A DNA stretch of 64,000 nt from Pirellula sp. (GTDB lineage Bacteria; Planctomycetota; Planctomycetia; Pirellulales; PNKZ01), in assembly GCA_013822735.1 (NCBI GenBank), contig PNKZ01000009.1, positions 62,001 to 126,000 of the forward strand. Direction: 5' to 3'. Below the pieces are notes generated by a model. It was not told the origin of the DNA. It searched no databases and saw only the letters and a list, made by a program, of their open reading frames with translations. The translations under genes and the position numbers were made by a program. Shown here piece after piece: positions 1 through 64,000 of the stretch. Within the stretch, counting starts at the first letter, position 1. Each line of letters starts with the position of its first letter.

Positions 1-2
1 AC

Positions 3-290
3 AAGTCGCACGCCGTCGAAGGGGATAAGGTGCGCATTCAGTTCACGCACACCGGCAAGGGGCTCGCGGTCGGCCATAGCGACAAGCTGCAAGGCTTCAT
101 CATCGCCGGCGACGACAAGAAGTTCTATTGGGCCGACGCCGTCATCGAAGGCGACTCGGTGGTCGTGAGCAGCCCCAAGGTTGCGAAGCCGGCGTCCGTA
201 CGCTACGGCTGGTCCGGCCGGCGCCCCTGGGCCAACCTCTTCAACCAAGCGGGCCTGCCGGCCATCACGTTCCGGACGGATGCTTGGTAG
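3..290 (+). CDS. Sialate O-acetylesterase-like protein, C-terminal part
   Basis: The gene enters from the left edge; its start lies outside the window. The 95 visible residues end in a region typical of planctomycete sialate O-acetylesterases (SGNH/GDSL fold, DUF303): a beta-rich stretch with GLAVGHSDKLQGFIIAG, then FYWADAVIEGDSVVVSS, and the characteristic ending ANLFNQAGLPAITFRTDAW. This family removes O-acetyl groups from sialic acids or other carbohydrates and is usually exported. The catalytic Ser and Asp/His blocks lie upstream of the window, so activity cannot be judged. It converges on the WD40 gene, with a double hairpin between the two stops. Confidence 0.8.
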   Translation, partial: KSHAVEGDKVRIQFTHTGKGLAVGHSDKLQGFIIAGDDKKFYWADAVIEGDSVVVSSPKVAKPASVRYGWSGRRPWANLFNQAGLPAITFRTDAW

Positions 291-318
291 CGAGACGTCG
301 CTAAATCGCTTCGGCTAA

Positions 319-397
319 GCGAGCAGCGGGGTTCATCCCCGCCGTCTGTGATGCGCTATCTATTTGCCGGACGGCGGGAGTAAATCCCGCCGCTCGC
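319..397. repeat. Paired-hairpin inverted repeat between convergent genes
   Basis: Arms at 319-347 and 370-397 are inverted copies of each other, and each arm is itself a GCGGGG/CCCCGC hairpin. A second copy is at 42835-42935. It lies between two converging stop codons, so it may also act as a bidirectional terminator, although there is no T-tract. Confidence 0.75.
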
Positions 398-405
398 TGA
401 CACCT

Positions 406-1407
406 TTACAGCGTCCAAACCAGCAGCTTGTTATGCCCGGCCGCGTAGAGTTTGTCGCCGGTTTCGTTCATCGCCAGGGCGTGCACGTGCATCGGGGCGG
501 CGTCTTGGAAGAGGACTTTGCCGGCCTTGATGTCGAAGAAGGCGATGACCCCCGCCGTGCCGCCGCCGGCGCCGACGACCCACTTGCCGTCGGGCGAGAA
601 GATCAGTTGCTCGAGCAGGCCTTTATGTTTGCCGTCGGTCGAAAGCACGAGCTTCGATTTGCCGGCCTGCCAGTCGAAAGCTTCGAGCCGTGCCGGGGCG
701 TCGAGGTGATCGATGTTGCCGATCTGCCCGGTGCCGCCGACGCAGAGAGTCGCGCCGTCGGGGGAGAAGGCGAGCGAGCGGATACCGCCGATTGAGTGAC
801 GCCGCTGCTTCGGGTCCCACGTGTACATGCCGGGGGCTTCGAGTTGCGCGAGGCGCTTGCCGTCGGCGACGTTCCAAACGCAAACCCGGCCGGTCTTGTC
901 GCCGGTGGCCAGCAGCTTGCCGTCATTGGAGAAGCAGACGGCGTAGAGCATCGACGTGAAGTGCGACGGCGTCAGGGCTTCGTGACCTTCCAGCGTGCGA
1001 ACGAGCTTGCCGGACGCGGCGTCCCAAAGTTTGCAGGCCATGTCGTCGGCGACGCTGGCGACCAGCTTGCCGTCGGGAGATGCGACGACCATGCGGATGC
1101 GCTTGGTGTGGGCTTCGACGCTGCGGACCGGTTTCGCGGTCGCGGCGTTCCACCAATTGAGTCGGCAATCGTAGCCGCCGGAGACGAGCAGGTCGTCCCC
1201 CGCCAGCGCCGCGCTCGTAACGTAGCTCAGGTGTTCGCCGACGGCCTTCGGCTCCGGCTTCGCGGCGGCCAGGTCGACGTCGTAAAGCTTGAAATCGCTC
1301 CCGCCGACGAATACATGCTCCGAGCCCTTGCGCCGGGCTAGCGCAAAGAGAATGTCTGGTCGGCCGAGGTCTTTGGCGACTTTGAGTTTCGTGGGGTCGG
1401 CAGCCAT
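406..1407 (-). CDS. WD40-repeat beta-propeller protein
   Basis: A 333-residue protein made almost entirely of WD40-type repeats. Blades are recognisable by RLNWWNAATAK (83-92), CKLWDAASGKL (125-135) and VCVWNVADGK (175-184), each preceded by an SPDGK or SNDGK turn (about 110 and 160, and again near 215 and 270). WD40 propellers are protein-interaction scaffolds; no enzyme domain is attached. No signal peptide is visible, so it is probably cytoplasmic. It is the last gene of the minus-strand series DUF1549/1553 - DUF1501 - WD40. This arrangement recurs in Planctomycetota, but the role of the WD40 partner is not established. The gap to the DUF1501 stop is about 80 bp, and co-transcription is inferred. 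Confidence 0.9.
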   Translation of the reverse strand: MAADPTKLKVAKDLGRPDILFALARRKGSEHVFVGGSDFKLYDVDLAAAKPEPKAVGEHLSYVTSAALAGDDLLVSGGYDCRLNWWNAATAKPVRSVEAHTKRIRMVVASPDGKLVASVADDMACKLWDAASGKLVRTLEGHEALTPSHFTSMLYAVCFSNDGKLLATGDKTGRVCVWNVADGKRLAQLEAPGMYTWDPKQRRHSIGGIRSLAFSPDGATLCVGGTGQIGNIDHLDAPARLEAFDWQAGKSKLVLSTDGKHKGLLEQLIFSPDGKWVVGAGGGTAGVIAFFDIKAGKVLFQDAAPMHVHALAMNETGDKLYAAGHNKLLVWTL

Positions 1408-1489
1408 GGTTATCTCATGTTCTCAGGCAAACTGTTCTCGGACACGGACTCCGGTCGCTGACGCTCCCGGCTCGCTCATTCGAAGGCAA

Positions 1490-2785
1490 CTACGCCAACA
1501 CTTCAGTTACCGGGCCGGCGAAGTTGTCGACGATCGGAATCGGGCGCGGGCCGACGTGGTACTCTTTCGTCACGTCGATGCCGAGGGCTTCGTAGATCGT
1601 CGCGAAGAGCGCCGCGGCGTTGATCTCGCCGTCGACGACCTTTTGGCCGTCTTCGTCCGTCTTGCCGTATACGGCGCCGCCGCGGATGCCGCAGCCGGTA
1701 AGGCTCGTGCTCCAGGCGCTCGCGAAATGGTCGCGGCCGAGCGAAGCGTTGATCCGCGGCGTCCGGCCGAATTCGCTGAGCGTGACGACCAACGTATTCT
1801 CCAGCATGCCGCGCTCGGCGAGGTCGTCGAGCAACGTCGACATCACATGGTCGAGCTCCGGCACGAGTTCCAAGTGCGTTTCAAAGTTTTCGCCGTGGCT
1901 GTCCCACCAGCCCCGGCCGACCTTTACAAACGGCACGCCGGCTTCCACCAGGCGACGAGCCACGAGCGCCTGCTGGCCGAATTGCGTCGGGCCGTAACGA
2001 TCGCGCATCTTCTGCGACTCTTGTTCGATGTCGAACAGCTTGTCGCTCGCCATCAGGCCGCGCACGCGGGCATACGCTTGGTTGTGGCTGCCCACGGCGG
2101 CATTGTCGCGCCCTTCGGCGAACCGTTTGCTGAGCATGTCGCGAAGGTCGGCCCGTTGCTTGTGGTCGAGATCGCTCACGGCTGCGAGCCGTTCCAAGTT
2201 GTCGGGCTTCGATTTATCCGTGAGGAACATCGGCAGATAACGCGCGCCGAGGAAGCCGGATTGGCCGACGGCGCTGCCGCGCCCTTCGGTCTGTGCGTAG
2301 AAGGAAACGTAGTCGGGCACCGTGGCGTCGGCCCGAGCGAGCTCGCGGGCGACGACCGCGCCGAGGTCGGGATAGCGCACACTCGGCTCATCACGACGAC
2401 CGAGCGACATCAGCGTCGCACCGCCGCCATGGTCGGCGATCTTCGTGTTGAGCGAGCGAATGACGGCGGTGTTCTTCGCAAACCGCGCGGCCATCTTCGG
2501 CATGAGCTCGGAGAAATGCACGCCCGGCACCGACGTGGGAATCGCGCGATACGGTCCGCCGGTGGCCCGGCCCGGCTTGGGGTCGAACGTTTCGAGCTGG
2601 CTCGCGCCGCCGGCGAGCCAAAGCAGGATGACGCTCTTCTGTTGCTTCTTCAGCTCCGCGGCCACGGCGGGTTGCGCCAGCGCGTTGAGCAGCGTCATGT
2701 CGGCGGCTGCGGCGCCGGCGACGGCGGCCGTGGTGCCGAGACTTTTGCCCAAGAAGGAACGGCGGTTGAGCGAAGGATTCTGCAT
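1490..2785 (-). CDS. DUF1501 family protein with Tat signal
   Basis: 431 residues from the ATG at 2785, chosen because it places a twin-arginine signal at the N-terminus: NRRSFLGK at 7-14, followed by an Ala-rich hydrophobic stretch to about residue 40. The body carries DUF1501 hallmarks, WLAGGASQLETFDPKPG (56-72) and, further on, VTLSEFGRTPRIN. DUF1501 proteins belong to the sulfatase/alkaline-phosphatase-like fold and are strongly expanded in Planctomycetota. They are usually encoded next to DUF1549/DUF1553 proteins, as here, and an exported function in polysaccharide metabolism has been proposed but not shown. The upstream gene ends 92 bp away, and a REP-like hairpin occupies the gap. Confidence 0.93.
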   Translation of the reverse strand: MQNPSLNRRSFLGKSLGTTAAVAGAAAADMTLLNALAQPAVAAELKKQQKSVILLWLAGGASQLETFDPKPGRATGGPYRAIPTSVPGVHFSELMPKMAARFAKNTAVIRSLNTKIADHGGGATLMSLGRRDEPSVRYPDLGAVVARELARADATVPDYVSFYAQTEGRGSAVGQSGFLGARYLPMFLTDKSKPDNLERLAAVSDLDHKQRADLRDMLSKRFAEGRDNAAVGSHNQAYARVRGLMASDKLFDIEQESQKMRDRYGPTQFGQQALVARRLVEAGVPFVKVGRGWWDSHGENFETHLELVPELDHVMSTLLDDLAERGMLENTLVVTLSEFGRTPRINASLGRDHFASAWSTSLTGCGIRGGAVYGKTDEDGQKVVDGEINAAALFATIYEALGIDVTKEYHVGPRPIPIVDNFAGPVTEVLA

Positions 2786-2806
2786 GGTCGGGTCTCTGGC
2801 AAGGGT

Positions 2807-2831
2807 CCCGCTCGTGGACGAGCGGGCTAAG
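2807..2831 (+). repeat. REP-like hairpin ending GCTAAG
   Basis: A perfect 9-bp stem CCCGCTCGT / ACGAGCGGG with a 2-nt GG loop, followed directly by CTAAG. It lies 22 bp upstream of the DUF1501 start, inside the operon. Close relatives with the same GTGGAC centre are at 4854 and 23129. Confidence 0.7.
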
Positions 2832-2876
2832 CACGGTACGTGGCGTGTTCGACGACTCGGCGTCGATTCCAACAGA

Positions 2877-4574
2877 CTAATAGTTGAACCGGAACTCGCT
2901 GCTCGTGAGCAGCGACCAAACGATTTGCCGGGCCGCTTCGAGCGGGCGGTCTTTGCGGGCCGAGAGGTAGTCGGCCAAGAGTTGCGTTTCTTCGGCGTCG
3001 GCCGGACGGGCGAGCACTGTCGTGAGAGCGAGCTCCGCTTGGCCGCGCGGTTCCTTGATGGTCTTCATCCGGCCGACCAAGCGATCACCGGCATCGGAAA
3101 GAAACTCGCTCCAGATCCGCGCGTCGTTGGCCAAGAGCAGCGATTCGTTCACGCCGACTTGGAAGTTGTCGGTGAGCGGGGCAAACGACGTCGCCCAACT
3201 CCGCGCCGAGTTCGCCAGGCTCGTGGCTCGTTGCATCCGCGTCTTGTCGTCGGCGAGCTTGCTCCACATTTCGGGATCACTCGTGGCGATCCGGAGCGAA
3301 GCCGCGTATTGGTTCGGGCTCAAGGGGCGCACTTGCGCGACGGCGAACAGCTCCGCAGCCGGTCGCTCGGTCGACGGCCAGCGGCTATCACGAGCGTACG
3401 CCTTGCTCAGGACGAGGCCGCGCATCAGGCGCGCCAGGTCGAAGCCGTGCTCGGCCGTGTCGCGGGCGAGCCACGTCAGAAGTTCCGGATGGCTCGGCGG
3501 GTTGCCGCTGTGCATCTGGTCGACCGGGTTTACGAGGCCTTGGCCATAGAGTCGGGCCCACAGACGATTGACGATCGAGCGGGCAAAGAAGTCGCGTTGA
3601 TCGGCGCTGAGGGCCGTATCGACGAGTTTCCGCCGCAGGCTTTGCTTCGGCGTCGGCGGCGGAAGTTTCTTGTCGGCCAGCTTCTTCAGCGCTTCTTGTT
3701 CGGCCTTCTTCGCTTTGTTGTCAGGCTCGGCCTGCTTCGGCATGTCGATCACGCGGCCGGTGAGAAACATCACCTTGGCTTCGCGCTGTTGGCCGGCCGG
3801 AGTGAGGTAGTTCACCAAGCCGTATTCGCGCTCGCTGATATAGCCGCCGTTTTCATAGGTGCGGGCCAAGAACGATTTCAGGCCGTAGAAGTGGTCCTGC
3901 TTCCAATCTTTGGCCAGCGGATGGTCGTGGCATTGAGCGCAGCTGATGTTCACGCCGAAGAACAGGCTGCTCACGTCGTTCGTGAGTCGGTCGTGATCTT
4001 TCATGCGCGGCTTGAGAAACTCAATGGCCGCCTTGCTCTCTTTGTCGGCGCCGTCGGCCAGCAGCAGCTCGCGGAAGATGGTGTCCCACGAGCGCTTGTC
4101 GCGGAAGGCGTCGGTCAGGTAGCCGCGGAGGTTGCCTTGCCCTTGCATGAGCAACCAATCGAACTCGTTCACTTGATGATCGGCGAAGGCTTCCGAAGCG
4201 ATGAGGCGATCGACGAGTTGCTCGCGCTTGTCGGCCGCGCGCGAGGCGACGAATTCTTGCACTTCGAGCGGCGTGGGAACCCGACCGACCAAGTCGAGCG
4301 TCAGGCGACGGATCAGATTGGCGTCGTCGGCGGCCGGGGCGGGTTGCACCTTGGCCGAGGCGAGACGGGCGTCAATGTAGTGATCGACCACGACCGCGAT
4401 GGGGCGCTCGGCCGGTTGCAATTTTTCCAGTGCAGCGGCCGGAGCCGGCGCAGCCGACGAGGAGGCGTTGTTGTTCGCCGGCGCGATCGACGCGGAGAGC
4501 GCGACGGCGGCAAAAACGAACGTTGCGAGGGCGCACGCGGCGACGAAGCGACGATAAGCGTCACGATTACGCAT
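2877..4574 (-). CDS. DUF1549/DUF1553 domain protein with CxxCH motif
   Basis: 565 residues from the ATG at 4574; a TTG two codons upstream is a weaker alternative. The N-terminus has a hydrophobic export signal at about 9-30. DUF1549 is marked by LIRRLTLDLVGRVPTPLEVQ (87-106), and CAQCHDHP at 212-219 gives a CxxCH heme-attachment-type motif. DUF1553 follows, with IVNRLWARLYGQGLVNPVDQ in the second half. These planctomycete proteins are exported and commonly paired with DUF1501 proteins. Electron transfer by heme at C212/C215/H216 is plausible but unproven. This form lacks the long N-terminal cytochrome c domain (PSD1) found in many relatives. It is the first gene of the three-gene operon. Confidence 0.92.
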   Translation of the reverse strand: MRNRDAYRRFVAACALATFVFAAVALSASIAPANNNASSSAAPAPAAALEKLQPAERPIAVVVDHYIDARLASAKVQPAPAADDANLIRRLTLDLVGRVPTPLEVQEFVASRAADKREQLVDRLIASEAFADHQVNEFDWLLMQGQGNLRGYLTDAFRDKRSWDTIFRELLLADGADKESKAAIEFLKPRMKDHDRLTNDVSSLFFGVNISCAQCHDHPLAKDWKQDHFYGLKSFLARTYENGGYISEREYGLVNYLTPAGQQREAKVMFLTGRVIDMPKQAEPDNKAKKAEQEALKKLADKKLPPPTPKQSLRRKLVDTALSADQRDFFARSIVNRLWARLYGQGLVNPVDQMHSGNPPSHPELLTWLARDTAEHGFDLARLMRGLVLSKAYARDSRWPSTERPAAELFAVAQVRPLSPNQYAASLRIATSDPEMWSKLADDKTRMQRATSLANSARSWATSFAPLTDNFQVGVNESLLLANDARIWSEFLSDAGDRLVGRMKTIKEPRGQAELALTTVLARPADAEETQLLADYLSARKDRPLEAARQIVWSLLTSSEFRFNY

Positions 4575-4714
4575 AAGCAAAACTGCCGTGTCGGGGAGGA
4601 CGGAACGAGGCGGGGAGACCGACGCCGGTGCGTCGACGCTTCAGGTGGGCGGGTGCAAGCGGTGCAGAGCAGGCGGGGCGGGTCGTACAAGGAGGGCGAG
4701 TTGCGGACCCTCAT

Positions 4715-4742
4715 ATAGTAATTCTTTCGGCAACCTGAAACC
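4715..4742 (-). promoter_or_regulatory. Candidate promoter of the DUF1549/DUF1501 operon
   Basis: Read on the minus strand, GGTTTC, a 16-nt spacer and TACTAT resemble weak -35 and -10 boxes about 140 bp before the start codon. This is a pattern match only. Confidence 0.25.
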
Positions 4743-4853
4743 AGAGACATTTGGCCGCTGCCGGCACCCGGACGGAGCCCGATTGAGCGGCAAATTGTGA
4801 TATTCTGAGGGGCGGGATGAGTTCACTTCCCGGCTCGGTACGCGGATTATTGC

Positions 4854-4880
4854 GTCCGGCCGTGGACGACCGAGCTAAGG
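4854..4880 (+). repeat. REP-like hairpin ending GCTAAGG
   Basis: CGGCCGT / ACGACCG stem (one mismatch) around the same GTGGAC centre as the copies at 2807 and 23129, followed by AGCTAAGGACGGTA. It lies about 45 bp upstream of the TfoX-like start. Confidence 0.6.
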
Positions 4881-4922
4881 ACGGTAGACGCGTCGAACGG
4901 GGAGCCCCAGGGCAATCGCACC

Positions 4923-5252
4923 ATGCCGTACAGTCGACAACTGGCCGATCGGGTCCGTCAGACGCTCGGGAAGCAGCGCGGGCTCACCGAAAAGCGGATG
5001 TTCGGCGGCGTCTGCTTCTTGCTCCAAGGCAACATGCTCGTCGGCATTTGGGAGCAGTCGCTCATCGCACGGCTCGGGCCGGATGAAGCCGCCCGGGCGC
5101 TCACGGAACCGAACGTGCGCGAGTTCGACGCGACGGGCCGCCCGATGCGCGGCTGGGTAGTCGTCGATCCCGACGGCCTGGAACGCGACGACCAACTCGC
5201 GGCCTGGCTAGCGCGAGCGCAAGAGTTTGTGGAGACGCTGCCGGGGAAGTGA
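4923..5252 (+). CDS. TfoX/Sxy N-terminal domain protein
   Basis: 109 residues, the size of a free-standing TfoX N-terminal domain. The family signature KRMFGGVCFLLQGNMLVGI is at 24-42, followed by PNVREFD and the conserved MRGWVVVDPDGL. In gammaproteobacteria full-length TfoX/Sxy regulates competence. Single-domain homologues are widespread in other phyla and their role is unknown, so a competence role should not be assumed. The gene stands alone and converges on the phosphorylase gene. Confidence 0.88.
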   Translation: MPYSRQLADRVRQTLGKQRGLTEKRMFGGVCFLLQGNMLVGIWEQSLIARLGPDEAARALTEPNVREFDATGRPMRGWVVVDPDGLERDDQLAAWLARAQEFVETLPGK

Positions 5253-5265
5253 GGGCGCATGAAAA

Positions 5266-5294
5266 AGCCCCCGGCGGCGCGCCGGGGGCTAAAT
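5266..5294 (-). terminator. Terminator hairpin, also REP-like (GCTAAAT)
   Basis: An 11-bp GC stem AGCCCCCGGCG / CGCCGGGGGCT with a 3-nt loop. Read on the minus strand it is followed by a run of five T residues, 33 nt after the phosphorylase stop, so it fits an intrinsic terminator. On the plus strand it ends GGGGGCTAAAT, like the near-identical hairpin at 54741. Confidence 0.7.
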
Positions 5295-5322
5295 AGTTCA
5301 CGATGCGATGGAGAGTGTTGCT

Positions 5323-7521
5323 CTATCGATTATGCATCACGCAGCTTACGCCGCCGGCGGCCGGCAAGTAGGCGCTGCGAACGTAGTCCATCACCATGCG
5401 ATGGGCGCTGAAGCGCCAGGCGAGCGAGCTGATCGAGTTCATCATGCACTTGATCCAGCCGCGCGGCAGGCCGTCGACGTCGCGTTCGTAGTAGAGCGGA
5501 ATCACTTGCTCCTTGAGCACGCGATACAAATCTTCCGCGTCGCGCTTGTCGTTGATCTCGTACGACACGTGGCTCGCCCCGTTGCCGATGGAGAAGCCGT
5601 TCTTGCCGTCGTACGCTTCGGCCCACCAGCCGTCGAGCACCGAGAGGTTCAAGCCGCCGTTGAGCACGACCTTCTCGCCGCTCGTACCGGATGCTTCCAG
5701 CGGACGGCGCGGGTTGTTCAACCAGACGTCGACCCCTTGCACCATGTGCCGAGCCACGTTGATATCGTAGTCTTCGATGAAGGCGACGCGTCCCGCGAAG
5801 CGCGGATCATGCCGCAGGTTCGCGACGCGACGAATCAGGCCCTTGCCCGGCTCGTCGGCCGGATGCGCCTTGCCGGCGAAGATCAATTGAATCGGGCGCT
5901 CGGGGTCGTTCAGGAGGTCGGCCATCCGTTCGATGTCGGTGGCGATCAGGTCGGCCCGTTTGTAGGTGGCGAAGCGGCGTGCGAAGCCGATCGTCAATAC
6001 GTTGGGGTCGAGCATATTGCGAGCCGCTTCCACGGCATCGTCGGCTTCGCCGCGGCGGCGGCAATCGCGGCTCACGCGGCGACGCACGAACGCCAACAGC
6101 AAGTTCTTCAACGCGTGATGCGTTTCCCAAAGCTCGCCCGGGTCGACGTTGTGGATCATTTGCCACACTTCCGGCTCGCCCATGCGCCCCATCCAGTTGA
6201 CGGGAAAGTTGCGATCGTAAAGCTGCTGCATCTGATGCGCGAGCCACGAGGGGACGTGCACGCCGTTGGTGATGTGGCCGATCGGAATTTCTTCTTCGAC
6301 GCGCCACGGCCAGAGATGTGCCCACATGCGCCGGCTCACGTGCCCATGCAGGCTCGACACGGCATTGGCATGCCGCGAAGCCTTGAGCGCGAGGACGGTC
6401 ATGCAGAACGTTTCGCCGCCGTTGTGCGGCTCCACTCGGCCCAGGCCCATCAATTGTTCGTGCGAAATGCCGAGCCGGTCGCGCACCGGGCCCAAGTGCT
6501 CTTCGATCAGGCCGGAATCGAAGCGGTCGTGTCCGGCGGGCACCGGCGTGTGCGTGGTGAACACCGTGTGGCGAGCGACGTCGCGCATGGCGTCGTCGAA
6601 CGTCAGGCCGTCTTCTTCCATCATCTGGCGAATGGCTTCGAGCGTGGCAAACGCGCTATGCCCTTCGTTCAAGTGATACACGCCGGGCGAAATGCCCAGG
6701 GCACGCAAGGCCCGGACGCCGCCGACGCCGAGCACGAGCTCTTGGCGAATGCGCGTGCGATGGTCGCCGCCGTAAAGTCGGGCCGTGAGTTCGCGATCTT
6801 CAGGGCTGTTGCCGTCGACGTCGCAATCGAGCAGGTAGAGTTGCACGCGGCCGACGTTCATGCGCCAGACTTTGCAGTGCAACACGCCGCTGCGCGTTTC
6901 GATGGTCAGCGCCAACGGACGGCCGTCTTTCCCCACGGCCGGCTGCATCGGCAAGTTTTCGACTTTCGTGTCGAGATACTCTTCGATCTGGTAGCCGTCG
7001 TGATCGAGGCGTTGTTTGAAGTAGCCTTGGTCGTAGAAGAGACCGATGGCGATGAACGGAATGCCCAAGTCGCTCGAGCTCTTCACATGGTCGCCCGAAA
7101 GGACGCCGAGGCCGCCGGAGTAGATCGGAATCGACTCGTGCATGCCGAACTCGGCGGAGAAGTACGCCACGGGCTTCGAGCCGAGCACGCCGGAATGCGT
7201 ATTGCCCCACGTTTGATTTGTGGAGAGGTATTCTTTGAGCCGGCGGTACGCATGGTTGATGCGGCTATAGAGCACGAGCTCCGCGACGCGCAGTTCCAAG
7301 CGGTCGGCGTTGAACTCGCTTAAGAGCGCGATCGGGTTGTGGTCGAGTTGGCGCCAGCGAATCGGATCGAGGTCGCGAAACAAGTTCACGACGTCGGGCT
7401 GCCACGACCACCAGAGGTTGTTGGCCAGTGCGATGCACTTGTCATAGAGCGTCACGGCGTCGGTCTGGCCCGGGGCGTTGAGATCGAAGCTGCGCATAGG
7501 GGCGATTTCCGTTTGGCTCAT
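5323..7521 (-). CDS. glgP: Alpha-glucan (glycogen/maltodextrin) phosphorylase
   Basis: 732 residues, matching the short DUF3417-containing alpha-glucan phosphorylases rather than the E. coli GlgP/MalP type. The N-terminal NLWWSWQPDVVNLFRDLDP (35-53) marks DUF3417. YFSAEFGMHESIPIYSGGLG (120-139) is the conserved substrate-site block. GTSGEKVVLNGGLNLSVLDG near residue 617 contains the lysine expected to bind pyridoxal phosphate. The enzyme releases glucose-1-phosphate from alpha-1,4-glucans in the cytoplasm. It is a single gene, with a terminator hairpin 33 nt after its stop. Motifs and length are complete, so it should be active. Confidence 0.95.
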   Translation of the reverse strand: MSQTEIAPMRSFDLNAPGQTDAVTLYDKCIALANNLWWSWQPDVVNLFRDLDPIRWRQLDHNPIALLSEFNADRLELRVAELVLYSRINHAYRRLKEYLSTNQTWGNTHSGVLGSKPVAYFSAEFGMHESIPIYSGGLGVLSGDHVKSSSDLGIPFIAIGLFYDQGYFKQRLDHDGYQIEEYLDTKVENLPMQPAVGKDGRPLALTIETRSGVLHCKVWRMNVGRVQLYLLDCDVDGNSPEDRELTARLYGGDHRTRIRQELVLGVGGVRALRALGISPGVYHLNEGHSAFATLEAIRQMMEEDGLTFDDAMRDVARHTVFTTHTPVPAGHDRFDSGLIEEHLGPVRDRLGISHEQLMGLGRVEPHNGGETFCMTVLALKASRHANAVSSLHGHVSRRMWAHLWPWRVEEEIPIGHITNGVHVPSWLAHQMQQLYDRNFPVNWMGRMGEPEVWQMIHNVDPGELWETHHALKNLLLAFVRRRVSRDCRRRGEADDAVEAARNMLDPNVLTIGFARRFATYKRADLIATDIERMADLLNDPERPIQLIFAGKAHPADEPGKGLIRRVANLRHDPRFAGRVAFIEDYDINVARHMVQGVDVWLNNPRRPLEASGTSGEKVVLNGGLNLSVLDGWWAEAYDGKNGFSIGNGASHVSYEINDKRDAEDLYRVLKEQVIPLYYERDVDGLPRGWIKCMMNSISSLAWRFSAHRMVMDYVRSAYLPAAGGVSCVMHNR

Positions 7522-7870
7522 CGCGCGGTCCTTAGTCGAACAAAGATGTGGGGATGCGAAGTGGGGCTCGCCGGCGATCCGTCGGGGCCACTGGGATTAT
7601 ATCGAGCGCGCCGGAGGTCAGGAGCCCCGAAACGTGCCGTGAAACAACCCAAAAACCGACAGGCGCGGTAGGCGTACCCATTCGGATTGTCCTTCGGCAT
7701 TTCAGGCCCGTATCATTTGCAAAATCCGCACAATAAACGTAGCTTGCGTAGATTAACAAGCGGGCGGTATCGAACATGCCGCCGTCGGCCGCTTGGATAC
7801 TTCCCTCCACTTCCGGGACAGGCTTGCCTTGACCGTGCAATCTTCCGCGAACGGCGACTTTCGGCAGCCG
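7522..7870. other. Intergenic region, nothing recognised
   Basis: This lies between the divergent phosphorylase and acyl-CoA dehydrogenase-like genes and presumably holds both promoters. I see no convincing boxes, conserved RNA or protein. The last 78 bp could be coding if the TTG at 7793 is the real start of the next gene. Confidence 0.5.
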
Positions 7871-8923
7871 ATGGGGGAGTCTTCGTCGCTCGACGAATTG
7901 GTCGCGCTGCTGGCGGCCCGTGCCGATGCCGTCGACCGGCTGGCGGCATGGCCGGCGGAGCAATTGCGGCGCTGTGCCGAGGCGGGGCTCGTCCGCTGGT
8001 TTGTGCCGACGGAGTTTGGCGGGGTCGCACACTCGCAGGCGGAAGTGTTTCGAATGCTTTCGCGCTTGTCATCCGCGTGCCTTACCACGGCGTTCTGCCT
8101 GACGCAGCCCACCGGCATGGCGGCCCGCGTGGCGGCGAGCGACAACGACGAACTCAAGCGTCGCGTGCTGCCCGAGCTGCTCGACGGTCGGGCGTACGGC
8201 GCGGTCGGCATTGCGCAGCTCACCACGAGCCGGCGCCATGTGCAGCCGGTGATGCGCGCTCGCGAGACCGAGGCCGGCTACGTGCTCGACGGCGTGGTTC
8301 CTTGGGTGACCGGCGGCGCGCACGCGCGGTGGATCGTCACCGGCGCGGTGCTCGACGACGGCCGGCAATTGCTCGGCGTGCTGCCGACTGATCGGCCGGG
8401 CGTGACGGTAGAGCCGGCGGCCGAGATGGTCGGACTCACGGCGACGAGTACCGGTCCGGTACGGTGCGACGGCGTGTTCTTGGAGCGCGAGTGGCTGCTC
8501 GCGCCGGTCGTGGCCGACGTGTTGAAATACGGCAAAGGGGCCGGCACCGGCGGGTTGCAAACCTCGGCCTTGGCGCTCGGCACGATTGCCGCGGCCGTCG
8601 CGTTTCTGCTAGGCGAGGCGGAACGGCGCGACGATCTGAAACCGATCGCCGCAGAACTCGAAACGCAGCGGCAGGCGTTGGCCGACGATTTGGCGAGTCT
8701 CGCCGACGGCGGACCGTGCAACGCCACGAGCGACGACGTGCGCCACCGCGCCAACGGCCTGGCCTTGCGCAGCGCGCAGGCAGCCCTAGCCGCGGCCAAA
8801 GGTTCCGGCTACGTTGTCGGACATCCGGCCGGCCGCTGGTGTCGTGAGGCGCTGTTCTTCCTGGTCTGGAGCTGCCCGCAACCGGTGGTGAGCGCCACGC
8901 TTTGCGAATTCGCGAAGTTGTAA
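7871..8923 (+). CDS. Acyl-CoA dehydrogenase family protein
   Basis: 350 residues from the ATG at 7871; an in-frame TTG at 7793 would add 26 residues that do not look conserved. The N-terminal helix set contains [25 protein letters not shown], typical of acyl-CoA dehydrogenases. [16 protein letters not shown] and [20 protein letters not shown] correspond to the middle beta domain that contacts FAD and substrate. The C-terminal helical domain seems short and the usual catalytic glutamate region is not obvious, so the substrate, and even dehydrogenase activity, remain open. Divergent, desulfurisation-like members of the superfamily show the same pattern. APS kinase follows 40 bp downstream on the same strand, so the two may be co-transcribed. 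Confidence 0.82.
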
Positions 8924-8963
8924 CAACGAACAAAGCATTACGAACAACGAGCCCAGCACGAAC

Positions 8964-9635
8964 ATGTCCGACGTCCATATTGTTTGGCATCAACACAGCG
9001 TCTCCCGGGCCGAGCGTGAAGCGCTCAACGGCCATCGCGGTTGCGTGGTGTGGTTTACCGGCTTGAGCGGTTGCGGGAAGAGCACCGTGTCGAACTTGGT
9101 CGACCACAAACTCCACGCGCTCGGCGTGCATAGCTACGTGCTCGACGGCGACAACGTTCGGCACGGCCTCAACGCGCCGACGGCGCTGCTGAAGCCGACG
9201 TACGGCGACGCATACGCCGCGCGGTTCGGGCTCGGCTTTGGCGCGGAAGATCGCACCGAAAACATCCGCCGCATCGGCGCCGTGGCGCAACTGTTTGCGG
9301 AAGCCGGCCTCGTGACGCTCACGGCCTTCGTGAGCCCATACCGGAAAGATCGCGATGCGGTGCGAGCCGCGTTGGCCCCCGGCGATTTTCTGGAAGTGTT
9401 CGTCGACGCCCCGTTAGAACTTTGCGAGCAACGCGACCCGAAGGGGTTGTATAAGAAGGCCCGGGCGGGGGAGATTCGGGGCTTCACGGGCATCGACGAC
9501 CCTTACGAAGCGCCGGAAAAGCCGGAGCTCCGGCTCGATTCGGCCGCGTACGCCGCCGAGGTGCTGGCAGATCAGGTGATCGCGCACCTTCGGTCTGCAG
9601 GAAAGCTTCCGCCGGCGATGCCGGCAAATGTTTAA
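8964..9635 (+). CDS. cysC: Adenylylsulfate (APS) kinase
   Basis: 223 residues. It phosphorylates adenosine 5'-phosphosulfate to PAPS for sulfate activation. The P-loop GLSGCGKS is at 33-40, [10 protein letters not shown] at 61-70, [13 protein letters not shown] at 99-111, and the APS-binding block SPYRKDRD at 124-131. [20 protein letters not shown] and [12 protein letters not shown] near the end are also conserved. Relative to E. coli CysC there is an insertion of roughly 17-20 residues after VRHGLN (about 71-88, containing [15 protein letters not shown]). No ATP sulfurylase gene is nearby. Confidence 0.95.
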
Positions 9636-9727
9636 ACAAAGCATTTGCTTGACAACACTCCTCGAAATAGGGAGAAAAAGTTGTAGCATCCGCTTCGTAC
9701 GCCCCGCCCCGGTCAAGGAGAGACCCC

Positions 9728-9970
9728 ATGTCGACCGTATCCGCCGTTCTTGTTTGTCGCGAAGTCCAAGCCGTCTTGGATGCCAGCCCGCTGTTTGATT
9801 TGCGTAGCCTGTCCGTCGAAGAAGAAAGCCCCGGCTGCCTGGCGATTCGCGGCATGGTCGGTAGCTTCTATCACAAGCAACTCGCACAAGAAGCGGTCCG
9901 CGCCGTCGCGAAGCAGCTCGACTATCGCGTCGTGAACTACGTGGAAGTGATGGACTCGTTGATTAATTAG
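9728..9970 (+). CDS. Small BON-like domain protein
   Basis: 80 residues. The pattern of one alpha/beta unit, GCLAIRGMVGSFYHKQLAQE, then AVRAVAKQLDYRVVNYVEV, resembles a single BON domain (a phospholipid- or ligand-binding fold), but it lacks the usual signal peptide. A good Shine-Dalgarno (AAGGAG) sits 9 nt before the ATG. A TTGACA at 9649 is present, but no matching -10 box was found. Confidence 0.65.
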   Translation: MSTVSAVLVCREVQAVLDASPLFDLRSLSVEEESPGCLAIRGMVGSFYHKQLAQEAVRAVAKQLDYRVVNYVEVMDSLIN

Positions 9971-9974
9971 TCCG

Positions 9975-10048
9975 TTTAGCCGCGGAGCTCGACTCCGCGC
10001 GAATTGCGTCGATTTCTAATCAAGCGCGGAGACAAGCTCCGCGCTAAA
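9975..10048. repeat. REPIN-like doublet bounded by TTTAGC / GCTAAA
   Basis: Two GC hairpins in inverted orientation, CGCGGAG..CTCCGCG (9975-10001) and GCGCGGAG..CTCCGCGC (10023-10048), with TTTAGC and GCTAAA at the outer edges. It lies between the converging BON-like and giant membrane-protein genes and may also terminate both. Confidence 0.7.
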
Positions 10049-10063
10049 TGGGAATAGCGAGCG

Positions 10064-13000
10064 CTATTCCCACGTCTTCAACTTCTCTACGACGTGGAGA
10101 ATGTCTTCGCGCTTCTTCTCGAACACGGCGAAGAGCGCGATGATCAGCACGCCGGACACGATGCCGACCACGTAGAAGATCCACGTTCGGTCGAGGTTGT
10201 AGCCTGCGTGCCAGATGATGGTCGCCAAGGCGAGCAACAGGAACGTGAGCCCGAGATAGAGAAACGCGCGGATTCGCAAGGCGATGCCCGCGAGCATGCC
10301 GGCGATGGCAAAGGCCGCGAGAACGAGCGGCAAGTACGGCGCTTCGGCCACGCCCGTGAGGAAGATGTCGGCCGTGGACGCGGTGTAAATCACGGCGGCC
10401 GCGCCGTAGCGCAGGGTCGTGGCTTGCTCGGCCGTCATCCTTTTGCGGTTCAAATGTCCGGCGACTAACACGCAGAGCGCCGGCGGAATGAGCCACAGCT
10501 GCGGGTGCTCGAAGAAGCCGAAGCCGTCTTGTCGGCCGAGGAAGTACCAGAGGCCGCCGTTGGCCGCGAGCGTCGCCAGGATGCCGAAGCCGAAGCTCTT
10601 GCGCATCACCGCCAGCGACGCATAGAGCCCGCCGACGAGCAGCAGCACCAGCGAGTAGTGCACCTCGGGCCGGGCCATCCAAAAGCCGACGACCGGCAAC
10701 AGCGGCAAGAACGCGCCGGTGCGCTCCAGCGGTTCGGAGAGGACCAAACGATTGCTGCGGCGGAACAGTTCGCCGAGCGCAACGCCCGCGAAGGCCAAGA
10801 CCATCACCACCAGCGGCCAATAGCGCGCGAACATGCCGGTGAAGAGCCACGGCATCGTCAGGCGAATGTGTAGGAACAACAGCGCGAGAATTACTTCCGC
10901 GGCATATACGTAGCCCGTGCGCCCGCGCTCGCTGAGGCCCAGCGGATCGCGCCCCGGCACGAGCGCCGCGACCAGCGCCGCGGCGAAAAGGCCTACGAGC
11001 GCGGCAATCACCGTAACCAGCGCCGTCGGGCTGATCTCCACCACGCCGTGGTTCACGCGGTATTCATACGCTTCGATCGCGAGCACGCCGCCGAGCACCA
11101 AGCCGGTGACGCCGACGAGCCACGGTACAATCACGCCCGCCGCGGCGGTCCATTCGTTTTCTTTGCGCAAGAGCTTCGAGAACCCGAGGCCGTAGAGCGC
11201 CACGACTCCGGCGAGCGCCGCCGCCGCCGACACGGCCCGATTCAAAAGCTCGCCCGAGGCATGCGGCTCCAACACCGACCACGCCGCCACGACGGCCGCC
11301 GCCGCGCCGAGCCAGAGCGCATGACGTTGCAGCATGCTGCGCCGCTCGCCGCGCGCCAAGAGCCCGACGCTGATCGCGCCGGCCAACACGGCATGCGCCG
11401 CGGCGATGCGCTGTCCGAAATGTTCGAGCTCGAGCACCGACCAAAACGCCGGCACGAGCACGCACACCGCCAACAAGTATGTGGCGGGCACCAGCCAGAT
11501 GCGGCCGGCCGCTTCGTCGTCGTAGCGCTGCGGCATGCGGAGCGCATCGCACAAGCGCCGCAGTCCGGCGCGCCGGCTCCAGAGATAGCTCACGCCGAGC
11601 GCATACGACGCCGTGAACATCATGCCGGTCCAAACGAGCTGCCGCGGCTCCAGGTCGTACAGGTCGAGCACGGTGGCAATCGTCGTGAGACCCGCGAGAT
11701 AAAGCGACGCCACGGCCGCACGGGCCCGAGCATCCCACAAGCAGGAGCCGACAGCTGCAACGAGTGCGATGATCGCGGCGATGACGAGCCCCGTAGGCTG
11801 CGCGTCGAGCCGGCGGCCGTTGAAATCCAATATGAGACTACCGAAGGCGAGCCATGCGGCGACAAATAGCGACGTGAACGCCGCGCAGCGATGCAGCGGC
11901 GGCAACGCGCGCCACGTCGGTCGACTTAGCGCGGCGACGCGCGGCCCGATGAAGCGAAGCTCGACGAAGCACCACAGCGGCGTCGGCAAGGCCCAGGCGA
12001 TGAAGAGCGCCAAGCCGAACGTATCGTCGTTGCGGAACTCCGGGAAGATCCAAGTGCCGAGGTTGTAGAACCAGAAGAGCGTAAGGCCGTAGCAGGTGAG
12101 CGCCGCGGCCGCGTACAACCGCCAGCGCGACCCGACCCAGGCCGCGAGCGCAATCGCGAGCGGTACGAGCAGCAGCGTCACGGCCAAGAATCGCGCGTGC
12201 GGAAGTCGCGCGGTTCCGCTGTGGAACGCGCCAAACACGAAGTGCAGCAGCAACACTTGCGCCGCCGCCAGCGCTAGGAAACCGGCGAAGGTCGACCAGC
12301 GCGCGGCGCTTGCCGGCGGCGCGAAGCGGAAGCGTTCAGAGCGCTCGGCGCACCAGCCGGCCGCCAAGGCGCCATACGCCACGGCGAGCCAACCATCGAC
12401 CAGCGCGCCGGCCGCCAGCAAGTTGCCGGTATCCCAATGCAGCGTGTAGAGCGCCGAGAGGGCCGCGGCTCCGAGCGCCGCGCAGGTCCACGCGGCCGGC
12501 GTGATCGGGCGCCGCATGGCGCGAAAATAGGTCCCGATGGCCAACAGTACGCAAACGAACGAAGCCCAAGCGGCATCGTCGGTCACGGCTGTCGGAATGT
12601 TTTGTACCCGCACCGGCTCGGCCAACAGCGCCGCCACGGAAGCGAGAATCCCCGCCGCGCAGAACGCCCCGGCCAGCGCCGTGAGCGTGGTGAGCCAAGC
12701 TTCGGAACTACGAACTGCGGACTGCTGACTGCTGACTGCCGCCTGTCGCCTAGCGCCTAACGCCCAAGCGACCGAAAACAGCGCCGACACGGCCGTGTTC
12801 AATTGCCCCAGTCGCAACCAGAGGAAGAGATCGAAGCTCAAGCCGGTCGGCGCTTGGGCGAGGATGTACCCCGCCGTCGCGGCCAGGTTCACCACCAGCG
12901 CCGCCGCGAAGCCGAGCGGCGCACTACGGAGCGAAAGTGCGCAGCCGACGAGCGTGCCGGCCACCGCGAGCAGCGGCACCGCGTAACTTACGGCCAGTCC

Positions 13001-16000
13001 GCTGCGAGCAAAGAACGAATTCGGGTCGGGCCCGAGAATGGGAAACGCGACGAGTGCCGAGGCGACAAAGTAAATACTGGTCGCCACGAGCGGCGCGGCC
13101 GCCACGAGCCCGACGACGGTCGACCCGAGCGCGGTCCAATCGGTCCCGTCGTGTTTGGCAAACTTGCGCCCGACAACGCGCGCGAGCGTCGCCGCGCCCA
13201 AGCCGACGGCGGCGATGATGGCGCACGCGAAGAGCGCCGCCATCAATTCCTCCGGCGACGTGAGCCGGAGCGTTTGTTGCAGATCGTTGGGAATGTCGAG
13301 ATAGCGTCCCGCCGAGGTGAGCGCGAGCCCGACGAGGAACCCGATCGGCGGCAGCAGGGCCGTGGTCGTCGCCGTGCCGAACCAAATCCAAGGCAAATCG
13401 CGATCGCGCTCGTGCCACTGCGGCCACGACGCGCGATCGGCCCACGATGCCAACGGTCGCCGGAACCACAGCGGCAACATCAACGCCGGCAGCGCACCGG
13501 CCGAACTCCACAGTAGCGCCGTGGCGGCTGCCGTTTCGACGTCCCAACGTGCGGCAACGAGCGGCGATGCGGCGGCTCCCAGCAGCGCGAGCGCGACGAC
13601 TTTGCTGGTTTGAAACCGCTCCCAAAAGCTCGCCACGACGAGTCCGGCAGCAGCCGCCAACAGCAACCAACCGCCGAGCGCTCGGGCCGGCTCATGCGGA
13701 ATTTCCGCAATTTGGAACTCGGTGATCGCCGGCGTCCAGCGCGGCTCGGGCGGACGGAACGTGCGGACCGAAAGCTCTTGGCACGCGCCCGGCACGACGG
13801 CATACAGCGCCAGGGCGACCGCGAGTAAGCCCGCCGCTCGAGCCGCTAAGCGATCGACCGAAGGAGATGCGCAAACCACGACGGCCCAACGGCTCGCGGC
13901 TGCGCGGCGCTTAAGGAACAGCCGGAGCGCGAGCCAGCCGGCACCGAAGGCGAGCGTCGTCAGGCCGAACGCTTGGAGCGCCCGGGGGTCGACGAGCGGC
14001 GAATAACCGTCGGCGAGTTCATACCAACGCTGTCGGGCCAAGTAGTGGTGAACGAGGTTGCCGAGCGCGACCAGCGCGGCGATTTGGAAGAGCGCGAACC
14101 AAGCGACCGAGCAGGTCAGCAGGAATAGCGCTCCCCAGCAACCGGCCAGCCACGCCGTATAAGCGGCTGCCTGGAGCGGTGCGCCGTGCAGCATCGCGTG
14201 CAACACCAGCGGCACGGCGAGCACGCTGGTGATCGCAGCGCCATGGCCAAGCGGTTCTCCGACCGCTTCACGCCAACGCGCGCCGCCGCGCCGAGCGAAT
14301 GTTGCCGCGAGGAGAGCAAGCGAGGCATGCGACAGGAAGATGATCGGCCAGACATTTTCGAGCGAGAAGTGTTCGAAGTATCGATAGCGGAGCGCTTGCA
14401 CGAGCGCGCCCCACAGCAATACGGCGCCGACATACGCAGCTTCGGCGCGTCCGGTCGCTCCGGCGACGACCACGGCTCCGACCGCGTACAGCGCGAACAG
14501 GTGCGCGGCATAGAACGGATCGCCGGGGACACGGAAGCTGAACACGGCGAGCAAGGCGATACTCGCGCCGGCAACGAGCCCGGCCGCCGCGGCATACCAC
14601 GGACTCGCGGCGTGCGCGGCACCGAGCAAACTAAATTCCTCACGCGTCGCTTCCGGGTGCTTAAACGGCGCCGTCGCCGTGATTCGTCGCAGGAGAAGGG
14701 AGACGGCGGCAAAGAGCACTACCGGAATCACCAAGGCCGTGCCGCTCGCGCCGGAAACGAGCGCGTGCAGCGCCGCATGGACATCGGTGCCGTTCCATGC
14801 GAGTCGACCTTGCCACACATGTAGGCCGACGAGATAGGCGGCCGCCCCACAGAGCGCCGCCGGGAGATGGGCCGCGCCGATGCCGCTACCCGTGCTATTG
14901 CTGCTACGCAGTGCCACCCAAGTGAACACCGCGGCATTGACCAGCGCGACGGGGAGCATTCCGGCAGGGATCGGCCACGCGACGGCGACGGCCGCCGTCA
15001 TGGCGCCCATGCCTGCCACGGCCAAGGCGGTGCCGGCGATCCGTTCCTTGAGCAGCTCGGGGTCTTGCAGCCGTCGCCACAGTAACAACCCGGCGGCCAA
15101 GAGCGGGGCGGCCAACATGCTTGCCAGCGGAGCGAGGCGCGCGAGCGTCAGGGTGAATTGTTCCGACTTCGCCAGCAGCAGCCCGAGCGGCAACAGCGCG
15201 GCAAAGAGCGTCGTCCCGACGACTTGAAAGAGCAGGTTCGCTTCCCGTTCGCCGCATTCTTCGGAGCGCCCGAGGCGGCGGAGTTGCAGCCCGACGGGGA
15301 GCGCGAAGCCGACGACCGGCGGCAGGCCGAGCGCCCACAAAAGGGGCGAACCCATTTCGGCGCCGGCGAAGCGGCGGACGATGAGTTGCCACGCCGAGCA
15401 GCCGATCAAGGCGACGGCCACCGGCAGCGCCGCGCTCGGCACGACCACGAGCGCGGCCTGATAGGTGAGCCAAGCGAAGAGAGCGAGCGAAGCGAATTCG
15501 CCGCCGAGCGTCAGGGCATCGGTCGGCGGGTTTTCGAGCGTGAAGGCGGCGATCGCTAAAAAATTCAGCGGCACCAACAGCATGCTGATCAGCAGCAGGC
15601 CGTGCGTCGTGGTCGGCAAGCGCCACCGGCGATGCACATAGAGCCCGATGCCGAAGAGCGCCGCGGTGACGCCGTTGAACAGGCTGAACTTGAGGAGCGG
15701 ACGCTCGGCGATCTGCTGCCAGAAGCTGAGCACTAGCGCAATGGAGGAACAGAGAATCAGCAAACCGCCGATGAGCTCTCCCCAGCGGATATTTTTCTCT
15801 TCGAGGAAGGAGGCGAAGAGCTTGCGCGGAGGGGGCGAGGGGTGAGGGGTGAGGGGTGAAGAAGTGTTCGCCGTGTTGTTTGAGGCGCGCGGTTGTGGTT
15901 CTTTCGCATCCTCGGTGCGGCGCGAGGCGACGTAGGCGGCGACGCGCTCCGGCACTTCTTTCGGTGCGTCTTTCGGTTCCGTTTGCGGCGCTGCCGCGAC

Positions 16001-16588
16001 GGGCATCGGCGGCACGGGGGCGACCGGCTCCACGGGCGCAGCGGGCTGTGTCGCACTGGGCTGTGTGGCACTGGGCTGTGTGGCACTGGGCTGCGGCGCA
16101 ATCGGTTCCGGCGCGAGCTTCACCGGTTCGAGCGCGGCTTCCGGTTGTTCGGTAGTCGTTGCCGCTGCGGCGTCGGGCGCCAACGGAATCGGAGCGACGG
16201 TCGCCGCCGGAGTTGCAGATGATGCCGTGGGCGCGCCGTCGAACGTTTGCTCGAGCGTTACGTACGTCGCTTGGTCGAGCCAGCCCATGCCGAAGAAGCG
16301 CTTCGCCGAACGTCGCAGCGCCGCCAGCGCGATCGCGCGGCGATTCTTGTCCGACGTCGTCACGTTCGGCCAACCGCAGGTTTGGCACGTCTTCAGATCG
16401 CTTAAGAGCGGCGTCGTACAGATCGGGCAGGTTTCGACGGTCGTTGCGGCAGGCGCAAGGGCGTTGCGAGCCGTCGGTGCAGCGGTGCCCGTGATGGCGC
16501 GCAACACCGCCGCGGCAGCGACCCAGATGCCGTGCCCAATGGCGGCAAACGCCGCGAGACCCAAGAAGAAAAAGAAGATCGCTTCCAC
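10064..16588 (-). CDS. Giant multispanning membrane protein with N-terminal zinc ribbon
   Basis: 2174 residues from a GTG start at 16588. A hydrophobic segment (4-30) is followed by a four-Cys zinc ribbon, CPIC at 54-57 and CQTCG at 68-72. A Pro/Ala/Thr-rich linker (about 100-265) contains several copies of TQPSA, and several dozen membrane segments then run to the C-terminus. The first of these, in ELIGGLLILCSSIALVLSFW, recalls DUF2157-type membrane proteins, but overall I recognise no family. There is no catalytic motif, so transport, lipid handling and structural roles are all possible. Two linkers are built from intergenic repeat words (12705-12770 and 15835-15866). It ends FEKKREDILHVVEKLKTWE on the cytoplasmic side. 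Confidence 0.88.
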   Translation of the reverse strand: MEAIFFFFLGLAAFAAIGHGIWVAAAAVLRAITGTAAPTARNALAPAATTVETCPICTTPLLSDLKTCQTCGWPNVTTSDKNRRAIALAALRRSAKRFFGMGWLDQATYVTLEQTFDGAPTASSATPAATVAPIPLAPDAAAATTTEQPEAALEPVKLAPEPIAPQPSATQPSATQPSATQPAAPVEPVAPVPPMPVAAAPQTEPKDAPKEVPERVAAYVASRRTEDAKEPQPRASNNTANTSSPLTPHPSPPPRKLFASFLEEKNIRWGELIGGLLILCSSIALVLSFWQQIAERPLLKFSLFNGVTAALFGIGLYVHRRWRLPTTTHGLLLISMLLVPLNFLAIAAFTLENPPTDALTLGGEFASLALFAWLTYQAALVVVPSAALPVAVALIGCSAWQLIVRRFAGAEMGSPLLWALGLPPVVGFALPVGLQLRRLGRSEECGEREANLLFQVVGTTLFAALLPLGLLLAKSEQFTLTLARLAPLASMLAAPLLAAGLLLWRRLQDPELLKERIAGTALAVAGMGAMTAAVAVAWPIPAGMLPVALVNAAVFTWVALRSSNSTGSGIGAAHLPAALCGAAAYLVGLHVWQGRLAWNGTDVHAALHALVSGASGTALVIPVVLFAAVSLLLRRITATAPFKHPEATREEFSLLGAAHAASPWYAAAAGLVAGASIALLAVFSFRVPGDPFYAAHLFALYAVGAVVVAGATGRAEAAYVGAVLLWGALVQALRYRYFEHFSLENVWPIIFLSHASLALLAATFARRGGARWREAVGEPLGHGAAITSVLAVPLVLHAMLHGAPLQAAAYTAWLAGCWGALFLLTCSVAWFALFQIAALVALGNLVHHYLARQRWYELADGYSPLVDPRALQAFGLTTLAFGAGWLALRLFLKRRAAASRWAVVVCASPSVDRLAARAAGLLAVALALYAVVPGACQELSVRTFRPPEPRWTPAITEFQIAEIPHEPARALGGWLLLAAAAGLVVASFWERFQTSKVVALALLGAAASPLVAARWDVETAAATALLWSSAGALPALMLPLWFRRPLASWADRASWPQWHERDRDLPWIWFGTATTTALLPPIGFLVGLALTSAGRYLDIPNDLQQTLRLTSPEELMAALFACAIIAAVGLGAATLARVVGRKFAKHDGTDWTALGSTVVGLVAAAPLVATSIYFVASALVAFPILGPDPNSFFARSGLAVSYAVPLLAVAGTLVGCALSLRSAPLGFAAALVVNLAATAGYILAQAPTGLSFDLFLWLRLGQLNTAVSALFSVAWALGARRQAAVSSQQSAVRSSEAWLTTLTALAGAFCAAGILASVAALLAEPVRVQNIPTAVTDDAAWASFVCVLLAIGTYFRAMRRPITPAAWTCAALGAAALSALYTLHWDTGNLLAAGALVDGWLAVAYGALAAGWCAERSERFRFAPPASAARWSTFAGFLALAAAQVLLLHFVFGAFHSGTARLPHARFLAVTLLLVPLAIALAAWVGSRWRLYAAAALTCYGLTLFWFYNLGTWIFPEFRNDDTFGLALFIAWALPTPLWCFVELRFIGPRVAALSRPTWRALPPLHRCAAFTSLFVAAWLAFGSLILDFNGRRLDAQPTGLVIAAIIALVAAVGSCLWDARARAAVASLYLAGLTTIATVLDLYDLEPRQLVWTGMMFTASYALGVSYLWSRRAGLRRLCDALRMPQRYDDEAAGRIWLVPATYLLAVCVLVPAFWSVLELEHFGQRIAAAHAVLAGAISVGLLARGERRSMLQRHALWLGAAAAVVAAWSVLEPHASGELLNRAVSAAAALAGVVALYGLGFSKLLRKENEWTAAAGVIVPWLVGVTGLVLGGVLAIEAYEYRVNHGVVEISPTALVTVIAALVGLFAAALVAALVPGRDPLGLSERGRTGYVYAAEVILALLFLHIRLTMPWLFTGMFARYWPLVVMVLAFAGVALGELFRRSNRLVLSEPLERTGAFLPLLPVVGFWMARPEVHYSLVLLLVGGLYASLAVMRKSFGFGILATLAANGGLWYFLGRQDGFGFFEHPQLWLIPPALCVLVAGHLNRKRMTAEQATTLRYGAAAVIYTASTADIFLTGVAEAPYLPLVLAAFAIAGMLAGIALRIRAFLYLGLTFLLLALATIIWHAGYNLDRTWIFYVVGIVSGVLIIALFAVFEKKREDILHVVEKLKTWE
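12705..12770. repeat. Word repeat inside the giant gene (GGACTGCTGACTG type)
   Basis: Tandem degenerate ACTGCTGACTG words followed by GCCTAGCGCCTAACGCC words. They are translated in frame as the linker RRQAAVSSQQSAVRSSEA between membrane segments. Such words normally lie between genes. Confidence 0.65.
15835..15866. repeat. GGGGTGA tandem words inside the giant gene
   Basis: Three direct GGGGTGA units, translated as SSPLTPHPSPPP in the N-terminal linker. The same word, read as CCCCTGAC, lies upstream of the PII gene (23208-23235) and after the glycosyltransferase stop (45164-45190). Confidence 0.65.
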
Positions 16589-16635
16589 TACCGACCGCCG
16601 TTCCTAAATCGCAAATGCGCAGGCGCGCAGAACTC

Positions 16636-16783
16636 CCCCGAAGTAGTGTAGCTTGCTGAATCGGGGGCGGTCGGAGTCGTAAAACGCCTTGAAAACGGGT
16701 ACTTCAAGGAAGGGTGGCTGGGGCTGAGCCGTAGGCGAATCCCCGGAGAACTGGGGCATCACTTCGTTCTGCCCCAGGCACCC
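16636..16783. repeat. Nested inverted repeats between the giant gene and the alcohol dehydrogenase gene
   Basis: CCCCCGA (16636 on) pairs with TCGGGGG about 25 bp later. A second element has arms GGGTGGCTGGGGC (16712-16724) and GCCCCAGGCACCC (16771-16783), with one mismatch and a CCCCGG/GGGGC pair nested inside. It fills most of the 221-bp gap between two same-strand genes. Confidence 0.6.
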
Positions 16784-16809
16784 GACGTCGCGAGTCTTAG
16801 AAAGTCGAT

Positions 16810-18015
16810 CTAATACGCCGCTTCGAGGATCGCGCGGAAGTCTTCGAGCGTCGGGACGCGGGGGTTCACGCGGATGACCCGTTTGATTGCGAACGCTTTC
16901 TCGGCGAAGCCGGCGAGTTGTTCCGGTTTCGCGCCGATTTCGCGCAGGCGGTGCGGGATGCCGACGGCCGTGCGGAGCCTTTCGACTTCCGTGATCGCCG
17001 CTTCGGCGGCGGCCGTTTCGTCGAGGCCGGCGATGTTTGCGCCGAGCAGTTCGGCGATGCGCGCGAACTCGCGCTTGCGCGGCGGCATGTTGAAGCGCAT
17101 CACGTAGGGGAGCAGGAGCCCGTTGCCTGCGCCGTGCGAACAATGCAACACCGCGCCGAGCGGATATTCCAAAGCGTGCACGATCGCGACGCCGACGTTT
17201 GAGAAGGCCATGCCGCCGAGCACCGCGGCGAGCGCCATCCCTTCGCGGGCCTCGTAATCATCGGGCGCGTCGCAGGCCCGCACCAAATGTTTGCCGCAGA
17301 GCGTGATCGCCTTCTCGGCCAGCATATCGCCGAACGGATGCCGGCCTTGGTAGGTGCTGCGCTCTCCTTCCGGGAGCGGGAACGCGGCGTTATCGACGGC
17401 CGTGAACGCTTCGATCGCGTGCGTCAGCGCGTCGATGCCGCTATCGGCCGTGACCTTGCGCGGGCAGGTGAGCGTCAGCTCCGGGTCGACCAGCGCCAAT
17501 CGCGGGCGCAAATAGTTGCTGAGGATGCCGACCTTCACGCCGGCGGCCTTATCAGTGAGCACGCTCGCGGCGCTCACTTCGCTGCCGGTGCCCGAGGTGG
17601 TGGGGACGCAGATGAGCGGCATCACCGGGCCGGGGATTTTGTCTTCGCCGAGATAGTCGCGCACGTGGCCGGAATGCGTGATGACGGCCGCCGTGATTTT
17701 GGCGAGGTCCATATTGCTGCCGCCGCCGAGGCCGAGCACGCCGTCGGGCCGGAAGCGGCGCGCTTGTTCGAGTACCGCATCGACGAGATCGAGCGACGGC
17801 TCCGGCTCGCCCCCGTCGAACGTTTCGACGGCAATGCCCGCCGCCAAGAGCGGCTCGCGCACCGTGGCAAGAATGCCGGCCTGCTCCAAATGCTTATCTG
17901 TGACGAGCAATAGCCGCGCGACTTTGAGTCGCTCGAGCTGCTCGGGCAACTGCCGCACGGCCGAGCGCCCAAAGAGCAACTGCCCGGCGGTATGGAAGGT
18001 GAAGGTGGTGCGCAT
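16810..18015 (-). CDS. Iron-containing alcohol dehydrogenase
   Basis: 401 residues, the family's normal size. The NAD-binding GLGGGSNMDLAK is near residue 95, and VPTTSGTGSEVSAASVLTD follows near 140. Metal ligands expected in the family are visible as the Asp/His pair in SGIDALTHAIEAF and the two His in VHALEYPLGAVLHCSHGAGN. The group III (iron-activated) enzymes interconvert alcohols and aldehydes using NAD(P)H; the substrate is not predictable here. It appears to be a single gene. Confidence 0.93.
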   Translation of the reverse strand: MRTTFTFHTAGQLLFGRSAVRQLPEQLERLKVARLLLVTDKHLEQAGILATVREPLLAAGIAVETFDGGEPEPSLDLVDAVLEQARRFRPDGVLGLGGGSNMDLAKITAAVITHSGHVRDYLGEDKIPGPVMPLICVPTTSGTGSEVSAASVLTDKAAGVKVGILSNYLRPRLALVDPELTLTCPRKVTADSGIDALTHAIEAFTAVDNAAFPLPEGERSTYQGRHPFGDMLAEKAITLCGKHLVRACDAPDDYEAREGMALAAVLGGMAFSNVGVAIVHALEYPLGAVLHCSHGAGNGLLLPYVMRFNMPPRKREFARIAELLGANIAGLDETAAAEAAITEVERLRTAVGIPHRLREIGAKPEQLAGFAEKAFAIKRVIRVNPRVPTLEDFRAILEAAY

Positions 18016-18134
18016 AGGCTAGGACCTTTAGAGACGATGCGATCAAGGGCGGACGAATCCGAATGTACGCGACACGCCGGCGAGCGTCGAGCCGTGAGGC
18101 CGACGTGTCTGCGATCTTAGCCGGCGTGTAGGAT

Positions 18135-18323
18135 ATGGGAATGAGAAACGAACCGGTTCCGAGCGTGCCCGCCGATTTGGTCAGTCGTCTACGTCAAGCG
18201 ACGGGCTGGCCCCTTAAAATCTGCGCACAAGCTATCGCAGAAGTCCCGGAAGATCATCGCATCGTGTTCGTCGAACAGATCGAGCGTGGGGAGAAACGAA
18301 TCGGTCCGCCTGGTCCAAAGTGA
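18135..18323 (+). CDS. Small protein with UBA/EF-Ts-like helix bundle
   Basis: 62 residues. LVSRLRQATGWPLKICAQAIAE resembles the UBA-like N-terminal module of elongation factor Ts (LRxxTGxxxxxCxxAL). The rest, EDHRIVFVEQIERGEKRIGP, is a charged helix. Either the ATG at 18135 or the one at 18141 could be used, each with a weak ribosome site. It lies between two minus-strand genes. The function is unknown, and an adaptor or ribosome-linked role is only a guess. Confidence 0.5.
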   Translation: MGMRNEPVPSVPADLVSRLRQATGWPLKICAQAIAEVPEDHRIVFVEQIERGEKRIGPPGPK

Positions 18324-18342
18324 CCGATGTTCCGACTTGTTT

Positions 18343-18440
18343 CCCCTCACCCTATCCCTCTCCCGCGAAGTTCGACCAGCTGTGACCGACGTCGCGCCGC
18401 GGGCGAGGGGACCAAACAGGGATTGTTGGTTGGGCGTTGA
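18343..18440. repeat. CCCTCACCC-type inverted repeat
   Basis: CCCCTCACCCTATCCCTCTC with an opposing GCGGGCGAGGGGACC arm about 50 bp on. It lies between converging genes. Confidence 0.5.
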
Positions 18441-18476
18441 CTTGCTTGCGTCAATATCTCGTCGCGCCAAGTCGGG

Positions 18477-19241
18477 CTAGGTCGGTTCTTCGTACTCGCG
18501 GGTGCGGAACACGAGCCAGGCTGCGACGAGCGCGCCGATGGCGATGGCCCAGAGGGCCGTGCGGGCGTCGGCGGGCGGGTAGGGGTCGAACCATTGGGCG
18601 TCGGGGGCGTTGAGGCCGTGTTCGACGCCGGCGTCGTACATGAGGGAGCGGCCGTAGTAGTTGACGGCGACGCGCTTGACGATGCCCGGCACGTTGCCGA
18701 GCAGTACTTCCATGAACACGGCGTAGATGAGCGCGGCGACCGTGGAGTGACGGACGAGCGCCGCAAAGAGATGGAAGAGGGACGTGTAGGCGACCGACAT
18801 GTAAAGCGTCGCAGGGAGATAGGCATCGAACGCCGCGCGGCCCGGCGCTCCGGCGAGCTTGCAGAAGATCCACAAGCTGCCGACGGTGAAGCCGAGCACC
18901 AGCGGCAGCGCGGCGAAGTATTTCGCCAGCAGAATGAGCCCTCGCGGCAACGGGCGGATGAAGAGGAAGAGGAGCGTGCGATCTTCACGATCGCCGCCGA
19001 GGCCGGCCGTGCCGAAGGCGAGCGCGCAGAGTGGGACGAGGAACGACGCGAAGACCGTCAGTAGGAACATGCTGAACGCGTGAAAGGCCTGCACCGGATC
19101 GTCGCTCGCGCCGTAGTTGCGGCGGACGAGGAACATGATGCAGGCGACGATCGGCAAGAGCAGCATCGGCGTACCGATCGACCAGAAGAGCCGGCGGAAC
19201 GAGAGGAGCCAGAGCGTGAGGAAGGCGCGCGCGGTTCTCAT
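18477..19241 (-). CDS. ABC-2 type permease (fourth gene of ABC operon)
   Basis: 254 residues with about six membrane segments, the first at about 15-40 and the last near the C-terminus. GDREDRTLLFLFIRPLPRGLILLAKY is the cytoplasmic motif found in ABC-2 permeases, where the ATPase docks. Its ATG overlaps the stop of the preceding ATPase gene (ATGA), so it pairs with that ATPase. The substrate is unknown. Such exporters in Planctomycetota move lipids, polymers or drugs, but nothing here decides between these. Confidence 0.88.
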   Translation of the reverse strand: MRTARAFLTLWLLSFRRLFWSIGTPMLLLPIVACIMFLVRRNYGASDDPVQAFHAFSMFLLTVFASFLVPLCALAFGTAGLGGDREDRTLLFLFIRPLPRGLILLAKYFAALPLVLGFTVGSLWIFCKLAGAPGRAAFDAYLPATLYMSVAYTSLFHLFAALVRHSTVAALIYAVFMEVLLGNVPGIVKRVAVNYYGRSLMYDAGVEHGLNAPDAQWFDPYPPADARTALWAIAIGALVAAWLVFRTREYEEPT

Positions 19242-20167
19242 GTCGCGCTCCGCTGCAGGTAGCCGAACACCGCTTCCGCGCCGGAGTCGAGCGTTTCCAG
19301 CCGCCGCACCTCGAGCTGATGCGCGGCGACGAGCCGGCCGAGCTCGGCGAAGAACGCCGGCGCGTTGCGCGTGCGCAGGATGACGGAGTCGTTACGCACG
19401 GTGACGTGCGTGGTGTCGGGCAGCGCGACGACGAGCGCCGCGGCGAGCCGGGCCTGCGGCGATTCGAGGCGGATGGTGAGGGGCTCGTCGTTCAGCAGGT
19501 TGCGGAGTTCGCCGAGTGTTCCTTCGGCGAGGATGCGGCCGTTGACCACGACGACGAGGCGGTCGCAGAGCTGTTCGACTTCGGCGAGGAGATGGCTGGA
19601 GACGAGCACGGTGAGGCCGTCGGCGGCGAGCGCGCGGAGCAGTTCGTTGATTTCGCGTCGGCCGCCGGGATCGATGCCGGTGAGCGGTTCGTCGAGCAGC
19701 AGCACGCGCGGATCGTGCGCGATGGCCTGCGCCAACTTAATGCGCTGGCGCATGCCGTGGCTGCAACCTTTCAGACGGCGCTCGGCGCGGTCGGCCATGC
19801 CGGTGCGCTCGAGCGCCGTTTGCGTGCGGCGGCGCGCTTCGGCGAGGCTGTAGCCGTAGAGACGCGTCATCGTTTCGACGAACTCGCGGCCCGTCATCTC
19901 TTCGTAGAACGCGTTGACGTCGGGGCAGTAGCCGAGCAACCGTTTCGCGGCGGAGCTCCGCGCCGCGTGCGGGCCGACGCGCACCTCGCCGAGCGACGGC
20001 TTGAGCCGGCCGGAAGCGAGCTTCATGAGCGTCGACTTGCCGGCGCCGTTGGAGCCGAGCAAGCCGGTGATGCCGGGCCCGACGCGGAGCGAGACGTCGT
20101 TGACGCCGATCACGGGGCCGTAGAATTTGGTGACGTTCTCGAAGGTGAGCTCGGTCGACTCGCTCAT
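19238..20167 (-). CDS. ABC transporter ATP-binding protein (third gene)
   Basis: 309 residues from the ATG at 20167, which overlaps the upstream permease stop by four bases (ATGA). Walker A GSNGAGKST is at 38-46; a degenerate signature CSHGMRQRIKLAQAI precedes Walker B VLLLDEPLTGIDPGG. In SHGMRQ the usual SGGQ is replaced, a change common in ABC-2 exporters of the CcmA/NatA class. The roughly 80 C-terminal residues form an accessory domain. It powers the 254-residue permease encoded immediately downstream. Confidence 0.93.
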   Translation of the reverse strand: MSESTELTFENVTKFYGPVIGVNDVSLRVGPGITGLLGSNGAGKSTLMKLASGRLKPSLGEVRVGPHAARSSAAKRLLGYCPDVNAFYEEMTGREFVETMTRLYGYSLAEARRRTQTALERTGMADRAERRLKGCSHGMRQRIKLAQAIAHDPRVLLLDEPLTGIDPGGRREINELLRALAADGLTVLVSSHLLAEVEQLCDRLVVVVNGRILAEGTLGELRNLLNDEPLTIRLESPQARLAAALVVALPDTTHVTVRNDSVILRTRNAPAFFAELGRLVAAHQLEVRRLETLDSGAEAVFGYLQRSAT

Positions 20168-21078
20168 GCCGAGACCTCGACCGCGCGGACGCGCCGAATG
20201 AGAGCCAAAAGCGCGACCAGGCTGACGCATATCAGGATCCAAGCGGCGGTGGCGCTGAGTTGGGCGTCGCCGGCCGTGCGGAACTGGCCGAAGCAGAGCC
20301 GGCCTGCCAGGCGCAGGTCTTTCCAGGGATCGAGCAAGACCCATTCGCGGATGCCGGTTTCGCGACTGAGCATGAAGCCGAGCCGGCCGAGGAGCACGAA
20401 GAGGCTCGACCAAACGACGGCGATGGGTGCGAGCTTTTGCAGATAGGCGGAGATCGCAGCGAGCCAGAGCGCGAGCACCACGCCGAGGATCGTGCCGTAG
20501 CCGAGGATCGACGGCACGACGCGCCAGTTGGCGCGCCAGTAGTCCGTCGACGTCGTGAACATGCCGTACTCTAGGAAGAGGATGAGGGCGGGAAGTACGG
20601 TGAAGAGCCAAATGAGCCCGACGAGCGCGATGAGCTTGCCGAGGATGTAATGGCGGCGCTCCAAGCGTCGCGAAAGATAGAACGGCAGCGTCCCTTCGCG
20701 AAAGTCGCTCCCGACGACGAGGCTGCCGCAGAACGCGAGCATGATCATCACGACGTAGCTTTGCTGCTCCATGAAGTCGAGGTAGCCGGTGTCTTGCGGA
20801 TCGGCTGCCTCGATGCTGAAGCCGAACGTGTTGAGCATGCCGCGCTGGGTGCCGGAGGGGAGCTGCAACTGCGTGAGTGCGTAGATGACGACCCAATAGA
20901 CGACGAACTGCGAAATGCCGACGGCGTAGATGGCCCAATAGGCTTTGCGCCGCATGAGTTGCAGGAGCGTCGTGCGCACGACCGCCGCGACGCCGCGCCA
21001 AGCGCCCAAGAGGGGCCCGCCGAGTTTGCCTCCCGGGTTAGTTTTCCACGGATGATAGTGGGCCGCGTCAATTCCCAT
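20164..21078 (-). CDS. ABC-2 type permease (second gene)
   Basis: 304 residues. A cytoplasmic N-terminus is followed by about six membrane segments, the first at about 50-70. GSDFREGTLPFYLSRRLERRHYILGK is the ABC-2 coupling region. Its start overlaps the end of the first ATPase gene by 11 bp, and its stop overlaps the next ATPase start. A long extracytoplasmic loop follows the first membrane segment (roughly residues 70-105). Confidence 0.9.
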   Translation of the reverse strand: MGIDAAHYHPWKTNPGGKLGGPLLGAWRGVAAVVRTTLLQLMRRKAYWAIYAVGISQFVVYWVVIYALTQLQLPSGTQRGMLNTFGFSIEAADPQDTGYLDFMEQQSYVVMIMLAFCGSLVVGSDFREGTLPFYLSRRLERRHYILGKLIALVGLIWLFTVLPALILFLEYGMFTTSTDYWRANWRVVPSILGYGTILGVVLALWLAAISAYLQKLAPIAVVWSSLFVLLGRLGFMLSRETGIREWVLLDPWKDLRLAGRLCFGQFRTAGDAQLSATAAWILICVSLVALLALIRRVRAVEVSA

Positions 21079-22009
21079 GGGTCACGCGGAAGAAGAGTTG
21101 TTCGAGGTCTTCTTGCTCGGGCCGCAGTTCGACGACGACGGCTTCCGAGCGGCCGGCGAGCTCGAAGAACTGGGCCGTGTGCCAACCCGTCGGCACGACG
21201 GCGAGCGCGTGTTGTTCCGTGCTCGGCACGGCGGCATGTTCCGGAGGGAAATCGAGCGACACTTGCGCGGCCTGCAATGCCGCGACAAACGGCTCGCGCG
21301 GGCCTTGCCAACGGAGCGCGTAGCGGCTGGCCGTGTGCTGTCGCAAAGCGTCCAGCGTGCCGGCTCGGGCGACTGTTCCTTGGTGCATGACCACCACTTG
21401 TTTGCAGATCCGCTCGATGTCGGCCAGCAAATGCGTGCAGAGGATCACGCTCTTGCCGGTGGCCGCGATGAGGTCTTCGATCGTGCGGAGCATGGCCGTG
21501 CGGCCGGCCGGGTCGAGACCGTTCGTCGGTTCGTCGAGCAATAGCAACTTCGGGTCGTGCACGAGCGCGGCCGCGAGCTTCAGCCGCTGGAGGTTGCCGG
21601 TCGAGTACTCGTCGAGTCGGCGGTAGCGGAGTTCGCCCAGGCCGACGTAATTGAGCACCTCGTGGGCGCGGCGTCGGGCATCGCGCTTCGGCATGCCGTA
21701 GAGGTCGCCTGAGAGAGCGACGAACTCGACCCCTTTCAGCAACGGCACGACCGCATGCGCCTCGGGCATGTAGCCGACGAGCCCGCGCAGTTGGGAGCTG
21801 CTTTGCCTGACGTCGCAACCGAGCACCGTGCCGCCGCCGGACGTGGGATGCAAGAGTCCGAGCAGGATACGGAGCAGCGTCGACTTGCCGGCTCCGTTGT
21901 TGCCGACGATTCCCACGGTGCCGGGCTCAAGCCGGAGCGACACGTTCGTGAGGGCCCGCACCGCGCCGTAGGCGAAGCTGACGTCGCGGATGTCGACGAG
22001 AGGTTCCAA
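21068..22009 (-). CDS. ABC transporter ATP-binding protein (first gene)
   Basis: 313 residues from a TTG start at 22009. Walker A GNNGAGKST is at 36-44, signature YSTGNLQRLKLAAAL at 135-149, and Walker B LLLLDEPTNGLDPAGR at 155-170. The C-terminal 80 residues lack an ATPase motif and are probably a regulatory domain. This is the promoter-proximal gene of the four-gene run ATPase-permease-ATPase-permease, in which every junction overlaps. The two ATPases differ clearly, so the pairs are not a recent tandem duplication. Confidence 0.92.
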   Translation of the reverse strand: MEPLVDIRDVSFAYGAVRALTNVSLRLEPGTVGIVGNNGAGKSTLLRILLGLLHPTSGGGTVLGCDVRQSSSQLRGLVGYMPEAHAVVPLLKGVEFVALSGDLYGMPKRDARRRAHEVLNYVGLGELRYRRLDEYSTGNLQRLKLAAALVHDPKLLLLDEPTNGLDPAGRTAMLRTIEDLIAATGKSVILCTHLLADIERICKQVVVMHQGTVARAGTLDALRQHTASRYALRWQGPREPFVAALQAAQVSLDFPPEHAAVPSTEQHALAVVPTGWHTAQFFELAGRSEAVVVELRPEQEDLEQLFFRVTHGN

Positions 22010-22012
22010 GTG

Positions 22013-22152
22013 GTTCAGGGTTCGGGGTTCACGGTTGTCGAGCGACGCCCGAGTATTGTCGCCGAGCGGCGCGCCGAGGCAACCGTTTGTGCTCCCGAAG
22101 ACGAGCTCGGGGGCTCAATGGGAATACGAACTCTGAACCGCGAACTCTGAGC
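22013..22152. repeat. GGTTCAGGGTTC-type imperfect palindrome
   Basis: GGTTCAGGGTTCGGGGTTCA at the left and CGAACTCTGAACCGCGAACT at the right are degenerate inverted words. They fill the gap between the ABC operon start and the upstream small gene, so the ABC promoter must lie in or next to the element. Confidence 0.6.
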
Positions 22153-22165
22153 GGAAATCGCCGGA

Positions 22166-22438
22166 CTATTTGCTCGCCGGCTCCTTCGCCAGCAGCTCTT
22201 CCAACAGCTTCGCCAGCAACGTCGGGTTGTCGGCTTTCACCAAGTGGGCGATCCGCGAGGCCGGGATCTTGAGCTTTTCCAACGTCACAGAAATCTTTTT
22301 CCAGGCCGAGGCGCGGGCCTTGCCTTCGGCCAAGTAGAGGTCGGTCACCAGTTCGCCGAGCCGCTGGAGCAGAATCGTGTCCTGATTCTTGTAATAGTTC
22401 TTGATGATATTTTCTTGATACTTGCTGCGCTCGGCCAT
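22166..22438 (-). CDS. Conserved small cytoplasmic protein, function unknown
   Basis: 90 residues from the ATG at 22438. Further upstream starts are unlikely because that sequence is repeat-rich. It is helical and Lys/Glu/Leu-rich: YQENIIKNYYKNQDTILLQR, LVTDLYLAEGKARASAWKKI, then an LLAKLLEELLAKE tail. No signal peptide or metal site is present. It has the look of a conserved planctomycete hypothetical protein, but I cannot name a family. It is upstream of and co-oriented with the ABC operon, 156 bp away across a repeat. Confidence 0.75.
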   Translation of the reverse strand: MAERSKYQENIIKNYYKNQDTILLQRLGELVTDLYLAEGKARASAWKKISVTLEKLKIPASRIAHLVKADNPTLLAKLLEELLAKEPASK

Positions 22439-22713
22439 GGTCGACGGGCCTCCGTGAAAAGCGAGTGAGTACGAACTATTCGGGCATTTCGCCCCGGAGC
22501 TCGTCTCCGGGTGTACCGGGCCTGCTGTTCGCCGTTCCGCACGGTTTCCAAAACCGCGTCGGTAGGCTAGATTCATAAAGATATTCGGTTTCCGCGCGGG
22601 TGCCCATGAGGCGGCGGAAACATTTCGCGCCACCCCTCGCTCGCTCCGCCGCATTTCGCGTGTGCCGAGCCCGCCGAGGTAGGGGCCGAACCGACAACGC
22701 ACCGGGAGCCACG

Positions 22714-23100
22714 ATGCCGACCGTCAACTTTGTCAACGAAAAGAAACAGATTGAAGTTCCCGCCGGCGCGAATCTCCGCGTCGAGGCGATGAAAGCCGGC
22801 ATCAAGCTCTACGGCGGCCTCAACGGCGTCGGCGCCGGGCTCAACGAAGTCTTCAATTGTCACGGCCTCGGGCACTGCGGCACCTGCCGCGTGAAGATCA
22901 CCAAGGGCATGGAAAACGCCTCGCCGATGAGCATGATGGAAAAGGTGACGTTCAAGTTCAACCCGCTCGGCCCGGCGCTCTTCGCCTACATCGGCAACGA
23001 AGACACGATGCGACTGGCGTGCTGCACGCGCGTCGAGGGAGACATGTCGGTCGAAACGAAGCCGCCCTTGAATCTCACCGGCGAGAACTTCTTTAGCTAA
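22714..23100 (+). CDS. 2Fe-2S ferredoxin
   Basis: 128 residues from the ATG at 22714. The cluster ligands are in NCHGLGHCGTCRVKITKG (C-x5-C-x2-C) plus a later LACCTRVEGDM, giving the plant/[2Fe-2S] beta-grasp pattern. VNFVNEKKQIEVPAGANLRVE is the N-terminal strand pair. A 30-40-residue insertion rich in Met and Phe (ENASPMSMMEKVTFKF) lies between the third and fourth ligands, longer than in typical ferredoxins. It is a soluble electron carrier; the partner is unknown. A PII gene follows on the same strand, 144 bp downstream. Confidence 0.9.
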   Translation: MPTVNFVNEKKQIEVPAGANLRVEAMKAGIKLYGGLNGVGAGLNEVFNCHGLGHCGTCRVKITKGMENASPMSMMEKVTFKFNPLGPALFAYIGNEDTMRLACCTRVEGDMSVETKPPLNLTGENFFS

Positions 23101-23128
23101 GTGAATGTTTGGCAGACGGCGCGCGGGT

Positions 23129-23153
23129 CCGCTGCGTGGACGCGGCGGCTAAG
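23129..23153 (+). repeat. REP-like hairpin ending GCTAAG
   Basis: CCGCTGCGT / ACGCGGCGG stem (one mismatch), GG loop, then CTAAG. Same GTGGAC-centred type as 2807 and 4854. It lies 29 bp after the ferredoxin stop. Confidence 0.65.
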
Positions 23154-23207
23154 CCCGATACGGCAATGAATATCTAGGCGACGTCTACGAGGGGATTGTT
23201 TTTGTGC

Positions 23208-23235
23208 TCACCCCTGACCCCTCACCCCTGACCCC
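23208..23235. repeat. CCCCTGAC tandem words upstream of the PII start
   Basis: Four CCCCTGAC / CCCCTCAC units end about 10 bp before the PII ATG. They occupy the place where a Shine-Dalgarno sequence would be, and none is visible. Confidence 0.65.
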
Positions 23236-23244
23236 TTCGCCGCG

Positions 23245-23562
23245 ATGAAGCAAATCGTCGCCGTCGTCAAACCGTACTTGGCCGAGCGCGTGCTCGAGAG
23301 CTTGAAGCGAGCCCCGCTCGAAGCGGTGAGCGTTCACGAAGTCAAAGGCTTCGGCCGACAGAAGAACTATCTCGACCAATACGCCGGCAGCGAGTACTCG
23401 CTGGCGTTTCTGCCGAAGGTCGAGATCGACCTCTGGGTCGAAGACTCCCGCTGCGAAGAGATCCTACGCAAAGTCGTGGAAGCGGCCCGCACGGGACGCA
23501 TGGGAGACGGCAAAATCTTCGTGATGCCGGCCGTGCAGATGGCGCGTGAGATTAGCTTCTAA
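23245..23562 (+). CDS. PII-family nitrogen regulatory protein
   Basis: 105 residues. The PII signature KGFGRQK is followed by a T-loop of normal length, NYLDQYAGSEYSLAFLPKVE, which keeps the tyrosine equivalent to Tyr51 of E. coli GlnB (uridylylation site) but differs elsewhere from the usual GHTELYRGAEY. ARTGRMGDGKIFVMP is the conserved nucleotide-binding B-loop. The C-terminus stops at AREISF, a few residues short of the usual IRTGE tail. It senses ATP/ADP and 2-oxoglutarate in the family. No glutamine synthetase or ammonium transporter gene is near, so its target is open. Confidence 0.92.
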   Translation: MKQIVAVVKPYLAERVLESLKRAPLEAVSVHEVKGFGRQKNYLDQYAGSEYSLAFLPKVEIDLWVEDSRCEEILRKVVEAARTGRMGDGKIFVMPAVQMAREISF

Positions 23563-23566
23563 GTTG

Positions 23567-23601
23567 CGTAGGGTGGGTCGAGCGCAGCGAGGCCCACGCG
23601 G
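23567..23601 (+). repeat. 35-bp inverted repeat, left copy
   Basis: Begins CGTAGGGTGGGTCGAGCGCA. It is a perfect reverse complement of 23970-24004. It starts 4 bp after the PII stop. Confidence 0.9.
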
Positions 23602-23646
23602 TTCTTGATTGTTGAAACCGCCTTGCCGTAACAGACAAGTGATTTT

Positions 23647-23925
23647 TCAACGCCGCATTGAAAGCCCGAGACTTCGTCGCTCGTCCCAATGGATCGTACG
23701 AAGTTGACCGTCAAAATTGGAGACGATGAAACCTGGTGCGCCGGCGAAATGCTGGTCCCAAGCTTCAGGCGGCAAGCCGGCGACATGTTCGATGCGGTAG
23801 TCGAAATACCATCCTTCTACTACCTCTCGGTACTCACCGAGAACCATCCGATACTTTGGGTGCGGACGCGGCAGCGTATCGACGTGAGCCTGAGCGATTC
23901 GGACTGCCTCAATTTGATCGACCAT
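23647..23925 (-). CDS. YrhB / Imm35-like protein
   Basis: 92 residues. AVRIAQAHVDTLPR, then VVEGWYFDYRIEH, then GAPGFIVSNFDGQLRTIHW match the YrhB domain pattern, used in immunity protein 35 families. Such proteins can neutralise toxins in polymorphic toxin or contact-dependent systems, or occur as orphans. No toxin gene is next to it. The gene lies on the opposite strand to PII, alone between two perfect 35-bp inverted repeats, which suggests acquisition as a cassette. The family assignment is by pattern only. Confidence 0.7.
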   Translation of the reverse strand: MVDQIEAVRIAQAHVDTLPRPHPKYRMVLGEYREVVEGWYFDYRIEHVAGLPPEAWDQHFAGAPGFIVSNFDGQLRTIHWDERRSLGLSMRR

Positions 23926-23969
23926 GAAGTTGATCCCACCAGACAGTTCATAAATGCTACGGCACGCAT

Positions 23970-24004
23970 CCGCGTGGGCCTCGCTGCGCTCGACCCACCC
24001 TACG
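23970..24004 (-). repeat. 35-bp inverted repeat, right copy
   Basis: A perfect reverse complement of 23567-23601. It ends 3 bp before the MoxR stop codon. Confidence 0.9.
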
Positions 24005-24006
24005 GC

Positions 24007-25050
24007 CTACATCGCCGGCTTCTCGTATTTCCGATCCGGCGGAATCGCCTTCAGCAGCATGTCTAAAAGCTCTTCGCTTCCCTTGCCGGCCGCTTGGGCG
24101 GCGAAGTTGGCGGCCAGTCGATGGCGCAGGGCCGGCTTCACCACCGCTTGCACGTCTTCGATCGAGGCGTGCATCCGGCCGTAGAGCAGGGCCCGGGCCT
24201 TCGCGCAGGAGATCAGCGTCAGCACGCCGCGCGGGCCGGCGCCCCAGCTCATCCAGCGATTCACAAAGTCGGGCGCTTCGGGCGTATTGGGCCGCGACGC
24301 CCGCACCAAAGCCCAGGCGTACCCGAGCACCTGGTCACTCACGGGCACGCGCAGCACGAGCTTTTGAAACTGCACGATCTCCTCGGCCGTGAGCACTTGC
24401 TGGATATCGCCGAGCTTGCCGGTCGTCACGCGGCGAGCGATTTCCCATTCTTCCCCCGGCGTCGGATAGCCCATGCGAATGTAGAGGAGAAAGCGATCGA
24501 GCTGCGCTTCCGGCAGCGGATAGGTTCCTTCTTGTTCCAGCGGGTTTTGCGTGGCGAGGACGAAGAACGGAGCCGGCAATTGATACACCTTGCCGCCGGC
24601 GCTCACTTGTCGCTCTTGCATCGCTTCGAGCATCGCGGCCTGGGTTTTCGGAGGCGTACGGTTTACTTCGTCCGCCAAGATCATATTGGCGAAGAGCGGA
24701 CCGGCGAGAAACTTGTACTCGCGGGCCCGCGTTTCCAAGTTCTCTTGAATAACTTCCGTGCCGGTGACGTCGCTCGGCATGAGGTCGGGCGTGAACTGAA
24801 TCCGTTTAAACGAGAGGTGCAGTGCCTTTGCCAAGGAGTTGACCAGCAGCGTCTTGGCGAGGCCCGGCACCCCTTCAAGCAACGCATGGCCGCCGGCGAA
24901 GAGCGCCGTGAGGGTTTGTTCAATCACCTCGTCTTGGCCGACGATCGTCTTCGCCAACTCATCGCGCAGGCGGTTGTACATCTGCTCGCAACGCGCAACG
25001 GCGGCGACATCGTTCGCGGCGGGCTCGGCAGACTCGGTGCTGACACTCAC
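24007..25050 (-). CDS. MoxR-family AAA+ ATPase
   Basis: 347 residues from a GTG start with AGGAAG upstream. Walker A is in LEGVPGLAKTLLVNSLAK and Walker B in NMILADEVNRTPPKTQAAML, followed by the sensor-1 stretch FFVLATQNPLEQEGTYPLPE. MoxR ATPases act as chaperones for VWA-domain proteins and metal-centre or envelope assembly. Two VWA genes lie upstream in the same direction. MoxR is usually followed by a DUF58 gene; here it is the last gene of the run and DUF58 is missing. The gap to the upstream gene holds a palindromic repeat, so it may have its own promoter. Confidence 0.94.
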   Translation of the reverse strand: MSVSTESAEPAANDVAAVARCEQMYNRLRDELAKTIVGQDEVIEQTLTALFAGGHALLEGVPGLAKTLLVNSLAKALHLSFKRIQFTPDLMPSDVTGTEVIQENLETRAREYKFLAGPLFANMILADEVNRTPPKTQAAMLEAMQERQVSAGGKVYQLPAPFFVLATQNPLEQEGTYPLPEAQLDRFLLYIRMGYPTPGEEWEIARRVTTGKLGDIQQVLTAEEIVQFQKLVLRVPVSDQVLGYAWALVRASRPNTPEAPDFVNRWMSWGAGPRGVLTLISCAKARALLYGRMHASIEDVQAVVKPALRHRLAANFAAQAAGKGSEELLDMLLKAIPPDRKYEKPAM

Positions 25051-25065
25051 AGATGCTTCCTCTTA

Positions 25066-25200
25066 GGAGTAATGACGAATGTCGAAATCCGAATGACGAA
25101 AGAATGACGAAGCTCAAATGACGAAATGACATTCGAACAGGTTTCGTCATTCGTCATTCGGGCTTCTTTCGACATTCGTGCTTCGTCATTCGACATTTTT
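25066..25200. repeat. AATGACGAA-word palindrome
   Basis: Left arm words ATGACGAATGTCGAAATCC and AATGACGAAAGAATGACGAA, right arm TTTCGTCATTCGTCATTCGG and GACATTCGTGCTTCGTCATT. The minus-strand stop codon of the upstream 1328-residue protein (25186-25188) lies inside the right arm, so the element supplies the last residues and the stop. Confidence 0.75.
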
Positions 25201-28200
25201 AAAGTAGTTGCGCAGCCGCTCCTCGTAACCGTGCGGCGCGGGGCGTTGTGCTTCGGCGCGGATGGCGTTGCGGAGTTCGGCCGGGAGTTTGGCCATCCAG
25301 GCGTCGTCTCCCTTCGGGCGATTGTTCGTCGCGGCAATGTCGGCGGCGTTGCGGCCGGCGTTGTTCACGCTCGGCAGCGACGATTCGGTCGCCTGGGCGA
25401 ATTGCGACGCCAGCTCGCTATGCTGTTGGGCCTGCTTGTTCGAAGGGCCCGGCTGGCCGTTTTTAGCCTGGGCCGACGGGGCGGTCGGCACGTTGCCCGG
25501 TGCGCTCCCCGGTTTCGGCGGGCTGGCCGTTTGTTCGAGCTGCGCGAGTTGCTGCATCGCTTGCGGGCCGGCCATCATTTTGGCCGTGGCCTCGGGCGTG
25601 GAAGGCGCGAGACCTTTCCCCATCGCGGTGCTCGGCGGCGTTTCTTGCGGCGCGCCGGCCGCTTCGCCGGGCTTCGAACCGGCGCCCGGTTGCGGCATGC
25701 CGGCCGTTTCGTTCGGGGCGGCGGGAGGAGCAGAGCCTGGCTGCGCTGCCGGTCCCGGCGGCGGCATCGCTCCGGCCGGCGTCGAGAATTCCGAGGCCTT
25801 CTCCAGCGCTTGGGCGAGCGCCGTGTTGGCCGTTTCACTTTGTCCCGCGACTTCCTGCGCCGCCTGACCGGTCACTTGCGCGGCCTGCGAGAACGATTGC
25901 ATTGCTTCATTGAGCTTACGCGCCGCGGCTTCGGCCGCTTCGCTAATCGGCGGCTGCGCTGGGGCGGCAGGCGCCGGTTGGGCAGCGCCTTGAGGCGGAG
26001 TCATCGGCGGTTGCGCGGCCATCGCTTGCGCGAGAGCGTTGCGTTGGTTGGCGATCTCTTGCGTCGACTGTTGTTGTTGCGACAAGGCATTGAGCATCGC
26101 TTGGGCCAGCGCTTGGTCGCGCTTCACCATCTGCTCGCGGGCCGCGAGTTCGGCGCCCGCGCGCTGCATCGCTTGAGCTGTTTGCTTCTCGGCGGCGGCG
26201 GCTTGGGCCGGGGCCGGCTTGGGTTGCGCGGCGGTCGCGGGAGCGGCGGCTTGGGAGGCCGCCTGCTGCGCTTCGCGCAAGGCTTCGGTAGCGCCCGGAT
26301 CGAGCTTGGCCGCTTGGGCGGCGAGCTTCTGTGCCGCGGCGGCCTGATTCTGCATCTTCTGTCGACCCTGCGCGGCAAGCGCGGCTTGTGCCTGCTCGAC
26401 GGCCTTCTTCGCCTGTGCCAAGTTCTTTGCGGCGTCGTCTTGAGCCTTGGCGGTGTCGGCGGGATTCGATTCCGCAGCGGCCGCGGCTTGGCCTGCTTTC
26501 ATCGACGACTCTTCCGCCTTGTCGAGCGGCTCACGCGAAAGCGGAGCGTGGGTCATTGCATTCTTCTTCGCGTCGGCGATCGCCGCGCTCACGCGCTCCT
26601 GGGCTGCCGCATCGGTCTTGCCCGCCGGTTGCTTGATCGACTCGACGGCCTCGGCCTTCGCCATCGCGGCTGCTTCATCCAGAGCGCGGTCCGCGTCGGT
26701 ACGAGCTTGCTTCGCTTCCGGCTCTTTGCCGTCGAGCGCGAGCTTGGCCGCGGCTTGGGCACTTTTGCGCGCCGCCGCGAGCTTATCGGCCAGCGCATCG
26801 GGGCGGAGTTCCGCCGCCGCGGCCTGCGCTTTCGGCCGGGCCGCGGCTTGGTTCGCAAGGCGCTCCACTTCGTCGGCCGTTTGCTGTTGCCGCGTCACCG
26901 CTTCCAGCGGCGTTTCGGCGCGGCCCTGGTTGTGGTCGTTTGCGGCCGCGGCGGCGCTCTGTTGCATCGCTTGAGCCTGCTCGATCTTGTCGGCTAGTTC
27001 GCGCGCGGCGGCGGCTTCGTTCTTGCCTGCGGCGCGCAGTTGTTCGGCTTCGGCACGATCGAGTGCCTGCTCGGCGGCGGCTAGCGCGAGCTGCGCTTCG
27101 CCATTGTTGCCCATCGGTGCGGCGGCCGCTTGGTCGACGGCCTGCATCGCCGGCCGCAGGGCGGCGAGCTGCTTATCGGCCTCGCGCGCGAGACCTTGCG
27201 CCTTTGCCGCGGCTTGGCGGCGCAGGGCGGCGGCGGCCGCCGCAAGCTTTTGCGCAGCCGTATTCGCTTGCTGGGCGGCGTTGCGGAGCGCCGCCGGGGT
27301 CGGCGGATTTGGTTCTTCGCCGGGCTTTGCAGCGGCGGCCGGTTGCAGTTGATCCGCGGCTGCGGCGGCCGCCGCTTGCGCTTCGGCCAGCGGCGACGCG
27401 GCTTCGGGAGCTTCATGCGCCACGGCTTCGCGTACGCTCTTTGCCACGTCGGCGACGAGCGCTTGTTCCCCGGCTAGCTTTTGCGCCGCGGCCTTATCGG
27501 CGGCCGGCTTCTTGGCTTCGGCCACGGCTTGCTTGGCGATTTCCCGTTCGGCGGCGGCGGCCCGATCAAGGGCTTCGGCGGCGCGCGAAAGCTCGGCGGC
27601 GGCGACGGCCGGCTGCATGCGGCGCACGTCGGCCAATGCGGCTTCTACTTCCGCTTGGGCCCGCTCGAGCGCTTGATCGGCTTTAGCGACTTCTTCTTTC
27701 TTCGCCGCGTCGTCGCGCAGCGGATCGTCGGTCGCCTTGGCCGCTTCGCGCGTCGCCTTCACGACGTCGCGGAGTCGAGCGTCGACCATTTTCGGCAAAT
27801 CGCGATTCTGACCGGCGCGCGAAACGTCTTTCGCCGCTTGTTCCAACGCCGGCTTGGCGGCGGCGGTCGGAACGGCCGGCGCTTCGGCGAGCGGCTGCAC
27901 CTGCGCTCGGGCCTGAGCGAGCGCGTCGCGCGTCGCTTCGAGGTCGGCGGCCCGTTCGGCGAGTTCCGCGGCGTTGCGTTCTTGCGGCATATCGTCGGCC
28001 GCATCGTCTTCGAGCTGCTTCTCGATCGCCGCGAGATTGGCGCGAACGGTGTTCTGCGCTTGCGCCGCGGCGGGGGCTTGCTGGTTGAAGAGCTCGACCG
28101 TCGCGGTTTCCGAAGCTTTGCGAGCTCGTTCCACGAGCGGTGCCGCCGTCGGTTTGTCGAGCAGCATTTCGGTGAGCCGGTCGAGGTCCTTTCCTAGCGC

Positions 28201-29172
28201 CGTTTGCTTCTTGAGCAAGTTCTCGACGGCCGCCTCTTCCTGCGGCGCGGCTTTGGTTTCGGCGAGCAGTTCGTCTTGGCGACGCATCATCTCGCGCACC
28301 ACCTCCAGCGCGGCCCGATGGTCGGCTTGAATCAGCCCTTGCGTTTCTTTGACCTTCTTGAGGAGCACCTGCAAGCCGCGAATGGCGGCCGTTTCATGCT
28401 CGGCGGCTTCGGCGAAGCGCCCCATTTCGATCGACGCCGCGGCTTCATCGAAGTGCAGGGCGGTGTCGGAGGCTTTGAGCAGGGCCAGGCCTTCGACGGC
28501 CGTCTGTCCGACTTCGCCTCCCCAACCGCGTGCTTCGATCAACGTTTCCGTGAGCTTGTCGTAGAGCTTCCGGGCATCGCTCTGATCGGCCAGCGTCGAG
28601 AGTTGTTGAATCTCTTGTTGCCGGCGGGCTTGCGTCGGCAGGGCGATCGTCACTTCGCGAATCACCGTTTCCATGTCGATGAGGCGGCGGACCTGCGCGG
28701 CGACTTCGGCCGTGCGCAAGCGGCGCGAGAGGTTTTGCCGCTCGGCCAACAGGCGGGCCAGGACTTCGCCGATCTTGCGGCGCGCTTCAAGAAACGTTTC
28801 GTCGCGCTTGTCGGTTTGATCTGCCTGGGCTTGCAAGAGAAGCGTGACCACTTCGCTCATCTCGGCTTCGATCAACCCGTCGATGTTTTGCCGCATCGTC
28901 TTCACATCTTGGAAAAGCGGTCGATCCGTGAGACCGTTTTCTTCCAATTGTTGCAGCTGCACATCGAGCAGATTGAGCACCAGCTCACGAGCCAGCTCCG
29001 CGGCGCGGAGTTGCGTCTCTTGCTTGCGACGGAGTTCGTCGACGGGAACGGCTTGCGCGAAACAGGGGGGAGCGCGGAGTGGGGAGTGGGGAAGGCAGAC
29101 GGCCGCCGCGAGCGCTAAAAGTAGGGCGCGGCTCAGGCGGTGATAATTGATGCTATGCGGAGCGCTCGTCAT
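25186..29172 (-). CDS. Large exported Ala-rich coiled-coil protein
   Basis: 1328 residues. The signal peptide is at about 1-40 (ALLLALAAAVCLPHS, ending near CFAQ). The first 350 residues are heptad-like (RKIGEVLARLLAERQNLSRR), and the rest is an extreme Ala/Gln/Glu/Lys-rich repeat region, with AAAAQKLAAQAAKL-type runs, that becomes Pro-rich near the end. It is very probably an extended periplasmic helical rod or scaffold; no enzyme motif was found. Its ATG overlaps the stop of the upstream membrane protein gene (ATGA). The last two or three residues and the stop come from a repeat element. No family name is offered. Confidence 0.85.
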   Translation of the reverse strand: MTSAPHSINYHRLSRALLLALAAAVCLPHSPLRAPPCFAQAVPVDELRRKQETQLRAAELARELVLNLLDVQLQQLEENGLTDRPLFQDVKTMRQNIDGLIEAEMSEVVTLLLQAQADQTDKRDETFLEARRKIGEVLARLLAERQNLSRRLRTAEVAAQVRRLIDMETVIREVTIALPTQARRQQEIQQLSTLADQSDARKLYDKLTETLIEARGWGGEVGQTAVEGLALLKASDTALHFDEAAASIEMGRFAEAAEHETAAIRGLQVLLKKVKETQGLIQADHRAALEVVREMMRRQDELLAETKAAPQEEAAVENLLKKQTALGKDLDRLTEMLLDKPTAAPLVERARKASETATVELFNQQAPAAAQAQNTVRANLAAIEKQLEDDAADDMPQERNAAELAERAADLEATRDALAQARAQVQPLAEAPAVPTAAAKPALEQAAKDVSRAGQNRDLPKMVDARLRDVVKATREAAKATDDPLRDDAAKKEEVAKADQALERAQAEVEAALADVRRMQPAVAAAELSRAAEALDRAAAAEREIAKQAVAEAKKPAADKAAAQKLAGEQALVADVAKSVREAVAHEAPEAASPLAEAQAAAAAAADQLQPAAAAKPGEEPNPPTPAALRNAAQQANTAAQKLAAAAAALRRQAAAKAQGLAREADKQLAALRPAMQAVDQAAAAPMGNNGEAQLALAAAEQALDRAEAEQLRAAGKNEAAAARELADKIEQAQAMQQSAAAAANDHNQGRAETPLEAVTRQQQTADEVERLANQAAARPKAQAAAAELRPDALADKLAAARKSAQAAAKLALDGKEPEAKQARTDADRALDEAAAMAKAEAVESIKQPAGKTDAAAQERVSAAIADAKKNAMTHAPLSREPLDKAEESSMKAGQAAAAAESNPADTAKAQDDAAKNLAQAKKAVEQAQAALAAQGRQKMQNQAAAAQKLAAQAAKLDPGATEALREAQQAASQAAAPATAAQPKPAPAQAAAAEKQTAQAMQRAGAELAAREQMVKRDQALAQAMLNALSQQQQSTQEIANQRNALAQAMAAQPPMTPPQGAAQPAPAAPAQPPISEAAEAAARKLNEAMQSFSQAAQVTGQAAQEVAGQSETANTALAQALEKASEFSTPAGAMPPPGPAAQPGSAPPAAPNETAGMPQPGAGSKPGEAAGAPQETPPSTAMGKGLAPSTPEATAKMMAGPQAMQQLAQLEQTASPPKPGSAPGNVPTAPSAQAKNGQPGPSNKQAQQHSELASQFAQATESSLPSVNNAGRNAADIAATNNRPKGDDAWMAKLPAELRNAIRAEAQRPAPHGYEERLRNYFKNVE

Positions 29173-31037
29173 GGTTGGGTTCCCCGGCTGGGAGACGACG
29201 GAGCTGTGGCGGTGGGAGCGGGTACGGTGGGTGTGGGCGCGGCGGGGGGAGTCGTCGAACTCGGGGCGGCCGAAGGAGTGCCGCTCGCGCTCGGCCTTGG
29301 GGCGGGAACAAGCGGACCGACGGCCGGGCCGACTTTGCCCGTCATCAGGAGCTGTTTCTGGATAATCTCATCCATCTTACGGGCTGAACGTTGGTCTGTC
29401 TCCGCCATTGCCTCGTACAGACCTTGTTCGTCGGTCACTTCCAGCGTAAACGGCTCGCTTTGGGCCGTTGCGCGGTTCGGATCGCCGCTACGATCGCGGG
29501 CTTCGAGGCGTATCGTAACTCGATCTCCCTTATGCAGTTCCAACGGAGCAAGGTCTAAGGGGAACTTGCCGGCCAATTGCATGCGTGAGGGGGCCGCGTC
29601 GAGCGGGATTTCGACCCGATCGGATTCCGTGCCGCCGTCGCCGCGCAACACCTGACGGAGCACGGCGAGATTGCGCACACCGAGATCGTCGCCGGCTTGA
29701 TACGCGATCGACGGTTTGCCGGCGGGTAACACGTACTTCGTCACCACCTCGGCGGCTACGGTCGGCGGCTGGTCGGGTCGTAAGAGAATGGAACCGCGCA
29801 ACGGTTCCGGCAACGCGAAGCCGTCGTCGTCGACCGCTTCGACGGTGAACTCCGCCGGCTCCACGACCTCGGCCAGCGGCGAATCGGCCGGATCGAAGCG
29901 CCAAGTGCGGCGCTCGTCGTCCGTCGGCGTGAGCGGCCACGTCTTCTCGGCAAGCTTGAGCCGGACATCGCGCAGCGGTTTGTTCGCACAAGTGACGCGT
30001 AGCGCGACGCTGCTCCCTTCGAGCACGCCGGCGCTCAGTCGGCCCGGCGGCGGCGAAGGGAGCATCGCCCCGGCGGCGTAGGCGGGCAACGTAACGTCGA
30101 GTGCAATGGTCACCAGCGGCATCGGTCGCACGACCAACTCGAACGGCTCTGCATAGGCATCGCCGGCCTGGGCCTCGACGATGAGCGACGCGATCGGCGC
30201 GGCGCCTTGCGCTTGATAAATCCGCTCACTGCCGTTGGTGCCGGCGGCGTCCGTCGCGGCAGGCGCCGCAAGTTCCACAGTTGCCTGACTCCCCTGATCG
30301 TCGACCAACGCGAGCGTCGCTTGCTCCGGGAGAACTCCGCTCGCAATAAGTTGCCAAGTAATGGGACGACTTTCGGCGACGACAATTCGCGGCGTCGCAT
30401 CGCCGGCGAAGTCGACGGCCGCGCCGTTGACGTGCAGCGAGACGATCTGCGTGCGCGACGGATAGTGCGCGTCTCCCAGGAGCGCGCGATCGAGCCAAGC
30501 GGCGAAGTGCCGAGGATAGATAATCACGGCGAGCACGACCGCGACGATCACCGCGGCGCCGGCCCAACGCTTGCCGCGCGTCGGCCGCTCGATCGGCTCG
30601 GCGGCCGGGTCGAACTCTTCCGCGCCGGCGGCCGTTTGCTCGACGACTGCTTCCAGCAGGCTGGTGCTGCCATATTCCGAGCCTCGGCCCGAGCGGAGCC
30701 AATCGTCGAACTGCAACGCCGCAACGAGGTCGTTCCTGCCGCTACGCCGTCGCTCGACGCCGAGTGCCACGTCGACGGCATCTTCATGCCTTCGCAAGGC
30801 CGGCCAGACCCAACAGCGAACCGCCGCGGCGAGGACGCCGAGCGCAGTGAGATCTAGAAACAACCGCGCTGCGGGAACAAGGTTCCAGGCGCGGTCGACG
30901 TAATAGCCGACGTAGAGCGCGGCAAGCGTCGCGCCCGCGGTGAGCAGGAGGGCGTCGGTAAGGCGGACGCGCCGGCGTCGGCGCGCCGCGGCTTGCAGAC
31001 CATGCCGAAGGGTCGCAAATTTCCCGGTGTCGCTCAT
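29169..31037 (-). CDS. Membrane-anchored protein of the VWA/MoxR locus, unknown function
   Basis: 622 residues from the ATG at 31037, which overlaps the upstream VWA gene (ATGA). Two N-terminal membrane segments (about 22-45 and 60-80) and a third near 165-185 precede a large extracytoplasmic beta-rich region. Sheet blocks such as LVIRPMPLVTIALDVTLPAY-like segments end in EPFTLEVTDEQGLYEAMAE, and the tail is Pro-rich. It resembles Ig-like/DUF4175-type envelope proteins in layout, but I cannot assign it. Position and overlaps tie it to the VWA proteins. Confidence 0.82.
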   Translation of the reverse strand: MSDTGKFATLRHGLQAAARRRRRVRLTDALLLTAGATLAALYVGYYVDRAWNLVPAARLFLDLTALGVLAAAVRCWVWPALRRHEDAVDVALGVERRRSGRNDLVAALQFDDWLRSGRGSEYGSTSLLEAVVEQTAAGAEEFDPAAEPIERPTRGKRWAGAAVIVAVVLAVIIYPRHFAAWLDRALLGDAHYPSRTQIVSLHVNGAAVDFAGDATPRIVVAESRPITWQLIASGVLPEQATLALVDDQGSQATVELAAPAATDAAGTNGSERIYQAQGAAPIASLIVEAQAGDAYAEPFELVVRPMPLVTIALDVTLPAYAAGAMLPSPPPGRLSAGVLEGSSVALRVTCANKPLRDVRLKLAEKTWPLTPTDDERRTWRFDPADSPLAEVVEPAEFTVEAVDDDGFALPEPLRGSILLRPDQPPTVAAEVVTKYVLPAGKPSIAYQAGDDLGVRNLAVLRQVLRGDGGTESDRVEIPLDAAPSRMQLAGKFPLDLAPLELHKGDRVTIRLEARDRSGDPNRATAQSEPFTLEVTDEQGLYEAMAETDQRSARKMDEIIQKQLLMTGKVGPAVGPLVPAPRPSASGTPSAAPSSTTPPAAPTPTVPAPTATAPSSPSRGTQP

Positions 31038-33490
31038 GGTAAATGTACCCATTTGCGGAGGAACCATTCTCCGAGCATCAGGATAATCACCAGCAAGAAG
31101 GCGGCCCACGTGTTCCAGAGGGGAATCCGCTCGGGGTAGCTCTCCACTTCGTCCGGCAGGAAGATCTCGTCGCTCAACCGACCGACGGAGGCGAGATCGT
31201 AACTGCGTCCGGCGACTCCAAAGCGCGGGCTGCGCAACTCCGCCAATTGGCGCTCGAGCGCGACGTCGCGCACGGCGCTGCGTCGTTCGGCGGAGACATT
31301 CGTCACACGGAAGCCGGCGTCGACTTGCTCGTTCGACAACGGATCGAGCACGCGCACGACGTACTCACCGGGCTCTTGCACCTCAAACTCCGTTTCGAAT
31401 TCTCCTTCCCGCAGCGGCGACAGGCGTAGCGGCATACGGCCGCCGTCGGAAGTTTCTCCGGCGCCGGGGAGCAAGAGCTCGCCGGAGAGTTGCGCCAGCG
31501 GCGGCTGCAGCTTGGCAGGATTGAGCGGCTCGTAGTTTTGATCGTACGCTTCGACTTTCGCGACGACGCGCTCGCCCGATTGATACTGGCGGCGCTCCGT
31601 GGTGACGACGAAGCGCTTCTGATTCCCGAGCGCATGGCTCAGGCCGAGCCGATGGATCATCTGCCCCCAGAATTTGCGGTAGTAGAACTCGCCATAGTCG
31701 CGGCGGAGGCGCCAAGTTTCATTGAGCGCCAAGTAGACGACTTCTCCCTTGCCGTAGCGTCGCACGGCGATCAACGGTTGCGGCGTCCGGCCGTCGGAGC
31801 ATTTCGCCGTCGGATGTTCGAGCAACACGCGGGCTTGGTCGTGGACGCCGGCCGTCGGTTGGTACCATTCCAGCGGCCCGAGCCGACTCCAGAGGTTGCG
31901 GTTTTCGGTCGGGCTTCCGCCGAGCTGCATGAAGTCGAACTCGGCGGCCGCTTCGGTGAGCCGCGGCGTAAACGGCTGCTGACCGGCGTCGGCCAACTTG
32001 CCGCCGGGAATCACGCGCACGGGCAACAGGTCGGCCAGCGGCGTCGATGCCAATTCGCCCGGCCCGAAGTGCGGCCCGGCGACAATGACTAGCCCGCCGC
32101 CAAATTTGTCGACGAACTCTTTGACCATTTCGCAGTAGCGCGTGCTAAGGCTCGTGGCCGGCATGTCGCCGAGGAAGAGCACGTCGTTGATGAAGAACTC
32201 GCCGCGCGGCGGGGTAAGGCTCGAAAGAAACAGCTCGTTCGTCTGCCGCACTTTCGGATCGGCCGAGCGCAGGAACGTACGGAAGCCGCGCATGCCGACG
32301 AGCTTGTCGCGGTGGAACACTTCCTTGATGAACCGCCATTCCCAATTGGGCTCGTAGTCGACGAATGTGAGGTGCAGGAAATCGTCGCGAACGTTCACTT
32401 CGCGGCGGGCCGTATTGTTTTCGACGATCGTTTCGCCCGGCTGAGGATCGACTTCGGCGACGAACTCGAAGCGCCCGACGTCGTCGGGGGCGTAGGGGAA
32501 CGGCAGCTCGGCGACGTCGCTGCCTGCCTGCAGGATCTGTTCGCCGATCGCGCGGCCTGCCTGCGACGCGCCGATCTTATGGGCCGAGAGCCGTACGGCC
32601 ACGTCGCGCGCCAGATCTCCTTGGCGGCGGACCGTGACCCGCACTTCGGACTGCTCGCCCTTCTTCATGAGGAGCGGCGCTTGTAGATCGACCGAGACGT
32701 CGAGCGCCGATTCCGGCCCGACGCCGACGCAATAGAGGGGCACGCCGAGCCGCGCGGCGGTTTCGGTCGGCGAGAGGCCGGCGTTCTTGTTGAAATCGCT
32801 GAAGATCACGACGCCGGCGGGGCGCTGTGCTCCGTAACGTTCGCGCAGGTCGTCGAGCGCGTCGCCGAGCGCCGTCACTTGGCCTTCGGCCGTGAGTTGG
32901 TCGGCGAGCTTACGCGGATCGAGCGGATCGTCGGACTTCGTCGAGTTGCCAGCCGGTGCGCCGGCATCGAGCGGACGCACCTCGCCGGGGCGATCAAATG
33001 TGAAGGCGCGGAGTTGAAACTTCTTGCTTAATCGCGTGAGCAGATTCTCGTCGTCCGGTTTCCGCAGCAGGTCTTGCACTTGCGCGAGTCGGGTCTTCTT
33101 GGCGGCGGCCGATTGCGGATCGCCCAGGCTTTCCGGCCGGCCGGCTTCGGGCGGCACGTCTTCGATGGCCATGCTTGCGGAGCCGTCGATGAGCAGCCAC
33201 AGCGACGGTTTGGGATGCGTCGTCACGCGTAAGTTGAGGGTCGGCTCGGCGAGGTAGAGCAGAATCAAGCAGAGGAGCAAGCCTCGCATAAACGCGAGCA
33301 AGTAGCCGAGCCGGTGGTTCTTGAGCGGCTGCTTCTTGAGATAAAACCAGCCGCCGAGAAATGCCAAGAGGAGACACCCGAGCCAGAGCGCGCCGGGAAG
33401 CGACTCGGCCCAAGGGGCGGCTGAGCTCACTTCGAGGTCGCGAATCGATTCGTCGGCGCGATAACCGAGCAGGCGCGCGAAGAGGTTCAT
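31034..33490 (-). CDS. VWA-domain membrane protein (second VWA)
   Basis: 818 residues from the ATG at 33490 (ATGA overlap with the upstream gene). Two membrane segments (about 35-50 and 63-82) precede a von Willebrand A domain with an intact MIDAS motif DGSAS at 102-106, and a third lies at the C-terminus (NTWAAFLLVIILMLGEWFLR). Mid-protein IVAGPHFGPGELAS and the following residues suggest a glutamine-amidotransferase-like (class I) fold without a visible catalytic Cys. It is probably a periplasm-facing partner of MoxR. Confidence 0.88.
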   Translation of the reverse strand: MNLFARLLGYRADESIRDLEVSSAAPWAESLPGALWLGCLLLAFLGGWFYLKKQPLKNHRLGYLLAFMRGLLLCLILLYLAEPTLNLRVTTHPKPSLWLLIDGSASMAIEDVPPEAGRPESLGDPQSAAAKKTRLAQVQDLLRKPDDENLLTRLSKKFQLRAFTFDRPGEVRPLDAGAPAGNSTKSDDPLDPRKLADQLTAEGQVTALGDALDDLRERYGAQRPAGVVIFSDFNKNAGLSPTETAARLGVPLYCVGVGPESALDVSVDLQAPLLMKKGEQSEVRVTVRRQGDLARDVAVRLSAHKIGASQAGRAIGEQILQAGSDVAELPFPYAPDDVGRFEFVAEVDPQPGETIVENNTARREVNVRDDFLHLTFVDYEPNWEWRFIKEVFHRDKLVGMRGFRTFLRSADPKVRQTNELFLSSLTPPRGEFFINDVLFLGDMPATSLSTRYCEMVKEFVDKFGGGLVIVAGPHFGPGELASTPLADLLPVRVIPGGKLADAGQQPFTPRLTEAAAEFDFMQLGGSPTENRNLWSRLGPLEWYQPTAGVHDQARVLLEHPTAKCSDGRTPQPLIAVRRYGKGEVVYLALNETWRLRRDYGEFYYRKFWGQMIHRLGLSHALGNQKRFVVTTERRQYQSGERVVAKVEAYDQNYEPLNPAKLQPPLAQLSGELLLPGAGETSDGGRMPLRLSPLREGEFETEFEVQEPGEYVVRVLDPLSNEQVDAGFRVTNVSAERRSAVRDVALERQLAELRSPRFGVAGRSYDLASVGRLSDEIFLPDEVESYPERIPLWNTWAAFLLVIILMLGEWFLRKWVHLP

Positions 33491-35976
33491 GCGGCGCTGC
33501 TCCCGACCGGCTGCAGCGCCGTGTTCGCCGCAGGCGCGCTCAAGACCACGCTCGGTCGCATCCAACGGATGAGCGCCAACTCCAAGAGCAGCCCGACGAG
33601 TACGGCCGCCATGAGCCACTTCCAAAGATACTGGCCGCGGACGGTAGCGCCGGCCGTGCCGATTTCTTCATTGTGCCCCAGCCAACGGACGCGGGCCGCG
33701 TCGACGCCGGCCATCGCGTCGTCGCGCGGCAGGGCGGCGAGGCGCGATTCCGCTTCCGGCCCGGCGACGGCGATCGGCAAGGTCCACAAAGTCTTCTCGG
33801 TGACGGAACCTTCGGTCGCCGCATCGGCTTCGCGCGCGGTAATACGGTAGGTGCCGCGCTCCGGCAAGTCGCGCAGGACGAGCGCGTATTGATCTTCGCC
33901 GAGCGCGTCGACCATGACCGGTTCATGATGCCCGTCGGGATGTGCAAGTTGCAGGTACGAGCCGCCGGCCGGCGGACGAAGCGGCAACGTCACCGGCTCG
34001 GTCGTTTCGAAGTTACGTCGCGGCAGCGTCTGTTCGAGCATCGCGCGCACGGCCCGATCGAGCAGCACGACGGCCCGCGACATCGCGAGCGTGTTCCAAG
34101 GCGACTGAATACTGGTGGTGCAAAAGAGGACGTTGCCGCGCCCGATGCGTCGCTCGACGAAAAGCGGCAGACCATTGTCGTAGCGACCGATCACCGTCGG
34201 CCGGCCGAGCGCCGCTTCTTCTTCCGGCTTCAGCGTATGGCGAAGATCGGCCTCGGGCTCCATCCAACCCAACCGCAAGAGCGGCGGCTGCGCGGCGACG
34301 GCTTCCGGAGCAGGGGCGATTGCGGCAGGTTTGGCGGTTCCTGCGGCGTGCGCGTCGGCGACCGACGTGCGGCGCGCGACGATCCGGGCCGTTTCCGCGG
34401 CGAGTACTTTTTGCACCGCGTCTTCGGTCGGCTCGGCGGCGACCGTTTCAAAGAAGAGCGGGCCCGAATATAGGTCGGTCAGCTCGTCGGCCGCGACCCC
34501 TTCGATTTGGAAGTACGGATGGCCGAGCGTTTTCAGATCGAGCCGCATCGGCCGTACCGGCTGGCTTTCGCGGACGTTCACCGTGCGCGCGGCGGGCGGG
34601 GCGGGAAGAATGCCTGCCCCATCGAGCCAGCCGGCGTCGTGCCACTCGGAAGGATCGAAATCGCCGCCGGCCGTGATGAGGAGTTGCCCGCCTTGCGCTA
34701 CGTATTCGCGGAGCAAGGGAACGTGACTCTCCGGCGAGCGAATGCCGGCAAGCACAGTCAGCCGGGCTTCTTGCAGTTGCCGCGCATCGAGCTCCGAGGC
34801 GGCGATATGCGAGATGCGGACCAGCCGCGGCTGTACGTCGCTACGATCGACGACCGGCGCGAGGAGCCGTTGGATCCAGAGTCCTCGCCCCGCGGCCGCT
34901 TCCGGCGTGCTCTCGGTCGGGCCGGTTTCGGAAACGTAAAGCACGTTAAGGCTCGGCAGAATCGGCACCACGGTCTCGCGGCGATTGTCTTCAGGAAGGC
35001 GATCGTCGGAAAGTTCGACGCCGGCCACCGCATAGCGCGGGCCCGCCGATTCCGCAGCCGTTTCAAAGCGATGTGTGAACGATATTTCACGGCGTTGGTT
35101 CGGCTCTAAGTCGACGACCCGACTTTGCACGAGTGCGCCATCGCAGTGAAAGCCGATCTGCACATTGGTGCGGCGCTCGGGACCTTCGTAACGCACCACG
35201 GCGACGAACTCCGCATCGGCGCCGGGCGTGGCCGCGCCGTCGACGGCGCGCCATTCGGCGATCCAAGCATTCTCCGGAGCATGCGGCGCCAGGCTCGCGA
35301 TCTGCACGTCGCTTGGCGCCCCTTCACCGGAAAGAGATTGTGCCAAGCCGCCGGCGGGGAACGAGGTGCGCTGGCCGTCGCCGAGGAACACCAGTCGCTT
35401 ATTCGGCATGTCGGGGAGCCGTTTGAGCGCCGTCTTGCCGAGTTCGAGCGCCGCATTGAAGCCGGCCGGGCGATCGACGAGCGTCACGGCGTCGAGCGCT
35501 TCCAGCGCGTCTTGCTTCGTGGCGGCCGGATCGAGCGCGTAATGTCGCGGGTCGCTGCAGACCGGAATCACGGCGACGCGGCTACCGGCCGGCAAGGCGT
35601 CGATGAAGCGCTTACCGACCGCGCGGGCTTCGTCGAGCACGGTGCCGGAAGTCGAGCGATAGCCCATGCTCAGGCTGTTGTCGACCAAAAGCACGGCGTG
35701 CACCGGTTCGCCGGCGCCGAATGCGCCGCCGGTCGAAGCGAAGAACGGCCGGGCCATCGCCAAGCCGAATAGCAGCACGACGGCGGTGCGCAGCAACAGG
35801 AGCAGCAGATCGCGCAAGTGCAGCACGCGACGACTTTGCCGCACCGCCTCGCGCAAAAATTGCATGGCGGCCCAATCGACGGTGCGAAACCGGCGACGGT
35901 TCATCAAGTGCACGAGGATCGGCCCCGCCGCCGCGGCGAGACCCGCTAGCGCGAAGATGCCGGCGGAGAAGCTCAT
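33487..35976 (-). CDS. BatA-like VWA protein (first VWA)
   Basis: 829 residues. The start at 35976 is preferred because GGAGA lies at the right distance; an ATG two codons earlier is possible. The N-terminal BatA region (PILVHLMNRRRFRTVDWAAM) is followed by a membrane segment (about 57-78), then a VWA domain with MIDAS DNSLS at 99-103 and a second half of unknown fold. A membrane anchor closes the C-terminus (WLMAAVLVGLLLELALIRWM). In Bacteroides and Leptospira, BatA-type proteins work with MoxR in stress tolerance. Here the role is inferred from that pairing. Confidence 0.9.
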   Translation of the reverse strand: MSFSAGIFALAGLAAAAGPILVHLMNRRRFRTVDWAAMQFLREAVRQSRRVLHLRDLLLLLLRTAVVLLFGLAMARPFFASTGGAFGAGEPVHAVLLVDNSLSMGYRSTSGTVLDEARAVGKRFIDALPAGSRVAVIPVCSDPRHYALDPAATKQDALEALDAVTLVDRPAGFNAALELGKTALKRLPDMPNKRLVFLGDGQRTSFPAGGLAQSLSGEGAPSDVQIASLAPHAPENAWIAEWRAVDGAATPGADAEFVAVVRYEGPERRTNVQIGFHCDGALVQSRVVDLEPNQRREISFTHRFETAAESAGPRYAVAGVELSDDRLPEDNRRETVVPILPSLNVLYVSETGPTESTPEAAAGRGLWIQRLLAPVVDRSDVQPRLVRISHIAASELDARQLQEARLTVLAGIRSPESHVPLLREYVAQGGQLLITAGGDFDPSEWHDAGWLDGAGILPAPPAARTVNVRESQPVRPMRLDLKTLGHPYFQIEGVAADELTDLYSGPLFFETVAAEPTEDAVQKVLAAETARIVARRTSVADAHAAGTAKPAAIAPAPEAVAAQPPLLRLGWMEPEADLRHTLKPEEEAALGRPTVIGRYDNGLPLFVERRIGRGNVLFCTTSIQSPWNTLAMSRAVVLLDRAVRAMLEQTLPRRNFETTEPVTLPLRPPAGGSYLQLAHPDGHHEPVMVDALGEDQYALVLRDLPERGTYRITAREADAATEGSVTEKTLWTLPIAVAGPEAESRLAALPRDDAMAGVDAARVRWLGHNEEIGTAGATVRGQYLWKWLMAAVLVGLLLELALIRWMRPSVVLSAPAANTALQPVGSSAA

Positions 35977-36013
35977 GAGCATTCTCCGTCACGGTGCGAG
36001 CTATCAATGAGCC

Positions 36014-36114
36014 GATTGCAAATTGAGAATTGCAAATCGCAAATTGCAAATGGAAGGCAGGACTCATCCCGCGACAATTTGCACTTTTCAATTACCAATT
36101 TGCAATTTGCAATC
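36014..36114. repeat. TTGCAAATTG palindrome, copy A
   Basis: Left arm starts GATTGCAAATTGAGAATTGC and the right arm ends CAATTTGCAATTTGCAATC, around a loop of about 25 bp. It lies in the gap between the squalene-cyclase-like gene and the BatA-like gene. Confidence 0.85.
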
Positions 36115-36124
36115 CACGCGTTTC

Positions 36125-37414
36125 TCACTGCGTAGCGCCTCCGGTATCAAACTGCCGACGAATCTCTTCGATCCGCCCTTCTTGCAGAATCGGGAGATAG
36201 CGATTGGGGATGGCGAGGATGAAGCAGGCGACGCCCGTGGCGTAAAGCGGCGAGCCGGGTCCGGAGACACGGACGTCGTCGACCCATTGTCCGTGGCGCT
36301 TTGGTTCGGTCGGGTGGCGCGCTTGGCCGACGACCAGCGCATCGCGCAGCTTCGGGTAGAAGCCGCGCCAGTCTTCTCCGCCGACCTGATACAAGGCCTG
36401 CCCCACGTAGTAGAGCGTGTACGAATCGAAGCCGCTCGGGAGCCGGCCGCTGCCGCGCGAGGGAGGAGTGAGCTTGCCGATTTCGGTTTTGATGACGTCC
36501 ATATTCTTCGGAATGCGCCAGTCGTCGTACTGGCCGAACTCTTGCATGCAAACGACGCCGGCCGCGGCCATGGCGGTCGTCGCGTTACCGCCGTGCCCGG
36601 CATACGTGAACCGGCCCGGATAGCGCTTGAGAAGTTCTTCGTCGATCGGCGGTTTGCGGCCGCGGATTTCCGGAGCGGAGCAGTAGTAGTAGCCGCGTAC
36701 GCGCTTGATGGCGAGCGTGATGACGTCGGGCGAGACTTCCAGGCCGCTGTCGACCGCGCTGCGCAGGGCCTTGGCTTGCATGACGACCAAGCTGAGGTCG
36801 TTCCCTTGCGGGCGGCGCTGCGCTTCGTATTGCCAGCCGCCGTCTTGGCATTGCATTTCCGCGATGAGCTTCAGGGCGCGGTCGAGCGCCGTGCCGATCC
36901 GAGGGTCGTTCGTCATGCCGTGGGCTTGGCCGAGCACGAACGTCGAGAGGCCGTGGTTGTACATGTCGCGCTTGCTGCCGGCGATGTTGATCAGGCCCGA
37001 CGGCTTCGCGTTTTTCAGGATGAAGTTGAGGGCCTTTTCGACCGTCGCCCCGTACTTGCCGCGTCCCGGCATGTGTCCGTCGGCGAGGAAGGCGAGCGCG
37101 CCGATCGAGACGAGGCCGAGATCGTTGGAACCCCAATTGCCCTCCGGCCCCTGATTGGCGGCGAGCCATTCCAGGCCGAGATCGAGCGCGGCGCGGCTTT
37201 CGGGCGTGATCTCGTTGGCCGCAGCAGGAGAAGGACCTTGCGCGTGCGCCGCCGGAGCTACGAGCAGCAACGCAACCGCCGTGAACGTAGCGATTGCAAA
37301 TTGAGAATTGCAAATTGCAAATTGCAAAATGGCGGACGCGCCCTTTCTGCGATTTGCAATTTGCAATTGGCATTTACCAATTTGCAATGAGCCTCGATGG
37401 TTAGTGTTGGTCAT
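36125..37414 (-). CDS. Squalene-cyclase / prenyltransferase-like repeat protein
   Basis: 429 residues from the ATG at 37414 (AAGG upstream; a TTG at 37432 is an alternative). The mature part carries alpha-alpha barrel repeats of the prenyltransferase type: LGLEWLAANQGPEGNWG, KLIAEMQCQDGGWQYEA, YTLYYVGQALYQVGGEDWRG. No DCTAE-like catalytic motif of true squalene cyclases was seen, so enzymatic activity is doubtful. Planctomycetes often carry such exported barrels next to MoxR/VWA genes. The N-terminal 40 residues are largely encoded by a TTGCAAATTG repeat: LQFAICNSQFAIATF is the translated repeat and forms much of the hydrophobic signal region. Confidence 0.88.
   Translation of the reverse strand: MTNTNHRGSLQIGKCQLQIANRRKGASAILQFAICNSQFAIATFTAVALLLVAPAAHAQGPSPAAANEITPESRAALDLGLEWLAANQGPEGNWGSNDLGLVSIGALAFLADGHMPGRGKYGATVEKALNFILKNAKPSGLINIAGSKRDMYNHGLSTFVLGQAHGMTNDPRIGTALDRALKLIAEMQCQDGGWQYEAQRRPQGNDLSLVVMQAKALRSAVDSGLEVSPDVITLAIKRVRGYYYCSAPEIRGRKPPIDEELLKRYPGRFTYAGHGGNATTAMAAAGVVCMQEFGQYDDWRIPKNMDVIKTEIGKLTPPSRGSGRLPSGFDSYTLYYVGQALYQVGGEDWRGFYPKLRDALVVGQARHPTEPKRHGQWVDDVRVSGPGSPLYATGVACFILAIPNRYLPILQEGRIEEIRRQFDTGGATQ
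37292..37388. repeat. TTGCAAATTG palindrome, copy B, inside a signal-peptide region
   Basis: The same element as copies A, C and D, lying within codons 9-41 or so of the squalene-cyclase-like gene and translated in frame. Outside this stretch the N-terminus continues with an ordinary hydrophobic core (TAVALLLVAPAAHAQ). Confidence 0.85.
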
Positions 37415-37441
37415 AGTACGAACCTTGCACAAGCCGGCTGC

Positions 37442-40400
37442 CTATTTCTCGACGATCGCCATGCGCTGCCAAGCGGCCGGCGAAGGCTTGGCGCCTTTCG
37501 CGGGAGGACCGGCTTCGTGGAGGAGTGTGATCTGAATCTTTCGGCCTGCGTATTTTTGTAGATCGACGACGTCGTCGCGCCAGGGAGACGCTCCGCCTAC
37601 CGCCGGTTCGACCTTTCGTTCGAGCACGGTTTCGCCGTTGACCTGCACCTTCAAATTCCAGGCCTCCGCGCCGGCCGCGGCCGTACGGAGCTTGAGCACC
37701 TTCGGCGACGTAGTCGGCAGCGTGACGGTGCGGTTCCAGATCGCCGGAGCGTTGACGGCGGCCAACGTCAATTGGCAATCATCCTCTAAGAAGAGGCGAT
37801 TCTCCAGCCAAACCTTCTCGTCGTACCGGCTTTGCAGAAGTTGCCACATTTCCGCCACCGGATCGAGCATACGAATCGGCTCCGACACCGAGCCGAGCCA
37901 TTGCGGCGGCAACCAGTCGCCGAAGAGATCGGGTGTTTCACTCTCGAGCGGAGTTTTAGCGACGAGCTCCACGATCTCGCGCGCAGGGGATTTCAGATCG
38001 TTCGTCGTCAGCGCGAAGTAGCGTCCGTCGTGTGAGGCGAGCGGGCCGACCGAACCGCGCGTCTTTTGCCATGGGGTCGGCCAGGCGGCGTCGGCGGCGC
38101 CGTCGGTAGCGCTATTCCAAATCATGCGCGGTCGGAAAACTTTGCGATTGAGTCGCTGTTCGTACACGGCGAACATATCGCTGCCGTGCGACAACCGACG
38201 GAACGGCGCATACTGATCGCGCGGCTCGGCGTCGTTCTCCAGGTCGCGCCCGACGCCGTACCACGTTCGGTTATGAAGTTGGATCGCGCCCGTGCGAATG
38301 TCGATCTTGTACGTGTCGTGCAGCGCGCCTTCGACCGTGAGGTTTCCTTCGGCGAGTTCTTCCCACGTTTGCGAACCGGCCGACTTCGACCATTTGACGA
38401 GCGCTGCGGGGAGCCACGGCAAGCGCCTGAGCCAACGCAAGTCTCCTTCCGGACTGCAGCCGATGACGCAGCCGGCCAACTGCATGAGGAGTACGTCGCC
38501 GGCCGGTGTGAGCTTGCAAGGGAGTTCCCGTTTCCAATAATCGCGCAGCATCACCATCGGTCGGCGCGAGAGAACTTTGCCGGTGCGGATTTCAAACGTC
38601 GTGAGCACCGCTTCGAGCGTGTCTTGCTGCGGTACCGCCAGCACCACGGCCTGCACACGGTCGCCGGCCACGAGCGGGTCGGAAGCCACGATCTCGCCGC
38701 GCGGCGAGCGCCAAAGCACGCGCCCGGAAGGTTCGTCGAGGCACGCCAGTTCGGGGCCCGCGGTGGTGAGGCGACGTACAAAGATGCGTCCGTCGACGAC
38801 GACCGGCGGCATGGCCACCTTAGGCCATTGGTAGGTGCGCCCTTGTTCGCCGCCGAGGCTCGTGCGCCAGGCGAGCTTGCCGTCGGCCAGTTCGAAGGCG
38901 AGCGTCTGAAAGCGATTGGTCACGATCATGCGTTTGCCGGAGAAGGCCGTCGCCAGTTGCGGGCCGATCAGATCGACGTCGCGCTCCGGGATCTGTTCCT
39001 GATTGCGGCCGAGATCGCCGTCGACTTTGGCAAACGGTTTGAGCGTCATCCGGCTCGGCGGCGGAATCGGCGAAGTGATTTGGTTCACCGACGCGCCCGA
39101 CGCCGAGCGCGGGCCCGTCTCCATTTCCGGCGCTCGGGCGCGAAGCTCTTGTACGGTTCGTTCAAACTCGGCGGGAGAAAGGTTCCACTCCCCGAGCTTC
39201 ACGGCCGACGGCGGCGCTTGGCCGGTGTCGCGCCCTTGCATGGCGGCGGCCAAACGCAGGCGCGCTAAGACTCCGGTGGCGTCGGAGCCTTCGGGCAGCT
39301 CGGTGCGAGCCGCTTGGTAATGCCCTTCGGCCCGGGGAGCGTCTCCTTGGGCGAGTGCGCGATCGCCGAGCCACATCTGCGCGTCGGCGGCCGCCGCGGT
39401 GCCGTAGAATTGCGTGGTCAGGGCCTCCACGGCATCGACGTCGCCGTCGGCCGAGGCTTGGCGATAGCGGAGCTGCGCGAGGTCGCCGTAGTCGCGCTGC
39501 ATCGCAGCGCGCAATTCCGGGTGCGTGCGCATGGCGAGCGCCACGGCACCGGGGAGCGAGACGAGCAGGTCGGCGTCGGCCGCGTTAGGCAACAGCCCGA
39601 CGGCTTGCGCCGCCGTGACGCCGGTAATGATGCGGCAGGCGTCAGGATATGCTTTTTCTTGCAGAGCCGTTTCGAGCTCGGCCAGCACGTTGTACCCTTC
39701 CTTGCCGAACTGTTCGATGAGCGGATGCCGCCACTCCGGCTTAAACGTGAACTGCGGCGCGGAAGGAAGTTGCCCGTCGGGCGTCGTGCGACGGCGCTCC
39801 GCTTGGGCGGCGGCCCAATCGACCAAATCCATGATGTCTTCGCGGCGCGCCTGCTTGCGCGCGCTTGGGTCGAGCTTGCCGCCGAAGAAGTGCCAGACGC
39901 GGCAGAGCCGATCAAGTTCGTCCCATTTGCCGGCGTGAATCAGCCCGAAGATTTCGTCGCGTATTAGCTCCGGAGGCATGAACGGCAAGCGTGCCGCGGT
40001 GGTGAGCGGCATCTCCATCCAGCGGAGGCGCGCGAGTTCGGCTTGTTCAGCAAGCTTCAGGTGCGCCCGTTCGCCGGAATGCTGCGCGCCGTATTGGAGG
40101 AAATGGTCGTACCATTCGAGCGCCGCGCCGCCGTCGAAGCCGTCGGCAATGAGGCAAAGCGTTGCGAAGTCGTAAAGCGGTCGCTCGCGGCCGGCGTCGT
40201 CGGACGGATACGGCGCGATCGTCAGCCCGTTGACGAGCGAGCGGGCCGTCTCATAGCGCACGCCGCGCACCAACAGCGCCGCCGCTTGTTCTTGCAAACG
40301 TCGTAACTCGCCGGCGTCGTCGAGTTCCGCTTCGTCGTTCGCATCGGGATCGACCGGTCGGGTCGCGTCAACGAGCCATTGCCCGAAGCCGCCGTTTTCC

Positions 40401-42136
40401 GGTAGCGGCGGGGTGGAGGCGAGCCATTCTTGTTCGACGGCGAACCGCACCTCGTGCCGGACGCGCGTCACGTGGATCGAACGTTTCCCTTTGCCCGGAG
40501 CGCAGAACACGCCGAGCGTCGCGGGAACGCCGTCGATGCCGCGAATCGGTTCCATGATCCGACCCCAGGAGCGACCGTCGGTCGACACGAACACTTTGAT
40601 GTTGCCTGCGCCGCAGAGCAGCCGCACGCGCACGGGGAGTACGACGGCCGGCAACGGCCCTTGCTTCGGCTCGTAGCGATATCGCGCTTTTGGTTCGGTC
40701 GGTCGGCCGATTGCCAGGTGCAGCGGCTCGCCGGCGTGGTATTCATGGAAGCCGACGGCGTAGCGCGGCCGCCCGGTTTCATCGCCGAGGTAAATGCCCG
40801 TGCCGACCTCGGCGCGCTCCACTTCGCAAACCAAGTCGTAGAAGCCGTCGCGCGGTAGCGCAATGGCCGACCAAGCAGGTTTCGTCGTGTCGACCGCCGT
40901 GAGCGCAAGTCCTTCGTCGCCGGCTGGCGCTACCGTGGCGCCGGGCGGAAGTTCGTTGAGTCGCTCGGTTGTGGCGAGCGCGGGCCAGGCAACCGGCACC
41001 GGATAGTCGAAGTAATTCGGTTGCTCCAGGTCTTCCCCCGTCCAGCGCTGCGGCATCCCTTCCACATGGGCCAAGCCGATTCCCTTGAGCACCGCGCTCC
41101 CTTCGAAATACACGCCGTCGGGCGGACCGGCGAGCGGCGCCGTGAGCAGCAAGATATCGCCGCGCGAGACATACACGCGGCCGTCGACGTAGCGCAGGTC
41201 GAACGGCCCTTCACCGGTTCGTCGGGCTCGGTCGTTGTCGGTCGCCGCCAGTGCGAAGGTTGCGGGCCGCGGCTCCGTGGGGCGCTTCGTCGTGGCGAAC
41301 GCGGTCCATTGGGTGATCGGCCGCTCGCGTAGTTCGAGCGTGAGCCCTTGCGTGCCGTGCCAGAGGTGCAGCTGCAACTGATCGTTTTGCTGATGATCGG
41401 CGACCCACAGCGTCAGCGTGGTGCCGGGCTGCCAGGGAGCGCGCAGTTCGAAAAATCCGCTGAGATGCAAGCCAAAGCGCTCGTCGGCGCTCACCGGTCG
41501 CTGCTGGCCGGTGATCGTGGTCCACCATCGCTGCAAGGTTTCGACATCGCGCGAGAGGCGGCGCGGGGCGAGCCAGAAATCGTCGAACTTCACCGCCGGC
41601 GCGGCGACCATCGTCGTCCAAGGTTCCTCGACCGGCGCCGGTCCGGCCGTGCCGCTCGTGGCGGGCATGGCGACCGGCACGGCCGTGGCCGAAGGGCTTG
41701 CGCTCGGGGGAGGCTGCGCACCGGTGCCGGTTGCGGTCGGCGTGCGCTTCGGCGAAGCGGCCGGTCGTGGGCCCGGCAGGTCTTGCGCCGGCCGGCGATT
41801 GTCGGCTTGCCGCCGGTCGGGAGGCGCCTCGCGCAGCTGGTACCACACGCCGACGAGTCCGCCGACCAAAAGCAAGGCGGCCGCAATGCGCAGCCAGCGG
41901 CCGAAGAGCATCGGCCCGCGCCGGCGTTCGTCGAGTCGCGCCAGGACTTGATCGGCCGTAATCTGGCGGCGCGAAAGGCCGCGCACCAACGTTTGCTCCA
42001 GCCAAATCTGCTGGGCGAACGCCGACTGGACCGCCGGGTTCTCACGGGCCCGCGCGCGTAAGAGGTTTAGTTCCTCGGGAGTCCACTCCTCGGGAGCCGT
42101 TTCCTCTAAGCGCAGGATGAGTTCGTCGTCAGTCAT
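37442..42136 (-). CDS. Giant anti-sigma-like membrane protein with PQQ-type propeller
   Basis: 1564 residues. An N-terminal acidic helical region (1-75, TDDELILRLEETAPEEWTP) resembles planctomycete anti-sigma factors, but no zinc ligand set was seen. One membrane segment (about 80-100, WLRIAAALLLVGGLVGVWYQ) and a Pro/Ala/Ser-rich linker follow. The outer part has a beta-sandwich region (about 180-540), a helical TPR-like region (DAQMWLGDRALAQGDAPRAE), and a PQQ-like propeller in the last third (ELADGKLAWRTSLGG, LDEPSGRVLWRSPRG). It follows the ECF sigma gene by 8 bp, which strongly suggests a sigma/anti-sigma pair with an outside sensor. Confidence 0.88.
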   Translation of the reverse strand: MTDDELILRLEETAPEEWTPEELNLLRARARENPAVQSAFAQQIWLEQTLVRGLSRRQITADQVLARLDERRRGPMLFGRWLRIAAALLLVGGLVGVWYQLREAPPDRRQADNRRPAQDLPGPRPAASPKRTPTATGTGAQPPPSASPSATAVPVAMPATSGTAGPAPVEEPWTTMVAAPAVKFDDFWLAPRRLSRDVETLQRWWTTITGQQRPVSADERFGLHLSGFFELRAPWQPGTTLTLWVADHQQNDQLQLHLWHGTQGLTLELRERPITQWTAFATTKRPTEPRPATFALAATDNDRARRTGEGPFDLRYVDGRVYVSRGDILLLTAPLAGPPDGVYFEGSAVLKGIGLAHVEGMPQRWTGEDLEQPNYFDYPVPVAWPALATTERLNELPPGATVAPAGDEGLALTAVDTTKPAWSAIALPRDGFYDLVCEVERAEVGTGIYLGDETGRPRYAVGFHEYHAGEPLHLAIGRPTEPKARYRYEPKQGPLPAVVLPVRVRLLCGAGNIKVFVSTDGRSWGRIMEPIRGIDGVPATLGVFCAPGKGKRSIHVTRVRHEVRFAVEQEWLASTPPLPENGGFGQWLVDATRPVDPDANDEAELDDAGELRRLQEQAAALLVRGVRYETARSLVNGLTIAPYPSDDAGRERPLYDFATLCLIADGFDGGAALEWYDHFLQYGAQHSGERAHLKLAEQAELARLRWMEMPLTTAARLPFMPPELIRDEIFGLIHAGKWDELDRLCRVWHFFGGKLDPSARKQARREDIMDLVDWAAAQAERRRTTPDGQLPSAPQFTFKPEWRHPLIEQFGKEGYNVLAELETALQEKAYPDACRIITGVTAAQAVGLLPNAADADLLVSLPGAVALAMRTHPELRAAMQRDYGDLAQLRYRQASADGDVDAVEALTTQFYGTAAAADAQMWLGDRALAQGDAPRAEGHYQAARTELPEGSDATGVLARLRLAAAMQGRDTGQAPPSAVKLGEWNLSPAEFERTVQELRARAPEMETGPRSASGASVNQITSPIPPPSRMTLKPFAKVDGDLGRNQEQIPERDVDLIGPQLATAFSGKRMIVTNRFQTLAFELADGKLAWRTSLGGEQGRTYQWPKVAMPPVVVDGRIFVRRLTTAGPELACLDEPSGRVLWRSPRGEIVASDPLVAGDRVQAVVLAVPQQDTLEAVLTTFEIRTGKVLSRRPMVMLRDYWKRELPCKLTPAGDVLLMQLAGCVIGCSPEGDLRWLRRLPWLPAALVKWSKSAGSQTWEELAEGNLTVEGALHDTYKIDIRTGAIQLHNRTWYGVGRDLENDAEPRDQYAPFRRLSHGSDMFAVYEQRLNRKVFRPRMIWNSATDGAADAAWPTPWQKTRGSVGPLASHDGRYFALTTNDLKSPAREIVELVAKTPLESETPDLFGDWLPPQWLGSVSEPIRMLDPVAEMWQLLQSRYDEKVWLENRLFLEDDCQLTLAAVNAPAIWNRTVTLPTTSPKVLKLRTAAAGAEAWNLKVQVNGETVLERKVEPAVGGASPWRDDVVDLQKYAGRKIQITLLHEAGPPAKGAKPSPAAWQRMAIVEK

Positions 42137-42144
42137 GCGCCGTG

Positions 42145-42696
42145 TTACTCATGCTCCGTGGCTTGATGCTTGCGCAGTAGGCAGTTCTTCAAAGCCTGCC
42201 GAGCGCGGAACATGAGCAACTTTGCCGCCCCCGCGCTGCGCCGCAGTTTCTCGCCGATCTGCGGGACGTGCAGCTCGCTTTGGTAGCGCAATTCAATCGC
42301 CTGCCGCGCCGTGTCGCCAAGCCCGTCCATGCAGCCGGGCAGGTGGTCGACCATATCGCCGTAAACGTTGTCTTGCGACGAGACCACTTCGTCGATCTCC
42401 AGACAGGTTTCCGTCCAGGCCGTTTCCTTGCGGCGGCGCTGCTTCCGGGCATACTCGTGCAGCAGGTTGCGGGCGATGCCGAGCAGCCAGGGGCGCACTT
42501 GTGCCGAACCGTCAAAGCGGGCCCAACTGGTGTAGCAGCGGAGGAACACTTCTTGCGTCAGGTCCTCGGCGTCGTGAGCGCGCAACAAACGGGCGCGCAG
42601 GTACCCGAACACGCCCGCTTGATGTAGTTGGACGAGTTGCGCAAAGGCCTGACGATCGCCGCGTTGGGCGGCTGCAACTAACGCTTCGTCTTGCAC
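42145..42696 (-). CDS. ECF-type RNA polymerase sigma factor
   Basis: 183 residues from a GTG start. Sigma region 2 is visible as LRAHDAEDLTQEVFLRCYTS (39-58) with RPWLLGIARNLLHEYARKQRR after it. Region 4 is ETARQAIELRYQSELHVPQI-like, near the C-terminus, with the helix-turn-helix. It is the first gene of the minus-strand run to the anti-sigma/PQQ giant. Planctomycetes have very many ECF sigma factors; this one is genetically linked to the locus it may control. Confidence 0.93.
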   Translation of the reverse strand: MQDEALVAAAQRGDRQAFAQLVQLHQAGVFGYLRARLLRAHDAEDLTQEVFLRCYTSWARFDGSAQVRPWLLGIARNLLHEYARKQRRRKETAWTETCLEIDEVVSSQDNVYGDMVDHLPGCMDGLGDTARQAIELRYQSELHVPQIGEKLRRSAGAAKLLMFRARQALKNCLLRKHQATEHE

Positions 42697-42834
42697 GGCT
42701 ACGCTTGCGGGCCGGCGGCCCTGAGCAGGAGGGAGGAAACGTGGAACAGGTAGGTGCGCAGTGGGAGGGTCAACGGGGACATTTCATCGTAGTCCATCCC
42801 CGGGGCCAAGGGTAGCAGCGGGGGCGTTCCGCGA

Positions 42835-42935
42835 GCGAGCGGCGGGGTTTAGCCCCGCCGTCTTTCGGTCGATATCGGTCGACTTGTTCCGGACCGCGAA
42901 AGACTCAGACGGCGGGAGTTAATCCCGCCGCTCGC
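42835..42935. repeat. Paired-hairpin inverted repeat, second copy
   Basis: Arms 42835-42863 and 42907-42935 are inverted copies, each with a GCGGGG..CCCCGC or GGCGGG..CCCGCC hairpin. Same type as 319-397. It lies downstream of the NPCBM-gene stop and upstream of the sigma gene. Confidence 0.75.
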
Positions 42936-42958
42936 CAGAGTGCGGTGTTTGCCGCCGG

Positions 42959-44764
42959 TCACTTCGCCTGGGGAGCGAAACTAATCCCGCGAATATCGAC
43001 CTGCGGCGCTTCCTGCGTGGACGTGAAACTGAGTTCACAGCGCACTTCGCGATCTCGTACGCCGGCCGGCAATGCGAACCGCGTCGTGGGCGGGTTCTTC
43101 GCATCCGTGAGCGGCGGCATCGGTTGTTTGCCCGCCGATTGCCCCGCAACCAGCAGTTCGATGCTTGTGACCGGCGCTCGATCGCCGGCGCCGCCGCCGC
43201 GCACGATCAGGGCTTCCGCATCGGCCGGAATGCGGAGGGTGCGCGTGAGCGAGATCGGGCGCTTGACCACTTCGACCACGGTGCGCCATTGGTTGCCGTA
43301 GCCGTGGTTCACGAGTCGCCAACCTTCGCCGTACGGCGCGGCGATCACCCAACCCTGCTCGCGCACGAAGCTCGACGCGGCATGTTTCAACACGGCCGTC
43401 TTGAGTGCGGCCTCGTCGAGTTCCACCAGCGGCTCAAGCCAATCGAACACGTCGCGCACGTCGAGCGGATCACTGCCGGCCGGCCGTTCGTAGGCCATGG
43501 CATCGGCGACGAGCGTCAAGCGATTGGTGCGACCTTGTGCGGGGCGCAATTCGATCCGGCCCGTATCGAGCGGCGCCGCCGAGCCCACGATCGGCGGGCT
43601 CTCGTAAATCGGCCGACTCGGCAGGGCGCCGCTGGCTTGCGCCGCGCCGAAGTAAATCTTTCCCTTCACGCAGCCGCCGTCGCCTGCAGCCCGATCGAGC
43701 GCGAGCCGCGAATGAAACGCGCGAGCCCAAAGCGGCAGATCGAATTGCAGTTCCGCTTGCGCATGCACGCCGAGCCCCCAACCGTATTCGCGATTTCCGA
43801 CTGCTAAAGGGTCTCCCTGCACGTTGGCATCGGCCCGCCATTGTTTCCAACCGCCGGCGAGCGCCGCCTTATGCGCGTAGAGCACCGGCTCAAAGTTTGA
43901 GAGCGGGACGTCTTTCGCCGCGAAGAAGGTTTGCGACGTGATGAACTGCAGTGGAATCGTCAGCGCTTCGATGCTCCACGCCGGCTGCACGATGAGCAAT
44001 TGCGATTCCGGCTTAGCGACGTCGCCCGTCGCGCGAATGCGATCGAGCGACGTTGTCAGTCGCACGCCGCCGGTGGTTTCGAAGCGCACGAGTTTGCCCG
44101 CGAGGTCGGGCATCAACACCGCCAATTGGTCGGCGTACGCTTCCCACGGATCGCGCTCGGCGAATTGCACTTCGGCGATGTCGTCCCAGGCGACCTCTTC
44201 CACCCCTTGCTCGACCAACAGGCGAACCGAGCTCGACGACCAACGCAACGAACGAAACGTCGTCTGCCGGCCGTCGCGATAGTAGAGCGTGTTTGGTCGG
44301 AAGAGACGCGGCGTCCGTTCTTCCCACACCACGCGACGGATCTGGTCCGTCGGCACCTGCACGCGCAGCGGCACGTCGGGCGTCGGCTGATCGGGCGCCA
44401 AAAGCGGATCGATCACCAAGCAATCAGGCCGGCGCAGTTCATCGGTGCGCGCCGGCAGGAACTCAATCACGCGCCCGGTGAGCCGATCGCCCCCGGCAAA
44501 CTCCACGCGACCCCCCAACGCAGCAGGCCGCGCCAGCGCCACGGTACGCAACCGCCGCAGAGGATTCTCGCCCCACACGGGCGAGAGTTTTCCCAGCGAG
44601 GGCCTTCGCTCTTGGCCGATCCACTCCAGCGGCGTGGGGGAATAGGTCCGCGTGCCGTCGCTCCAGATTGCCTCGTACGGGGCGTTTTCATCGGCCGCGC
44701 GAACAACGTTGTTCGCGAAGGCCGCAACAAGAGAAGCCAGGCAAAATAAAACGACCGTCCGCAT
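42959..44764 (-). CDS. Exported NPCBM-domain protein
   Basis: 601 residues from the ATG at 44764, which starts a clear signal peptide (VVLFCLASLVAAFANN, cut near VVRA). The N-terminal half has a beta-rich region with DELRRPDCLVIDPLLAPD and RVVWEERTPRLF. The middle (about 370-500) looks like an NPCBM carbohydrate-binding module, from YAHKAALAGGWKQWRADANV to GVHAQAELQFDLPLWARA and GDGGCVKGKIYFG. It probably acts at the cell surface on glycans. The family is common in Planctomycetota with no fixed enzymatic partner here. It is separate from the sigma operon by a repeat. Confidence 0.85.
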   Translation of the reverse strand: MRTVVLFCLASLVAAFANNVVRAADENAPYEAIWSDGTRTYSPTPLEWIGQERRPSLGKLSPVWGENPLRRLRTVALARPAALGGRVEFAGGDRLTGRVIEFLPARTDELRRPDCLVIDPLLAPDQPTPDVPLRVQVPTDQIRRVVWEERTPRLFRPNTLYYRDGRQTTFRSLRWSSSSVRLLVEQGVEEVAWDDIAEVQFAERDPWEAYADQLAVLMPDLAGKLVRFETTGGVRLTTSLDRIRATGDVAKPESQLLIVQPAWSIEALTIPLQFITSQTFFAAKDVPLSNFEPVLYAHKAALAGGWKQWRADANVQGDPLAVGNREYGWGLGVHAQAELQFDLPLWARAFHSRLALDRAAGDGGCVKGKIYFGAAQASGALPSRPIYESPPIVGSAAPLDTGRIELRPAQGRTNRLTLVADAMAYERPAGSDPLDVRDVFDWLEPLVELDEAALKTAVLKHAASSFVREQGWVIAAPYGEGWRLVNHGYGNQWRTVVEVVKRPISLTRTLRIPADAEALIVRGGGAGDRAPVTSIELLVAGQSAGKQPMPPLTDAKNPPTTRFALPAGVRDREVRCELSFTSTQEAPQVDIRGISFAPQAK

Positions 44765-44866
44765 GCGGATTCTTCGCCGAGGGGCAACGGGGCAAAGCGT
44801 ACAGCTTAACCCGTAGGGAAGGCGGGGCAAAATCGGGCGTTCAAGCCGCGGAGCGGCGGTCGCTTG

Positions 44867-45032
44867 TAGCCCACGGCGCGAGCCGTGGGTTGGCGGTTCC
44901 ACCCGAAAACATGCCGAAGCCCCGGAGGGGCGGAACATTCGACGAGCGCCGATCAATCGAATGGAGTTTCGCCCCTCCGGGGCTCGCGCGCAAATACCTG
45001 CATCGAGTACCCACCGCTCGCGCCGTGGGCTA
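44867..45032. repeat. Nested REPIN-like doublet bounded by TAGC / GCTA
   Basis: Outer arms 44867-44890 and 45009-45032 are 24-bp inverted repeats with one mismatch, each a hairpin (CCACGG..CCGTGG). A second, inner inverted repeat starts AGCCCCGGAGGGGCG (44918) and ends CGCCCCTCCGGGGCT (44984). TAGC and GCTA form the outer edges. Confidence 0.75.
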
Positions 45033-45163
45033 GAGGGTGGTCGCCCCTGCCGGGGCTTCCGGGCGACTGTTACCGACGCGGCGCGTTTGGCGAGTGGGAA
45101 ACGATGCGTCCCCTCGCTGGCGCGTCGGGGCTAGTGTGCGCGCGAGAGCCGTCGACCGTTACT

Positions 45164-45190
45164 CACCCCTGACCCCTGGCCCCTGACCCC
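45164..45190. repeat. CCCCTGAC tandem words
   Basis: Three to four CCCCTGAC / CCCCTGGC units, directly after the glycosyltransferase stop. Same word as at 23208 and 15835. Confidence 0.6.
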
Positions 45191-45196
45191 TTCCGC

Positions 45197-46204
45197 CTAC
45201 GCTATTGCGTCGTCGTCGCGGCGGTGGTCGGCCGTCTTCGGGGCTTTGACGCCGCCGGTCGACGAGCGTGGGTGGGCGGCGTCCACTCGGATGTGGTCGC
45301 CGGTCGAGGTCGTCGTGTAGGCCAGGCCCGGCGTACCGAGCGCGGCGAGCGCCCGATGGTGCTTGCCGTACGCCAGAACCTCCAGGCATGCCGTTAAGCG
45401 GCCGAGCAAAGCGAGCGTGATGGCGCCGAAGGAGCGGCGGCGCACCACTTCGCCGGCGATGACGAACGGATGCGAGACGACCGAGCGCAACCAACCGACG
45501 GCCGGCGCATTCCGCCAGAACAAGCGTTCGGCGCCCCGAGCTTCGGCAAACGGCGTCGTCGTCGGCAGCACGGCCGCTTCGCGATAGGTGAACGAGCGCG
45601 GCTCGACCACTGCGCGGTAGCCGGCGGCCCGGAGTTGTAACGCCACGTCGACGTCGAGCAGTTCGGCGGTGACGCGATCGTCAAACGGCGCCGGCAATGC
45701 GCGGAGAACGTCGGCGCGGTAGAACGCCGCATAGAGCGACGGCCCGAGAATGTCGCCGCCGCTGCGTAGCTTGTCGAGCGATTGGCCGAAGCCGCGACGA
45801 CGGCGCGTGCCGCCGGCTCCGTACTCTAAACCGCACGACCACACGACCTCTTCCGAACGCGAACGGAGCACCAGCGGCGCTACGGCCGCGACGCGATTGT
45901 CTTGAAAGTGCCGCAAGGCGGCGTCGGTCCAACCTTCTTCCACTTCGACGCCGACGGAGAGCACATGGAGGATCGATCCACGGCACAATTCCAACGCCGA
46001 ACGGAGCGCCGAGCCGAGCGTCTGCATCTGCGGCAGGACGACGAAGCGAACTTCGCCGGCGAGGTCGTAAGGGTCGTCGTAAGCGCAATTCAACAGGACG
46101 ACGAGCTCGCAATCGTCGGGCCGGTTTTGCAGCACCGAGACGAGCGTCCCTTCCAACAGTTCCGGCGAATCGAGCGCCGGAATCACGATCGAAAGCTTAG
46201 GCAA
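45197..46204 (-). CDS. Glycosyltransferase, family 2
   Basis: 335 residues from a TTG start at 46204. The GT-A start LSIVIPALDSPELLEGTLVS (4-23) is followed by a second strand region ELVVLLNCAYDDPYD. A DXD-like acidic site is not clear; ELLDVDVALQLRAAGYRAVV is the usual later conserved block. It transfers a sugar from a nucleotide donor, presumably in surface polysaccharide synthesis; the acceptor is unknown. It is a single gene, with PepT upstream and a repeat region downstream. Confidence 0.85.
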   Translation of the reverse strand: MPKLSIVIPALDSPELLEGTLVSVLQNRPDDCELVVLLNCAYDDPYDLAGEVRFVVLPQMQTLGSALRSALELCRGSILHVLSVGVEVEEGWTDAALRHFQDNRVAAVAPLVLRSRSEEVVWSCGLEYGAGGTRRRRGFGQSLDKLRSGGDILGPSLYAAFYRADVLRALPAPFDDRVTAELLDVDVALQLRAAGYRAVVEPRSFTYREAAVLPTTTPFAEARGAERLFWRNAPAVGWLRSVVSHPFVIAGEVVRRRSFGAITLALLGRLTACLEVLAYGKHHRALAALGTPGLAYTTTSTGDHIRVDAAHPRSSTGGVKAPKTADHRRDDDAIA

Positions 46205-46516
46205 GGGAATAACCTATCGCACGGGTCCCGACTTCAGAGAACGCCGCAGCTCGCCGCGCGCCGTCGGCCGACGGTGATGCGCGGCAATTGCCGGCTATCC
46301 GCTTTATTCGGCCTCACGCGCGGAGAAGTTTATCAATTGCCGGCAGACAAAAATGCGGACCGACAGCAAGGCCGGCGGCGATAGCGGCGAGGTGGAAGAC
46401 TTGGGGACGAGGAGTGGGGAGAGGGGAGACATCGAGACGAGGAGACTTAGAGAGGGAGAGAAGTAGTTGCGAGGACGCTGCTCGCTTACGATCTCCCGCT
46501 CTCTTCGTCTCCTCGT
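46205..46516. other. Intergenic region with purine-rich palindrome
   Basis: Lies between the glycosyltransferase start and the PepT stop. The second half is the GAGGAG-type element listed at 46409-46540. The first half shows nothing recognisable. Confidence 0.6.
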
Positions 46517-46540
46517 TCATCTCCCCTCTTTGGCCCACAC
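46409..46540. repeat. Purine-rich GGGGAGA-type palindrome
   Basis: Words GAGGAGTGGGGAGAGGGGAG and GACGAGGAGACTTAGAGAGG on the left oppose CTCTCTTCGTCTCCTCGTTC and TCTCCCCTCTTTGG on the right. The PepT stop codon lies inside the right arm: the minus-strand end AAAGAGGGGAGATGA reads KEGR-stop. A related element is at 50948. Confidence 0.65.
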
Positions 46541-47755
46541 CTGCGCCAGCTCTACCAGCAGTTCCGCCGCGGCGCCGAGGTCTTCTAGGCAGCACCATTC
46601 CAACGGCGAGTGCGGGTTCTGTTCGCCGGTCGAAAGGTTGGGGGTCGGCACGCCGAGTTCCGTGAGGCGCGAGCCGTCGGTGCCGCCGCGAATGATGGTG
46701 CGCTCCGCCGTACGGCCGAGGTTTTTATGCGCCAGCTCGGCGTAAGCCACGGCGCGCGGTTCTTTGGCCAAGCCGCCCGCCATGTTGCGATATTGCGGGG
46801 CGACCTGCACGTCGACCTGTGACTGCGGATACTCCTTTTCAACTTGGGCGGCGACGCGGTGCAGTAGTTGTTCCTGTTCGACGAGCTTCGCATCCGTGAA
46901 ATCGCGCAGCAGAATATGCATCCGCGTTTCGGCGACGCCCCCTTCCAGATGATACGGATGTAAAAATCCGTCTCGGCCGTCGGTCGTCTCGGGCGACATC
47001 TCTTTCGGCAGCAATTCAACGAAGCGGGCCGCCGCGCGGATGGCGTTGACCATGCGTCCCTTGGCGATCGACGGATGAATATTGATGCCGCGCACCGTCA
47101 CGACGGCCAGATCGGCCGAGAAGGTTTCGACGTCGATCAGGTCGTGGCCTGAGCCGTCGAGCGTGTAGCAACAAACGGCGGCGAGCTTCTTCGGATCCAA
47201 GTGATCGACGCCGTGGCCGATCTCTTCGTCGCAGGTGAAGCAAACGCGTACCGGGCCGTGCACGAGCTCCGGATGTTCCACGAGGTAAGCGATCGCTTCC
47301 ATGATCACGGCGATGCCGGCCTTATCGTCGGCCCCCAGCAGCGTCGTGCCGTCGGTCGTCACGAGCGTCTTGCCGACATACTCCTTCATCGCCGGATTGT
47401 CGGCGACGCGCAGCACTAGGCTCTTATTGCCGGGGAGCGTAAGGTCGCCGCCGTCGTAGTTCTTCCAAACCGTGGGGCGGACATTTTTGCCCGTGGTTTC
47501 CGGCGAGGTGTCGAAGTGGGCGCAGAGCGCGATCGCGTCGACCTGGTGCCGCGCATTACTCGGCAGCGTGGCCCAAACGAGACCGTGCGCATCTTGCTCG
47601 ACGTCTTCGAGTTCCAAGTCGTCGAGCTCGTCGACCAGCAGCGCCCCGAGCTCGCGCTGTCCGGCGGAACTCGGATACCGCCCGGCATTGGGCACGGCCG
47701 TGGTGTCGACTTTCACATAACGACAGAAGCGTTCGAGCAGACGATCGAGATTCAT
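46517..47755 (-). CDS. pepT: Peptidase T (tripeptide aminopeptidase)
   Basis: 412 residues, the normal PepT length. Zinc-site blocks of the M20 family are visible as ALCAHFDTSPE (His/Asp), TLLGADDKAGIA and CDEEIGHGVDHLDPKK. A dimerisation region and the last ligand, in PNLSTGEQNPHSPLEW, follow. It removes the N-terminal residue from tripeptides in the cytoplasm. It is divergent from the exonuclease gene at 48062. The last codons and stop fall inside a repeat. Confidence 0.95.
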   Translation of the reverse strand: MNLDRLLERFCRYVKVDTTAVPNAGRYPSSAGQRELGALLVDELDDLELEDVEQDAHGLVWATLPSNARHQVDAIALCAHFDTSPETTGKNVRPTVWKNYDGGDLTLPGNKSLVLRVADNPAMKEYVGKTLVTTDGTTLLGADDKAGIAVIMEAIAYLVEHPELVHGPVRVCFTCDEEIGHGVDHLDPKKLAAVCCYTLDGSGHDLIDVETFSADLAVVTVRGINIHPSIAKGRMVNAIRAAARFVELLPKEMSPETTDGRDGFLHPYHLEGGVAETRMHILLRDFTDAKLVEQEQLLHRVAAQVEKEYPQSQVDVQVAPQYRNMAGGLAKEPRAVAYAELAHKNLGRTAERTIIRGGTDGSRLTELGVPTPNLSTGEQNPHSPLEWCCLEDLGAAAELLVELAQVWAKEGR

Positions 47756-48061
47756 GGGCGAAGGCTCGGAGTTCGAGGGCGTGTTTCACCACGGAGGCAC
47801 GGAGAACACGGAGAAGGGCAGATTTCAAATTGCAAATCGAGAAATGCAAATTGCAAATGGAAGAGACGCTGCGGCTCGCCGGCGTTCATTTTGCAATTTG
47901 CGATTTGCAATTCTCAATTTGCAATCCTGCTTCTTTCCGCTCCGTGCCTTCATGGTGAAAACGACAAGCGTGTGCGTATTGCCGTATGATCGCCGATTCC
48001 TGGCCGTTTTGGTAGATTACGGATTGGCCATTTCCTCTCTCGCCCCAGCCGAAGAACTTCC
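47756..48061. other. Divergent intergenic region with nested repeat
   Basis: Lies between pepT and the exonuclease gene and must hold both promoters. It is occupied mostly by the CACGGAG-flanked TTGCAAATTG element. Confidence 0.6.
47784..47962. repeat. CACGGAG-flanked TTGCAAATTG palindrome, copy C
   Basis: The inner palindrome spans 47821-47926 (left GCAAATTGCAAATGGAAGAG side, right TGCAATTTGCGATTTGCAAT). It is enclosed by TTTCACCACGGAGGCACGGA on the left and CTCCGTGCCTTCATGGTGAA on the right, giving two nested inverted repeats. Confidence 0.85.
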
Positions 48062-48877
48062 ATGCCTCCCAGCGTGCGCTACCTCGTGTTCGATACGGAA
48101 AGTGCCGCCGACGGCGCGCTGGTTTCCAAGCTTCGCTACCCCGGCGAAGGGCTGAAGCCGAAAGCGGCCGTCGATCGGTATCGCCAGGAGCTGATGGAGA
48201 AGCACGACAGCGACTTCATCCCGTACACGTTTCAGCTGCCCGTCTCCGTGGCGATTGCCAAGGTCGCGGCCGACTACCGGCTGATCGATCTCGTGGTGCT
48301 CGACGATCCGCAGTATCGGCCGCATGTGTTGACCGAGCATTTTTGGCGCGGCTGGGAGAAGTACGGCCGGCCGACGATCGTGAGCTTTAATGGTCGGACG
48401 TTCGATATTCCGCTCATGGAACTAGCGGCGTTTCGCTTTGGTCTGCCGATACCGGCTTGGTTTGCGCTGAACGCCAAGAGCTTCGACCAGCCGCGCAACC
48501 GGTTCAACATCGAGGCGCACATCGATCTGCAGGAGTTGCTCACGAACTTCGGCACGGCCCGATTTACCGGCGGCTTGAACCTGGCGTCGAACTTGCTCGG
48601 CAAGCCCGGAAAGATGGACGTGCAGGGAGACATGGTGCAAGACATGTACGAGGCGGGCAAGCTCGCGGAGATCAATGACTACTGTCGCTGCGACGTGTTG
48701 GATACGTATTTCGTGTTCCTCCGATCGCGGGTGATCGTGGGCCAGCTGACGCTCGACGAAGAGCAGGGGATCGTGGCCGAGACGAAGACTTGGCTCACGA
48801 AGCGCATCGCCGAGCGGCCGATCTACGGCGAGTATCTCAGCCGCTGGGGAGATTGGACGAATCCGTGGAGTGCGTGA
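48062..48877 (+). CDS. PolB-type 3'-5' exonuclease
   Basis: 271 residues. The DEDD-type exonuclease motifs are visible: Exo I in YLVFDTESAADG, Exo II in FNGRTFDIPLMEL, Exo III in CRCDVLDTYFVFL. It matches the predicted 3'-5' exonuclease family related to the PolB proofreading domain (DNA_pol_B_exo2), which has no attached polymerase. A role in DNA repair or RNA processing is likely but untested. It is a single gene. Confidence 0.9.
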   Translation: MPPSVRYLVFDTESAADGALVSKLRYPGEGLKPKAAVDRYRQELMEKHDSDFIPYTFQLPVSVAIAKVAADYRLIDLVVLDDPQYRPHVLTEHFWRGWEKYGRPTIVSFNGRTFDIPLMELAAFRFGLPIPAWFALNAKSFDQPRNRFNIEAHIDLQELLTNFGTARFTGGLNLASNLLGKPGKMDVQGDMVQDMYEAGKLAEINDYCRCDVLDTYFVFLRSRVIVGQLTLDEEQGIVAETKTWLTKRIAERPIYGEYLSRWGDWTNPWSA

Positions 48878-48954
48878 CCTGACGGTCGCGCGCGAATGAT
48901 CAAGCGCTATGCACTAAGTTCCAAACGGCAGACGTGATTGCGCGGCGGCGGATA

Positions 48955-49030
48955 TCGTGAGCATTGGAATTTCGGTGATTGGTTTTTGTTTGGAATTTGG
49001 TGCTTGGTCCATTGGAATTTCCAGCTTGAA
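48955..49030. repeat. TTGGAATTT-word repeat
   Basis: ATTGGAATTTCGGTGATTGG, then TTTGGAATTTGGTGCTTGGT, then CATTGGAATTTCCAG. Direct and inverted copies of the same word sit upstream of the XRE regulator. Confidence 0.55.
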
Positions 49031-49062
49031 AGGCCGATTTCTCTTGCCTCGCGACCGGCTGA

Positions 49063-49082
49063 TAGTATACTAACGTACACTA
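49063..49082. promoter_or_regulatory. Candidate operator of the XRE regulator
   Basis: TAGTATAC-TAAC-GTACACTA, an 8-bp inverted repeat with one mismatch, 18 bp before the regulator's start codon. The left half also contains TATACT, which could be a -10 box. Autoregulation is an inference. Confidence 0.45.
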
Positions 49083-49099
49083 ATCCAGCGGAGGCAAGA

Positions 49100-49666
49100 A
49101 TGAGCATTGGAACGCGAGAAAACCAGCGGAACGAAGCGTATTTGCCCGGGGCGCGCGATCGGCTGAGTCGCAATTTGGCGGAGCTGTTGCGCCGCCGGGA
49201 AATGACGCCCGCGGCGCTCGCGGCGCGAAGCGGAATCGACGAGGCGATCGTCCGTGCGCTGGCGCGCGGCGAAATCACTCGGCCGTCGCTAACGACGCTC
49301 GATCCGCTGGCGGCGGCGCTCGAGGTAGACGTCGCCGAATTGCTTGCGATCGGGCCGCGCGGAGAGCGCCGCCCGGAAAGGCCCGGTGAGTCGCGAACCT
49401 TAGACCGGCGCACAAACCCCATCGTGGCGGAAGTCGCGGCGGCCCATCCGCAACTCTTCGCCGGCTGGAGCCTTGCCGACTACGACGATCTCTACAGCCG
49501 CTTCGGCGTCGGCGGTCCGTTGTCGTTTGCCGGGGCCTTGGAGTGCGCCGCAGCGATCAACGACCGCCGCTCGCTCACGGCCAAGGTGGCATTGTTGCTC
49601 GAAACCGAACACGGCGAGATGCTCACGGCCACGGTCGACCGGCTGTACGACGCGACGGTGTTGTAA
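49100..49666 (+). CDS. XRE-family HTH transcriptional regulator
   Basis: 188 residues from the ATG at 49100, which has GGAGGC just upstream. The helix-turn-helix is near residues 27-70 (RLSRNLAELLRRREMTPAAL and LTTLDPLAAALEVDVAELL). The C-terminal half (NPIVAEVAAAHPQLFAGWSL) carries no recognised ligand domain. It probably dimerises on the palindrome at 49063 and represses its own gene. No target operon is obvious next to it. Confidence 0.82.
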   Translation: MSIGTRENQRNEAYLPGARDRLSRNLAELLRRREMTPAALAARSGIDEAIVRALARGEITRPSLTTLDPLAAALEVDVAELLAIGPRGERRPERPGESRTLDRRTNPIVAEVAAAHPQLFAGWSLADYDDLYSRFGVGGPLSFAGALECAAAINDRRSLTAKVALLLETEHGEMLTATVDRLYDATVL

Positions 49667-49673
49667 GGATATA

Positions 49674-49850
49674 TCTCATCACGAAGAACACGGGGAAAGT
49701 CTGGATTGCAAATTGAGAATTGCAAATCGCAAATTGCAAAATGGCGCAAGCGAGCGGCGGCGTCTCTTTCAATTTGCAATTTTCAATTCTCATTTTGCAA
49801 TTTGCAATCCTGCCTTTCCTCCGTGCTCTCCGTGACTCCGTGGTGAAAAC
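49674..49850. repeat. CACGGAG-flanked TTGCAAATTG palindrome, copy D
   Basis: Inner palindrome 49704-49809 (left GATTGCAAATTGAGAATTGC, right CATTTTGCAATTTGCAATC). The right shell CTCCGTGCTCTCCGTGACTC opposes a shorter left shell, CATCACGAAGAACACGGGGA. It lies between converging XRE and HD-protein genes. Confidence 0.85.
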
Positions 49851-49859
49851 AAGCTCCTT

Positions 49860-50906
49860 CTATCTCTTGCCGCGATAGAACTGCTGCATCAGCACGTTCT
49901 TCTTCGACGTCGTATGCCCCGGCGTTTTGTCTTCGGCCAGCGCGCCGACGACCATGTTCATCTTCGCGTCGAGATCGTCCGCATAGTGCACCAGCAACGC
50001 TTCGGGCGTCATCGGCGGCTTCGGTGCGCCCCACTCCGGCAATCGTTGGTGCGAGACGATGATATGCTCGAGCCGTAGCAATGTTTCCGGATCGGGCGGT
50101 TCCGGGCGTTCCTCATCTTCCGAAGATGCGGCGGCGCGCGCCAGTTCTGCGGCCGCTTCGCGTACCATGTCGCGCCCTTGTAGGACGTGGCCGATCAGAC
50201 TTCCCGCCGGCGTGTAGGCCGGACCTTCCGGTTGCCACTCCAGTTCGCGGAGTTTGCCGATGTCGTGCAGGATCGCCCCGGCGACGACGAGGTCTTTATC
50301 GAGCGGCGGAGTTAACTCCGGATAGTAGTCTGCATAGCGATCGGCGAAGAACACGGCGTTCTTGACGACGCTGAGCACATGCTCCAAGAAGCCGCCGCTG
50401 AAGGCGTGATGGTTCCGCGTCGCGGCCGGAAGGGTCAACAGTTCGGCCCGATGCGTGCTGAGCAGATGCAGCGTCAGTCGGCGTAGCGGCAGATTGGTGA
50501 TGCGCGCTTCGGCCAGGGCGCACAACTCGTCGAACATCGTCGCTGGATCGAACCGCGATTGCGGCCGAAACGTGTCGGGATCGAAGCCGTCGGCGGCGTC
50601 GGCTGGAATCGTTTCACGAACCTTCCGCAGGTCGAGCTGCGGCCCGAAGTTCGTTTCGCGGAGCGTGCCGCGAATTTTGTAGAACGCGCCGACCTGCCAA
50701 CTCTTGCGGCACTCTTCGCCGTGCGGCGAGTCGTTCCAAACTGGAAATGCCAACTCGCGCGTCGCATCACGGAAGCCGACCTTGTGATAGGTCTTGCCGT
50801 CTTTCGTCTTCAGCTCTTCCTTGAGGTATAGCAGCGCGAAGATGTCCGCCTCTTCGCCGACCACCAATTCCGCCAACCGCAGAATCGGCAACCCCTTCGC
50901 CGGCAT
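49860..50906 (-). CDS. HD-domain protein of the YhaM 3'-5' exoribonuclease type
   Basis: 348 residues from the ATG at 50906; a GTG one codon earlier is also possible. An OB-fold-like N-terminus (to about 110; GFRDATRELAFPVW) precedes an HD domain with HVLSVVKNAVFFADRYA and AILHDIGKLRELEW, the metal-binding His and HD. This is the order seen in Bacillus YhaM, which degrades RNA and single-stranded DNA from the 3' end. It converges on the XRE gene, with copy D between them. Confidence 0.88.
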   Translation of the reverse strand: MPAKGLPILRLAELVVGEEADIFALLYLKEELKTKDGKTYHKVGFRDATRELAFPVWNDSPHGEECRKSWQVGAFYKIRGTLRETNFGPQLDLRKVRETIPADAADGFDPDTFRPQSRFDPATMFDELCALAEARITNLPLRRLTLHLLSTHRAELLTLPAATRNHHAFSGGFLEHVLSVVKNAVFFADRYADYYPELTPPLDKDLVVAGAILHDIGKLRELEWQPEGPAYTPAGSLIGHVLQGRDMVREAAAELARAAASSEDEERPEPPDPETLLRLEHIIVSHQRLPEWGAPKPPMTPEALLVHYADDLDAKMNMVVGALAEDKTPGHTTSKKNVLMQQFYRGKR

Positions 50907-50947
50907 CACGCACCTCGTTGCCTACTATTTGTTCGCTTGAGACGAAT

Positions 50948-51075
50948 CACAGAGAAGAAAAGGGGATAGGGAATGACGGGGTGATAAAGGGGATGGAATT
51001 CTGAGGAGTATCGTTACTCACTCCTGCTCTTTTGTATCTCCCTCATCGCCCACGTATCTCCCTATCTCCTTACTC
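50948..51075. repeat. Purine-rich palindrome (second element)
   Basis: GAGAAGAAAAGGGGATAGGG opposes CTCCCTCATCGCCCACGTAT and TCTCCCTATCTCC on the right. Related in word type to the element at 46409. Confidence 0.55.
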
Positions 51076-51140
51076 TGCAAAAAATGACCACGCGATATCG
51101 TAAACCGTCCGTCGTGACGATGCGAACAGGTTGCGCGTAG

Positions 51141-52286
51141 TCATTTCGTATCATAGAGCCAGCGTACGGGGAGGCGCGTTATTTGCGTATCTGCCAGAGT
51201 TTGGCTGGTGCGCAGGTCGGAGGCGCAGTAGCCCAAGAGAATGTCATCGCCGACGAACTCGATCGCCGTGTAGCAATAGAACCCGTTCATGTCGGGCTCC
51301 AACATGCGCGACGGCGTCGACCATGTGCGGCCGTCGTCTTTGGAAACCGCGGCCTTGAGCGGCGTGCGCTTACTCGCTTTCGGATCGCGCGGCGGCAGGC
51401 CGGTGTAATCGTTCCAGATGCAGAGCAAGTCGCCCGTCGAGGGGATGCGCTCGATGGAAGCCGGAGCCACCGGCCCCAAGAGCGTCGTCGGCTCCGGCAT
51501 GCTCCACGTTTCGCCGCCGTCGGTAGAACGGCAGAAATGTTGCGAGCCGGCCGAGGTGCGCGCGAACATCAAGAGCTCGCCGTTCTTCAGCTCGACAACG
51601 CCCGGCTCTTGCAACAGGATCCGCTTCGCATCGGCCGACGCTCCGGCAGGCGCGCCGTTTTGCGAACCCTTGCCGCGCCGCCAAGTTTTCCCCGCGTCAT
51701 CGCTCAGGTAGCAAACCAGCACGCCCCGCGCTTCGAACTTGCCGCCGACGGGGTTATCGTGCCACGCGAGCGGCACCACGAGCCGGCCGCTTGCTAGTTG
51801 CACCACGCGATCGTTGTTGACGACGTAATATCCGTTCTCGGCGTCGGGCACTATCTGCGTCGGTTCGCTCCAGGTCTTCGTTTCGTCGCTCGAAAAGCGC
51901 ACGCACGGCCGGCAATCTTGCAGCGAATTCTTGCGGGCATAGAAGAGCGCAATCCGGCCGTCGGCCAGCCGGTTGAGCGACACCGACATGGTGTTCATCT
52001 TCCCTTCGTTCTCGAGCACGACAACATCGTCGCTCGACCAAGTACGACCGCCGTTCGTCGACACGCGACTCGCTAAGTGCGACGGATCGAAGTCGCTCTT
52101 GCCGCCGGTGAACTTGCTGAAAACGAATAAGATGCGTCCGTCCTTGAGCTGCACGAAATCCCCTTCCGACTTGCGGGGCGACTCCTCCGTGTGCGGCAGC
52201 AGCGGAATCTTTTGCAGCTCGTCGGCCTTGAGCGGCGCGACGGCGGCGATCAGGAACGAGAAAGCGAAGATCGTGCGAAACGGCAT
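51141..52286 (-). CDS. Exported sialidase-like (BNR-repeat) protein
   Basis: 381 residues. Signal peptide at 1-21 (FAFSFLIAAVAPLKA). Asp-box motifs of sialidases are visible as STNGGRTWSS, SDDAGKTWRR, STDGGETWSM and SKDDGRTWST, each one blade of a six-bladed propeller. The family includes exo-alpha-sialidases and many carbohydrate-binding or unknown propellers. The catalytic Arg triad cannot be confirmed by eye. It would act outside the cytoplasm on glycans. Confidence 0.88.
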   Translation of the reverse strand: MPFRTIFAFSFLIAAVAPLKADELQKIPLLPHTEESPRKSEGDFVQLKDGRILFVFSKFTGGKSDFDPSHLASRVSTNGGRTWSSDDVVVLENEGKMNTMSVSLNRLADGRIALFYARKNSLQDCRPCVRFSSDETKTWSEPTQIVPDAENGYYVVNNDRVVQLASGRLVVPLAWHDNPVGGKFEARGVLVCYLSDDAGKTWRRGKGSQNGAPAGASADAKRILLQEPGVVELKNGELLMFARTSAGSQHFCRSTDGGETWSMPEPTTLLGPVAPASIERIPSTGDLLCIWNDYTGLPPRDPKASKRTPLKAAVSKDDGRTWSTPSRMLEPDMNGFYCYTAIEFVGDDILLGYCASDLRTSQTLADTQITRLPVRWLYDTK

Positions 52287-52376
52287 GGAATCCCTCGGCG
52301 CAGAGAGTATCGCGCAGCCGTTTCGAACAGACCGGCTGCGTCGCCGAGTATATCAACCGTCGAGCACGGAAGCTTA

Positions 52377-53360
52377 CTACTTCCCATAGCCCTGTGGGTG
52401 CGATTCGTGCCAGCGCCAGGCCGTGGCCACGATGTCGTCGATCTTCGTGTAACGCGGTTCCCAGCCGAGCGTGCTGCGGGCCAGTGAAGCGTCGGCCACA
52501 AGTTCCGGCGGGTCGCCAGGGCGGCGCGGGCCGGCAAGTTCCTTAATCGACCTACCGGTCACGCGCCGGCAAGAGTCGATCACTTCGCGCACGCTATACC
52601 CTCGGCCCGTGCCGAGGTTGAGCTTCAGTTCCGTGCCGGGTTGCAGCAGGTCGAGCGCCTTCACGTGCGCCGCGCCGAGGTCGTCGACATGCACGTAGTC
52701 GCGAATGCACGTGCCGTCGGGCGTCGGATAGTCTTGACCGAAAATAGTGATCGCATCGCGTTGGCCGAGCGCCACTTGCAGCACGAGCGGAATGAGATGC
52801 GTCTCGGGCGTGTGATCTTCGCCGATGTCGCCGGTGGGCGAAGCGCCCGACGCGTTGAAGTAACGAAGTGCGGCGTAGCCGAAACCGTAGGCCTTGGTGT
52901 AGTCGGCCAAGGCTTGCTCGACGACGAGCTTCGAATAGCCGTACGGATTGATCGGCTTCTGCGTCTCGCGTTCGGTGATCGGAATATGCGCCGGCACGCC
53001 GTAGGTGGCCGTGGTGCTGGAGAAGACCATCTTGCGCACGCCCGCCGCGCGCATCGCTTCCAGCAGCGACAGGCTGCCGACGACGTTGTTGCGGTAGTAC
53101 TTGGCCGGATCGCTGACGCTTTCGCCGACGAACGCGAAGGCCGCGAAGTGCACGACGGCTTCAATGCCGAGTTCGCCGAACGTGCGCTCAAGCAACGTGC
53201 GATCGTGGAGATCTCCTTCGACGAGCCGCCCTTGCGGCACGGCGCCGCGATGGCCGAAGACGAGATTGTCGTAGGCCCAAACTTCGTGGCCGGCCTGACC
53301 GAGCAAACGGACGGCGTGGCTCCCGATGTAGCCGGCGCCGCCGGTGACAAGAATGCGCAT
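52377..53360 (-). CDS. galE: UDP-glucose 4-epimerase
   Basis: 327 residues from the ATG at 53360; the long open frame upstream is unrelated. The NAD-binding TGGAGYIGSH is at 6-15, with the catalytic SSTTATYG and YGYSK (Tyr-x3-Lys). It interconverts UDP-glucose and UDP-galactose. The next gene is on the opposite strand with 237 bp between. It is a complete enzyme with a full motif set. Confidence 0.95.
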   Translation of the reverse strand: MRILVTGGAGYIGSHAVRLLGQAGHEVWAYDNLVFGHRGAVPQGRLVEGDLHDRTLLERTFGELGIEAVVHFAAFAFVGESVSDPAKYYRNNVVGSLSLLEAMRAAGVRKMVFSSTTATYGVPAHIPITERETQKPINPYGYSKLVVEQALADYTKAYGFGYAALRYFNASGASPTGDIGEDHTPETHLIPLVLQVALGQRDAITIFGQDYPTPDGTCIRDYVHVDDLGAAHVKALDLLQPGTELKLNLGTGRGYSVREVIDSCRRVTGRSIKELAGPRRPGDPPELVADASLARSTLGWEPRYTKIDDIVATAWRWHESHPQGYGK

Positions 53361-53597
53361 GGTGAAGAGATCGTGTTGAGCAAAATGAAGCGACCGCCGT
53401 AAGTATACGTGCGCTTCGGTCGGTCGTCCGGTACGAAGGGGGAGTTCGGAAGTTGTAGCGGTCGTGCCGGATGCGCCAGTGGGAAGTTCGAGAAATGTTC
53501 GTCGCTCAGGAAGGATGTCGGCCGTTGCTCGGCCGCGGGGCGTCGCGTGGTCGATACTTGCGATGTAACGCGTTCCCACGAGCGAGAGCCGCCGACG

Positions 53598-54680
53598 ATG
53601 GACCCCCGCCGTAAACCGCTGCCGATTGCCAAGCGTTTGCCGCCGGCGACGGAGAAGCGCGTCGCGAGCACCGCGGCAATCGCGCCGGCCGTGAAGTCGA
53701 CTCCGCCAAAAGCGGTCGCCGCCAAACCGCCGGCGGCGAAGCCCGTCGCGACGAAAGCGATTCCTGGTGCGGAGCTCGCCGGCCGGAAGCCCGACCATCC
53801 GTATATCACGGCCTTCGCCGAGTATCTCCGTTCGGAAGCGCACCTGGCCGACAATACCGTGGCCGCTTATCGACGCGACCTGCGGAAGTTTTACGAGTGG
53901 CTCGCCGGACGGAAGCCGACGAAGCTCGGCGTGAAGGATTTGGCCGAGTACGCGAAGTGGCTCCATGCCAAACAACTCGCCCCGGCGAGCCTCGCCCGAC
54001 ATTTGATTTCGCTCAAGCTTTTCTACCGCTATCTGCAATTGGAGTCGATCACCGTCGACAATCCGGCGGAGCTGCTCGGCGGGCAGAAGCTTTGGCAGCG
54101 CATTCCGCAGGTGCTCTCGGCCGAGCAGATCGAGCGGATGCTGAAGGCGCCCCTCACGCAGAAGACCTGCCGGGCCCGCGATAAGGCGATGCTCGAATTG
54201 CTCTACGCCACCGGCTGCCGGGCTTCGGAGCTGGTGACGCTGCGACTGCGCGACGTGCATCTCGACGCCGGCCATTGCATCTGCCGCGGCAAGGGAGATA
54301 AGGAACGAATCGTGCCGCTCGGGCAGCGCGCGATCGAAGCCGTGCGCATTTATCTCCGCGACGAACGGCCGGCGCTGGCCCAAGGCGCGGCGGAGCGGGG
54401 CACCGACTGGCTACTGCTCTCGCGCACCGGGCGACGGTTGCGGCGCGAGCGGCTGTGGGAAATTGTGAAACAATACGCACTCGAGGCCGGCGCGCATCCG
54501 GACGTGAGCCCTCACACGCTGCGGCACAGTTTCGCGACACATCTCCTTTCCGGCGGGGCCGATTTACGCCTAGTGCAAGAAATGCTTGGGCACGCGAGCA
54601 TCCAAACGACGCAGATCTATACGCACGTCGATCAGACGCGACTCAAAGCGGTACACACGAAGTTTCACCCCCGGGCGTAG
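53598..54680 (+). CDS. xerD: Tyrosine recombinase, XerD type
   Basis: 360 residues from the ATG at 53598. A basic Ala/Pro/Lys-rich N-terminal extension (1-55) precedes a SAM-like core-binding domain (FAEYLRSEAHLADNTVAAYR). The catalytic domain has Arg in TGCRASELVTL, Lys in CRGKGDKERIVPLG, HTLRHSFATHLL (His-x2-Arg), and GHASIQTTQIYTHV (His and nucleophile Tyr). It resolves chromosome dimers at dif with a second Xer. It is not in an integron or phage context here. Confidence 0.94.
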   Translation: MDPRRKPLPIAKRLPPATEKRVASTAAIAPAVKSTPPKAVAAKPPAAKPVATKAIPGAELAGRKPDHPYITAFAEYLRSEAHLADNTVAAYRRDLRKFYEWLAGRKPTKLGVKDLAEYAKWLHAKQLAPASLARHLISLKLFYRYLQLESITVDNPAELLGGQKLWQRIPQVLSAEQIERMLKAPLTQKTCRARDKAMLELLYATGCRASELVTLRLRDVHLDAGHCICRGKGDKERIVPLGQRAIEAVRIYLRDERPALAQGAAERGTDWLLLSRTGRRLRRERLWEIVKQYALEAGAHPDVSPHTLRHSFATHLLSGGADLRLVQEMLGHASIQTTQIYTHVDQTRLKAVHTKFHPRA

Positions 54681-54740
54681 CGGAAGAGTGGGCGCTGCGA
54701 CTTGTTAGATCGCAGTCGTGTCATGATTGGCGACGTCGTG

Positions 54741-54767
54741 GGCCCCCGGCGGCTCGCCGGGGGCTAA
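54741..54767 (+). repeat. REP-like hairpin ending GCTAAG
   Basis: A 10-bp stem GCCCCCGGCG / CGCCGGGGGC with a 3-nt loop, then TAAG. It is almost identical to the terminator at 5266. It lies between converging xerD and the K+ channel gene and could terminate either. Confidence 0.65.
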
Positions 54768-54782
54768 GACGGTTCTCGGCGT

Positions 54783-55835
54783 TTAGCTTGTTGCGCCGCG
54801 GAACGACATTGTCGCGCGGCGGGCCTTCTTCGCGAGTTGCGGCAGCGATTCCGCGTGGCCGAGGATCACGAGTTTGTCGCCGATGCCGAGTGCGGCGTCG
54901 GAGCCGGGATGCACGATGACGCTGCCGTCGGCCTTCTTCAACGCCACGATGACGAACCCGCGCGTGCCGGTGACTTCCATGTCGCCGATGGTTTGGCCGA
55001 CGAGCGGCGAGCCGGCGTCGAGCGCTTGTTCCGAGAAATCTAGGCCGAGTTGATGCAGGTCTTCGCTCAGCGCTTCGATGCCGGCGCCGGTGGTGAGCAA
55101 CTCTTCGGCGGAAGGGGTCGTGATGAGGTGCGCGATCTTCGTGGCGCCGATCAAGGCGGGAAGCACGACTTTGTTGGCGCCCGAGCGGCGGAGTTTTTTC
55201 TCCGTCGAAGGATTTTCGGCGCGGGCGATGATTTCGATCGTCGGGTTGAGCTCGCGCGCCGTGAGCGTGATGAAGACGTTGGCGGTATCGTCGGGGAGCA
55301 CGGTCGTGAGCGTGCGCGCTCGGGCGATGCCCGCCGAGATGAGCGTGAGTTCTTCCGAGGCGCTGCCGAGCACCGCCAAATGGCCGGCGGCTTGCGCTTC
55401 TTCGATCCGACGGACGTCGGTATCGATGATGACGAGCGTTTGCTTCGCGGCGGCCAAGTCGGACGCGAGCATCTGGCCGACGCGACCGTAGCCGCAGATG
55501 AGGACGTGTCCTTGGAGCTGTTCGATTCCTCGCGACATACGACGGGTTCCCAAAACGCGGTTGATTTCTCCTTCGGCGAGCATCTGCACGAAGCCGCCGA
55601 CGAAGTAGATGCCGGAGGAGCAACCGGCGATGATCACTCCCATCGTGAAGACCTTGAGCGGCGTGCTTTCCAGCGGCTGCGTCTCGCCGTAGCCGACGCC
55701 GAAGACGGTGATGACCACCATGTAGATGGCATCGAGAAAATGCCAACCGGCGAGCATGTAGCCGCAGACGGCCGTGATGCAGGTGAGCCCAAAGAAGATG
55801 GCGCCGGTGATGATGCGGCGCAGCGAGGGAGTCAT
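54783..55835 (-). CDS. Two-TM potassium channel with RCK domains
   Basis: 350 residues from the ATG at 55835. Two membrane segments (about 10-32 and 60-85) enclose a pore loop with [10 protein letters not shown], in which the usual TVGYGD is VGYGE with a preceding FG. An RCK-N domain follows ([20 protein letters not shown]), then an RCK-C domain ending near [11 protein letters not shown]. It should gate K+ or a related cation in response to NAD or Ca2+. Selectivity is uncertain because of the filter change. Confidence 0.88.
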
Positions 55836-56230
55836 GACTGTGGGCCGGGGCCTACGCAAGGCGACGGAAGGCGAAAGAGACGAGTTTGCATGGACGCAAA
55901 TCTCGGACCCCTCGTGTAGGCGGAGCGGTTGCGGCCGACGCTTCGCCGGCAATAAAGTACGCCTGCGTAGGCAGTTGCGCGATGCGGAGCACACGGCCGG
56001 CGGCGTCGAGCCGGCTGCGGCGCGTGCCCGGCATTCGGGCAAACGCCGCAACGCGCAGCAGGAGAAGCGTTGCCTGGCCGGCTTGGTAACGGTCGACGTC
56101 GCGGGCGTTTCTCACGAAAACTTCGGCGCGGTTGTCGATTTTCGCTGCGGCCGTTCGACTAAGGTGTGAGAGCCCGAGGGGAGCAAAGGGCGGAGCGTTA
56201 GGGGAAGGCAATCACTCAAGGAGACGTCGG
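55836..56230. other. Divergent intergenic region, nothing recognised
   Basis: Lies between the K+ channel gene and the YCII gene. A minus-strand open frame at 55852-56211 has no recognisable domain. I see no clear RNA or promoter. Confidence 0.5.
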
Positions 56231-56626
56231 ATGAAGTTCGTTTGCTTAGGGTACATCGACGAGCGCAAGGCTGCCGAGGTGTTGCAGGACGAGGGGCGCA
56301 AAATGTTTGAAGCGTGCATGGCGTACGACGACGAGCTGCGGCGCGGCGGGCATTTTATCCGGGGCGAGGCGCTCGATGCCGCCAGTAAAGCGGTGACGCT
56401 ACGGACGAACGGCGGCAAAGTCGAAGCCACGGACGGCCCGTATGCGGAGACGAAGGAAATGCTCGGCGGTATTTTGTTTTTGGAAGCGCGCGATATGGAG
56501 CACGCCGTGGCGCTGATGTCGAAACATCCCGGCGTGAAGATGGGACCGTTTGAAATTCGACCGGCGCATGAACTGGTCAACCAGCTGATCGCCGAGCGCG
56601 ATGCGGCCGTGAAGAAGCAGAGTTGA
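56231..56626 (+). CDS. YCII-related DGPF-domain protein
   Basis: 131 residues from the ATG at 56231, with AAGGAG upstream. The DGPF-type signature [13 protein letters not shown] is followed by the [19 protein letters not shown] block. The ferredoxin-like alpha/beta fold of YCII proteins occurs alone or near sigma factors; no enzyme activity is established. A sigma-70 ECF gene often partners this family, but none is adjacent here. Confidence 0.85.
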
Positions 56627-56711
56627 GCGTCCACGACGCGACCTGCCGTCGGCGCTGGGCCGGCCAAATTTCTATAGTGGCTCTGTTATAATGTGGCCCG
56701 GCGGGAAACGT

Positions 56712-56795
56712 GCGGAGTTCTTAGTTCCACGTGCTTGGTGAGAAGCGTTGGGGTGTTTCCCGAACCAAGCACTACGCACTAAGAACCAAGCGCAC
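56712..56795. repeat. GTTCTTAG / CTAAGAAC palindrome
   Basis: GTTCTTAGTTCCACGTGCTT on the left opposes ACCAAGCACTACGCACTAAG on the right. An imperfect inverted repeat of about 25-bp arms. Confidence 0.6.
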
Positions 56796-57206
56796 TTTTT
56801 CGACTTACGTCGATTTTAGCCGCGCACTAAAGGGGCTTGGTGCGCACTAATCGGCTCCGAAGTGCGCGTCGGAGCGCTTACCAACAAGGGGGCGCACAAC
56901 TTTCGTAATTAGTGCGCACGAGAGTTTGGGAAGGATTGACGCAAGTCTGAGTTCGTAAGCGGGAGGCGGATGACGTACGGCCCTATTTTGCGAGAGTTTT
57001 GGAGTGCGAGCGGGTGCGAACGGAGCATGGCGGATTGGGGAGCGCACACTTGTGCGCAGGGGCTCGAAAGCATGCTGCGCGAAATTGTAGGAACCGCGCA
57101 CTTAAATGGGGGAGCGGCGCAGGAGAATGTGGGAACGGCGCAGGAATGTGGCGCATGCGGCGTTAGAAAATATTAAGCACCTCGGACTTTGAACTACGCG
57201 TATTCA

Positions 57207-57230
57207 CCCGGCCACAAGGGCCGGGGCTAA
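57207..57230 (+). repeat. REP-like hairpin ending GCTAA
   Basis: CCCGGCC / GGCCGGG stem, 5-nt loop, then GCTAA. It ends 16 bp upstream of the dihydroorotate-dehydrogenase-like start. Confidence 0.65.
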
Positions 57231-57246
57231 ATGGCTTTGAGAGATC

Positions 57247-58302
57247 ATGAACGAATCCTTGCCGCGATATGATCGGTTGCAGAGTTATGATTGGAACTAC
57301 GCGCACGCGCCGGAGCCGGTCGAGGTCGACGTGCCGGCGATTCCCGGGACGTGGGACTTTTGCGGGCTGCCGGTTGCGTCGCCGCTCGGCATCGCGGCGG
57401 GGCCGCTTTTGAACGGGCGTTGGGTGCGCTACTACGCGAGCCTGGGGTTCGACGTGCTCACGTACAAGACCGTCCGTTCGGTCGAGCGGGCTTGTTATCC
57501 GCTGCCGAACTTGGTGCCGGTCGAGGTGGCGCAGATGGCCGGCGGCGAACGCGAGGTGCCTGCCGCGGAGACGATGGGGCGCACCTGGGCCGTGTCGTTC
57601 GGCATGCCGTCGAAGGCGCCGACCGTTTGGCGCGCCGACGTCGAGGAGACGCGCAAGCTGCTGCCGCGCGGCAAGCTATTGGTCGTGAGCGTCGTCGCCA
57701 CGGAGCAGCCGGGTTGGTCGCTCGACCAGATGGCCGACGATTATGCCCGCTGCGCGCAATGGGCCGTCGAAAGCGGAGCCGACGCCGTCGAAACGAATTT
57801 CTCCTGCCCGAACGTCTGTACGAGCGACGGCCAACTTTATCAACAGCCGGCCGACGCGGCGCGCTGCGCGGAGCGCGTGCGAGACGCGATCGGGCGAACG
57901 CCGTACTTAGTGAAGATCGGCCACCTGCGCGACGCGGAGGAAGCGGCGGCGCTCACCGCGGCGATCGGGCCGTTTGTCGACGGGATCGCGATGACCAATA
58001 GCGTGGCGGCTCCGGTACGCCGGCCGGGCGGGGAGTTGCTCTTCGACGGCGCTCCGCGCGGCATCTGCGGGGCGGGCATTCTGGAGGCGTCGCTGCGGCA
58101 GATGCGAACGGTTCGACAGACCGTCACCCAGCGTTACCTGCGGGAAGGGACGAAGCCGGCGAGTTTGATCGGGGTCGGGGGTGCGTTTTCGGCCGAAGAC
58201 GTGCGGCGGTATCTTGTCGCGGGGGCTGCAGCCGTGCACTTGGCGACGGCGGCCATGGTTGATCCGACGGCCGCTCTCCAGGTGCGAAACACCTGGTTGT
58301 AG
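57247..58302 (+). CDS. Dihydroorotate dehydrogenase family protein
   Basis: 351 residues. The TIM-barrel with FMN-binding features shows SPLGIAAGPLLNGRWV, ETNFSCPNVCTS and LIGVGGAFSAEDVRRYLVAG near the C-terminus. NFSCPN is the block that in this family holds the catalytic base and contacts FMN. It may catalyse dihydroorotate to orotate, or be a related dihydropyrimidine enzyme; no electron partner gene is adjacent. A REP-like hairpin lies just upstream. Confidence 0.88.
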   Translation: MNESLPRYDRLQSYDWNYAHAPEPVEVDVPAIPGTWDFCGLPVASPLGIAAGPLLNGRWVRYYASLGFDVLTYKTVRSVERACYPLPNLVPVEVAQMAGGEREVPAAETMGRTWAVSFGMPSKAPTVWRADVEETRKLLPRGKLLVVSVVATEQPGWSLDQMADDYARCAQWAVESGADAVETNFSCPNVCTSDGQLYQQPADAARCAERVRDAIGRTPYLVKIGHLRDAEEAAALTAAIGPFVDGIAMTNSVAAPVRRPGGELLFDGAPRGICGAGILEASLRQMRTVRQTVTQRYLREGTKPASLIGVGGAFSAEDVRRYLVAGAAAVHLATAAMVDPTAALQVRNTWL

Positions 58303-58822
58303 CTGGAAGTGCGCCTGATTCAGACCACTAAATTGGGCATCGAAGGTCGATTTCAGACCATGGTCATGGTCGAGTTTTGACCACATTGGTCGTCTATCAA
58401 CCGTATTTTGGTGTGCTCTCCGGCGCGCGCTCGTCGGTGCAAGTTCCTAAGTAGTACGACGTTTTAAGGTTAGCGCAATGTGCATAAAACCACCATCGGC
58501 GAAAGGCATGCGGCGTGCAAAAGGGTGATTCGTCGAGACGATTGTGAAAGCAGTCGGCTTGAGAGTTGCCGGGGAACGGCTGAGCCTCAGGGCGTAAGCT
58601 GCGGAACCCGGCAACCACTTTTTCGGACATCTACTAGAACTTCGGTACTGTGTCGCGCGATTGCATTTCGCTTGGCGAAGTGCGACGGATATGACGCGGA
58701 CCGTTTTCTAGAATTGAAAGAGCCCGCGACGCATGCGTCGCGGGCTCTCTTTATTCCTGCGTTGCAGATGGTGAAAACTTGGCGCCGTTTTTCGACGGCC
58801 GAGTGTTCCCCGACGTGCGACC
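58303..58822. other. Intergenic region ending in a terminator
   Basis: Lies between the dehydrogenase-like gene and the porin stop. ATGGTC words recur at 58320-58395. The strong palindrome at 58719 is the only clear feature. No gene is recognised. Confidence 0.55.
58719..58748 (-). terminator. Terminator palindrome downstream of the porin
   Basis: A perfect 30-bp palindrome, AGAGCCCGCGACGCA and its complement. It lies about 75 nt after the porin stop; T-rich sequence follows on both sides, clearest on the plus strand (CTTTATT). Confidence 0.75.
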
Positions 58823-60535
58823 TTAATAGTTGATCTGAAACTGGAACCGCAGTACGGAGCCTTCGAACTGGCCGTACGACAACGTATTGGCGGTGCTGTT
58901 CGCCGTGGTGTTGGTGCGATCGGTGAGAAGGTACGAGGTGGTGAGTTCGCATTGCGGCGTGAATTGCCATTCAGTGCCCATTTCCACTTCGTCAATCTGG
59001 GAGTAGGGCGCGTTGCGTTCGGGCTTGTAACCGCCTTGATAGTACGACCAGCGGATGAAGGGGAAGATCACGCCGCAGTTTTGGGTGTCGATTTTATACA
59101 TCGATTGCACGTAGCCGCCGTAGAGAGCCCGATCGATGACGGCAGTTTGGGCGTTGTTGAGCGATGGTCCGCGACCGACGTTCCATTCGGCCTGGAAGCC
59201 GAGCGGCTGCGGATACCAGACGAAGGTGCCCGCGATCCGCTCGTCGCGGATGTAGCGGTTCGTGGCGGCGCCGCCGATGGTGCCGGCCGGTGTTACGGCC
59301 GCGCCGACGCCCAGCGGACTGATCGATTGCCCGATAACGGCGTAGTCGCCGATGTAGCCTTGCACGCCGACTTCCATCATCTGCCCGCTCGAGAAGCGAT
59401 ACGGCACGGTGAGGCGGGTGACGAAATGGACGTCGTCGTTTTGCTCGGCGAGCGAGCCCCCTTGGCCGTTGTAGATGCCCATGCCGAACATGCCGTAGTT
59501 GCCGGAGCCTTTCAGGCCCATATCGAGCACTTCTTTAAAAAAGTCTTGGGCGAATTCAGGAGTGTAGTAATAGAACAGGCCCAGATCGCGTTCGTTTCGG
59601 ACGGCCGAATTCAGCGCATCGGCCCGATCGAGGGCCAAGCGGTTGGAGCTCGATTGCATGTTTTCCCAACCGTACGGCACCTTCGACTGACCGACCCGAA
59701 TACGATGCACCTTGCAGTTGTCTAAATAGACGTCACCGTACCAGTCGCGAATTTGCGTGAACTGGATTTGATCGACCGAGGCGTTAGGGGTGCTGGCGAA
59801 GTCGGGTTGCAAATAGACGTAGAGATGGTCGGAAACGTCGCCGCTGATGATCACGCGGGCTCGGCGAATGAGGAAGTTCTGGTCTTCGCCGATCGAGCGA
59901 TCGCCGACATATTGCGCAGGCGCCGAGCCGGGTTCGCGCTCCAGAATTTCGTTGTAGCGAAACTGGGCGTAGCCGCGAATGCTGAGGCGATCAAACCACT
60001 TCTTCTCGCTCGCCTTCTTGGCGCTGGAACTGTGCGTTTGCTGGTCGACCGTCGTGATCGACGGATCTTGTGCTTTGTCCCAACGTTCGCGCATGACGCC
60101 GAGCATGGTCGCGGTTTTGGGATCTTTCAGCGGTGCGGCATGCGACTCCAGTTGCTTCAGACGAGCTTCGGTTTGCTGCAGCCTTTGAAGGAGTTCGGCT
60201 TGCGAGAGCTGCAAGTCGGCGGCAGCGCCGGAGGCGTCGCCCGGGGCCGCTGCTAACGCGGTCGCGCTGACGTCCACGGCATCGATCTCTTGAACCGCCG
60301 GCGGCATCGGCTGAGCGAAAGGCTCCGTGAACTGCACCGGCACCACGCTCATCGGCGCGCTCATCTGCGGGGCGTACCGATCCGTCGAGGCAGACTGCGA
60401 GGCAGAAGTTGGAAAGGCCGAGGGGGGGCTCAGGGGCGAAGCCATGTCTTGGGCCGAGGCCGTGGACAGTAATGCCGTTCCTAGACACGTTCCGGCAATG
60501 CCTGCAAACCGCAAACGGCGGAACACGGAGACCAT
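58823..60535 (-). CDS. Outer-membrane porin (OprO/P-like), first
   Basis: 570 residues with a signal peptide at 1-28 (GIAGTCLGTALLSTASA). A coiled-coil region (QAELLQRLQQTEARLKQLES, about 110-130) resembles the trimerising stalk of porins. The beta barrel begins near 190 (IRGYAQFRYNEIL) and carries the RVIISGDVSDHLYVYLQPDF segment of the phosphate-selective porin family. It probably forms a trimeric anion or phosphate channel; the actual substrate is open. It is in line with the Cys-rich and second porin genes on the same strand. Confidence 0.88.
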   Translation of the reverse strand: MVSVFRRLRFAGIAGTCLGTALLSTASAQDMASPLSPPSAFPTSASQSASTDRYAPQMSAPMSVVPVQFTEPFAQPMPPAVQEIDAVDVSATALAAAPGDASGAAADLQLSQAELLQRLQQTEARLKQLESHAAPLKDPKTATMLGVMRERWDKAQDPSITTVDQQTHSSSAKKASEKKWFDRLSIRGYAQFRYNEILEREPGSAPAQYVGDRSIGEDQNFLIRRARVIISGDVSDHLYVYLQPDFASTPNASVDQIQFTQIRDWYGDVYLDNCKVHRIRVGQSKVPYGWENMQSSSNRLALDRADALNSAVRNERDLGLFYYYTPEFAQDFFKEVLDMGLKGSGNYGMFGMGIYNGQGGSLAEQNDDVHFVTRLTVPYRFSSGQMMEVGVQGYIGDYAVIGQSISPLGVGAAVTPAGTIGGAATNRYIRDERIAGTFVWYPQPLGFQAEWNVGRGPSLNNAQTAVIDRALYGGYVQSMYKIDTQNCGVIFPFIRWSYYQGGYKPERNAPYSQIDEVEMGTEWQFTPQCELTTSYLLTDRTNTTANSTANTLSYGQFEGSVLRFQFQINY

Positions 60536-60697
60536 GGTGATTCTTTCACTTGAGTTGCGAAACGTTGCGACGAACCGAAAGTAGAAGTCCGCCAGGGTGT
60601 TTGCCGATCGAGGGACGGGCTCGAAACGGCAAGCAAACGTTGGAGCATGAACACCCTGGCGAACCGTGCGACGGTGCTAGCGTTTAGCGCGATTGCA

Positions 60698-60722
60698 CCG
60701 CCGATGATGGTTCTATCGGCGG
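60698..60722 (-). promoter_or_regulatory. Stem-loop in the presumed leader of the first porin
   Basis: CCGCCGAT / ATCGGCGG stem with a 9-nt loop, about 165 bp upstream of the porin start. Possible leader structure; function unknown. Confidence 0.4.
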
Positions 60723-60767
60723 GGTTACCTTACAGTTTTATTAGACTCCGCATGAATCTTGCGGATA

Positions 60768-60786
60768 TGCAAGGTTGTACCTTGCA
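60768..60786. promoter_or_regulatory. Palindromic operator candidate upstream of the porin
   Basis: TGCAAGGT-TGT-ACCTTGCA, a perfect 8-bp inverted repeat with a 3-nt spacer. It fits a dimeric repressor site or a leader hairpin of the porin gene, 233 bp before its start. Confidence 0.45.
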
Positions 60787-60840
60787 AGACCGTCATTTTG
60801 GCCTAATCAGTCGCGGCGGCGGTCGCGGCCAAAAACGAAA

Positions 60841-60873
60841 CAAGCCCCGTTACGAAAGTCGTAACGGGGCTTG
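60841..60873 (-). terminator. Intrinsic terminator after the Cys-rich gene
   Basis: 15-bp stem CAAGCCCCGTTACGA / TCGTAACGGGGCTTG with a 3-nt loop. On the minus strand it is followed by TTTCGTTTTT. It lies 64 nt after the Cys-rich stop. Confidence 0.75.
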
Positions 60874-60936
60874 CGTATTTCGGTCCGCACAACGCATCCA
60901 AGATTGCGCGGCGCGGCGTCTCAAACTAGGAGTCTT

Positions 60937-61572
60937 CTACGGGCGGAAGAGCACTTCAAAGGCCGAGCGCGCCGGCGCGAGCGGAGCAACGGCCGACGTC
61001 GAAGCCTCGACGGCCGGCAGTGGTCCTGACGACAGCGGCTGAGCAACCGTCGCCGGCACTGCATCTTCAGGCGTTTCGATTTCGACGAGGATCGGCTCTT
61101 CGTGCGCCACTTGCAGAATGCCTTGGCGTTGGGCCTCGGCGATCGCGAGTTGCGTTTCTTCGGCGGTCGCTTCGCGAGAGTCGGCAACGCAGTGGTTGCA
61201 ACCGCCGCAGATGCAGACGACCACGCACTTCCAGCCGTGTGTTTCCTTCACAACCGGGGTCTTCATCAACTTGGCCTTCGTCTGAATCTTGCAGCAGGTC
61301 GGCTTCATGATCTTTTCGCAATGTTTGCAGCCGTTGCAATCGCAGACCTCTTTGCAACCTGCGCACTTGCTGCAACCGTTGAGGCAGTAGTCTTCGCAGA
61401 CCAAGCTGTACTGGAAGGTCGTGGTTTTCTTGACGTCGGGCACGAGGCGGCAGACCTTGCGGACGTTGCTGCAGTTGCAGCGGTGGCAATGCCCGTGGTG
61501 GCCGGCCTCGGCAGCGGCGAGCAGGCCGAATGCCGCGGCCAAAAACAGGGCCGGAATGGAGAGCGGTTTCAT
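60937..61572 (-). CDS. Cys-rich exported protein
   Basis: 211 residues from the ATG at 61572. Signal peptide at 1-23 (LFLAAAFGLLAAAEA). The next 105 residues hold 20 cysteines, mostly as CxxC, CxC and HCxxC pairs (HCHRCNCSNV, GCSKCAGCKEVCDCNG, CKHCEKIMKPTCCKI, CICGGCNHC). This is a metal- or disulfide-rich domain. The C-terminal third is Ala/Pro-rich and low complexity. It sits between two porins, and similar proteins occur in other Planctomycetota; the function is unknown. A metal-binding role is possible. Confidence 0.82.
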   Translation of the reverse strand: MKPLSIPALFLAAAFGLLAAAEAGHHGHCHRCNCSNVRKVCRLVPDVKKTTTFQYSLVCEDYCLNGCSKCAGCKEVCDCNGCKHCEKIMKPTCCKIQTKAKLMKTPVVKETHGWKCVVVCICGGCNHCVADSREATAEETQLAIAEAQRQGILQVAHEEPILVEIETPEDAVPATVAQPLSSGPLPAVEASTSAVAPLAPARSAFEVLFRP

Positions 61573-61643
61573 GGTAATGTCACTTGTACGAATCAGTTGT
61601 TTGAAAAGTTTCCGAAGTAAGCAAACGTGCGGCTCTTTTTCGC

Positions 61644-63413
61644 TTAGAAGTCGAGCGCGAAGCGAACACCGAAACCGTACGACGTGCCGCCGGTTTGCGG
61701 TTGGGCCGGAGCACCGCCGGCGATTGCCGGAACGGCCGTTTGGGCGGCGCTCATGCTGCGATCCGCGACCACGAAGTTGTATTGCACCTTCATGTTCGGA
61801 TTGAGGAAGTGGTTGAGGCCGAGCGTATGATCGACGACCGTACCGCCGCCGACGCCGGGGTTGCCGCCGTTGGCGATGTTGACGTTTGCCAACTCCGGAG
61901 CATTGAGGTCGAGCAAGTCGTAGCGATAAAGTACTTGCCAAGCTCCGCGGGTGAGCAGGTTTCCGCCGTTTCCGCTCTTCATCCAATGGAAGTTTTCGTA
62001 AGGAACCACGCGACCATAGGAACCGGTCTTCCGTTCGTACTCACGATGTTCGCCGGTGAGGAACCAGCTCGCTTGCATGTAATAGCCTTGGAAGTAGGCG
62101 GTGCCGAGGTTCGGACCGGGGTTCGGTTGTGCCGGGACGTTCGTGGTTTGAATGGCGACGTCGCGATTGAACTGCCCGAAGTACTCGGCTTGCAGGTGCA
62201 AACGTCCCATCACGAGCGAGACTTCCGGAATCAGCAAAGTCGAGCCGCTGGAGAAGAAGACCGTGGTGTCGGCGACGTTCGACCAGCTCTGTGCAATGCC
62301 GTTGCGGAGCGAACCGCGAGCGCGGAGGCGGTCTTGGCCCTGGGTACAGCGGCGTTCGGTGGTGCTGAAGCCGAGGTGCAAATGGTACCGGCCGTGCGAT
62401 TCTTCATCGTACCAAGGTGTCCAAGTGACGCGGCTGGCGACGTCCATGCCCCCCGCATCGTAGCCGAAGACGTTATACGCGTTCATGGTGACGGACGTGC
62501 CGTACGTCATCGTCTGCTCATCGTTGTTGTTCCAAAACACCATGCCCGGCTGGAAGCCGTTGTTGAAGCGTCCGACGAAGGCGTCTTGGTTCAACGAGCG
62601 TTCCATGAAGTCGAGGAACCGGCTGCTGTTGGCGTGCTCAAGACCGTTCACCGGCTTGATGTTGCCGATGCGGGCCGTGCCGAAGATCGGCAACTCGCGG
62701 ACGCCGATCCAGACGTCGGTCGGGGCCGGAATGCCGAAGAACTGCCGGTCGAACGCATTCTTCAGGCCGCCGTAAGGATTCAGCGCATTGGTGCCCGCGT
62801 TGCTGGTGAAGCAGTTGATGAAGTCCAATTCGACGGCGAAATCGAATTGTTCGTAAATCGTCCCTTCCGTACCGAGACGCAAGCGGCGGAAGTCGACGGT
62901 CGTATCTCCCTGATTGCCGCCGAGGCCGTTGAAGTACGGTTGCGAACTGTCGGTAAAGCCGATCGTGTCGAACTGCGTCCGGCCGCGCCATTTCACTTTG
63001 AAGGCCTTGTCGGCCGTTTCCAGCGCAGCGCTGTCTTTCCAGTTGCCGCTCATCTTCGTGTCGGCGCCGACGATTACGCCCTTGGGGGCTTCCTTCTCGA
63101 CGGCCTTTTCTTCCGCCAAGCTTGCGAACTTCATCTGCTGGTCTTGGTAACGCGATTCCAAGTCGCGCAGGCGAGCTTCGAGTTCTTCCGTCGTCGAAGT
63201 GCCGTTCGTCGGGTACGACGCGAACGTCGTGCTCGGCGGCACGGGCGGAATTCCGGGATCGGCAAAGATCACATTTTGATTCGCCGTCGGTTCGAACGTC
63301 GGCGCGAGCTGTTGCGCGTCGGCCGATCCGGATGCTAGCGCAAGGGACAGAGTCGTGGCCGCGAAGCGCGCGCAAAGGCGCGGCGCAGGCCAGTGAGGCC
63401 AAGAAAAACGCAT
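61644..63413 (-). CDS. Outer-membrane porin, second
   Basis: 589 residues from the ATG at 63413. Signal peptide at about 1-33 (ATTLSLALASGSADA). A short coiled coil (ELEARLRDLESRYQDQQMK) is followed by a beta barrel with FDFAVELDFINCFTSN and alternating Tyr/Phe segments to the terminal FGVRFALDF, whose final Phe fits outer-membrane insertion. It is related in layout to the first porin but not similar enough to be a tandem copy. Confidence 0.88.
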   Translation of the reverse strand: MRFSWPHWPAPRLCARFAATTLSLALASGSADAQQLAPTFEPTANQNVIFADPGIPPVPPSTTFASYPTNGTSTTEELEARLRDLESRYQDQQMKFASLAEEKAVEKEAPKGVIVGADTKMSGNWKDSAALETADKAFKVKWRGRTQFDTIGFTDSSQPYFNGLGGNQGDTTVDFRRLRLGTEGTIYEQFDFAVELDFINCFTSNAGTNALNPYGGLKNAFDRQFFGIPAPTDVWIGVRELPIFGTARIGNIKPVNGLEHANSSRFLDFMERSLNQDAFVGRFNNGFQPGMVFWNNNDEQTMTYGTSVTMNAYNVFGYDAGGMDVASRVTWTPWYDEESHGRYHLHLGFSTTERRCTQGQDRLRARGSLRNGIAQSWSNVADTTVFFSSGSTLLIPEVSLVMGRLHLQAEYFGQFNRDVAIQTTNVPAQPNPGPNLGTAYFQGYYMQASWFLTGEHREYERKTGSYGRVVPYENFHWMKSGNGGNLLTRGAWQVLYRYDLLDLNAPELANVNIANGGNPGVGGGTVVDHTLGLNHFLNPNMKVQYNFVVADRSMSAAQTAVPAIAGGAPAQPQTGGTSYGFGVRFALDF

Positions 63414-63874
63414 GAGAGTAAACCTTTTGTCGTTAAGGAGAGAACGCCGTCCAGCGCTCCAAAGACAGCGGTCTAACCACAAGACTCACGACGCGCCGTT
63501 CCTAACGCCGGCAACGAAAGTGCCGGCATTAAGCGTCGTAGTGAATCTGCGGATTGATCGCCGCCTATAGATCAAATCGAACGCCGTGGTCGCGACTTGT
63601 GTTAGGTTCGTGCGTCTCGAAGCATTTGTATGGCGTTTGCCGACGAAAAAGTTCGGCCTGTAGCGGTTGTACGGGTTCTCCTGCCCGCCGTGATCATTGG
63701 GCCCGGAGCACGCCTGAGAGAGAGATGATCGAAGGACGATCACTTCCATGGCGACATGCGACGAAAGCGGATCTACGGCCGTGCTAAATGGCGCGCGGTA
63801 ACCTGTGCGCCGAAATTCATACCGACCCGACTTCGTCGTGACGGCATGCACCGAAAGCGACGAACGGGCAGTCG
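63414..63874. other. Intergenic region with porin leader
   Basis: Lies between the second porin and the rhomboid-like fragment. A GCCGGCA / TGCCGGC hairpin (63507-63527) is present. A 121-residue minus-strand frame (63486-63851) looks random. No promoter boxes are certain. Confidence 0.5.
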
Positions 63875-64000
63875 TCAGTCGCTGCGTTTGTGCGCCCGGG
63901 CTCGGGCACTGGCACGTTCGAGCATCCGGCGCTCGTCGGGAGAGAGGCTGTCGTAGCCCGTGGCGTGGATTTTTGCCAAGATGCGATCGACCTCGGCTTC
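63875..64000 (-). CDS. Rhomboid-family intramembrane protease, C-terminal end
   Basis: A partial gene entering from the right edge; 41 residues and the stop are visible. EVDRILAKIHATGYDSLSPD and ERRMLERASARARAHKRSD match the cytoplasmic tail domain (DUF6576) found after the rhomboid protease domain in planctomycete proteins. The catalytic part lies outside the window, so this call rests on the tail alone. Confidence 0.7.
   Translation of the reverse strand, partial: EAEVDRILAKIHATGYDSLSPDERRMLERASARARAHKRSD

Follow-up and report, generated by a model that had tools for sequence, protein, structure and literature searches.

A small open reading frame (ORF) that lies between two perfect inverted repeats and fills the gap between two converging genes raises the question of whether gene and repeats arrived as one mobile unit, and of what could have moved them. 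The locus considered here belongs to a stretch of 64,000 nt from Pirellula sp. (assembly GCA_013822735.1, contig PNKZ01000009.1, positions 62,001–126,000 of the forward strand), referred to below as the window. The host genome (G000) comprises 6.88 Mb in 38 contigs.

Anatomy of the cassette and its gene

The two arms of the repeat (23567..23601 on the plus strand and 23970..24004 on the minus strand) are each 35 nt long and lie 368 nt apart, the right arm being the exact reverse complement of the left (100% complementary), and they bracket a single 92-aa ORF (23647..23925, minus strand). An earlier note on this DNA had described exact inverted repeats around one small gene, and both parts of that description are borne out. 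Its placing of the gene opposite to the neighbours holds for the left flank, a gene for a P-II family protein (23245..23562, plus strand), and fails for the right flank, a gene for a MoxR-type AAA ATPase (24007..25050), which is encoded on the minus strand as the ORF is. The flanking genes converge on the cassette, with the stop codon of the P-II gene 5 nt from the GTAG of the left arm and that of the MoxR gene 3 nt from the right one; minus the cassette, the two stop codons would be 8 nt apart. The repeat proper begins with GTAG (at 23568 on the left and 24003 on the right), followed by a hairpin (GTGGGTC/GGCCCAC, inner part RC-NNN-GY), and the whole cassette from REP to REP measures 436 bp (23568..24003). 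Seventeen head-out pairs were read from the host genome, and 19 of their 34 sides have the 35th base of the arms, a C outside the GTAG, which is therefore common but not fixed. A relaxed REP pattern gives two matches in the window, which are the two arms, and 0 in 100 shuffles. An Rfam search returned 0 matches. A target-site duplication, for which the earlier note had advised looking, could not be made out by eye in the sequences beside the cassette. Downstream of the MoxR gene, at 25186-29172 of the window, lies a 1328-aa ORF very rich in alanine and glutamine, with a repetitive counterpart of 1510 aa in the congener G002.

In Pfam, the bracketed ORF matches Imm35 alone (PF15567; residues 6–44, E 0.0089), with 16.6 bits against a curated cut-off of 27.5, and thus stays below the threshold for membership of that family. 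A search with the family at E 0.001 gave 0 matches in the host genome, which is not among the 5 of 392 genomes of the phylum in which PF15567 was found, and an hhalign comparison of the window protein with four planctomycete homologues reached E 0.059 with a probability of 0.9%. Y1_Tnp gives no match to the ORF at E values of up to 0.1, and sequence searches of the PDB gave 0 matches; NCBIfam gave none for this protein, nor for the SUKH and DinB proteins described below. A single-sequence structure model has a pLDDT of 52.6, too low for use. The GC content at third codon positions (GC3) is 0.55, compared with 0.78–0.79 in the neighbouring genes, which fits a recent arrival, yet weakens the coding signal. 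The protein was found in one of 97 genomes, its own (E up to 0.001), and no relative turned up among 82 pattern stretches of the contig collection genome_contigs, from which the own genome is possibly excluded. Judging from these comparisons, the ORF is probably a gene of the Imm35/YrhB type, and an immunity function would be a guess; the orphan immunity gene suggested earlier is kept here as a possibility, with a family label below cut-off.

A family of GTAG-tagged REPs in the host genome

A search of the host genome with the 34-mer at up to 3 mismatches gave 53 matches, a looser pattern gave 71, and the pattern used for counting (up to 3 mismatches) gave 73 copies; the reversed controls gave 0 in each case. 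The copies open with GTAG, or with a variant of it differing by one or two bases, followed by the hairpin. In an alignment of 17 distinct copies, hairpin pairing is kept in 99.3% of the cells, and an inner pair switches from G-C to A-U, with both sides changed, in 7 of the 17. It is these paired changes that make the case for a hairpin, and not the DNA fold alone, which is only slightly better than that of shuffles (z −0.9 and −1.4). With a tag beside a short palindrome and many copies in the genome, the arms are, by their sequence, of the GTAG class of REPs; a very similar REP is listed for Enterobacter sakazakii by Nunvar 2010 (PMC2817692). The exact REP was found in 40 stretches of genome_contigs (84,980 species, own genome possibly excluded), from three planctomycete MAGs only. 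In the MAG 336R_metabat_93 (L169, L175, L176 and L205), several contigs end close to a REP, at distances of up to about 100 bases, as though assembly had stopped at the repeats.

The spacing between neighbouring copies is bimodal. Forty-six of the 73 copies form 23 compact, gene-free, head-out pairs (REPINs) with starts 53–62 bp apart, head-out being the sole orientation over these distances. Then follow spacings of 405 bp (the window pair, head-out), 460 bp (tandem), 543 bp (head-in), 658 bp (head-out, around a SUKH gene) and 902 bp (tandem), after which they are at least 3.2 kb. Two well-conserved head-out pairs in this genome are stretched around a gene. The window pair, which is one of them, is REPIN-like and not a standard REPIN, since its interior of 368 nt holds a gene in place of a short spacer. 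The spacers of the REPINs are 16–25 nt long, alike in length and hardly in sequence (mean pair identity 0.39 against 0.34 for shuffled spacers, for 15 spacers from 17 pairs read, one duplicated pair included), as if only the ends matter. One REPIN is present with near-identical flanks in two places (L020 at the start of C16 and L021 at C18:61651), by segmental duplication or an assembly fork.

Solitary REPs were scanned for partners with an ungapped comparison at up to 10 mismatches, covering 26 of the 27 (all except C25:43109). Two more have compact partners, one has a degenerate head-out partner, and for 17 of the 26 no partner was found within about 2.2 kb; the copy at C1:630687 looks, by eye, as if it had a gapped partner. 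These 17 bracket nothing, which counts against reading the window pair as a REPIN with cargo. Repeats common throughout a genome without cargo had been named in the earlier note as the mark of simple dispersed repeats, and taken literally this description fits the 73 copies, with 23 gene-free pairs accounting for 46 of them. The idea of a cassette survives nonetheless, since REPINs are in turn regarded as miniature mobile elements (Bertels and Rainey 2011, PMC3116915).

Further cassettes and empty sites

The same repeat was found around another gene, as the earlier note had advised looking for, at G000:C3:399263-399951. This second cassette measures 689 bp, with head-out REPs 658 bp apart and a single gene in an interior of 621 nt. 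The encoded protein matches PF09346 (8.8e-15, 55.9 bits against a cut-off of 25.4), and its sequence-based assignment to the SUKH-1 family is solid. The flanking genes, coding for an epimerase and a PfkB kinase, are again convergent; the stop codon of the epimerase gene is the left GTAG itself, the right GTAG abuts the stop codon of the PfkB gene, and the first ATG of the SUKH ORF lies 6 nt from the REP. In both cassettes of the host genome, REPs and cargo take up nearly all of the space that separates the stop codons of the convergent neighbours, and both cargo genes have a low GC3 (0.61 for SUKH, beside the 0.55 of the window gene). At E 1e-10, a search of 396 genomes of the order for the SUKH protein gave hits in 16, the host genome among them, and in neither the congeners G001–G003 nor the same-family genomes G004–G006.

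Relatives of the host carry sites that are empty at both loci. At the window locus of the congener G002, the convergent P-II and MoxR genes are separated by 88 bp that hold neither a gene nor a REP. At the SUKH locus, the distance between the PfkB and epimerase genes is 7 nt in G003 and about 37 nt in G002, which makes one genome with an empty site for the window locus and two for the SUKH locus. No bare REPIN is present at any of these sites (G002 at both loci, G003 at one), and G003 carries 77 REPs elsewhere, the most among the congeners. The G003 assembly is without the window locus, the MoxR search giving only a 58% paralogue there, and this counts against the reading as a REPIN with cargo; G004 has a MoxR gene that is 80% identical with a different gene downstream. 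In G001, the gap between the P-II and MoxR genes (L090:2846-3750) is filled by a DUF2199 gene and a 100-aa ORF beside another kind of repeat, which shows this gap to be a place where genes come and go, and makes it look like a hot spot for small genes. A look for empty sites in relatives had been proposed in the earlier note, and the opposite finding, the same gene at the same place in all relatives, is contradicted both by G002 and by the presence of the protein in one of 97 genomes.

Homologues in other genomes were scored for inverted repeats around the central gene, loci shorter than 2,600 bases being dropped. This left 12 of 15 SUKH loci, 3 of 4 Imm35 loci (L120 was left out as a fifth), 24 of 29 P-II loci, 29 of 32 Y1_Tnp loci and all five PfkB loci. 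The P-II and PfkB controls scored 11 (24 loci) and 14 (5 loci) at best, while 21 of the 29 Y1_Tnp loci, as a positive control, scored at least 19. One of the 12 SUKH homologues from other genera is bracketed, with a score of 24 (L139; next best 11), and at most one of the three Imm35 homologues is (best score 16), proportions that count against the reading as REPINs with cargo. An Imm35 homologue in another planctomycete genome (L117:1121-1951) lies within a 24-nt inverted repeat that is 88% complementary.

The bracketed SUKH homologue L139 constitutes a third cassette, of 458 bp, in the genome G085 of a family (f7) other than that of the host. Its gene lies between perfect 24-nt GTAG hairpins in head-out orientation, which differ in sequence from the host REP, and its protein, 32% identical to the SUKH protein of the host, matches SUKH-1 with 1.3e-11 and 45.6 bits against the cut-off of 25.4. 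This cassette also sits between convergent genes, with its REPs 3 nt and, on the left, 237 nt from the neighbouring stop codons, so that on the left side it does not run from stop to stop. The REP query GTAGGATGGGTGCTCGCACCCATC was searched in 80 stretches of 20 kb of G085 (1.6 of 4.72 Mb, 34%), where no other copy was found at up to 4 mismatches and one further match appeared at 5 mismatches, as many as for the reversed control. In the 1.6 Mb read, this REP is thus found only as the ends of the cassette, which means that the ends most likely came with the gene, although the remaining 66% of the genome could hold more copies. The same genome holds a REP-rayt-REP unit with GTAG arms (599 bp) and a Y1_Tnp gene inside (6.8e-27), similar to the cassette in layout and different in the gene bracketed. 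The left arm of this unit is a full palindrome with GTAG on both strands, which leaves its orientation ambiguous, and head-out pairs in the G085 sample number 3 with a GTAG head compared with 0–3 for some other heads, so that without such an excess the likeness is one of anatomy and not a statistic.

These observations bear on two explanations that dispense with movement as a unit. According to the first, an ordinary REPIN had settled between the convergent genes beforehand and later received the gene in its spacer by unrelated means. REPINs of the window family are indeed common in the host, but the explanation requires two events at each of two loci, it finds no bare REPIN at the empty sites of G002 and G003, and it sits badly with a REP in L139 that occurs nowhere else in the 34% of the genome read; we regard it as unlikely. 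The second, in which an acquired but otherwise ordinary gene was flanked by REPs in two independent insertions, draws support from the preference of GTAG REPs for the 3' ends of convergent and co-directional ORFs (PMC3733652), and from the mixed nature of the other brackets in the host (GNAT, MarR and small membrane ORFs, described below). Against it stands a random-drop model of 27 solitary REPs, in which at least two head-out bracketed genes arise with p 0.0005, 0.003 or 0.013 for 5,500, 2,000 or 1,000 gaps respectively, in a simple calculation made after seeing the data and with guessed numbers of gaps; by this measure, chance seems a poor alternative. The empty sites, moreover, are without the gene and without the REPs alike, and no other copies of the L139 REP were found in 1.6 Mb on which independent insertions could have drawn. 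Independent insertion is therefore, in our estimation, about as improbable as the prior REPIN.

Proposed movement in trans and its relation to known systems

The matching transposase that the earlier note had called for was not found, as no window REP lies within 1.5 kb of any of the eight Y1_Tnp loci detected in the host genome, which rules out a RAYT beside this REP at the loci checked. Seven of the eight (L032–L039) lie between inverted repeats of other, differing sequence. Two candidates for the enzyme were rejected: L035, which looked like an orphan shared with G003 at 86%, has terminal repeats of its own of another kind, and L147 of G003 likewise has its own repeats. Of the earlier proposal of a cassette moved by a trans-acting enzyme, the cassette is supported by the empty site in G002 and the two further cassettes, while the enzyme is not matched at the eight loci.

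On balance, we consider it somewhat more likely than not that the window cassette is a cargo-bearing REPIN, which could equally be described as a REPtron holding a passenger instead of its transposase, and that a RAYT-type enzyme supplied in trans moved it. The passenger would stand where a REPIN has its 16–25 nt spacer and a REPtron its rayt gene, and the cassette would enter the short gap between convergent genes as a single unit. The ends, GTAG plus hairpin, would be recognised in single-stranded DNA by a HUH Y1 transposase of the RAYT type, provided in trans; RAYT enzymes (TnpAREP) are described in PMC8266576 as cutting single-stranded DNA next to GTAG hairpins. If such an enzyme needs the ends only, anything between two head-out REPs could travel along. 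Scans for promoters and terminators in the cassette, a weak test, gave 0 and 0, and with no promoter seen the cargo is probably transcribed from the upstream neighbour, which would be the MoxR gene for the window cassette. No cassette was seen at two sites; movement, including any current mobility, is therefore something that we infer and do not see directly, which counts against this reading. Still less likely than the two explanations above is an exchange of genes by recombination or template switching, with the REPs as short homologies and no transposase, since, even though no cognate RAYT is visible and the REPs are dispersed and near identical, the empty sites of G002 and G003 offer no REP partner (an ancestor may have had one) and 34 bp is short for homologous recombination.

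As a REPIN with cargo moved in trans, the window cassette can be compared with several known systems. In the 24 GTAG families described by Di Nocera 2013 (PMC3733652), pairs are mostly 20–100 bp apart, the head-head kind is preferred in most families, and the tag supplies TAG stop codons. The host cassettes share with GTAG REPs and REPINs (PMC3733652, PMC3116915) the GTAG tag, the hairpin, the head-out pairing, the position near the 3' ends of convergent genes and the use of GTAG as a TAG stop; they differ in having interiors of 368 and 621 nt with a gene, whereas the spacers given in the available portions of these sources are mostly 20–100 bp and a passenger gene is not mentioned there. With the REPtron (REP-rayt-REP; PMC2817692, PMC8266576), the cassette has in common one small gene between head-out REPs over about 0.4–0.7 kb. 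It is not itself a REPtron, its gene being an immunity-like passenger and not a transposase. Mobile insertion cassettes (MICs) carry a passenger gene between transposon-like ends without a transposase of their own, the ends being those of DDE insertion sequences. The window cassette resembles them in its passenger ORF between inverted ends, without its own transposase, and differs from them in that its ends are GTAG REP hairpins; a search of the host for the cognate enzyme did not find one. The attC sites of integrons hold a GTT core. Like an integron gene cassette, the window cassette combines one small accessory gene, probably promoterless, with a hairpin site; unlike it, it has two REPs instead of one attC, and the sites are scattered. 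There being no GTT core in the window REP and no array, an integron attC cassette was rejected. Searches of open-access literature, outside which most subscription journals lie, turned up among the entries listed no account of paired REPs with any passenger but rayt.

The cassettes suggest that these tiny repeats, normally assumed to mobilise nothing but themselves, are able to transport genes as well. More tentatively, GTAG REPs and RAYTs may form a gene-carrying mobile system in planctomycetes, in which any two head-out REPs could carry a passenger, and orphan immunity or accessory genes (Imm35-like, SUKH, perhaps GNAT, DinB and MarR) would spread between genomes, often stop-to-stop between convergent genes. 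REP/RAYT elements, long seen as selfish or domesticated miniature repeats, would then gain a cargo function similar to that of integron cassettes, and single orphan immunity genes would be offered a route to new genomes without plasmid, phage or integron. The spread of REPs is called poorly understood in PMC8266576, and PMC3733652 treats their benefit to the host as unsettled; where one species has cassettes and its sister species have empty sites, REP transposition would become amenable to testing.

Several further genes lie among REPs and are not counted as cassettes here. In the host genome, two small membrane-protein ORFs with no Pfam match are found among three REPs on C19 (L078:3573-4504), with a second inverted repeat pair inside, a GNAT gene lies between a head-in REP and a REPIN, and a MarR gene lies between two REPINs. 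In G003 (L105:2431-3825), a row REPIN-GNAT-REP-DinB-REP places two accessory genes in series, with the stop codon of the GNAT gene supplied by GTAG. Two of these brackets, around the first membrane ORF on C19 and around DinB in G003, are head-out with one degenerate arm, and the rest are of mixed orientation. Also in G003, a 206-aa ORF among REPs (L096:8243-8863) has a very weak, sub-threshold match to Colicin_E5 (E 0.0052).
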